A stretch of DNA of 35,006 nucleotides from Cystobacterineae bacterium (GTDB lineage Bacteria; Myxococcota; Myxococcia; Myxococcales; Myxococcaceae): the NCBI GenBank assembly GCA_009782175.1, contig WRKR01000021.1:10389-45394 (forward strand), given 5' to 3'. The notes beneath the pieces were generated by a model. It did no database searches and was not told the DNA's origin. It saw only the letters and a program-made list of their open reading frames with translations. Below, piece after piece: positions 1 to 35,006 of the stretch. The first letter of the stretch is position 1; each line of letters starts with the position of its first letter. Position numbers and translations under genes: made by a program.

Positions 1-305
1 AAGTCCACATTTCCACAGACTCTTCTGCTTTTGTTTCCGTTGCTCCCGGAGATCAAAAGATTGAAGAGATTGACGGAGAACTCTATTTGCTCGCTGGCAT
101 AACGCCCGCTCCCTTTCCTGAAGAAGCAGACGATATATACCGTTATGCAAAAAAGAAAGGGAAGACAATATGGATAACCATGAAGAACAGCTCTCCAGAA
201 ATAAAATTTAAAATGGTGGGTGGCCTCTCCAAAAAGGGATATATGCGGATAAAATGCAATTCACTTGAAGAAGCCAAAGCACTGGCTGCTCAGCTTGGTT
301 TATGA
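1..305 (+). CDS. Small periplasm-facing protein, 3' part; paralog of the gene at 1483 (candidate immunity protein)
   Basis: The reading frame is open from the window edge (codons in phase with base 3) to the TGA at 303-305, so the 5' end is missing. The visible 100 residues match the protein encoded at 1483-1875 almost line for line, with shared blocks such as DSSAFVSVAP, DGELYLL, GITPAPFP, GKTIWIT, SSPEIKFKM and GYMRIKCNS. By analogy with that copy the missing part should be a short N-terminal membrane anchor or signal. I do not recognise the family. Because paralogs lie on both sides of a predicted cell-wall amidase gene, an immunity role is inferred. It could equally be a co-exported accessory protein. 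Confidence 0.75.
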   Translation, partial: VHISTDSSAFVSVAPGDQKIEEIDGELYLLAGITPAPFPEEADDIYRYAKKKGKTIWITMKNSSPEIKFKMVGGLSKKGYMRIKCNSLEEAKALAAQLGL

Positions 306-334
306 TGGTATGACTGGTGCCGGAAAGCACAACT

Positions 335-1486
335 ATGGAGCGTGGGTTGGACAAGGCATTGATGAGCACAGAGACGAGCAGCACAGAAAAAAACAGAGGC
401 ACCGAAGGCAACACAGAAGGCAACACAGAGGGAAGCGCTGAGGGAGACCGCGTGGGAAGCCGCGTGCATTGGGCTCCGGCTGGCCAAGCGAAGCTGGAAT
501 ATATTCTGGCTCTGGCGCTCATTGTGGTCGCAGCGGTTGTTATATACCTCCTGTTTGGCAACGCGCTGAAAGAGCAGAGCTCGACGGCAACCATGGCCTT
601 GTCCGGGCAAAGCAGCAAGAGCCCAAAGAGCGCAAGCGTTTCATCCGGAATACACATGGACGGGGGGGCGAAAGCGGATGAAACGCTTGTCGTCTATGAC
701 GATGGTTTTTTGAGTGGCAGCGGCAAGCCATGGATAGATTCTGCGGCCGCAGCTCCAAATGGCAAAGGCATGGCCAAAGACATGGCCAAAAGCAAGGACA
801 AGGGAAAGGAGATGGGCCAGGACATGGCCAAAGACATGCCCAAGGGCATGGACCAAGGCACGGGTAAGGGCAAGAGCGTGGGCACGGGCATGGCCAAGGG
901 CATGGAGAAGGGCCAAGACAAAGGCCCCAACAAAGGCCAAGGCAAAGAGGGCATAGGTTCGGGTGAAACAGAGCTCAATTCATGGCTGATGCAGGCGCTT
1001 ATTGCAAAAGCCGCCAAGGCTCGTCTGGGCGAGGGAGGTTGGGGAAACCCCGGCTATAGAGGCGGGCTGGGGTGGCTCACGGAGCATAAATGCAACCTCT
1101 TTATAAAGAGGGTGGCTGAAGAGGGAAATTCCATGCCCCCCCTGCTCCACAACAGGCCGGCCACGGCAGAAGAAATGGCAAACCCCCAGCAACACATTGA
1201 GGGTTGGAAGGTGGTGCTCGACGGGAGCCTCCAAGAGGGCGATGTGGTTGCCATCGCCATGCCGGATTTTGAATGTACAGGACACATGGGCGTTGTTGTC
1301 TTTCACAACAAAGAACCCACGACGGTTTCCCTCAGCAGCAACACCGGCGACATAGAATGGAATGACTGGGGTTTCAGAGACTATGGGAAAATGCGCAAAA
1401 TAGAGTCACACCCCGACTTTGTTGGTCCACCACAACTTCCTTTTGCAGATAGAGACAAGACGATACGCCGCTATATAAGCCCATGA
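335..1486 (+). CDS. Flp-pilin-like membrane segment fused to a CHAP/NlpC-like cysteine amidase domain (candidate effector)
   Basis: The product is 383 residues from ATG 335, which has GGAAAG upstream; GTG 317 and ATG 362 are alternatives. Residues 1-50 are polar with TEGN repeats. Then comes AGQAKLEY, a G/XXXXEY prepilin-peptidase-like site (cut after G50, E at +5, Y at +6), followed by a hydrophobic helix at about 56-76, as in Flp/Tad pilins. Residues 140-205 are low complexity, rich in Met, Lys and Gly. The C-terminal 150 residues carry KCNLF (Cys253) and GDVVAIA...GHMGVVV (His317), the Cys-His layout of CHAP/NlpC-P60 peptidoglycan hydrolases. The stop overlaps the next start (ATGA), so the two are translationally coupled. 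A secreted or pilus-displayed wall hydrolase is inferred. The enzymatic domain is the firmer part of the call. Confidence 0.65.
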   Translation: MERGLDKALMSTETSSTEKNRGTEGNTEGNTEGSAEGDRVGSRVHWAPAGQAKLEYILALALIVVAAVVIYLLFGNALKEQSSTATMALSGQSSKSPKSASVSSGIHMDGGAKADETLVVYDDGFLSGSGKPWIDSAAAAPNGKGMAKDMAKSKDKGKEMGQDMAKDMPKGMDQGTGKGKSVGTGMAKGMEKGQDKGPNKGQGKEGIGSGETELNSWLMQALIAKAAKARLGEGGWGNPGYRGGLGWLTEHKCNLFIKRVAEEGNSMPPLLHNRPATAEEMANPQQHIEGWKVVLDGSLQEGDVVAIAMPDFECTGHMGVVVFHNKEPTTVSLSSNTGDIEWNDWGFRDYGKMRKIESHPDFVGPPQLPFADRDKTIRRYISP

Positions 1487-1875
1487 GAAAACTCCAATAT
1501 TTCTTTGCCATCTTCATTGTATTGTTCGTCATTCTAGGTATTGTTATCGCCTCTTATTCAGGTGGTGGCGAAGTTCACATTTTGGCGGATTCTTCCGCTT
1601 TTGTTTCTGTTGCCCCCGACAGACAACGGATGGAAGAAATGGACGGAGAGCTCTATCTGCTCGTCGGCATCACCCCCGCTCCCTTTCCTAAAGAAACCAA
1701 AAGAATATACCATTATGCAAAAAAAAGGGGGAAAACCATATGGATAACAATAAAAGACAGCTCTCCAGAAATAAAATTCAAAATGCTAGGTGGCTTGTCT
1801 ACAGATGGCTATATGCGTATAAAATGCAACTCACATGAAGAAGCCGATGCCCTCTCCTTTGAGCTTGGGTTGTGA
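1483..1875 (+). CDS. Membrane-anchored small protein (candidate immunity protein), paralog of the partial gene at 1
   Basis: The product has 130 residues. Residues 5-24 (QYFFAIFIVLFVILGIVIAS) form a single N-terminal hydrophobic segment after a short basic start, so the soluble part of about 105 residues probably faces the periplasm. The ATG overlaps the stop of the amidase-like gene (ATGA), a sign of coupled expression. Roughly 70 percent of the aligned residues match the partial gene at the window start. No catalytic motif is visible and I do not recognise the family. Coupling to a predicted peptidoglycan hydrolase, with a second copy on the other side, fits a periplasmic immunity protein. 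That is inference from context. Confidence 0.75.
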   Translation: MRKLQYFFAIFIVLFVILGIVIASYSGGGEVHILADSSAFVSVAPDRQRMEEMDGELYLLVGITPAPFPKETKRIYHYAKKRGKTIWITIKDSSPEIKFKMLGGLSTDGYMRIKCNSHEEADALSFELGL

Positions 1876-1885
1876 ACCTTCAAGC

Positions 1886-2090
1886 ACTTTTGTTGAAAAA
1901 GGCTTTAAAAACAGCGTGGAAAACAGCTTTGAAAACAACCTTGAGAACGGTTTTAAAAACGGTTTTGAAAACGGTTTTGAGAACGGTTTTGAAAACGGTT
2001 TTGAAAACGGTTTTGAAAACGGTTTCCGTTGAACACAGCGTTGCTTAAAAACAGCATCTGAAAACAACTTTGAAAACGACTTTGTTTAAA
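1886..2090. repeat. 12-bp tandem repeat array, unit AACGGTTTTGAA
   Basis: Seven units start at 1946, 1958, 1970, 1982, 1994, 2006 and 2018, with decayed units on both sides (about 1886-1945 and 2030-2090). Each unit contains the short dyad GTTTT-G-AAAAC. A frame through the array reads NGFE over and over, but it has no gene-like context, so I treat the array as non-coding. It lies between the amidase locus and the ribosomal super-operon. Confidence 0.85.
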
Positions 2091-2311
2091 AATTGTTTTG
2101 GGGGGACCTAGAGATAAACTCAAGCATTTATGAAGGCTTAAGGTTTTTTGCGGGGGGGCCTTCTCGAAGTTTGTTTTTTCTTGTTGCAAGGGGTTTGGGT
2201 TTTTTGGTATGAGCGCCATCCCCGCCGTCGGCTCTGTGACAAAAGAATCGGTTTTCTTGTCGTCTCATCCGTTCGTCGTGGACTGCAGTCGAGCGAAGGA
2301 TTTTTTGGAAA
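2091..2311 (+). promoter_or_regulatory. Leader region of the ribosomal super-operon
   Basis: These 220 bases hold no gene that I can support. A weak sigma70-like pair is visible: TTGCAA at 2184-2189 and TATGAG at 2208-2213 with 18 bases between. GAAGGA just before 2312 can serve as ribosome binding site for rpsJ. The promoter for the long operon should lie here or within the repeat array upstream, but the match is poor. Confidence 0.25.
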
Positions 2312-2620
2312 ATGGCGACACAGAAAATACGCATTCGCCTTAAGGCATATGATGCAAAGCTGTTGGACCAAAGTGCGGGCGATATTGTTGCAACCGCGAG
2401 GCGCACAGGCGCCAAAGTTGCGGGGCCCATACCTCTGCCCACACGGATTAGCCGTTTCACAGTCTTGCGTAGTCCGCACGTCGACAAGAAAAGCCGTGAG
2501 CAGTTCGAAATTCGAACGCACAAGCGCTTGCTCGATATATTTGAGCCGACTCAGCAGACTCTAGACGCGTTGATGAAGCTCGACTTGTCGGCGGGCGTCG
2601 ACGTAGAAATTAAGAGTTGA
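2312..2620 (+). CDS. rpsJ: 30S ribosomal protein S10
   Basis: The product is 102 residues, the usual S10 length, and starts [19 protein letters not shown]. The conserved [19 protein letters not shown] and RTHKRLLDI segments are intact. S10 sits in the 30S head and also acts as NusE in antitermination. It is the first gene of the super-operon. It is followed after five bases by rplD rather than by the usual rplC. Confidence 0.98.
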
Positions 2621-2625
2621 TTGCC

Positions 2626-3270
2626 ATGGCTAAATTTGACGTTGTTGACATAGCAAACAATAAAGTGGGCGAAATTGAGCTTGCGGACGAGGTTTTTGCT
2701 CAAGAGCAAAACCCCCACTTGTTCTATGAGGTGGTGAAAATGCAGCAAGCCAACCGCCGCCGCGGCACGGTTGCTGTGAAAAACACCTCTTTGGTTTCTG
2801 GGAGCAACAAAAAGCCCTATCGCCAAAAAGGCACAGGGCGAGCTCGCCAGGGCTCTCACCGCGCCTCCCAATGGGTAGGCGGTGGAAAAGCCATGGGGCC
2901 AAAGCCAAGAGATTATTTTTATAGGCCCTCGCGCAAAGTCCGGCGAGCCGCGTTGGCAAAAGCCTTGTCACTGCGTGCCAGTCAGCAGGCTTTGTTGATT
3001 TTGAATGAGTTTCCGTCCAACGGAAAAACCAAACAGAGTTTTGAAGTGTTGACGAAGGGCTTGGGGCTGAAGAGTGCTTTGGTGGTTGACGAGAAGAGCA
3101 ATGGCCATTTGTTGCTTTCCATTCGGAACCTCACCAAGTTTGATGTGTTGCCCCCGGAAGCCATCAACCTAGAGTCCATATTGAAGCGGAAGAATTTGGT
3201 GCTCACTCAGGCGGCAGCCAAGCAGATTGAGACGGCCTTACTTCAAGCTTTAAGTGCAGGGAAGGCCTGA
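2626..3270 (+). CDS. rplD: 50S ribosomal protein L4
   Basis: The product is 214 residues from ATG 2626; an in-frame TTG at 2617 overlaps rpsJ and is less likely. The loop that reaches the peptide exit tunnel is clear ([15 protein letters not shown], then [13 protein letters not shown]). L4 binds 23S rRNA, and in enterobacteria it represses its own operon; whether it does so here cannot be seen. Normally L3 is encoded directly upstream, and here it is absent. Confidence 0.97.
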
Positions 3271-3280
3271 GGGAAAATCC

Positions 3281-3574
3281 ATGGAGCTCACGCACGTCAT
3301 CAAAGGTCCCATTGTTACGGAGAAGCTGGAAGCTTTTCGCGAAAGCCAAAGGCTTTATGCTTTTTGGGTAGACAGAGCGGCAAGCAAGCAAGAGGTTGCC
3401 CAGGCTGTTTCGCAATTGTTCCGTGTAAAAGTAGAAGAAGTGCGCACATGTATTGTGCGCGGCAAAATCAAACGTAGAGGTCGCTCTTTAATAAAGCGCC
3501 CCAACTATAAAAAGGCTTTTGTCCAGTTGAAAGAAGGGGAGAAGATAGATCTCTTCGACGGAGGGGCAGCCTAA
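3281..3574 (+). CDS. rplW: 50S ribosomal protein L23
   Basis: The product is 97 residues from ATG 3281, with GGGAAA before the start. It begins [19 protein letters not shown] and carries the L23 core [16 protein letters not shown]23 lines the tunnel exit and docks trigger factor and SRP. Its TAA shares the A with the ATG of rplB (TAATG), so translation of the two is probably coupled. Confidence 0.97.
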
Positions 3575-4419
3575 TGGGTAGCAAGAAATTCAAACCGACT
3601 TCTCCAGGCATCAGGACGATGACGGTCTCTGACTTTGCCGAAATTACGCGTGACAAGCCCGAGAAACGCCTCACCGTCTCTTCCAAAAAATCGGGTGGGC
3701 GCAACGTTCACGGACATATTACACGACGCCACCAAGGAGGAGGCCACAAGCGTCGCTATCGCCTCATTGACTTTCTGCGTACAGGAAAGGACGGCGTGCC
3801 GGCCAAGGTTTTCTCCATTGAATATGATCCAAACCGATCTGCCCGCATTGCCTTGTTGCATTATTTGGATGGAGAAAAGCGTTATATTCTCGCCCCCATT
3901 GGCATGAAGGTTGGGGATATGATCCATGCAGGGCCTGAGGCTGACATTCGGCCGGGCAATGCTTTGCCCTTGCAGAACATTCCTGTGGGCACGGTCATCC
4001 ACAACTTGGAGCTTCGACCGGGCAAAGGCGCTCAACTCATCCGCACGGCGGGAGCAGGCGGGCAGTTGATGGCCAAAGAAGGCCTCTATGCACAAGTTCG
4101 ACTGCCTTCAGGTTCCGTGCGCAAGGTTTTAATCAACTGTCGTGCAACGGTGGGGCAGGTGGGGAATGTGGAGCACGAAATTATTTCCATCGGCAAAGCA
4201 GGAAGAAACCGCTGGAAGGGTTGGAGGCCCACCGTGCGTGGTGCAGCGATGAACCCTGTGGACCACCCCCACGGAGGTGGAGAGGGCAAGGCAGGCCAAG
4301 GCAACCCACACCCTGTTTCTCCCTGGGGGCAAAAAACCAAGGGACTCACCACGCGCAAGAATAAGCGCACAGACAAGTTTATTGTTTCGGCTCGCCGCTC
4401 AGGCGTTCGCAGTCAATAG
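3574..4419 (+). CDS. rplB: 50S ribosomal protein L2
   Basis: The product is 281 residues, a normal length. It contains the L2 signature [12 protein letters not shown] near the C-terminus, whose histidine lies close to the peptidyl-transferase centre, and the conserved core [14 protein letters not shown]2 helps subunit joining. It overlaps rplW by one base and is followed by rpsS, as in most bacteria. Confidence 0.98.
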
Positions 4420-4434
4420 TTTTGAGGCAAAGCG

Positions 4435-4719
4435 ATGGCTCGTTCAGTTTATAAAGGACCGTTTGTTGACCAGCACCTTCTTTCCAAGGTGGAAGCCATG
4501 TTGGAGTCGAGCAAGAAACAGCCGATTAAAACCTGGTCTCGCAGGTCAACCATTCTTCCTGAGTTTGTCGGGTTTACTTTTGCTGTGCACAACGGGAGGA
4601 AGTTTATTCCGGTTTATGTCACAGAAAACATGGTAGGCCACAAACTGGGAGAATTCAGCCCTACGCGCACCTTCGTCGCACACGCGGGTGACAGAAAGCT
4701 AAGCAAGGGAGGCAAATAA
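4435..4719 (+). CDS. rpsS: 30S ribosomal protein S19
   Basis: The product is 94 residues beginning [19 protein letters not shown]. It carries the S19 block [19 protein letters not shown] and [16 protein letters not shown]19 sits in the 30S head next to S13. Gene order and tight spacing to rplV (five bases) are standard. Confidence 0.98.
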
Positions 4720-4724
4720 CCACC

Positions 4725-5081
4725 ATGGAATCCACAGCTCATTTGAGGTATTTGCGAATGTCACCTCGCAAAGTTGCCGTTGTGGCGACTTTGGTGCGTG
4801 GCCAACGCGTAGGCACAGCCATGGATGTTTTGCGTTTCACGAAACGCGCAGCGGCTTTGCCTTTGAGAAAGCTTTTGGAAAGTGCCATTGCCAACGCCAC
4901 ACACCGCTCAGGTGGTGCTGTTGATGTGGACAAGTTGTTTGTCAAACACATTTCCGTGGATCCAGGCCCCATTTTTAAGCGAGTCATGTTCCGCGCGCGT
5001 GGGCAGGGTTATCGCATTCACAAGAAAACAAGCCATGTGCATGTTGTACTCACTGAGGCAAGCAGCAAAGGCAAAGCATAG
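4725..5081 (+). CDS. rplV: 50S ribosomal protein L22
   Basis: The product is 118 residues. The recognisable L22 pieces are YLRMSPRKVAVVATLVRG, LLESAIANATH and the hairpin end GPIFKRVMFRARGQGYRIHKK, which enters the exit tunnel where macrolides act. It lies between rpsS and rpsC as usual. Confidence 0.97.
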   Translation: MESTAHLRYLRMSPRKVAVVATLVRGQRVGTAMDVLRFTKRAAALPLRKLLESAIANATHRSGGAVDVDKLFVKHISVDPGPIFKRVMFRARGQGYRIHKKTSHVHVVLTEASSKGKA

Positions 5082-5103
5082 CCGCAGTTAAGGAGAATTT
5101 GTT

Positions 5104-5787
5104 TTGGGTCAAAAAGTTCATCCCGTTGGTTTTCGCCTTGGTGTCATTCGCAGTTGGAACTCGAAGTGGTTTGACGAGAAGAATTATGCGCAATGGCTCT
5201 ATGAAGACTTAAAAATCCGCGAGTGTGTCAAAAAGTCTTTAAACCACGCCGGCGTGTCCAAAGTGGAAATTGAGCGTGCGGCGAACAAAGTTAAGGTGAA
5301 TGTTTTCACAGCACGCCCAGGCATTGTTATTGGCAAGCGTGGTGCGGGGTTGGAGAGTGTGAAGAAGGATTTGCAAAAAATTACGGGCAACGAGGTATTT
5401 TTAAACATTATTGAAGTCCGCAAAGCGGAGATTGATGCGCAATTGGTTGCGGAGAACATTGCGACACAACTGGAGCGGCGCATTGCTTTTAGGCGGGCGA
5501 TGAAGAAGTCCATTCAAATAGCCATGAAGTTTGGGGCCAAAGGCATACGTGTCGCTTGTTCAGGCCGTCTGGGTGGTGCGGAAATGGCTCGCTATGAGTG
5601 GTATAGAGAAGGAAGAGTCCCCCTGCACACCTTGAGGGCGGACATTGACTATGGTTATGCCGTAGCCAACACCACCTATGGGACCATTGGCTGCAAAGTT
5701 TGGGTATGTCGCGGGGAAGTGCTGCCGACAGGCAATACAGCCAACACAGCTTTGGCCAACACGGGTTTGGCTAACAAAGGGCAATAA
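5104..5787 (+). CDS. rpsC: 30S ribosomal protein S3
   Basis: The product is 227 residues from a TTG start with AAGGAG about nine bases upstream. It begins [20 protein letters not shown], as S3 does. The type II KH fold shows its GxxG loop in [13 protein letters not shown]3 lines the mRNA entry channel and has helicase activity there. The C-terminal tail, with [10 protein letters not shown], is low complexity. Confidence 0.98.
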
Positions 5788-5808
5788 GACTCCAGAGAGA
5801 TTTAAGTC

Positions 5809-6228
5809 ATGCTACAACCAGCACGCACAAAATATAGAAAAATGCATAAAGGGCGCATGCCTGGGCTCGCCTATAGGGGCAACAAGCTCTCTTTTGGTGA
5901 AATAGGGCTGGTAGCGCTGGAACCCGGCTGGGTAACTTCGCGTCAAATTGAGGCAGCGCGTATTGCCATGTCTCGCAAAGTGAAGCGCGGCGGCAAAATT
6001 TGGATCCGCATTTTCCCGGACAAGCCCATAACGAAGAAGCCGGCAGAAACCCGCATGGGAACAGGCAAGGGCGGCATTGAATATTATGTGGCTGTTGTGA
6101 AGCCGGGCCGCATGCTCTATGAGATGGCCGGGACGGCAAAAGAATTATCCATTGAGGCGTTGAAATTGGCTGCTGCGAAATTGCCGATTGCAACTCGGAT
6201 TGTGCATCGCAGCGATCAGGCCCTTTGA
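5809..6228 (+). CDS. rplP: 50S ribosomal protein L16
   Basis: The product is 139 residues, a usual length. It carries [17 protein letters not shown] at the start, then [18 protein letters not shown] and [13 protein letters not shown], all L16 hallmarks. L16 supports the A-site tRNA on the 50S subunit. Confidence 0.98.
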
Positions 6229-6242
6229 TTGGAGTCTATGCC

Positions 6243-6458
6243 ATGGCGACAGCAAAAGAATTGCAGGAGTTAAACATAGAGGATTTGAAGCGTCGCGCTC
6301 AAGAATTGCGTGAGACGGTTTTTCAAAACCGCATGAAGCGCAGGCTGGCTCTGGAAACGAATTTTTCAGTGCACAAAAAAGAAAAGAAAGAGTTGGCCCG
6401 GGTGTTGACGGTCATTAACCAAAAGCTTCAAGAAGCAAGGAAACCTGCCGATGGCTGA
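6243..6458 (+). CDS. rpmC: 50S ribosomal protein L29
   Basis: The product is 71 residues from ATG 6243. An in-frame TTG at 6225 overlaps the rplP stop and is less likely. It is a two-helix protein with ELNIEDLKRRAQELRETVF and a basic second helix (KKEKKELARVLTVINQ). L29 sits near the tunnel exit. Its end overlaps the rpsQ start by eight bases. Confidence 0.95.
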   Translation: MATAKELQELNIEDLKRRAQELRETVFQNRMKRRLALETNFSVHKKEKKELARVLTVINQKLQEARKPADG

Positions 6459-6750
6459 AACAACTGAAGTCCAAACGCCAAAGCGTGCTCGTCCGAGGAC
6501 TCGGGTGGGGATTGTGACGTCAAATAAAATGCAAAAGACGGTGGTGGTGGCCGTAACTCGTCGAGCTGCCCACCCTCAATATGGAAAAGTGTTAAACCTG
6601 CGCGTGAAATATAAGGCACATGTTGAGGACCATGAGTTTCCCAAAAACGTAACAGTCAACGAAGGCGACAAAGTGTTGATTGGCCAGACGCGTCCCTTGT
6701 CCAGGGACAAGTGCTGGACGGTGCTTAAGGTTTTAGAGAAGGCGAAATAA
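6451..6750 (+). CDS. rpsQ: 30S ribosomal protein S17
   Basis: The product is 99 residues, slightly longer than average because of a basic N-terminal extension (about 15 residues) before RVGIVTSNKMQKTVVVAV. The OB-fold protein carries HPQYGKVL and the end motif RPLSRDKCWTVLKVLEKA. S17 is an early 16S rRNA binder in assembly. Confidence 0.97.
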   Translation: MAETTEVQTPKRARPRTRVGIVTSNKMQKTVVVAVTRRAAHPQYGKVLNLRVKYKAHVEDHEFPKNVTVNEGDKVLIGQTRPLSRDKCWTVLKVLEKAK

Positions 6751-6782
6751 CGGGCCTTCTGTCGCCGAAAGGGTGAGTTGAG

Positions 6783-7151
6783 ATGATCCAGATGAGCAGC
6801 GTTCTTGATGTCGCCGACAATTCAGGTGCCAAGAAGCTATATTGTATTAAAGTTTTGGGTGGCTCGCGCAGGCGCTATGCTTCCATAGGCGACATTATTG
6901 TCGTTTCCATACGTGAGGCTTTGCCGAACTCCAAGGTGAAGAAGGGTGATGTGGCCAAGGCTGTTATTGTGCGCACGGCACGAGAAGTCGGCCGCCCTGA
7001 TGGAAGCTATATTCGTTTTGACAACAACTCCGCCGTCCTCATTAACAAGGACATGGAGCCCATAGGCACACGCATTTTTGGCCCTGTGGCCCGAGAGCTG
7101 CGCGCCAAGAAGTTTATGAAAATAATTTCCCTTGCCCCCGAGGTTCTCTAG
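6783..7151 (+). CDS. rplN: 50S ribosomal protein L14
   Basis: The product is 122 residues and starts [19 protein letters not shown], the L14 signature. It continues with [17 protein letters not shown] and [23 protein letters not shown]-type motifs. L14 forms part of the subunit interface and is the target of the silencing factor RsfS. Confidence 0.98.
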
Positions 7152-7154
7152 GCC

Positions 7155-7496
7155 ATGCAGAAACTAAAAGTTGGAGACACAGTCCAGGTGACCAAAGGGA
7201 AAGAGTCGGCTTTGCCCGTGAGCCAGAGGCGTGGCCGCGTGTTGTCCATTGATTGGAGCGCCTTGCGCGTGCGCGTGGAAGGCCTGCGCAAAGTGAAACG
7301 CCACACACGCAAAAGCAACACGCACCCTGAGGGTGGCATTATTGAAAAAGAGGGCAGCATTGCTTTGGCAAACCTTGCTGTGGTTTGTCCCAAATGCGAC
7401 AAGCCAAACCGCATTGGCATCCGCAGTTTGGAGAAAGAGGAGGGGAAGGTGAAGAAAGTTCGTTTTTGCAAGGGCTGCGAGGAAGCACTGGCATAA
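7155..7496 (+). CDS. rplX: 50S ribosomal protein L24
   Basis: The product is 113 residues with an N-terminal KOW motif (VGDTVQVTKGKE...RGRVLSID). The C-terminal half has paired cysteines in CPKCDKP and FCKGCEE, so it is the zinc-ribbon form. L24 starts 50S assembly. The gene follows rplN with a three-base gap. Confidence 0.97.
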   Translation: MQKLKVGDTVQVTKGKESALPVSQRRGRVLSIDWSALRVRVEGLRKVKRHTRKSNTHPEGGIIEKEGSIALANLAVVCPKCDKPNRIGIRSLEKEEGKVKKVRFCKGCEEALA

Positions 7497-7555
7497 GAGG
7501 TTTTGAAACACAGGTTTAAAAACAGCAACATTGGTTGTTTTTTTGAGGTTTAAAA

Positions 7556-8218
7556 ATGGCAGAAGGAAAAAAACCCAAGTCCGACGACAAATCCAAAAAA
7601 GTCGATCGCAAAGGGAAAAAGGACGAAGTCAAAAAGACGGGTTTTGCAGCTCAAATAGATGAGAGCCTTGAAGTCCGCCCTGCGCGCCTCAAAGAATATT
7701 ATAGGAAAGAGGTTGTGCCGGTTCTGATGAAGGAGCTGGGTTTTTCCAACCCCTTCCAAATTCCGCGCCTTGAAAAAATTGTCCTGAACATGGGGCTTGG
7801 CGAAGCAACCGCCAACAGCAAAATTCTGGACTCTGCGGTGGATCAGCTGGCTGTCATCAGCGGACAAAAACCCATTGTCACCCGAGCGCGCAAATCCATC
7901 GCCAACTTCAAGCTGCGCCAGGGGCAGGCCATTGGCTGTGCGGTAACTTTGCGCTCCAACCGTATGTATGAGTTTTTGGACCGCCTCATCAACATTTCAC
8001 TGCCCCGCGTTCGCGACTTCAAAGGAGTATCCAGCAAAGCTTTTGACGGACGAGGCAACTATACGCTGGGCATTAGGGAGCAGATTATTTTTCCCGAAAT
8101 TAATTATGATCAGATTGAGAAAGTCAAAGGCCTCAACATCAGCATTGTGACCACAGCCAGGACAGATGAGTTGGCTTTGGCTTTGCTTCGCAAGTTTGGA
8201 ATGCCTTTTAGGAATTGA
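7556..8218 (+). CDS. rplE: 50S ribosomal protein L5 with a lysine-rich N-terminal extension
   Basis: The product is 220 residues against about 180 for typical L5. Roughly 40 extra residues at the front are Lys- and Asp-rich ([20 protein letters not shown]). The core starts at [18 protein letters not shown] and holds all L5 blocks ([45 protein letters not shown]). An internal start would have to be a non-ATG codon, so the extension may be real. L5 binds 5S rRNA and contacts P-site tRNA. rpsN is missing downstream. Confidence 0.95.
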
Positions 8219-8323
8219 AACAGCGGTGAGCGAACCACCGGGATGGGCTCGGCAGGCGCTTGTTGCAAAAGAGAAAACGATGTTTGAGAGACTGTTTGAG
8301 AAACAGAGCATGGAGAAGCGGGG

Positions 8324-8722
8324 ATGATGGTGAGCGATCCTGTGGGTGATATGTTGACGCGACTGCGCAATGCAACGCGCGCGGGGCACGAGAGGGTGGT
8401 GATGCCTTCTTCCAGGTTGAAGGTGGAGATTGCGCGTGTCCTCAAAGAAGAAGGTTATATCATCGACTATACCGTGCACGAGCGCAAGCCTCAGAATGAG
8501 CTGACTGTCGACCTCAAATATGGTCCGCAGAAGGTTTCTGTCATCCGTGAGCTCAAGCGTATTTCGAGGCCAGGCTTGCGCCACTATGTTGCGAAGCGGG
8601 AAATTCCTCGAGTATTGGGCGGCTTGGGTATTTCTATTTTGTCCACCTCCAAAGGCATATTGGCTGACCATGAAGCGCGTCGACAGAACGTGGGTGGTGA
8701 GCTTTTGTGCACGGTGTGCTAG
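8324..8722 (+). CDS. rpsH: 30S ribosomal protein S8
   Basis: The product is 132 residues from the first of two adjacent ATG codons (8324; 8327 is equally possible). It carries [19 protein letters not shown] at the N-terminus, and [21 protein letters not shown]-type C-terminal residues with the basic loop before them. S8 binds the central domain of 16S rRNA and, in E. coli, represses the spc operon. The 105 bases before it hold no S14 gene. Confidence 0.97.
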
Positions 8723-8733
8723 GCGAGGGTTCC

Positions 8734-9300
8734 ATGAGTCGCATAGGGAAATTGGAAATAAAGCTGGGGCCCAAAGTCAAAGTGGCCATTGAGCAAGACA
8801 AGGTGTCTTTTGATGGCCCCAAAGGGAAGCTTGCGGTGAAGCTTCCGAGCGCAGAAATTAAGCCTCTCTTGAAAGACAACATTTTGAGTGTGGTTCGCTC
8901 TTCAGAATCTCGTCAAACCCGGGCTTTGCATGGTTTGACACGGGCCATTTTGGCGAATGCGGCAAAAGGCGTAGACGCAGGCTGGGAGACGGTGTTGTGC
9001 ATTCGCGGCGTAGGCTATCGCGCGGAGGTGAAGGGGCAGCAGATCAACTTCACCCTGGGCTATTCTCATCCGGTGGTTTTCGAGCTACCCGAGGGGGTGA
9101 CGGCGGAATTGGCGAAGACGCCAAGGACAGAGGATGGGTTGCCGACGATGGATTTGACTTTGCGTGCGGTAGATCGCGCTTTATTGGGGATGACAGCGGT
9201 GAAGATACGCGCGCTCCGCCCTCCGGAGCCTTACAAGGGCAAAGGGATTAAATATGCGAAGGAGCGGATTTTGCGCAAGGAAGGGAAGACGGGGCAATAA
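8734..9300 (+). CDS. rplF: 50S ribosomal protein L6
   Basis: The product is 188 residues from ATG 8734 (MSRIGKLEIKL). The upstream in-frame ATG at 8707 lies inside rpsH. The two tandem RNA-binding folds are seen through KVSFDGPKGKLAVKLP and GVGYRAEVKGQQINFTLGYSHPV. The C-terminus has PPEPYKGKGIKYAKE. L6 sits near the sarcin-ricin loop. Confidence 0.97.
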   Translation: MSRIGKLEIKLGPKVKVAIEQDKVSFDGPKGKLAVKLPSAEIKPLLKDNILSVVRSSESRQTRALHGLTRAILANAAKGVDAGWETVLCIRGVGYRAEVKGQQINFTLGYSHPVVFELPEGVTAELAKTPRTEDGLPTMDLTLRAVDRALLGMTAVKIRALRPPEPYKGKGIKYAKERILRKEGKTGQ

Positions 9301-9360
9301 TTTGCCACACACATTCATCCGAGGGAGGAAGGCCAGATCTGCCTCGGAAGGAAGGAAACC

Positions 9361-9711
9361 ATGTCGAAGTTGAATGCACGTTTAAAGAGGAAGGCACGTA
9401 TACGCCGAAAAATTTCAGGGACGCCCGAGCGCCCGCGGTTATCGGTTTATAAGTCGCTCAACCACATTTATGCCCAGGTGGTGGATGACACTCGAGGGCA
9501 TACTTTGGCCTATGTTTCTTCCATGCAGAAGAACCTCCGTGGCGAGAAGGGCGACAAGAAAGAAGTGGCCAAGCGTGTTGGCCAGTTGATTGCTGAGCGT
9601 TGCAAGGCGATACAAATAGAGGCGGTTGCCTTTGATCGCAATGGGTTTCCCTACCATGGGCGTGTGGCGGCAGTGGCGGATGCAGCCCGGGAAGCGGGTT
9701 TGAAATTTTAA
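9361..9711 (+). CDS. rplR: 50S ribosomal protein L18
   Basis: The product is 116 residues with [20 protein letters not shown], the 5S rRNA-binding start of L18, and the ending [20 protein letters not shown]. It is preceded by a purine-rich stretch (GGAAGGAAACC) as ribosome binding site. It works with L5 and 5S rRNA in the central protuberance. Confidence 0.97.
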
Positions 9712-9726
9712 TGAGAGGTTTATAAC

Positions 9727-10242
9727 GTGGCGACACTCATCAATCCGAATGAACTTGAGCTGACCGATAGAGTCGTCAGCATCAACCGCGTAGCCAAGGT
9801 GGTGAAGGGCGGGCGGCGGTTTAGTTTTTCTGCGCTGGTTGTTGTTGGTGACGGCAAAGGGCACGTGGGCGTTGGCCTGGGCAAAGCCAATGAAGTCCCC
9901 GAAGCCATCCGCAAGGGTGGGGAGAATGCGAAGAAGAACCTTTTCAAAATTCCGTTGTTGGGGCACACCATTCCGCACGAGTCCCTGGGGCACTTTGGTG
10001 CGGGCTGGGTATTGTTAAAGCCAGCCTCTGAGGGCACCGGTGTTATTGCCGGAGGCACAGTGCGAGCGGTGTTGGATGCGGCTGGTGTGAGAGACATTTT
10101 GACAAAATGCCAGGGCTCGAGGAACCCGCACAATGTGCTCAAGGCAACCATTAATGGCTTGAAGCGTTTGCGTTCACCCGAGGAAGTTTCTCAATTGCGT
10201 GGCCGGGAAATTCAAGTCAAAGCGAGAGGCGCAAGGAGTTAA
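9727..10242 (+). CDS. rpsE: 30S ribosomal protein S5
   Basis: The product is 171 residues from a GTG start. It shows the double-stranded-RNA-binding-like domain ([19 protein letters not shown], then [15 protein letters not shown]) and the C-terminal fold ([19 protein letters not shown]). S5 affects decoding accuracy. rpmD begins one base after its stop. Confidence 0.98.
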
Positions 10243-10243
10243 C

Positions 10244-10501
10244 ATGGGGCTCAAAGTCAAACTGATAAAAAGTTATGCTGGGGCTTCCGTGCGCCAAAAG
10301 CGCACCGTCCAGGGGCTGGGTTTGAAGAAGCTCGGCGATGAGCGTATATTGGTGGACACGGCAGCGGTACGGGGAATGGTTTTTCATGTGCGGCATTTGG
10401 TTTGTTCTGAAGTTGTCCAGGAGGAGCCCAGGCTGCGAAAGCGGCGCTCCAAGAAGCCCGCGTGTGCCCCAGGAGCAGCCGAGCAAGGACAGAAGGGTTA
10501 A
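10244..10501 (+). CDS. rpmD: 50S ribosomal protein L30 with a C-terminal extension
   Basis: The product is 85 residues from ATG 10244; typical bacterial L30 has about 60. The core KVKLIKSYAGASVRQKRTV...LGLKKLGDERILVD...RGMVFHVRHLV is complete. The added 25 residues are basic and Pro/Ala-rich (RLRKRRSKKPACAPGAAEQ). It sits between rpsE and rplO as in most spc operons. Confidence 0.93.
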   Translation: MGLKVKLIKSYAGASVRQKRTVQGLGLKKLGDERILVDTAAVRGMVFHVRHLVCSEVVQEEPRLRKRRSKKPACAPGAAEQGQKG

Positions 10502-10504
10502 GTT

Positions 10505-10981
10505 ATGGATTCTCTGCATACATTAAAAGCACCTGCAAACTCCAGTCACCGCAAGAAGCGCATAGGGCGTGGACAAGGCAGTGGTTGGGGAAAAACGGCA
10601 GGCCGTGGTGGCAAAGGGCAAAAGGCGCGCACAGGCAACATGCATTTTGAAGGTTTTGAAGGTGGCCAAAGCCCCTTGCAAAGAAGGATGCCCAAAATGG
10701 GGTTTCGTTCTCCCAACCGCAAGGTTTTCGCTTTGGTAGGTTTGGGGGAGCTGGGCACTTTGCCTGAGGGGAGTGTGGTGGATATAGAAATGATGCGAGC
10801 CAAGGGTTGGATAAAAGGCCGGGTAGACGGGGTGAAAATTTTGGCCAACGGGGAGCTGAAAGTTTCACTCACGGTGAAGGCGCACCGTTTTTCGAAGGCG
10901 GCGAAGGAAGCCATTGTGGCTGCAGGGGGCAAGGCAGAAGAGTTGCCATTGGTCATTCATCCTGAAGGCACCAGGAAATAA
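10505..10981 (+). CDS. rplO: 50S ribosomal protein L15
   Basis: The product is 158 residues. The Gly- and Lys-rich start RKKRIGRGQGSGWGKTAGRG with KGQKARTG is typical of L15, and the C-terminal KAHRFSKAAKEAIVAAGG supports it. L15 is a late 50S assembly protein. It lies just before secY, the standard order. Confidence 0.97.
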   Translation: MDSLHTLKAPANSSHRKKRIGRGQGSGWGKTAGRGGKGQKARTGNMHFEGFEGGQSPLQRRMPKMGFRSPNRKVFALVGLGELGTLPEGSVVDIEMMRAKGWIKGRVDGVKILANGELKVSLTVKAHRFSKAAKEAIVAAGGKAEELPLVIHPEGTRK

Positions 10982-11007
10982 TTTATTGAGCTGCACAAGG
11001 AGGGAAC

Positions 11008-12348
11008 GTGGCTTTTAGCGCTGTTCTAAACGTTTTTCGTGTGGCAGAGCTGAGATCTCGCCTTCTGTTTACTTTGGCACTCCTTGCCGTATACCGCCTG
11101 GGCATTTTCATCCATACGCCAGGCATCAACCGAGCAGCGCTGGATGCCCACATGAAACTCCAGAAAGACTCTGGAGGTTTTCTCAACATTTTCAATTTCT
11201 TCTCCGGCGGGGCTCTGGAGCAAATGTCTATTTTTGCTCTGGGCATTATGCCTTATATTTCAGCATCCATCGTCATGAGTTTGCTGACAGTTGTTGTTCC
11301 CGCTTTCGATCGTCTCAACAAAGAAGGGGCTTTGGGGCGTCGAAAAATAAACCAATACACGCGTTATGGAACCATTCTTATTTCTATTGCCCAGGGCATT
11401 GGCATAGCCAAAATTGCTGAGCTTATGGGGCGCAGCGCAGAAACGGGGACTTCTCCCATTGTGGTGGAGACGCCTGATTTTTGGTTTTATGCGATGACGG
11501 TTATTACGCTGACGGCGGGGACGGCCTTCATCATGTGGTTGGGGGAGCGCATTACGGAGAGTGGCATAGGCAACGGCATTTCGCTGATTATTTTTGCGGG
11601 GATTGTCGCCAGGCTCCCTGCGGGAATGACGATCATTTATACTTCTGTCAAAACGGACACGCTGAATTTGGGCATGGTATTTCTTTTGTTGGCCTTCATG
11701 CTGTTGGTGATTGCCGCCGTGGTATATGTGGAGCGCGGCATGAGGCGCATTCCCATCCAATATGCGAAACGGGTTTCCGGACAGCGCGTATTTGCCGGAC
11801 AAGCCTCCTATTTCCCCTTGAAAGTCAACGCTGCAGGCGTCATCCCCCCCATTTTTGCGAGCACACTGTTGAGCTTGCCTGCAACCTTGGCTCCCTATTT
11901 GCCGCTTTTGCAAGACATGCAGAATTTATTGCGAGATAACCTTTGGATTTATAATGGTATTTTCGTTTTCCTCATTGTTTTCTTTGCTTTCTTTTATACC
12001 TCTTTGACTTTTCGTCCGGATGATATTGCGGACAACATTAAGAAGAATGGGGGCTATATTCCCGGGCTTAGGCCTGGGCGTCAGACGGCGGATTATATTT
12101 CCAGGGTACTCAACCGCCTGACAGCGGGTGGCTCCATTTATTTAGCGCTGATTTGTGTTACGCCCACGGTTATTTCTGGTTGGACTCACCTTCCTATTTA
12201 TTTTGGTGGAACAGGGCTTTTAATTGTGGTGGGTGTTGCATTGGATACGGTCCAACAAATAGAGCAGCACCTTATTACGAAGAATTATGAAGGGTTTTCT
12301 GGGCCACGAGGACCGAGAATTCGCGGTCGCATTCGCATGGGAACTTAA
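11008..12348 (+). CDS. secY: Protein translocase subunit SecY
   Basis: The product is 446 residues from a GTG start with AGGAGG upstream (AAGGAGGGAACGTG). About ten membrane helices are visible. Conserved stretches include the plug region (SGGALEQMSIFALGIMPYISASI), GERITESGIGNGISLIIFAGI, and the cytoplasmic loops with YAKRVSGQRV and the C-terminal RRIRGRIRMGT-like tail. SecY is the channel through which SecA and ribosomes export or insert proteins. Its place in the spc operon, followed by adk, is conserved. Confidence 0.98.
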   Translation: MAFSAVLNVFRVAELRSRLLFTLALLAVYRLGIFIHTPGINRAALDAHMKLQKDSGGFLNIFNFFSGGALEQMSIFALGIMPYISASIVMSLLTVVVPAFDRLNKEGALGRRKINQYTRYGTILISIAQGIGIAKIAELMGRSAETGTSPIVVETPDFWFYAMTVITLTAGTAFIMWLGERITESGIGNGISLIIFAGIVARLPAGMTIIYTSVKTDTLNLGMVFLLLAFMLLVIAAVVYVERGMRRIPIQYAKRVSGQRVFAGQASYFPLKVNAAGVIPPIFASTLLSLPATLAPYLPLLQDMQNLLRDNLWIYNGIFVFLIVFFAFFYTSLTFRPDDIADNIKKNGGYIPGLRPGRQTADYISRVLNRLTAGGSIYLALICVTPTVISGWTHLPIYFGGTGLLIVVGVALDTVQQIEQHLITKNYEGFSGPRGPRIRGRIRMGT

Positions 12349-12374
12349 TTCGCACAGGCATTGAAGGAGCATTT

Positions 12375-12923
12375 GTGAATTTAATTCTATTTGGAGAGCC
12401 CGGCGTAGGCAAAGGAACCCAAGCGAAGAATTTGTGGAAAAAGTTTGGAATTCCACATGTTGCGACGGGTGATATTTTGCGCAAAGCCATCAGTGAGGAG
12501 ACGAGTTTGGGCAAAGAGGTGGCCCCTTATTTGAAGGTGGGGAAATTGGCGCCGGATACCTTGGTATCCGGTTTGGTTGTTGAGCGGCTGGACGCTGAGG
12601 ATTGCCAAGCAGGTTTTGTATTGGATGGATACCCGAGGACTCTTCCGCAGGTGGAGACATTGGAGGCGATTTTAAAAGAAAAGGGGAAGAAGATTGACAA
12701 AGTCATCTCCTTTGAGGTTCCCCTGGAGATATTGTTAAAACGGATTATGAGCAGGGGCAGGGCGGATGACAATGCGGAAACGGTGAAGACGCGGCTTGTG
12801 GACTATAAAAACCTTACGGAGCAAGTGAAGGATTATTATGCCTCGCGCAAGTTGCTGGTGGCCATTGATGGGTTGGGCACAACAGAAGAGGTTTTTGAAA
12901 GGACTTTGGCCTCATTATCCTAG
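12375..12923 (+). CDS. adk: Adenylate kinase, short-LID form
   Basis: The product is 182 residues from a GTG start. It converts ATP plus AMP to two ADP. The P-loop is GEPGVGKGT (residues 7-15), with ATGDILR and LDGYPRT as the AMP-binding motifs. The LID is short: SRGRADDNAETVKTR follows RIM directly, without the longer LID insert of the E. coli enzyme. The start is preceded by AAGGAGC. Normally map follows, but here 139 bases without a gene lead to infA. Confidence 0.97.
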   Translation: MNLILFGEPGVGKGTQAKNLWKKFGIPHVATGDILRKAISEETSLGKEVAPYLKVGKLAPDTLVSGLVVERLDAEDCQAGFVLDGYPRTLPQVETLEAILKEKGKKIDKVISFEVPLEILLKRIMSRGRADDNAETVKTRLVDYKNLTEQVKDYYASRKLLVAIDGLGTTEEVFERTLASLS

Positions 12924-13062
12924 GTTTTTTAACCATTGCCCTGGGTTTTTAAAGTATGATCGAGAAGAGCTTGCCTTTAGGTTGGTTTTGTTATAAAGCG
13001 GCGCGCCTGGCCAATTGTTGTCTATGCTGAGTTGTCTGGACCAAGCTGTTGAGGAGTTTTGA

Positions 13063-13281
13063 TTGCCGAAAGAGGATGCAATAGAAGTTGAAGGTACCGT
13101 TATAGAGCCACTGCCCAACGCCATGTTTCGTGTTACTTTGGATAATGGCCATCGAGTCCTGGCCCATATTTCGGGGAAGATGAGGATGCATTTCATCCGG
13201 ATTTTGCCGGGAGATCGCGTCAAGGTTGAGCTTTCCCCCTATGATCTAACGAGGGGTCGCATCACTTATCGTGCAAAATGA
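13063..13281 (+). CDS. infA: Translation initiation factor IF-1
   Basis: The product is 72 residues from a TTG start with GAGGAG about eight bases upstream. It is a single OB-fold with [35 protein letters not shown]-type sequence and the ending [12 protein letters not shown], all diagnostic. IF-1 blocks the A site during initiation. The usual upstream neighbour map is missing. Confidence 0.98.
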
Positions 13282-13295
13282 AGGTGGTTTTAGCT

Positions 13296-13412
13296 ATGAA
13301 AATTCGTGCATCGGTTAAAAAAGTTTGTGACAAGTGCAAGGTGATCCGCCGGCGAGGAGTGCTTCGTGTCATTTGCTCGGCAGATCCACGGCACAAGCAG
13401 CGTCAAGGTTAA
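13296..13412 (+). CDS. rpmJ: 50S ribosomal protein L36
   Basis: The product has 38 residues: it starts [20 protein letters not shown] and ends DPRHKQRQG. The zinc ligands Cys11, Cys14, Cys27 and His33 are present, so it is the zinc-binding (C+) form. It lies 14 bases after infA and before rpsM, the standard position. Confidence 0.96.
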
Positions 13413-13473
13413 GGGGATGGGTTCATTTGACGGATTAATTTAGACAAGGTTTATATGGACAAAAGGTTGAAGC

Positions 13474-13857
13474 ATGGCTCGTATTGCTGGAATTGATTTA
13501 CCTCCCGCCAAGCGTTTGGTGGTTTCGCTCCAATACATTTATGGTATTGGGATTAGATCTGCTCACGACATATGTGCCAAGGGAAACATTCCTTTGTCGA
13601 CGCGCACTAAAGATCTGACAGAAGAACAAGCGCGGCGTGTGCGGGATATTATTGAGAATGAATATAAAGTAGAAGGGGATTTAAGGCGCGAAGTGACGAT
13701 GAACATCAAACGATTGATGGACTTAGGTTGCTACCGCGGCCTTCGGCACCGCAAGGGCTTGCCCGTTCGTGGACAGCGTACACATACGAATGCCCGCACG
13801 AGAAAAGGCCCTCGGCGCGGCGTGGTGAAGGCCAAGCCACCCCCGGGACGCAAATAA
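13474..13857 (+). CDS. rpsM: 30S ribosomal protein S13
   Basis: The product is 127 residues with [26 protein letters not shown] at the start and [22 protein letters not shown] near the end. S13 bridges to the 50S subunit and contacts P-site tRNA. It begins the alpha-operon part of the cluster. Confidence 0.98.
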
Positions 13858-13887
13858 CAGGAATGAAGAAACAGAGGTTTTGAATTC

Positions 13888-14310
13888 ATGGCAGAAGAAA
13901 GCAAAAATGCGCAAGGCGCAGAAGCGGAAAGCGCCAAGCGAGGAAAGCGCAAACAGAAGAAGAACATTCTCAATGGGGTTGTTCACATTCAGTCAACCTT
14001 TAACAACACCTTGGTGACCATTACGGATGTTTCCGGCAATGTCATTGCCTGGTCCTCCGGAGGTGCGCGTGGCTTTAAAGGCAGCCGCAAGTCTACGCCT
14101 TTTGCCGCGCAGGTTGCGGCAGGGGATGCTGCCTCGAAGGCGATGGTACACGGCCTCAAAAACGTGCAGGTTTTTGTGAAGGGGCCTGGTGCGGGGCGTG
14201 AGTCAGCATTGCGTGCAATTGCATCCGCGGGGTTAAAAATTTCTCTCATTAGAGATGTTACTCCCATTCCTCACAATGGTTGCCGACAACCCAAGCGGCG
14301 TCGCGTCTAA
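13888..14310 (+). CDS. rpsK: 30S ribosomal protein S11
   Basis: The product is 140 residues. About 25 basic residues precede the core, which has [32 protein letters not shown] and the end motif [16 protein letters not shown]11 forms the platform of the 30S subunit at the E site. Confidence 0.98.
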
Positions 14311-14323
14311 CTAGGAGTTTCTC

Positions 14324-14950
14324 TTGGCTCGTTATATTGGAAGTGCCTGCAGAATTTGTCGGCGGGAAAATTTGAAAATGTATTTAAAAGGCGACCGCTG
14401 CTACACCGACAAGTGTGCCATTGCACGCCGCGCCTATCCCCCGGGCCAACATGGCCAAGGGCGCATGAAGTTTTCCAACTATGGTGTGCAGCTGCGCGAG
14501 AAGCAAAAAGTCAAACGCATGTATGGCCTTTTAGAAAAACAATTCCGCGGCTATTACCGCCGCGCAGAAGCCGCCAAAGGCAAAACGGGCGAGTTGTTGC
14601 TTCAGCTGCTGGAGTTGCGCTTGGACAACGTCGTCTACCGTTTAGGTTTTGCAGACACGCGCGCGGAAGCTCGCCAACTGGTCCGCCATGGGCATTTTTG
14701 GGTGAATGGCAAGCGCGTAGACATTCCCTCCTATGCCGTGAAAATAGGCTCAGTGGTGGAGGTTGCACAGAAGGCGAAGGAAATGGTCCGCATTCAGGAG
14801 GCCGTTGAAACCGTGGACAGGCGAGGCATTCCCCAGTGGCTTGAAATGGACAAGAAGGAACTTAAAGGCACAGTAAAAACACACCCCAACCGGGAAGACT
14901 TAACCATGCCCATACAAGAGCAACTCATTGTGGAGTTATACTCCAAATAA
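14324..14950 (+). CDS. rpsD: 30S ribosomal protein S4 (zinc-binding form)
   Basis: The product is 208 residues from a TTG start preceded by AGGAG. Four cysteines at 9, 12, 26 and 31 form the N-terminal zinc site of C+ S4 proteins. The S4 RNA-binding domain is seen in [37 protein letters not shown] (about 93-130). S4 starts 30S assembly and in E. coli represses the alpha operon. A 500-base repeat-rich gap follows before rpoA. Confidence 0.98.
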
Positions 14951-14955
14951 AATGT

Positions 14956-15098
14956 TTAAATGCAATGCTTAAATGCAATGCTTAAATGCAATGCTTAAAT
15001 ACAATATTTAAATACAATGCTTGAATACAATATTTAAATACAATGCTTGAATACAATATTTAAATACAATGCTTAAATGCAATTTTTAAATAGAATGC
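14956..15098. repeat. 13-bp tandem repeat array, 11 units of TTAAATGCAATGC
   Basis: Eleven 13-bp units run without a break from 14956 to 15098. They alternate between forms with TGCAATGC and forms with TACAATAT, and in places TTGAA replaces TTAAA. The array begins six bases after the rpsD stop. It is AT-rich and non-coding. Confidence 0.92.
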
Positions 15099-15135
15099 TT
15101 TGTTGTGCACACTGTTGAATGCATATTGGTTTAAG

Positions 15136-15382
15136 CCCATGTTTTTCTGAAGTGGTTTTTTTGAAATAGGTTTTTTGAAGTGTTTTTTTGAAGTGTTTTT
15201 TTTGAAATTTTTTGAAGTGTTTTTTTGAAATATTTGAAGTGTTTTTTTGAAATAGTTTTTTTTGAAATAGTTTTTTCTGAGATAGTTTTTTGAAGTGTTT
15301 TTCTGAAGTGTGTTTTTTTGAAGTGTGTTTTTTTGAAGTGTGTTTTTTTGAAGTGTTTTTCTGAAGTATGTTTTTTTGAACT
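15136..15382. repeat. T-rich tandem repeat array, unit about GAAGTGTTTTTTT
   Basis: About sixteen imperfect units of 10-16 bases combine GAAGTG, GAAATA or GAAGTGTG with runs of five to eight T. It completes the 498-base gap between rpsD and rpoA. A minus-strand frame through it reads KNTLQ repeats and is an artefact of the array. The T runs could act as pause or termination points, or the AT-rich DNA could hold a promoter for rpoA; neither can be shown here. Confidence 0.85.
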
Positions 15383-15448
15383 TCTGCGGGCTGCCCTCTT
15401 GCCTATAGGGCAAGTAAGTAGGTGGTAGCTTGTCGAGAGGGACTGTTC

Positions 15449-16528
15449 ATGTCAGATGATTTTGGCGCCAAAAACTGGAGAGACTTAATTAAGCCTCGAA
15501 GGTTGGATTTGGTTTTCACCGATGGAAGTTATGGCAAGTTTGTTGCGGAGCCTTTGGAGCGGGGTTTTGGAACGACTTTAGGGAATTCTCTGCGGCGGGT
15601 ATTGTTGTCCTCTTTGCAGGGTGGCGGCATTACCAACGTCAAAATAGAGGGGGTTGCTCATGAGTTTATGACCATTCCCGAAGTGGTGGAGGATGTGACT
15701 GACATTATTTTGAACCTCAAAGGTGTGCTTTTGCGTATGCACACCAACGAGGCACAAATGTTGCGCATCGATGCGGAAGGGCCTCGTGAGGTGAAAGCCG
15801 GCGACATTCTGACGGGTGAGCAAGTGGAAATTTTGAACCCGGGGCATTCCATTTGCACGCTTCTGGAGGGTGGGCGCATACAAATGGAAATGGAGTGCAA
15901 GCGTGGTCGCGGTTATGTGCCGGCGCAACTCAACAAGGATGAAGATCTACCCATTGGGAACATTCCCATTGATGCGCTTTTTTCGCCCATTCGCAAAGTC
16001 AACTACCAGGTGACCAATGCGCGCGTTGGGCAAATGACCAACTATGACAAGTTGACTTTGGAGGTTTGGACGGATGGCTCTGTATCCCCGGAAGATGCCG
16101 TTGCTTTTGCTGCCAAAATACTCAAGGAACAACTCACCGTCTTCATCAACTTTGATGAAATAGAAGAGCCTATTATTATTGAAGCCCCCAAGCCTGAAGT
16201 GAAGCTGAATGAGAATTTATTCCGCTCCGTAGACGAGCTTGAGCTGTCTGTGCGCTCTGCCAATTGTTTGCAACAAGCCAATATTAAAAGCATTGGGGAC
16301 TTGGTACGTCGCACCGAGGCAGAAATGCTGAAGACGAAGAATTTTGGACGCAAGTCTCTGAAAGAAATTAAAGAAATTTTGGCGGAAATGGGGCTTACGC
16401 TTGGAATGAAATTGGAAAATTGGCCTCCCAAGCAAGCTTCCATGGCTTCTCCTTTGCCGATGGTGGATTTGGGATTTCATTCCCTGGGCGAAGAGGAAGA
16501 TGAAAACGAGCCTGAAGAAATATTTTAG
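15449..16528 (+). CDS. rpoA: DNA-directed RNA polymerase subunit alpha
   Basis: The product is 359 residues from ATG 15449, with GAGAGGGA upstream. An in-frame ATG at 15422 would add nine residues. The N-terminal domain carries [26 protein letters not shown], the dimer and assembly region. The C-terminal DNA-binding domain, about residues 255-325, has [17 protein letters not shown] and [20 protein letters not shown] tail of some 30 acidic residues ends in [12 protein letters not shown]. It usually follows rpsD closely; here tandem repeats lie between. Confidence 0.98.
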
Positions 16529-16603
16529 GGTTTTTTTCCTGAAGCCTTTTTTTGGGTTTTTATCTCCGGTACCTCACACGGCCGGAGGATTGAAGGGCAA
16601 GAC

Positions 16604-17008
16604 ATGAGGCATAGAGTTGGACAAAGAAAACTAAACCGCACCTCTTCTCACCGCATGGCGATGCTTTGCAACATGGTGACTTCGCTTTTGGAGCATGAGC
16701 GCATTGTGACGACTGTGCCCAAAGCCAAAGAAGCTCGCCGCCTGGCAGAGCGAGCCATTACTTTGGCCAAGCGCGGTGGCTTAAGCAACATACGTTTGGC
16801 TGCGCGCACAGTGAGGGACCGAAAAGTCCTTCAAAAAGTATTCAGCGAGCTTAAAGAGCGCTATGAAAACCGCCCCGGCGGCTATACGCGCATTATGCAG
16901 GTGGGCTTTAGGCGTGGGGATGCGGCAGACATGGCCATTTTAGAGTTGGTTGACAGAAAAGAAAAGCCCAAAGCCGAAAAAGAAGCCACAAAACCCGAAA
17001 AAGAATAG
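16604..17008 (+). CDS. rplQ: 50S ribosomal protein L17
   Basis: The product is 134 residues. It starts [20 protein letters not shown] and has [23 protein letters not shown] and [20 protein letters not shown], all L17 marks. A charged tail ([16 protein letters not shown]) follows the core. It is the last gene of the super-operon. Confidence 0.97.
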
Positions 17009-17038
17009 GCTCTCTTTTATATTTCCTGTCATTTTCCA

Positions 17039-17074
17039 AGCCCCTTTATTGTGGGTCAACAAGGCTAAAGGGCT
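17039..17074 (+). terminator. Possible end-of-operon hairpin after rplQ
   Basis: AGCCCCTTTA at 17039-17048 pairs with TAAAGGGCT at 17066-17074 with one bulge and a 17-base loop. It lies 30 bases after the rplQ stop. No clear T run follows, so termination is only suggested. Confidence 0.35.
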
Positions 17075-17076
17075 CT

Positions 17077-17138
17077 TCATTCATGGAGCAGAGTTAGGCA
17101 AGCTTTAGCTCGTCTCACGAAGAGCTCATGTCAAAGTG
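17077..17138 (+). repeat. Dispersed palindromic repeat, copy 1
   Basis: 17102-17138 matches 20046-20082 at 36 of 37 bases, and 17077-17116 matches the reverse complement of 34951-34990 with four or so differences. The core GCTTTAGCTCGTCTC...GAAGAGCT can fold (AGCTC with GAGCT). It lies just downstream of the minus-strand DUF4474-like gene. Confidence 0.8.
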
Positions 17139-17174
17139 AAACCGCTCTAGAGGCAAGCTGCTAGGCTTAACCTC

Positions 17175-18302
17175 TCAAAAAGTCAAGGTGGCGGACTTCG
17201 TCGAGTCGTCAAACACCCAATGTCCTCCGCCTGGTCCTTCTTTGTTCTCCCATTCTTTTTTGAAACTTTCATACATCTCGGGTTTGCTGGAAAATCCAAC
17301 AGTATATTCTGCTGTCAAATCTGCGGCTTTGACACCTTTTTCGGCTGGATTGAAACCTGTTATCCACCATTGAGTATCGGTTGGGTTATAGTTGATGATT
17401 GTTTTTCCATCTTTGTCTTTTAATGTCATCTGCATGTCTAATTCATGGTCCTCAGTGGAAATCCAGTGATCTGAACCTTCTTTGGATTGGGTGTATATCC
17501 CCAGCTCTGCCCCTGCACCCAAGTTGATATAATCTCCTTTCCAGGCCCAAAGCATAACCTTTTCTCCATCATGTTCAAACTCGAACTTGTCTCTCTGCAT
17601 GCTTGTGCCTAAGGCAAACCCAAAATCCCACAAGTCATTATATCCAACACTTCTCTGCCAACAGTCTTTGTTGGCAGAATAAATATCATTTCCATCTGAA
17701 TCTTTAATTTTATCCATATTTAACAAGGCGGCGCCAATAGCTGCAGTGTTTAAATTGTCTACGTCAAATGGGAGCTTTTGGGCGAGGCCGGTGGCTTTGA
17801 GTACAGAACCCAAGGCATTAAGCCCCATGTCTGCCAATTGTTCACCGCGGTGGATGAGTGGAGATAGAATGGAAAACTTTCCATCTATCACCTTCTGAAC
17901 ATTCTCTTCACCCACAGCAGAAAGCAAGGTTTTTTGCACATTGTCTATCGCTTGCGTTAATGCCGGATTGTTCCTCCCCGCAAGAACATCTCCAACAAGC
18001 TGAACCGCACCGTTGCCGATATTTTGAGCAGTCTCCACCCCGGATCGAACAGTTCTAGCAACGACCTCTCCTGTGGCCTGAACCGCATCCCCAACACTCT
18101 TTGTGACTTCATCTACCTTCTTCTCGACGGTTTTTTTGACTTCTTTTGCCGTATCAACACCCTTCTCAAAAGTATCTTTCGTCGTTTTGACAACCTTGTC
18201 TTTGGCTGCATTCAGCGTCTTGTCAACGTTCCCTTTGACTTCTTTTATCTTTGCAGCACCTGGATCGACGATGTTCTTCTTAACAAAACTGACTAAACCC
18301 AT
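17175..18302 (-). CDS. DUF4474-like protein with LEA-like N-terminal region
   Basis: The product is 375 residues; the start is preceded by AAGGAAATGCC. Residues 15-100 are an amphipathic Lys/Val/Thr-rich series (KVVKTTKDTFEKGVDTAKEV) similar in style to LEA or apolipoprotein-like helices. Residues 195-355 resemble DUF4474 as I recall it: CWQRSVGYNDLWD, then FEFEHDGEKVMLWAWKGDY, GAELGIYTQ, TEDHELDMQMTL and WWITGFNP. The function of DUF4474 is unknown to me. There is no signal peptide. It stands alone on the minus strand in an island with phage and toxin-antitoxin remains, so an exported or defence-related role is possible but only inferred. Confidence 0.7.
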   Translation of the reverse strand: MGLVSFVKKNIVDPGAAKIKEVKGNVDKTLNAAKDKVVKTTKDTFEKGVDTAKEVKKTVEKKVDEVTKSVGDAVQATGEVVARTVRSGVETAQNIGNGAVQLVGDVLAGRNNPALTQAIDNVQKTLLSAVGEENVQKVIDGKFSILSPLIHRGEQLADMGLNALGSVLKATGLAQKLPFDVDNLNTAAIGAALLNMDKIKDSDGNDIYSANKDCWQRSVGYNDLWDFGFALGTSMQRDKFEFEHDGEKVMLWAWKGDYINLGAGAELGIYTQSKEGSDHWISTEDHELDMQMTLKDKDGKTIINYNPTDTQWWITGFNPAEKGVKAADLTAEYTVGFSSKPEMYESFKKEWENKEGPGGGHWVFDDSTKSATLTF

Positions 18303-18345
18303 GGCATTTCCTTGTCAAAAATATAAATGTATTGAATACCTCCCC
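18303..18345 (-). promoter_or_regulatory. Candidate promoter and dyad upstream of the DUF4474-like gene
   Basis: Reading the minus strand, AT-rich DNA with TTATAT-like sequence precedes the start, and GTATTGAATAC (18329-18339) is a small dyad. Its outer half-sites resemble those of the toxin-antitoxin operator at 19018-19033 (GTATCCA/TGGATAC). The promoter boxes are weak. Confidence 0.25.
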
Positions 18346-18512
18346 TCTCAACGAACGACCTCACAAAAGCTCAGGACTCTTGTTATATTATCGGCCTCAC
18401 ACACACAAAGTTGCTAAGACCGTGAGAAAAGTTTTGAAGGCCATGTGAAAGGCTCTAAAATAACAGAAATTATTTTTTGTGAGCCCACTGATTTTTGGAT
18501 TTGAAAACCTTG

Positions 18513-18813
18513 TCAGCCTTTGAGTTCATTTTCCTCGGGCTTTGCCCCCATATCAACAACAACTTGAGGTTGCAAAGGGGTAGGGTTTTCGTCAAACAAC
18601 CTATAAAGTTTTGCTAGCCATTCCAGGGTATTATTTGCTTTCTTCACAAAGCCTTTTTCCTCAATCTCTCACTTCAGACTTCATTTCACCTCTTGCAATG
18701 GCTATCCGTCTCCACAAAATTTCCTCTCGTTCCATGATCCGGGAAGCTTCCATTTCTTTGACGCGTTCAGTCAAATATTTATCAACCTTTCTCCCCAAGG
18801 ACGGGAAACACAT
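18513..18813 (-). pseudogene. Frameshifted remnant of a phage terminase small subunit
   Basis: On the minus strand from 18813 a frame reads VDKYLTERVKEMEASRIMER, then EEILWRRIAIARGEMKSEV, and stops after RD. A second frame continues from about 18665 with KKANNTLEWLAKLYRLFDEN and ends at the TGA at 18513-18515. Together these resemble the second half of Terminase_2-type small subunits (helical region, EE..L......RGE, then a LE.L.K.Y.LF motif). The N-terminal part is missing or unreadable. At least one frameshift is needed. The call comes from hand translation and memory of the family. Confidence 0.45.
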
Positions 18814-19007
18814 ATCTCTTCAGTATGGCGAAAATTCTGATTTTAAAGAAAAATTCAAGCAGCTATTTTTGAGGTGCCAACAAAAATGCCAGCATTTTTG
18901 AATGTTGCCTTGTGGATTTGAAGGGACTTGAATTTGTGCACCCTATCGCCAACAGGCAGCCCGGGCAACATGTCCACGAGCAGACAAAGCGGGGGAGGGC
19001 AAGGGCA

Positions 19008-19036
19008 TTGACATTGTGTATCCATGTGGATACATT
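19008..19036 (+). promoter_or_regulatory. Toxin-antitoxin promoter with an operator palindrome between the boxes
   Basis: TTGACA (19008-19013) and TACATT (19031-19036) are separated by 17 bases. The palindrome GTATCCA-TG-TGGATAC (19018-19033) fills the spacer and overlaps the -10 box. This suits autorepression by the HigA-like antitoxin encoded downstream. The expected transcript start (about 19042-19044) falls at the toxin ATG, which suggests a leaderless message. Confidence 0.6.
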
Positions 19037-19042
19037 TGGGGC

Positions 19043-19421
19043 ATGCCTTATCAGGTGGAGCAGACGGAAATTTTTAAAGCATGGCACCTCGGGTTGAGAG
19101 ATCTCCGTGCGAGGGCGGCGATTTATCGGCGTATTGACAGGGCTAGAGCTGGTTTGCTTGGAGATATAAAGCCCGTCGGAGGGGGCGTCTCGGAGATGCG
19201 TGTCGACGTGGGGCCAGGCTGGTTTCCTGAACATAAACTTGGCGAGACGCGAACTCGCCCCCCTCAGGGGGGCCGGGGGGGTGAGAAACACAGCCCTTAG
19301 GAAACCCTCTGCTGCTTTCAAACGCAAGCACAGCGTTGAAGGTTTCCTGCTGTGTGGTGGGGACAAGCGAACGCAAGACGCGGATATTCAACGTGCCAAG
19401 GAATTAGAAAAGGAGATTTGA
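19043..19421 (+). pseudogene. HI1419/PumA-like (RelE superfamily) addiction-module toxin, interrupted
   Basis: From ATG 19043 the first 60 residues read as a toxin of this family: MPYQVEQTEIFKAWHLGLRD, LRARAAIYRRIDR, GDIKPVGGGVSEMRVDVGPG. The frame then enters an insert (about 19221-19306) and stops at 19298-19300. The C-terminal part resumes in another frame: FKRKHSVEGFLLCGGDKRTQ, then DADIQRAKELEKEI, ending at 19419-19421, three bases before the antitoxin. Without the insert the product would be near 97 residues, the normal length. In this family the toxin is thought to cleave mRNA; this copy should be inactive. Confidence 0.8.
19221..19306. mobile_element. Insert of about 86 bp with 8-bp terminal inverted repeats
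   Basis: GGTTTCCT (19221-19228) and AGGAAACC (19299-19306) are exact inverted repeats at the ends. Inside are two hairpins: GGCGAG/CTCGCC (19241-19257) and CCCCCC-TCA-GGGGGG (about 19259-19272). It splits the toxin gene and shifts its frame. It looks like a miniature palindromic or MITE-like element. No clear target-site duplication is seen, and GGTTTCCTG occurs again at 19341 within toxin coding sequence. Confidence 0.55.
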
Positions 19422-19424
19422 GTT

Positions 19425-19733
19425 ATGGCGCTGAAAACAACCCCCTTTATTTTGGCAGAGCACTTAGACAGCGAGGAAATGATTCAGGAGTATTTTGCGC
19501 AAGTTTTGGAAAACGGTGACAGCGATGAAATTATTGACGCTCTTGGGCACATTGCCCGAGCGCGCGGCATGACGGAGCTTGCGGCGAAAACCGGGCTTGG
19601 GCGCGAAAGCCTTTATAAAACTTTTGCTGCAGGCTCTATGCCTCGTTTCGACACCATTCTGAAGGTGATGCGGGCTCTTGGATTGCACATTACGACGCAG
19701 CATGCTGCGCATTCACATGAGCGGCATATATAA
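19425..19733 (+). CDS. HI1420/PumB (HigA-like) antitoxin, helix-turn-helix
   Basis: The product is 102 residues and closely follows the DNA-binding antidote family that pairs with HI1419 toxins: ALKTTPFILAEHLDSEEMIQ, then ALGHIARARGMTELAAKTGLGRESLYKTF and ILKVMRALGLHI. The helix-turn-helix lies at about residues 46-90. It starts three bases after the toxin stop, with AAAGGAG upstream. It should bind the palindrome at 19018-19033 and repress the operon. The partner toxin is broken, so this is an orphan antitoxin. Confidence 0.88.
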   Translation: MALKTTPFILAEHLDSEEMIQEYFAQVLENGDSDEIIDALGHIARARGMTELAAKTGLGRESLYKTFAAGSMPRFDTILKVMRALGLHITTQHAAHSHERHI

Positions 19734-19757
19734 GGCTGCCTCGCCCACAAACCCAAA

Positions 19758-19795
19758 ACCCCCGCCTCCAAGTGAATGAAGGCGAGGGAGGGGGT
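19758..19795 (+). terminator. GC-rich hairpin after the antitoxin gene
   Basis: ACCCCCGCCT (19758-19767) pairs with AGGCGAGGGAGGGGGT (19780-19795) with small bulges. It lies 25 bases after the antitoxin stop. The following T run (19811-19815) is short, so the strength as terminator is uncertain. Confidence 0.4.
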
Positions 19796-19800
19796 CCACA

Positions 19801-19995
19801 CGGTGGTGGTTTTTCACCGGTCTTCGCAGCTCGTTTGGGCGCTCAGTGAGCGTGGGTGGCGAAGGCCTTCGGCCTTAGCCCAGGGGGGCTGTGTTTTTCC
19901 CCCCTATCTCTACCATCTCCTTTCCGTCAGCAAGCTCCACTGGAGCGGGCTTCCGGAAGGGAGGTGCTAGGGAGTGCACTGAAGTGCATTCCTTA
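19801..19995. repeat. Cluster of short palindromes in a gene-free stretch
   Basis: The stretch 19734-20091 has no gene I can support. It holds several small hairpins: CGGTG/CACCG (about 19801-19819), CGCTC-AGT-GAGCG (19840-19852), AAGGCC-TTC-GGCCTT (19862-19876), AGCCC/GGGCT (from 19877), and AGTGCACT-GA-AGTGCATT (about 19973-19991). GGGCTGTGTTT near 19886 also appears, reversed, inside the insert at 19221-19306. Confidence 0.6.
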
Positions 19996-20045
19996 AGCGA
20001 AACCGGAGCCCCTACCGAGCGGAGCAGACGAGCAACGCGAGTCTC

Positions 20046-20082
20046 GCTTTAGCTCGTCTCACGAAGAGCTTATGTCAAAGTG
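20046..20082 (+). repeat. Dispersed palindromic repeat, copy 2
   Basis: Thirty-six of 37 bases match 17102-17138 in the same orientation; the only change is T for C at 20071. It starts ten bases beyond the stop of the minus-strand membrane-protein gene at 20092. Confidence 0.85.
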
Positions 20083-20091
20083 GAAGCGGCC

Positions 20092-21396
20092 CTAGTCCAA
20101 CATGGATTTTTGGCGGCTGGCGGTTGTTTCATATCTTCTGCGCCAACTGTCCAGGGTTTTGCTTATTTTTTCGCAACCCTCAGGCGCTTGCCCACTCTTT
20201 TGGATGGCGTCGCGATGTTGCTTAAACTCGTTATTTATGGTCATTTTGAGCTCAATATTCAAGGTGCGAGCCGTAATCTTTTGATAATAGTCGCCCAGCT
20301 TCCTTTCTAAATCCCGAGAGCGAAGTGAGTAGTCTGGGCTGCAATTCACCTCTATCGGTTTAAACGCGGTGGTGTTTGCACTCGCGGTGGTGTTTTCGCT
20401 CGCAGTGGTGTTTTCACTTGCGTTGGTGTTTGTACTCGCAGTGGTGTTTGCACTTGCGTTGGTGTTTGCAGCGGGAACCTGAGCACTTTCTACAACGAGA
20501 ATATTATCATTCGGTATTTCTAGTTTTTTCCTGACATCTCCGTCAGTGAATGAAATGAACGTTGCTTTTCCAGCGCCTCTGAAAAGAATATCCGTTCCTT
20601 CAAATGCCGTGAAGTCTTTCAGAGGTTTGCTGTCTGTTGATATGAGTGAGCTCGGAAATAAGGCTGAATAAGGCTCTTTGATATAAACGATGGGTTTTTC
20701 GATTCGGATGTGTGCGAGTCGCATTGAACCATCCAAAAGTTGACCGGGCACATTGCTCAAAAACAAAGGAATGATCAAAATGCTTCCCATAGAAATTATT
20801 TGAAAATTCTCAATATTCTCTAACTTGTTTTTCTGATTAATCTTTTCTTTTTCTGTACACGGGACATCATTTTTAACTTTTTTAATTCTTTGAATTTTAT
20901 GTCCCATGACAAGATAGAAACCATAAAAAATATAAAGCCACCCTGAAAGCAATGGCAGGTTCCAATATACTTCTGGGTTTTTTTTGCCGAGCTCCAAAAT
21001 GACAAAGATTGCGAACAACGCGCAGGGAACAGCTGGCCAGTCAAATGGTGTCAATTTGTAGATCGTTTCCCAGGACAGTTCTATTGTATGTTTTCTGAAT
21101 TTATTGATGATCCATGCAAACAGCTTCATGCTGAGTCGCATGGCGGGTGACAACACAACCATTCCGAGTAAAAAAAAGAGGAAAACGAAAAAAGCGTAGA
21201 TGACTCCAAAACACACGCCAATGATGACGAACAACAGTCCATCACCTATCGATAGTTCCTGGGGAAAATAACCAATTCTGGCCAAATAAACAAAGACACA
21301 AACAATACCCCCGAAGATACCCAGTTTGGAGGCTGCTGTGGCGATCTTCAAAAAAGAATCTATGTTTTGATCGATCGCAGATGGACGGATGCGCAT
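20092..21396 (-). CDS. Multi-spanning membrane protein with an Asn/Thr/Ala/Ser repeat linker, unknown function
   Basis: The product is 434 residues from the ATG at 21396, which has CTGGAGA upstream; a frame extending to 21492 has poor N-terminal sequence. Hydrophobic segments lie at about 24-44, 52-83, 119-136, 150-166 and 199-216. They are followed by a soluble region with EGTDILFRGAGKATFISFTD and KLEIPNDNILVVES. Residues 311-344 are built of NTNAS/ENTTAS units. The C-terminal 85 residues are charged and probably helical. I do not recognise the family. It is AT-richer than the ribosomal genes and lies in the island between rplQ and tRNA-Arg. Confidence 0.75.
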   Translation of the reverse strand: MRIRPSAIDQNIDSFLKIATAASKLGIFGGIVCVFVYLARIGYFPQELSIGDGLLFVIIGVCFGVIYAFFVFLFFLLGMVVLSPAMRLSMKLFAWIINKFRKHTIELSWETIYKLTPFDWPAVPCALFAIFVILELGKKNPEVYWNLPLLSGWLYIFYGFYLVMGHKIQRIKKVKNDVPCTEKEKINQKNKLENIENFQIISMGSILIIPLFLSNVPGQLLDGSMRLAHIRIEKPIVYIKEPYSALFPSSLISTDSKPLKDFTAFEGTDILFRGAGKATFISFTDGDVRKKLEIPNDNILVVESAQVPAANTNASANTTASTNTNASENTTASENTTASANTTAFKPIEVNCSPDYSLRSRDLERKLGDYYQKITARTLNIELKMTINNEFKQHRDAIQKSGQAPEGCEKISKTLDSWRRRYETTASRQKSMLD

Positions 21397-21750
21397 GATA
21401 AATCTCCAGCGTTTTAAGCAAGCAAACGTTTGGGCGAAGTGTTCAGAACTCTGGCACACAGCATTCCACCATGCATGTATTCCACCATGCATTGAGTGTG
21501 CGTTTCAGTGTAAACCACCAAGCGTAGATTGCATATGGCGAATGGCATGCATTTTCGTCGAGTAGCCCATGAGCCAGTTCATGGCATCCATTTGGAGCGA
21601 AGGGCTCTCAGAACATCCAAAGAAGAATGCAAAAACGACTTCGCCTCTTCGGGGTTAGATCAAAACCGCTCTAGCCTCTTCAAGCAACGCTTTGGCCTCT
21701 TCGCGTTTCTGCAGGGCAGCCTTGAGGCTCACAGTGGGGTATGCGCCTAA
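21397..21750. other. Intergenic region without a recognisable gene
   Basis: About 350 bases separate the membrane protein start from the tRNA-Arg terminator. A 13-base direct repeat (TTCCACCATGCAT) occurs twice near 21464-21493. Short frames exist on both strands, but none has a supported start, length or family resemblance. Confidence 0.5.
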
Positions 21751-21789
21751 AACCCCAAAACCCCACAAGGCCTTTGGGACTTTGTGGGG
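21751..21789 (-). terminator. Rho-independent terminator of tRNA-Arg
   Basis: CCCCACAA (21761-21768) pairs with TTGTGGGG (21782-21789). Read on the minus strand, the stem is followed by TTTTGGGGTTTT, a T-rich tail. It lies about 20 bases beyond the tRNA 3' end. Confidence 0.7.
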
Positions 21790-21810
21790 CTTTCGAGGAA
21801 TTTCATTGTG

Positions 21811-21884
21811 CGCGCGATACGGGACTTGAACCTGTGACCTTTGGCTTCGGAGGCCAACGCTCTATCCAACTGAGCTAATCGCGC
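21811..21884 (-). tRNA. tRNA-Arg (anticodon CCG)
   Basis: The minus strand folds as a full cloverleaf. The acceptor stem is GCGCGAT/ATCGCGC. The D arm carries GCTCAGTTGGATAGAGC, the anticodon arm TTGGC-CTCCGAA-GCCAA, and the T arm ACAGG-TTCAAGT-CCCGT. The anticodon is CCG. The discriminator is G, and CCA is not encoded. The accessory island (17.1-21.8 kb) lies on its 3' side. Confidence 0.96.
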
Positions 21885-22014
21885 TTAAAAAGCAGCTTGC
21901 ACAAGCAAACACCCCTTGCAAAAACCAAAGCCTTCCGATGTTTGAGTTGCTGATGGTTTTTTAAATGGTTGAAGAAGGGGCGCAGAAGACATTGCTTCAG
22001 CTTTGGTTTTCTCT

Positions 22015-22051
22015 CAAAAAAGCCCAGCCGCCGACATGCCTTGTCGGACGG
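22015..22051 (-). terminator. Rho-independent terminator of the qmcA-like operon
   Basis: On the minus strand CCG-T-CCGAC, a seven-base loop, and GTCGG-CGG form a stem with one bulge (22028-22051). CTGGGCTTTTTT follows. It lies about 35 bases after the stop of the SPFH gene. Confidence 0.65.
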
Positions 22052-22083
22052 CAAAGGGAAGGTGCTTGTTGGAGGCCAAAGGG

Positions 22084-23067
22084 CTAAAGTTTTTTGTCTG
22101 GCTTTGGAAATGCCATCGGTGGCTGGGCGGACTTAAAGGCATCCTGGATAACGGAGAGGGAGCCCATGAAGCTTGAAACTTCATAAGGGACAACCATTTT
22201 GTTGGGGCTTTTGGAAATTTCCTGGAGGACTTCCAAATAGCGAAGCGTAATAACAGGGGCTGTGGCGCCGCCTGTGTTGATGGCTTCGAAGACCAAGCGT
22301 GTGGCTTCTGCTTTGCCCGAAGCATCCAAAATAGCGGCTTGGCGTCTGCCTTCTGCAAGGGCGATGGCCGAATCTCTCTCGGCTTCGGCGCGCAAGACGC
22401 GCGACACTTTTTCTCCTTCAGCCTGCAAAATGGCGGCAGCCTTGTCGCCTTCGGCTTTGGTGACTTCTGCTCGGCGCTCGCGCTCTGCCGTCATTTGTTT
22501 GGCCATGGCTGATTTGATGGCTTGAGGAGGCTCTATTTCACGAAGCTCAACGCGGGTCACTTTCACTCCCCATTTTTCAGTGGCTTCGTCGAGGACCATG
22601 CGCAATTTGGAATTCACCGTCTCTCGGGAAGTCAAAGTCTGATCCAAAGTCAATTCTCCCATAATGTTGCGCAAGTTTGTCATGGTCAGCTGCTCAATGG
22701 CCAAGGAGAGGTTTTGGACTTGATACATGGCTTTCACCGGATCGATAATTTGATAATAGATGACGGATCCCACTTCCATGCTGACGTTGTCATGGGTGAT
22801 CACCTGGACGGTGTCAAAGCCCATGACTTGCTCTCTGATGTCAATTTTAATGGTTCTATAGAGGCGCCCTTTGAAAGTCATCTCCAGCGCATGGGGTGCA
22901 TCAAGCAAGGGGATGATGATGTTGAGTCCGCTGTGCGCTGTTTTATGATAGCGCCCAAGGCGCTCAATAACCATGACGCTGCCCTGAGGGACAATGCGGA
23001 TGGTTTTTAAGCCGAAAATAAAGACAAAGCAGAGAAAAGCGAGAAGAATAATCAATCCTGGTTCCAA
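22084..23067 (-). CDS. qmcA: SPFH/Band 7 (stomatin-like) membrane scaffold protein, QmcA family
   Basis: The product is 327 residues from a TTG start with GAGGTGA upstream. A single N-terminal membrane helix (about 4-24) is followed by the SPFH domain: IRIVPQGSVMVIERLGRYHKT, then SMEVGSVIYYQIIDPVKAMY and GELTLDQTLTSRETVN. A coiled-coil stretch rich in Ala, Glu and Arg follows (AERERRAEVTKAEGDKAAA). Such proteins form membrane microdomains with the FtsH protease in E. coli. The gene follows an nfeD-like gene on the same strand, the usual pairing. Confidence 0.93.
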   Translation of the reverse strand: MEPGLIILLAFLCFVFIFGLKTIRIVPQGSVMVIERLGRYHKTAHSGLNIIIPLLDAPHALEMTFKGRLYRTIKIDIREQVMGFDTVQVITHDNVSMEVGSVIYYQIIDPVKAMYQVQNLSLAIEQLTMTNLRNIMGELTLDQTLTSRETVNSKLRMVLDEATEKWGVKVTRVELREIEPPQAIKSAMAKQMTAERERRAEVTKAEGDKAAAILQAEGEKVSRVLRAEAERDSAIALAEGRRQAAILDASGKAEATRLVFEAINTGGATAPVITLRYLEVLQEISKSPNKMVVPYEVSSFMGSLSVIQDAFKSAQPPMAFPKPDKKL

Positions 23068-23155
23068 TGTTCACCTCTCAATCAGTTGACGAAAACCTAC
23101 TCTTTAGCAGAAGCCTGCCATTAGCAGGTTTCTGTTGTTTGTGTTGGGTTGTTGC

Positions 23156-23602
23156 TCAGCAATTTTGTGTACGTTTTACGGAAAGCTTGAGTCCATCTAC
23201 GCCGTCGACGACAACCTGCTCATTCAGATGGATGGGGCCTTCAGAAGAATATGCCGCCCAAAGCTCTCCATTCATGCGTACTTCTCCGAGGCCTGAATGT
23301 GGAATGGCTATGGTGACAACAGCCTGGGTGCCCATAAAAGACTCGGCTCCCTGGGAGATGTGTTTGCTGCCTCGAAGCAAGAATTTTCGGAACAAAGTCC
23401 GAGAAGCCGCCGTGAGAAGAAGAGAAACCAGAGTGAATGCGGCGACTTGAAGAAAAACGGGAAGGCCCAGGAATGCACATAATGCGGCGGCTATTGCGCC
23501 AAGGGCAAACCAGAGCAGGACATAGCCACTAATGGCAATTTCCGACACCGCCAGAATAAGCGCACACACAAGCCAAAGTTGCCATGTAGAAAAAAAGTCC
23601 AT
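23156..23602 (-). CDS. NfeD-like membrane protein
   Basis: The product is 148 residues. Three or so membrane segments fill the first 75 residues ([50 protein letters not shown]). A small OB-fold follows (GTQAVVTIAIPHSGLGEVRMNGELWAA, then INEQVVV-like sequence and VDGLKLSVKR). This is the short NfeD type, partner of SPFH proteins. It lies 88 bases upstream of the qmcA-like gene in the same direction, probably in one operon. Confidence 0.9.
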   Translation of the reverse strand: MDFFSTWQLWLVCALILAVSEIAISGYVLLWFALGAIAAALCAFLGLPVFLQVAAFTLVSLLLTAASRTLFRKFLLRGSKHISQGAESFMGTQAVVTIAIPHSGLGEVRMNGELWAAYSSEGPIHLNEQVVVDGVDGLKLSVKRTQNC

Positions 23603-23712
23603 TTCAGAGCATATTTAAGTTTTTCAAAAGAGAAGTCAACCCCCAGCACCATTCTCAGCAGCATGGCCAAAACACTTCCCAAAAAGTCGTTTTGCCCAGG
23701 GGAGCTTGTTAG

Positions 23713-24279
23713 TTGTTTTTTATGTTGCCAAGTGTGTTGCTTTCTTTGTTGTTAACTCAAAGCTACCTCAGTGAGGCTGAAGTTTTTGAGGACAATGCGG
23801 TATTTTTTGCACGTGCAGGCTCTGCAAAAGGCTTGAAAACAGGCCAGGAGGTGTGGGTGGTGGATGCAGAAACGGCCAAAATATTGGGAAGTGCTTTGGT
23901 TATGGAGCTGTGGGAGGGCATGGCGCGTTTGAGTTTGGATGCTCTGGCAAGCAAAGCAGCAGGGGCCAAGCGCATTCGCTATTTGAGGGCCATGGAAGAG
24001 GGTTTTTGTGCAAGGCCCATGTCTGGGAAAGCGCGGCTATTGGGAGTGGGGGCCTTTCAAAAACTGGTGTTGTCCAATGAAAGCGGGGAGGACTGGTCGC
24101 GTTGCCATTTGCTTTTGTCCACCAACCGGCTGTTTCAACTTGAGCGTTTGCCCGCCCAAAGCACTGCGGAAATTTTTTTAGAGAAGTTTGCTGCTCTGGA
24201 GAATGTACGCATTGTTCCGTTGGAATATGTTTGGGTGGAGTGCCTGGAGGGCAAAGCAAAATTGGCCATTGAGCCATGA
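23713..24279 (+). CDS. Predicted secreted protein of unknown function
   Basis: The product is 188 residues from TTG 23713, chosen because AGGGGAG lies eight bases upstream; ATG 23722 is an alternative. Residues 4-18 (MLPSVLLSLLLTQSY) look like a signal peptide core. The mature part begins near SEAEVFEDNAVFFARAGSAK. GLKTGQEVWVVD resembles the small beta-barrel pieces found in various secreted proteins, but I do not recognise the family. It lies 55 bases before metH in the same direction. Confidence 0.7.
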   Translation: MFFMLPSVLLSLLLTQSYLSEAEVFEDNAVFFARAGSAKGLKTGQEVWVVDAETAKILGSALVMELWEGMARLSLDALASKAAGAKRIRYLRAMEEGFCARPMSGKARLLGVGAFQKLVLSNESGEDWSRCHLLLSTNRLFQLERLPAQSTAEIFLEKFAALENVRIVPLEYVWVECLEGKAKLAIEP

Positions 24280-24334
24280 GGGCTCAAATGAAAATTGGGT
24301 TTGTTGAAATGGCGTGTTAAGCCTCTTCGCATTT

Positions 24335-27300
24335 ATGAGCCGAACATTTTCCGAGACAGAAAGAAACCAGAGGGTTTCTGCGCTTAAAGAGGCGTTAAAG
24401 AGCCGCATTCTCATATTGGATGGGGCGATGGGCACCAACCTGGAGGCATTTTGTCTTTCTGCCGAGGCCTTTGGTGGAGAAAGTTTTGTGGGCTGCAACG
24501 AGCATTTGGTGCGTACATGCCCGAAAGCCGTTCAACAGGTGCACGCGGAATTTTTAAAACAAGGCTGTGACATTATTCAGACGAACAGCTTTGGGGGCAC
24601 GCCTTTGGTGTTGGGGGAATTTGGGTTGGCAAGTGAAGCGGAAGCGCTCAACCGGGAAGCCGCACAACTTGCCCGGGAGGTTGCGGATGCCCATGGTGTG
24701 GAGGGGCGTCTTTGTTGGGTTGCCGGCTCCATGGGGCCGACGACAAAGTCTCTGTCCATTTTAGGCGGCATAAGTTTTGATGAATTGGCGGAGCATTTCG
24801 AAATTCAAGCAAGGGGGTTGATGGAAGGGGGCGCAGACTTTCTGCTTTTGGAGACATGCCAGGACACCTGCAACATAAAGGCGGGGATGCAAGGCATTTG
24901 TCGCGCCTTTGAAAAGCGAGGCCATGTTTTGCCTGTGGCGATTTCGGTGACGGTGGAGCCTTCGGGGACTTTGTTGGCCGGCCAGACGGTGGAAGCATTG
25001 TTTGCGTCCATAGCGCATTGGCCTTTGCTCTATGTGGGCCTCAATTGTGCGACGGGGCCTGCGGCCATGGCTGAGCATTTGAGAAGTTTGGCCTCCATGT
25101 CTCCGTTTCCGACAGCTTGCGTACCCAATGCGGGTTTGCCGGACTCCCATGGCCGTTATTTGGAGACGCCCGAAATGTTGGCAGCAAGCCTTGGAGGTTT
25201 TGCTGAGCGCGGGTGGCTGAATTTGGCAGGAGGGTGTTGCGGGACACGCCCTGAGCACATTGCCAGCATTGCCCAAAGAGTACGAGGGCTCTCTCCTCGA
25301 AGCCCGGGAGAATTTTCGCGCTCCTTGCTTTCGGGGATGGAGGTATTGGATGTGGAAGAGTCCAAGCCCCTTCTCATTGGCGAGCGCAGCAACGTCCATG
25401 GCTCCAGAAAATTTAAGCGGCTGATTTCGGAGGGGCATTGGGAAGAAGCCGCGGAAATTGCCAGAACTCAAGTGCGCAAAGGCGCGCACCTTGTGGACAT
25501 ATGCCTTGCCAACCCAGAGCGAAACGAGTTGGAGGACATGCGGCGGCTTCTTCCTCTGGTGAATAAAAAAATAAAAGCAGGCATTACCATTGACTCGCAG
25601 GTGCCGGAGGTTGTGGAGGCGGCGCTCAAACTGTGCCAGGGCAAGTGCCTCATTAATTCCATCAACCTGGAAGATGGCGAGGCCAAGTTTTTGGCCATAG
25701 CCAACCTGGCCAAAACCTATGGTGCCGCGCTTGTTGTAGGCTGCATTGACGAGACGGGGATGGCTGTTTCGCGCTCCCGCAAGCTGGAAGTTATTGGGCG
25801 CTCAAAGAAGCTGTTGAATGAAGCGTGCGGCATAGAGGACAGAGACATTTTCTTTGACGTGTTGGTATTTCCATGCGCTTCAGGAGATGAGAAATACATA
25901 GGCAGTGCCATAGAGACGGTTGAAGGCATTCGGCTGGCCAAGGAAGCTTTTCCTCGTTGCAAAACCTTGTTGGGCATTTCCAATGTGAGTTTCGGTTTGC
26001 CTCTTGCGGGCCGGGAAGTTTTAAATGCTGTTTTCATGCAGCACTGTGTAGAGGCGGGGTTGGATGCTGCCATTGTGAACACAGAGCAATTGAAGCGTTA
26101 TTCGATGCTTTCTTTAGAAGAGAAGTCGCTTTGCGATGGGCTTTTAAGCGACTCCTCCAAAGAAGCCCTGGATGCTTTCATAAAGTTTTTCAGGGACAAA
26201 CAGCTGGAGCCGAAGCCGGCAGCGCAGAATTTGTCCGCAGATGAGAGGCTAAAACATTGTGTACTTGAGGGGAGCCAGGAAGGGTTGTTTGAGGCCATTG
26301 AAAAAAAGCTGCTTGAGGTGGATCCTTTGCAGATTATCAACGGGCCGTTGATGGGGGCGATGGATGAAGTAGGGCGTTTGTTTGCCCAAAACCGTCTCAT
26401 TGTTGCCGAAGTATTGCAGAGTGCAGAAGTGATGAGGGCAGCGGTTTCCTATTTGCGCCCTAAAATTGAAGGCGAGCAGCCCAAAATGTCTCGAGGGAAA
26501 ATGCTGCTTGCCACCGTCAAAGGGGATGTGCACGACATTGGGAAAAACCTCGTCGAAGTTATTTTTTCAAGCAATGGCATTGAAGTTATTGACTTGGGCA
26601 CGAAGGTGCTTTCGTCCAGCATTGTTGAAAATGCGCATTCACGCTCTCCTGATTTGATTGGGCTGTCTGGTTTGCTTGTCAAAAGTGCGCACCAAATGAA
26701 AGCGACGGCGGAAGACTTGCGGCAAGCGGGGATTTCGGTGCCCGTATTGGTAGGGGGGGCGGCGCTTTCAGAGCGTTTTGTGGTAGAGCAGATTGCTCCG
26801 GCCTATGGTGGAACAGTGGCCTATGCAAAAGACGCCATGCAAGGCCTCAGCATTGCTTTGAAAGTGTTGAGTGGAGGGGCCTTGGAAAAGCAAGTTTTGG
26901 ATGTTGAAGAAGAGGCTTCTGTCAAAGCTGCGGAGCCCAAAGCGCCGGAGAAGACAGCGCCGATGCCTGCTCAAATTTCTGAGTCCATCCCCGTCCTCAT
27001 TCCCGACGCTATTCCAAAGCCGCCGGATTTTGAAAGGCACGTGCTTGAGCACATTCCGGCAGAAGAAATTTTCTCCTGGATAAACCCCGTTGCTTTGTTG
27101 GTGCAACCTTTTGGAATTTCCGCAAAGTCCGCCAGGCTTTTGTTGAGCAAAAAAGCCAATGAGGCGCAGTTGGATTTGCGCTCAAAGGGTGTGTGGGATG
27201 CCATGGAAGAGATGCGTCTTTGGTTTTGTGGGCACTGTCAGCCCAAAGCCATTTTTCAATTTTTCAGAGCGGCCAGGCAGGGGGATGCCGTTGCATTGTT

Positions 27301-27811
27301 TGAGGCTTCGGGAAAAAAGCAGACAGCCCTCTTCTCGTTTCCCCGGAAGGGCCATTGCCTTGCTGACTATGTAGCTCCAGCTGAAGCGGGCCTTCCTCGC
27401 GACAGTCTCCTTCTTTTTGTTGTCACCGTTGGCGACAAAATAAAGCCGATGATGGAGGCACTCAAAAAAGAGGGTGCCTTTCTCAAAATGCATGCGCTTG
27501 GTGCATTGGCGACTTCTGCGGCCGAGGCATGTGCTGAGTGGTTGCACGCAAAAATAAGGGGGCTCTGGGGGTTTCCTGACGAGATAGGGGCAAGTTTGGA
27601 GTGGTGTTTCAAGTCGCGCTATAGAGGAAAGCGTTATTCTTTTGGCTATCCTTCATGTCCTGATTTGGATGAGCAACGCGTCTTGTTTGAGTTGCTGCGC
27701 CCTGAGGACATTGGCGTGCATTTGACAGAAGAATGTATGATGGAGCCTGAGGCTTCTGTGTCAGCGATGGTTTTTCATCATCCAAACGCTCGATATTTTT
27801 CTGTGCTTTAA
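24335..27811 (+). CDS. metH: Cobalamin-dependent methionine synthase
   Basis: The product is 1158 residues from ATG 24335; GTG 24314 would add seven. It methylates homocysteine with methyl-tetrahydrofolate through methylcobalamin. Domains in order are as follows. The homocysteine-binding barrel (about 20-330) has zinc ligands Cys238, Cys301 and Cys302 (GLNCATGP, GGCCGTRP). The pterin-binding barrel (about 350-610) has GERSNVHGSRKF. The cobalamin cap and binding domains (about 640-860) have DVHDIGKN, with His733 the lower cobalt ligand. A Pro-rich linker follows. The AdoMet reactivation domain (about 905-1158) has RGKRYSFGYPSCPD. All parts are present, so the enzyme should be active and self-reactivating. 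Confidence 0.97.
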   Translation: MSRTFSETERNQRVSALKEALKSRILILDGAMGTNLEAFCLSAEAFGGESFVGCNEHLVRTCPKAVQQVHAEFLKQGCDIIQTNSFGGTPLVLGEFGLASEAEALNREAAQLAREVADAHGVEGRLCWVAGSMGPTTKSLSILGGISFDELAEHFEIQARGLMEGGADFLLLETCQDTCNIKAGMQGICRAFEKRGHVLPVAISVTVEPSGTLLAGQTVEALFASIAHWPLLYVGLNCATGPAAMAEHLRSLASMSPFPTACVPNAGLPDSHGRYLETPEMLAASLGGFAERGWLNLAGGCCGTRPEHIASIAQRVRGLSPRSPGEFSRSLLSGMEVLDVEESKPLLIGERSNVHGSRKFKRLISEGHWEEAAEIARTQVRKGAHLVDICLANPERNELEDMRRLLPLVNKKIKAGITIDSQVPEVVEAALKLCQGKCLINSINLEDGEAKFLAIANLAKTYGAALVVGCIDETGMAVSRSRKLEVIGRSKKLLNEACGIEDRDIFFDVLVFPCASGDEKYIGSAIETVEGIRLAKEAFPRCKTLLGISNVSFGLPLAGREVLNAVFMQHCVEAGLDAAIVNTEQLKRYSMLSLEEKSLCDGLLSDSSKEALDAFIKFFRDKQLEPKPAAQNLSADERLKHCVLEGSQEGLFEAIEKKLLEVDPLQIINGPLMGAMDEVGRLFAQNRLIVAEVLQSAEVMRAAVSYLRPKIEGEQPKMSRGKMLLATVKGDVHDIGKNLVEVIFSSNGIEVIDLGTKVLSSSIVENAHSRSPDLIGLSGLLVKSAHQMKATAEDLRQAGISVPVLVGGAALSERFVVEQIAPAYGGTVAYAKDAMQGLSIALKVLSGGALEKQVLDVEEEASVKAAEPKAPEKTAPMPAQISESIPVLIPDAIPKPPDFERHVLEHIPAEEIFSWINPVALLVQPFGISAKSARLLLSKKANEAQLDLRSKGVWDAMEEMRLWFCGHCQPKAIFQFFRAARQGDAVALFEASGKKQTALFSFPRKGHCLADYVAPAEAGLPRDSLLLFVVTVGDKIKPMMEALKKEGAFLKMHALGALATSAAEACAEWLHAKIRGLWGFPDEIGASLEWCFKSRYRGKRYSFGYPSCPDLDEQRVLFELLRPEDIGVHLTEECMMEPEASVSAMVFHHPNARYFSVL

Positions 27812-27901
27812 TAAAATATGTCAGAGTGAGGCCATCCAGAAACATGTGAAGGGCGAAGAGGGCGGTTGGTTTTTCCACAAAATGAGCGCGAGGAAGCAAA
27901 C

Positions 27902-28144
27902 GTGTTGGGAGTTGATATTGTTTCACTCATTATTTTTGTCGCAGCTTATGCGTTTACGAGGATCCGCAGCATACCTTTGAGGTGGAGAGATCTGGTATTT
28001 GGATTGGCGCTTGGAGGCATTGGGGTTTATCGATTCAACGCGCAGACGGGGGATGCAGCTTTTAACCGTGCTATTGCTTTGGTGGCATTGGTGATAGCGG
28101 TGTTTTATGTAGTGAAAGCCATGCGGGGGCAAAGGAGACGCTAA
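27902..28144 (+). CDS. Small membrane protein of unknown function
   Basis: The product is 80 residues from GTG 27902, chosen because GAGGAA lies seven bases upstream. Two or three hydrophobic segments (VSLIIFVAAYAF, LVFGLALGGIGVY, AIALVALVIAVFYVV) alternate with basic stretches, and the end is RGQRRR. I do not recognise the family. It is followed by a strong bidirectional terminator shared with groEL. Confidence 0.6.
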   Translation: MLGVDIVSLIIFVAAYAFTRIRSIPLRWRDLVFGLALGGIGVYRFNAQTGDAAFNRAIALVALVIAVFYVVKAMRGQRRR

Positions 28145-28182
28145 GCCGCTTTCCAGGGGTTTTGGGCAAACTTTGGGCCAAC

Positions 28183-28220
28183 AAAAAAACCTTCCTCAAC
28201 AAAAGTCGAGGAAGGTTTTT
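28183..28220. terminator. Bidirectional rho-independent terminator
   Basis: AACCTTCCTC and GAGGAAGGTT form a perfect ten-base stem with a short loop. A runs lie on the left and T runs on the right, so it works for both strands. It ends the small plus-strand gene and groEL, which converge here. Confidence 0.93.
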
Positions 28221-28237
28221 CGGGGGTGAATGTGTTG

Positions 28238-29896
<1,659 letters not shown>

Positions 29897-29909
29897 TTAG
29901 AAATAAAAG

Positions 29910-30200
29910 TTATTTTTCAATCACACCCAACACATCTTCTTCGCGAAGAATGAGATGATCTTCCCCGTCAATCTTTATCTCCGTGCCGGCATATTTGCTA
30001 AACAGAATGGTGTCGCCGACTTTAACCTCCAAAGGACGGACCTTGCCATCATCCAACAGCTTGCCGTTGCCTACGGCGAGGACATGGCCTTCCAGGGGCT
30101 TTTCTTTGGCCGAATCCGGAATAATAATACCTCCCTTTGTTTTGGTTTCTTCCGCGACCCGTTTGACAATGAGCCGGTCATGCAATGGACGAATTTTCAT
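29910..30200 (-). CDS. groES: Co-chaperonin GroES
   Basis: The product is 96 residues and begins [15 protein letters not shown]. The mobile loop ([18 protein letters not shown]) and [20 protein letters not shown] are intact. GroES caps GroEL. AAGGAGAG precedes the start by about nine bases. Confidence 0.98.
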
Positions 30201-30241
30201 CTTCTGCTCTCCTTAGAATAACGATCAAAATAAAATCAGAT

Positions 30242-30311
30242 GCTTGACGCTCAATGTCCACATGGGGCCAAGCGTGCACCCGATATAACCACGCATTGAA
30301 AAGCGTCAAGC
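30242..30311 (-). promoter_or_regulatory. groESL promoter framed by a long inverted repeat
   Basis: On the minus strand TTGACG (30309-30304) and TATATC (30287-30282) are separated by 16 bases, a fair sigma70 promoter. An inverted repeat, GCTTGACGCTCAATG (30242-30256) and CATTGAAAAGCGTCAAGC (30294-30311), encloses the -10 region and early leader. The arms match over 15 bases apart from three extra bases in one. The CIRCE element bound by HrcA is absent. CCCCATGT between the arms resembles a sigma32 -10 box, but no good -35 partner is seen. Confidence 0.55.
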
Positions 30312-30421
30312 TTTAGTCTTAAAAAGAATGCCGACCCTACGAATGTTGGGTTGAATTTTCGAAACAATGTTAGGGAAGGTGAGTGTAGGAAGCTTTATTT
30401 TTTCTGAAGGTGTAAGGCAAG

Positions 30422-30874
30422 GTGGATATTCCTCAAGAACATTCTGCGGGTGGAGTTGTTATTCGTTGGCAAGGGACTCAGGCGCAAGTTGCTGTCATTC
30501 GTCCGGCTTCGAGCAGGGCATTGGCCTTGCCCAAGGGGCACATCAACGCAGGGGAGTCTTGTGAAGCGGCGGCGGTGCGTGAGTTGTGGGAGGAGACGGG
30601 CATCCACGGCAAGCTGGTGGGGAAACTCGGGGATGTTGCCTATCGCTATTCATTCCGTGGGCGGCTCATTTCAAAAGTGGTCAGTTTTTTTCTTTTTCTC
30701 TATGAGGCCGGTGAAATTAATCAGCTGGAGCCTGCCATGCGCAAAGAAGTTACAGAAGCTTTGTGGATGGAGACGCAACGGGCACTGACCGCATTGTCCT
30801 ATCCAGGGGAACGCGACATGCTGGCCAAAGCGGTGAAGCAGGTTGAAAACCTCCCCCCAAAGCCCGGCCCATGA
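30422..30874 (+). CDS. Nudix hydrolase
   Basis: The product is 150 residues from a GTG start. The Nudix box is complete: GHINAGESCEAAAVREL, then WEETGI. It also has the early SAGGVVIRW strand and PASSRALALPKG. Such enzymes cleave nucleoside diphosphates linked to other groups; the family resembles Ap4A or NTP hydrolases, but substrate cannot be read from sequence. It stands alone, convergent with rpoZ. Confidence 0.92.
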   Translation: MDIPQEHSAGGVVIRWQGTQAQVAVIRPASSRALALPKGHINAGESCEAAAVRELWEETGIHGKLVGKLGDVAYRYSFRGRLISKVVSFFLFLYEAGEINQLEPAMRKEVTEALWMETQRALTALSYPGERDMLAKAVKQVENLPPKPGP

Positions 30875-30939
30875 GCCAGCCCATGAGTGTTCAGTCCACT
30901 GTTGGGGCTGTTGTCAGTCAACGGTTAAGGCTTGAGCCC

Positions 30940-31182
30940 CTATTTGGATTCAAGCGGCTCTGCGTCAAATTTTCCGGAAAGCGCGTCGCGCACATCGCGA
31001 TCAAAGCGCACCTGCCCTGTGGCAATTTCGCGCAGCGCTGTCACGGGGAGTTTATTTTTTGAAGCATCAATCAACGGTTTTGCTCCCGAAAGCAATTGTC
31101 GGGTGCGCTTGGCTGCCAACAAAACCAGAGCAAAACGGTTGTCAACAAGGGGGAGACAGTCTTCGACGGTTACGCGTGCCAT
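30940..31182 (-). CDS. rpoZ: DNA-directed RNA polymerase subunit omega
   Basis: The product is 80 residues from the ATG at 31182 ([20 protein letters not shown]). It contains the omega motif [17 protein letters not shown] and [15 protein letters not shown]. Omega assists assembly of the RNA polymerase core and, in some bacteria, ppGpp binding. A start five codons upstream is possible but less likely. Confidence 0.95.
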
Positions 31183-31455
31183 AATGGAAGCCAACAAATA
31201 AAAAACAAAAAAAACAAGAGGACAAGAGACAAAACCCTTATAACGACAACTCCCCCCCGCAGGTCAACTCATTTAAGAGGGTTTGTTTTTTCAGCCTATG
31301 GCGGCACTTATGCTGAGTTTATAGGTGTTGGCGTGCACTCCCCTTAACAAAGCTTTAGCTTTTTTTGCTGCCTCCGGGCTGGCTAGCTCAAAGAGACGAG
31401 GCCTTTGGGCTACTCCTTGGAGAAGGTGCTTTGGGCTGCTAGGGTTTTGCAAGCC
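31183..31455. other. Intergenic region between rpoZ and the synthase-like gene
   Basis: These 270 bases should hold the divergent promoters. AAAGCT-TT-AGCTTTTTTT at about 31349-31366 is a small hairpin with a T run in plus orientation, well away from any upstream plus-strand gene. Nothing else is clear. Confidence 0.4.
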
Positions 31456-32817
31456 ATGCCTACCCTTTTGGAAAAAACGAAAGCTTGGAATGTAAGCCAG
31501 CTGCAAACGGACTCAAAGCCTTTGGAAATTTCTGCTTTCCTCGCCAATGGCCATGTGGAAATGGCCGGGCGGCAATTGTTGGATTGGTGCAGTTTTGACT
31601 TGCTGGGCCTGGCAAGTGACATTCGCGTGAGGGAGGCGGCAAGCTCCGCACTCAAACGTTTGGGGCTTGCGCCCATGGCAGGCTTGCGTTTGCAGACGGA
31701 GTTGGAGCAGCGCATGGCCGCTTTTTTGGGGACGGAGGACGCCCTTTATAGCGCCTTGCCCTCGCCCATTTTTAACTCCCTGCTGGAGTTGGCCAGGGAC
31801 TGCTGGGCAACCGAAGTGGAAGCCTGGCCTTTTTTGTCCTTCCCCCAGCGCTGCCAGGGCAGCTACCTTGAGTTTTTGGAAAACCCTTCGCCGCCGCCCT
31901 CTCTGGTGTTGAGTTGTGGCATTTCCCCTTTCCACGGGCATGTGGCGCCCCTCCCTCAACTCCTTCAAAAACTACGCAGCAACAGGGGAAGCCTCTGTGT
32001 GGACGAAAGCCTCAGCATGGGTATTTTGGGAAGCGACGGCAAAGGCATGGAGCAGCATTTCCACCTGCCCAAAGGGGAAACGTGGAAGGTGTGTGACTTG
32101 GGGCAGGTGCTGGGGGCGCAGGGTTTTGTTTTCGGAGGGCCCCAATCCGTCACCAGCTATTTGAGGAACCACCCTCTGGGTAGGCAACACCGCTGGGGAC
32201 AGGCCCCCAACTTGGGGGCGGCGCTGCGTGCCCTCAGCTTGTTGGAGGCTGAAACGTGGCGGAGGGAGCGCCTCTGGGAGGTTGCCGGGCAACTGCACCA
32301 AAGCCTCAGGGAGTTGGGCTTTGACGTGGGGCCCTCAGCTACACCACTCATTCCCTTGTGGGTGGGGAATGAAATGCGCCTTGAAGCTTTGAGGGAGGCT
32401 TTGCGAAAGTCCGGACTCTGGCTGAGGGAGCATTTATGTGGAAGGCACTCCTATTTTATTTTGTGCCCCAAGGCTACGCACGCTGATGAGGAGTTGAGGA
32501 GGGGCTTGGAGTTGCTTGCCCATGTTGCGCGCCGCAAAGCGTGGAATGAGCCCACCCAGGCTGTTGAGAAAAATTTCCACTTGGCCAATGCTCAACCCTC
32601 TGTTTTGGCTAACCCGGCACTCCCGCATTGGATGCCACACTCACCTCTGCCTCAAACCCAGGCCTCCTGGGAGGCCGCCAAAAAAACCACCCTCAAGCAG
32701 CTTTTCCAACAAGCCAGCACCTCCGAGTTTATGGAGGAGCTTATTTGGCAACTCATTAGCCTCAACAAACCCAGCTTGCGCCAAAAAGCCGCGGACTGGC
32801 TGCTTAAACGCCTCTAA
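31456..32817 (+). CDS. Alpha-oxoamine synthase-like protein without catalytic lysine (serine palmitoyltransferase LCB1-like pseudoenzyme)
   Basis: The product is 453 residues from ATG 31456; TTG starts at 31405 and 31417 are possible. The fold II aminotransferase features of the 2-oxoamine synthase family are recognisable: CSFDLLGLASDIRVREAASS, GTEDALYS, CGISPFHGHVAPLPQLL, DESLSMGILGSDGKG and GFVFGGPQSVTSYLRN. In active members the DE-H-S motif stacks a histidine on PLP and a lysine follows about 32 residues later. Here the histidine is Leu186, and the lysine position is Gln217 (DLGQVLGAQGF). The same two losses mark eukaryotic LCB1/SPTLC1, which has ESLSFGVLG. A 100-residue C-terminal extension is extra. 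No active partner is in this window. Confidence 0.65.
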   Translation: MPTLLEKTKAWNVSQLQTDSKPLEISAFLANGHVEMAGRQLLDWCSFDLLGLASDIRVREAASSALKRLGLAPMAGLRLQTELEQRMAAFLGTEDALYSALPSPIFNSLLELARDCWATEVEAWPFLSFPQRCQGSYLEFLENPSPPPSLVLSCGISPFHGHVAPLPQLLQKLRSNRGSLCVDESLSMGILGSDGKGMEQHFHLPKGETWKVCDLGQVLGAQGFVFGGPQSVTSYLRNHPLGRQHRWGQAPNLGAALRALSLLEAETWRRERLWEVAGQLHQSLRELGFDVGPSATPLIPLWVGNEMRLEALREALRKSGLWLREHLCGRHSYFILCPKATHADEELRRGLELLAHVARRKAWNEPTQAVEKNFHLANAQPSVLANPALPHWMPHSPLPQTQASWEAAKKTTLKQLFQQASTSEFMEELIWQLISLNKPSLRQKAADWLLKRL

Positions 32818-32968
32818 ATTATTTGGGGGCCGCTTCCATGAGGCGCACTCAAGCTTTTCTGCTCCACTCCCCAAGGCCTCACTTTTTTTGTTTGAGAGGA
32901 AACGGAAGAATAAAGGCTTGACTTCATAAAACAAGGCCTCTAGAGACTACGGCTGCGTTGGGCAGAGC

Positions 32969-33040
32969 GGGCGGATAGCTCAGCGGTAGAGCGTCGCCCT
33001 TACAAGGCGAATGTCACAGGTTCAATCCCTGTTCCGCCCA
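32969..33040 (+). tRNA. tRNA-Val (anticodon TAC)
   Basis: The cloverleaf is complete: acceptor GGGCGGA/TCCGCCC, D arm GCTCAGCGGTAGAGC, anticodon arm TCGCC-CTTACAA-GGCGA, and T arm CACAGG-TTCAATC-CCTGT. The discriminator is A, and CCA is not encoded. Confidence 0.97.
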
Positions 33041-33207
33041 TGGTATTGGGTGTTGGGCTGAGGTGAGCAGCATTTAAAGCAGCATTTAAAGCAGTATAGT
33101 GCAGAGCTTGTTAGGCAGAAGGGGTTTGTGGGCAGCATAAGGGCGGTTTCTCGAGGAGCCATAGAGGTGGTTTCAAAGCGCAAGCTCTGTGGGTTGCAGA
33201 TGGTTTT

Positions 33208-33281
<74 letters not shown>

Positions 33282-33335
33282 CTTCTGGGTTGAGTTTTGG
33301 GGGCTCTCACCCCAGGTAGCTTAGGGAGAGAGCAA

Positions 33336-34796
33336 ATGAATTCAAGGAAGTTATGGATGCTGGGGATGTTTCTGGTGCTGGGGATGGCTTGTGAGGATAG
33401 GGATGAGAAAAGAGCGAACCCCCTTCTCAACACGGAGGGGCCGTGCCCCGGCCACGCAGCTCTCAAAGTGGGTCAGCACAAAGACTGCCCCATTCTGGTG
33501 AGCCAAAGCAACATTCTGGCCTTCAACACCTATGCAAACACGGACCTGGGCCGCACAAGGCACTATAGGTTGGTTGAAGACGTTGTTTTGAGCGGTACAA
33601 ACAATTGGGAGGCGATAGGCACATATAGACCCCGTGCCCCATTTATGGGCAGCTTTGATGGGGATGGCCACAGCATCCGCAACCTCAGCATTGAGACGGC
33701 TGACAGCTACCAAGGCATGTTTGGCTATATGGACACAGACGCTGTGGTAGAAAAACTTGCGCTGGAAAACGTCAACCTCACCGGCGACACCTATGTCGGC
33801 GGCCTGGTGGGGAACAACCACGGCACGGTGCAATACAGCTATGCCACGGGCAATGTCAACGGCAGCTCGTTTGTTGGTGGCCTGGTGGGCGCTAACTCTG
33901 GCACGGTAGAGCACAGCCATACCGCAGACAGCGTTATTACCAGCGACACCTATGTCGGCGGCCTGGTGGGGAACAACCACGGCACGGTGCAATACAGCTA
34001 TGCCACGGGCAATATCAACGGCAGCTGGTTTGTTGGTGGCCTGGTGGGCGCTAACTCTGGCACGGTGGAGCACAGCCATACCGCAGGCAGCGTTATTGCC
34101 AGCGGCACCTATGTCGGCGGCCTGGTGGGCTATGGTGGCTATAGCGATAGTATTGTGGCCAACAGCTATTCCGAAAGCAACGTTAACGGCGGCGGCCAGA
34201 ATATAGGCGGCCTGGTGGGCAATAACTCTGGAACGGTGCAAAACAGTTATGCCACGGGCAATGTGAGTGGCCCCTCCTCTGTCGGCGGCCTGGTGGGCAA
34301 TAACTCTGGAACGCTGCAAAACAGCTATGCCACGGGCAATGTGAGTGGCACCCACTCTGTCGGTGGCCTGCTGGGCCATAACTTTGAAGGCATGGTGCAA
34401 AACAGCTATGCCACGGGCAGCGTCACCAGCAGCGACAGCTGTGTCGGCGGCCTGGTGGGCTACAACCACAGTGGCACGGTGCAAAGCAGCATGGCGCTGG
34501 GCCCAAGGGTGAGTGGCACCATCAGCGTTGGGCGTGTGGCGGGAATTAATTTTGGAGGCACGCTGGTTAACAACTTTGCGTTTGCGGGCATGCTCAATGG
34601 AGCGGGCAACACCCAGTGGGACAACACCTACGCGAATGCCGTCAGCGGTGCAGACAGAACTGCCGAGGAGTTGAAAACAAGAGGTGGTTTCCCCTCTGAG
34701 CTCACCTCCCCACTGTGGACATATGAGGAAGGCAGCCTCCCCGGCCTCGGCCACACCGTCCCCATGCCGGATTGGATGGCCAACAGCACACCGTGA
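33336..34796 (+). CDS. GLUG-repeat surface protein with lipoprotein-like signal
   Basis: The product is 486 residues from ATG 33336, with TTAGGGAGAGAG upstream. The signal reads RKLWMLGMFLVLGMAC; Cys19 could be lipid-modified, though the residue at -3 is Gly. After about 120 residues (FMGSFDGDGHSIRNLSIE) come some nine repeats of about 25-27 residues: VGGLVGNNHGTVQYSYATGN, GGLVGANSGTVEHSHTA, GGLVGNNSGTVQNSYATGN. This is the GLUG motif family, which forms right-handed beta-helix-like stacks in bacterial surface and adhesin proteins. Adhesion is inferred from the family. It ends near a conserved tail without a visible anchor. Confidence 0.85.
   Translation: MNSRKLWMLGMFLVLGMACEDRDEKRANPLLNTEGPCPGHAALKVGQHKDCPILVSQSNILAFNTYANTDLGRTRHYRLVEDVVLSGTNNWEAIGTYRPRAPFMGSFDGDGHSIRNLSIETADSYQGMFGYMDTDAVVEKLALENVNLTGDTYVGGLVGNNHGTVQYSYATGNVNGSSFVGGLVGANSGTVEHSHTADSVITSDTYVGGLVGNNHGTVQYSYATGNINGSWFVGGLVGANSGTVEHSHTAGSVIASGTYVGGLVGYGGYSDSIVANSYSESNVNGGGQNIGGLVGNNSGTVQNSYATGNVSGPSSVGGLVGNNSGTLQNSYATGNVSGTHSVGGLLGHNFEGMVQNSYATGSVTSSDSCVGGLVGYNHSGTVQSSMALGPRVSGTISVGRVAGINFGGTLVNNFAFAGMLNGAGNTQWDNTYANAVSGADRTAEELKTRGGFPSELTSPLWTYEEGSLPGLGHTVPMPDWMANSTP
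33786..34103 (+). repeat. 159-bp in-gene tandem duplication
   Basis: The unit 33786-33944 recurs at 33945-34103 with very few differences, and a third, partial unit begins at 34104. Each unit spans 53 codons, two GLUG motifs, so the frame is kept. Confidence 0.85.
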
Positions 34797-34885
34797 GCGA
34801 GAAACGTCTCCCTCACCTTCGCCGCTTCGTTAGAGGTGGTTTTTGGGGGTGTTTTTATTTTTTTCCCTCCGGGGGGGGGGGAGTG

Positions 34886-34939
34886 TCGCCTCCGGCGAAA
34901 GGTTTTTTCGCCCTGCGGGCGCACCTTGCCTTCGGCAAG
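34886..34939. repeat. Cluster of three short hairpins after the GLUG gene
   Basis: TCGCC-TCC-GGCGA (34886-34898), CGCCC-TGC-GGGCG (34909-34921) and CTTGCC-TTC-GGCAAG (34925-34939) lie side by side. The third has a CTTCGG-type loop. A T run at 34944-34948 follows, so one of them could end transcription of the GLUG gene. Confidence 0.6.
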
Positions 34940-34950
34940 TCACTTTTTAG

Positions 34951-34990
34951 AGGCGAGCTAAAGCTCGCCTACACTCCGCTCCATGAATGA
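34951..34990 (-). repeat. Dispersed palindromic repeat, copy 3
   Basis: AGGCGAGCT-AA-AGCTCGCCT (34951-34970) is a perfect 9-bp stem. Read on the minus strand, TCATTCATGGAGC and the following bases match copy 1 at 17077-17116 with about four changes. It is the same family as the copies at 17.1 and 20.0 kb. Confidence 0.8.
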
Positions 34991-35006
34991 CAAGCGAGAG
35001 CAAGCT

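Follow-up and report, generated by a model that had tools for sequence, protein, structure and literature searches.

The α-oxoamine synthases (AOS), to which the serine palmitoyltransferases (SPTs) belong, work as dimers whose active sites lie between the two subunits, and roles in SPT have been described for His159, Asp231, His234, Lys265 and Arg390 (PMC6148460). In SpSPT, His159, the histidine of the His-Ala-Ser motif, is the ring-stacking histidine, while His234 forms a hydrogen bond to the hydroxyl of PLP (PMC6148460). The SPT of Sphingobacterium multivorum (3A2B, 8GUH) is an active homodimer of about 398 residues. The only established dead AOS subunit is, to our knowledge, eukaryotic LCB1 (SPTLC1; 7K0I_A, 6M4O), which has the AOS fold without the PLP lysine and is the membrane subunit of the obligate LCB1/LCB2 heterodimer and raises the question of how such a pair evolved from an active homodimer. 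A further bacterial system, PfSgaA/PfSgaB of Pseudomonas fluorescens MYb115, is encoded by separate PKS and AOS genes and yields PKS-derived sphingolipids, its AOS having SPT activity (PMC12134224).

In the present study, a gene was analysed that lies in the window, i.e. the whole stretch of 35,006 nucleotides investigated, which derives from a genome of 2.7 Mb (G000). Its product shares with LCB1 the AOS fold, the missing PLP lysine and a DESLS-like motif, but its ancestor appears to be the SPT of the bacterial family to which it belongs. The N-terminal transmembrane helix of LCB1 was absent from residues 1-30 (MPTLLEKTKAWNVSQLQTDSKPLEISAFLA), which are not hydrophobic on direct reading. The window protein also differs from the S. 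multivorum enzyme, its best structural match, which is catalytically active and has no C-terminal extension, and from the subject of PMC12134224, which concerns an active AOS, while the window protein is predicted to be a pseudo-SPT. A literature search for a bacterial pseudo-SPT or AOS pseudoenzyme yielded no earlier account, which is weak evidence given the partial coverage of subscription journals. PKS-derived sphingolipids are already known, while a bacterial pseudo-SPT retained after such a takeover appears to be new.

The gene and its surroundings

The reading frame is unbroken and encodes 453 amino acids. The following features were assigned, positions being those of the window:

31456..32817, + strand: predicted pseudo-serine-palmitoyltransferase CDS, 453 aa plus stop; its ATG start is aligned with that of G002, a relative from the same genus
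31546..32541, + strand: predicted AOS-fold core, residues ~31-362; pLDDT mostly 80-96, resembling SPT/KBL/ALAS/BioF structures
31750..31896, + strand: residues 99-147, the His-Ala-Ser segment of active SPT; motif absent, among the most accelerated parts (about 11x)
32002..32013, + strand: residues 183-186 (D-E-S-L) at the D-D-A-H of active SPT; L186 replaces the catalytic His
32104..32106, + strand: Q217, codon CAG, at the position of the PLP-Schiff-base lysine in the alignment to active SPT
32458..32460, + strand: I335, aligned with the arginine that binds the serine carboxylate (Arg390 of SpSPT)
32542..32814, + strand: C-terminal linker and extension, residues 363-453; also present in active Myxococcaceae SPT and, at about 4x, accelerated less than any other part
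32969..33040, + strand: tRNA-Val(tac), 3′ of the dead gene; context only
33208..33282, + strand: tRNA-Asp(gtc), 3′ of the dead gene; context only

The window protein and its G002 counterpart are 69% identical over the full length. It matched the NCBIfam models for BioF, SPT and KBL, always below their curated cut-offs (bioF at 1.1e-31), and the closest PDB entries by sequence were Sphingobacterium SPTs. The order dead gene, tRNA-Val, tRNA-Asp is identical in G002 and the window. A nudix-rpoZ locus precedes the dead gene in the window; other genes occupy this place in the same-genus genomes G001 (L201:2277-5386) and G002 (L202:1779-3482). The dead gene of G002 is found on a different contig from its nudix-rpoZ locus, yet both tRNA genes still lie downstream of it. 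Past the two tRNA genes, the window encodes a repetitive protein with five GLUG motifs (PF07581) at 33297-34796.

Loss of the active site

Active-site positions were read from an alignment to the active SPT of Myxococcaceae. An earlier reading of the window from its letters only (the sequence-only reading) had claimed that the PLP-binding lysine is lost, and this was borne out, as the alignment placed Q217 where a conserved active-site lysine was looked for. The same reading had taken L186 for a lost stacking histidine. A histidine has indeed disappeared at this position, but it corresponds to the hydrogen-bonding His234 of SpSPT; the true stacking-histidine segment, His-Ala-Ser, has been rebuilt in the window protein, so that the stacking histidine is lost as well. 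Only D183, the equivalent of the PLP-N1 aspartate Asp231, survives in the window protein. Because the other four of the five tabulated catalytic residues are replaced, SPT activity, i.e. the PLP-dependent condensation of serine with an acyl thioester, is predicted to be absent.

The aspartate equivalent to Asp231 is kept in six of 20 dead proteins found (see below), the window protein included. The lysine position is K in all active SPTs and in all 21 PKS-AOS proteins compared; in the 20 dead proteins it is occupied by Q, T, G, P, L, E, A, R, Y or a gap, and no new residue has been fixed there across the clade. In these 20 proteins, moreover, none of the lysine, His-Ala-Ser, DxxH and Arg sites showed a conserved polar replacement. 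The SPT motif FSAS-TP has been erased in the dead clade; in AOS dimers, the stretch in which it lies touches the PLP of the partner subunit.

Predicted fold

An AF2 model of the window protein was built from 30 window and locus sequences and had a mean pLDDT of 81.7. Structural comparison (Foldseek, VIA-align) gave the bacterial SPT 3A2B as the top match (Z 39.5, 354 residues aligned, 21% identity). The top matches were SPT, ALAS, KBL and BioF structures at Z 35-39.5, and the chains of human SPTLC1 ranked lower than 3A2B, at Z about 35. On this model, the core of the window protein has the fold-type-I AOS fold, and the claim that the family layout is kept was supported both by the NCBIfam matches and by the fold match to 3A2B. 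Helices were predicted in the extension at residues 402-419, 422-434 and 439-452 with low to moderate confidence.

Descent from the SPT of Myxococcaceae

Intact dead homologues were found 20 times, the window protein included, and all of them in Myxococcaceae, which confirms that the dead synthase is real and not a chance finding. In the protein tree, which contains several long branches and no LCB1 sequence, the dead proteins were monophyletic (100/100) and sister to the active Myxococcaceae SPT, with the SPT of family f5 outside. The locus evidence concurred. Active SPT operons have the order spt, CerS-like GNAT, CerR-like SDR (e.g. L107, L106), and MlaC/HpnM-like, aldolase and, in some genomes, HpnN-like MMPL genes lie near them. 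The dead gene adjoins those MlaC, HpnN or aldolase genes without the GNAT and SDR operon partners, and it is the ortholog of the Myxococcaceae SPT, occupying the ancestral locus. Active and dead forms are alike in locus, fold and C-terminal extension, but the Lys, HAS, DxxH and Arg residues and the following CerS-like and CerR-like genes belong to the active form only.

The sequence-only reading had called the protein LCB1-like. Taken as a statement on ancestry this was not supported, since protein tree, locus and extension all tie the dead clade to the SPT of its own family; the resemblance to LCB1 most likely arose in parallel. The DESLS motif on which the comparison with LCB1 had drawn is present in the window protein, but it occurs in only three of the 20 dead proteins (G000, G002 and G004). 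The C-terminal extension had also been considered unusual; active Myxococcaceae SPTs carry the same one, and it is an ancestral and ordinary part of these enzymes.

In the rpoB tree, all dead genomes fell into a single clade (98/96), whose sister lines and outgroup have active SPT. Loss of catalysis therefore occurred a single time, in the clade ancestor, and at least ten genera have since inherited the dead gene. A recent duplicate of a still-active SPT was ruled out, as no genome contained both forms and the dead gene lies at the ancestral locus.

Selection on the dead gene

The frames of all 20 dead genes were open and dN/dS between dead pairs ranged from 0.10 to 0.35; for the window gene and its G002 counterpart, dN/dS was 0.14 at a dS of 1.75, which is near saturation. 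An active AOS is present in the genome, and the signs of decay that the sequence-only reading had named as counter-evidence were not seen; a decaying pseudogene was ruled out by the open frames and the dN/dS values. The gene is under purifying selection. The rate of the dead proteins relative to active SPT was raised about 11-fold around the lysine and His-Ala-Ser sites and about 4-fold in the linker and extension, with a core/extension acceleration ratio of 1.6 (5-95%, 1.2-2.1). Four residues of the linker and extension, A377, W392, E427 and W431, were invariant in dead and active forms, and the dead gene survived genome reduction to 2.7 Mb. Open frames, dN/dS, the slower extension, the invariant residues and the retention in a reduced genome together argue that, while catalysis was freed from selection, something in the scaffold and extension is still constrained.

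A probable PKS-AOS route to sphingolipids

The G000 genome was searched for an active synthase, as the sequence-only reading had proposed. It contained only two genes of the AOS family, the dead gene and one active AOS, which is fused to a PKS. The PKS-AOS protein comprises 2313 aa with KS, AT, KR and DH followed by the C-terminal AOS; the AOS domain keeps the Lys, His and Arg, and an ACP-like GFDSL motif could be read directly between AT and KR. The gene is adjoined by a fatty-acyl-AMP ligase (FAAL) gene and two genes for CerS-like GNATs, which share 42-49% identity with the CerS encoded in active operons. These GNAT, FAAL and PKS-AOS genes form a putative sphingolipid cluster (L041:2812-14684, on G000:C38) that is conserved across the dead-SPT clade. 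Like the SgaAB type, the cluster combines a bacterial PKS with an AOS whose catalytic residues are kept, but the AOS of G000 forms one protein with the PKS, and the CerS-like GNATs are adjacent; the Pseudomonas system makes sphingolipids, and for the G000 cluster a sphingoid-base product is predicted from its genes. From homology and gene context, the sphingoid base of the dead clade is most likely made by a FAAL-(ACP)-PKS-AOS megasynthase. Such a route is plausible because the AOS of PfSgaAB was shown to have SPT activity in P. fluorescens. The findings point to PKS-based synthesis of sphingolipids in Myxococcaceae.

Of the 96 genomes in a census, 20 had the dead gene, 71 an active SPT, five neither and none both, the lysine itself having been seen in 21 of the active genomes and a score band used for the others. 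PKS-AOS orthologs (at least 61% identity) were found in 21 of the 96 genomes, none of which had an active SPT. The FAAL-PKS-AOS cluster was present in 19 of the 20 dead genomes, a count that includes G003, whose cluster is cut by the contig end, and in 0 of the 71 active-SPT genomes. G003 was rejected as a case of a dead gene without PKS on account of this contig break, and the sole dead genome without PKS-AOS was G117, the assembly of which is 85% complete. CerS-like GNATs were found in every dead genome tested except the incomplete G117. Three PKS-bearing genomes without the dead gene are all incomplete assemblies (79-94%). The dead gene was not seen in G001, in an assembly of 230 contigs that is 94% complete; the nudix-rpoZ locus of G001 is without it, and the dead gene of G002 also lies elsewhere. 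Because the dead genomes form one clade, the association of dead gene and PKS-AOS counts as one evolutionary event, not as nineteen.

PKS-AOS orthologs with 52-61% identity were also found in nine genomes of the sister family f7 and in one f3 genome, and the nine f7 genomes had no SPT-type gene, dead or active. Two f7 loci (L168, L169) show PKS-AOS, a CerS-like GNAT and a CerR-like SDR; with an SPT-type gene lacking, this looks like a complete replacement of SPT. In related lineages, SPT is active, dead or missing; each of these states is placed on the species tree, and the likely enzymatic takeover by PKS-AOS is visible in the same bacterial series. The suggested PKS-based route includes a genome-reduced lineage, and the same-genus relative G002 (record WQYA01000067.1, isolate Emb289P3bin65) appears to come from a termite gut, as we take the isolate name to denote an Embiratermes termite-gut MAG.

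Large-genome relatives have a cyclopropane-fatty-acid-synthase-like gene 3′ of PKS-AOS (L165:13956-14834, called as CMAS; L160:13700-14578, L161:4958-5836 and L166:3302-4177, called by sequence likeness). This gene was not seen beside PKS-AOS in G000 or G002. In the relative G032, a PKS protein of 1778 aa (G032:C10, L207:6210-11546) ends in tandem AOS domains. The first is degenerate, with the histidine of His-Ala-Ser changed to R, DEAH to DEDN and the Arg to I while the Lys is kept, and the second is intact. This arrangement resembles a dead/active pairing in that a degenerate AOS stands beside an active one in the same bacterial family, but the degenerate domain lies in cis, has retained its lysine and belongs to the PKS-AOS type, whereas the window protein is of the SPT type.

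Possible role of the pseudo-SPT

That the window gene encodes a pseudo-SPT maintained by selection is, judging from the comparisons above, highly probable. For its role, the best explanation, to which we give a probability of about 0.5, is retention of a cofactor-free protein that scaffolds or regulates PKS-based sphingolipid synthesis; a non-catalytic mechanism of this kind has an even chance of being correct. PLP binding and catalysis would have disappeared from the Myxococcaceae SPT ortholog a single time, in the clade ancestor, and the FAAL-(ACP)-PKS-AOS megasynthase would have taken over sphingoid-base synthesis. The pseudo-SPT would still fold as an AOS-type dimer without PLP and, catalysing no reaction itself, would scaffold or regulate the synthesis of ceramide lipids, with its C-terminal extension docking it on a pathway partner or on the membrane. 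A CerS-type GNAT would be the first candidate for this partner because the active SPT is encoded beside it, and CerS-like GNATs are candidate partners common to SPT and dead-SPT genomes. The structural role of the old SPT may thus have outlived its chemistry, and the survival of a displaced synthase as a regulator becomes testable. Two observations count against the explanation, namely the f7 relatives that have PKS-AOS without any SPT homologue and G001, in which the dead gene was not detected; the far faster evolution of the dead proteins than of active SPT also fits a weak or peripheral role. A more far-reaching version, in which the displaced SPT, its active site lost, serves PKS-AOS and the ceramide synthase machinery as a subunit devoted to regulation or scaffolding and would be an independently evolved bacterial counterpart of LCB1/LCB2, is put forward tentatively and is rather doubtful.

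The dead protein might instead pair with the AOS domain of PKS-AOS, or tune its activity, as LCB1 does with LCB2. PKS-AOS is the sole active AOS in G000, its cluster accompanies the dead gene in nearly all dead genomes, AOS enzymes are dimers with interfacial active sites, and G032 joins a degenerate and an intact AOS in one PKS protein. Nevertheless, a heterodimer is unlikely: the motif FSAS-TP has been erased, the co-occurrence is a single event, and megasynthases are normally dimeric already. Because the sister family f7 has PKS-AOS without the dead protein, an obligate dead/active heterodimer in particular is unlikely, while facultative pairing is possible. A PLP-independent enzyme or a ligand-binding protein, newly evolved on the inherited fold, would agree with the retained and confidently predicted fold core, but it is quite improbable given that none of the former catalytic positions has acquired a conserved polar residue in the 20 proteins. 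Even less probable is a slowly decaying, functionless SPT relic. The lost catalytic residues, the fast evolution and the absence from the G001 assembly would suit it, whereas frames intact in every dead genome at synonymous divergence up to near saturation, the dN/dS range, the residues invariant across both forms and the retention in the 2.7-Mb genome speak against it.

In comparison with the scaffold or regulator of PKS-based synthesis that we favour, participation in lipid transport is improbable, the dead protein then moving sphingolipid to the outer membrane together with the MlaC/HpnM-like protein and the HpnN-like MMPL. Several large-genome relatives have the two genes on the flanks of the dead gene, and in some active genomes at least one of them borders active SPT; according to PMC11087976, no transporter for bacterial sphingolipids had been identified. 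These neighbours are, however, ancestral to the locus and may only mark synteny; the window gene adjoins neither of them, and a search for the specific HpnN-like ortholog in G000, G001, G002, G007, G015 and G023 was negative. As it was not found in G000-G002, transport is a weaker rival than pairing with PKS-AOS. MlaC/HpnM-like and/or HpnN-like MMPL genes could be observed flanking the SPT locus, active or dead, at L047:8102-12534, L046:5138-7615, L050:2745-5180 and L053:5723-13152, and these two proteins are candidates for the bacterial sphingolipid transporter.
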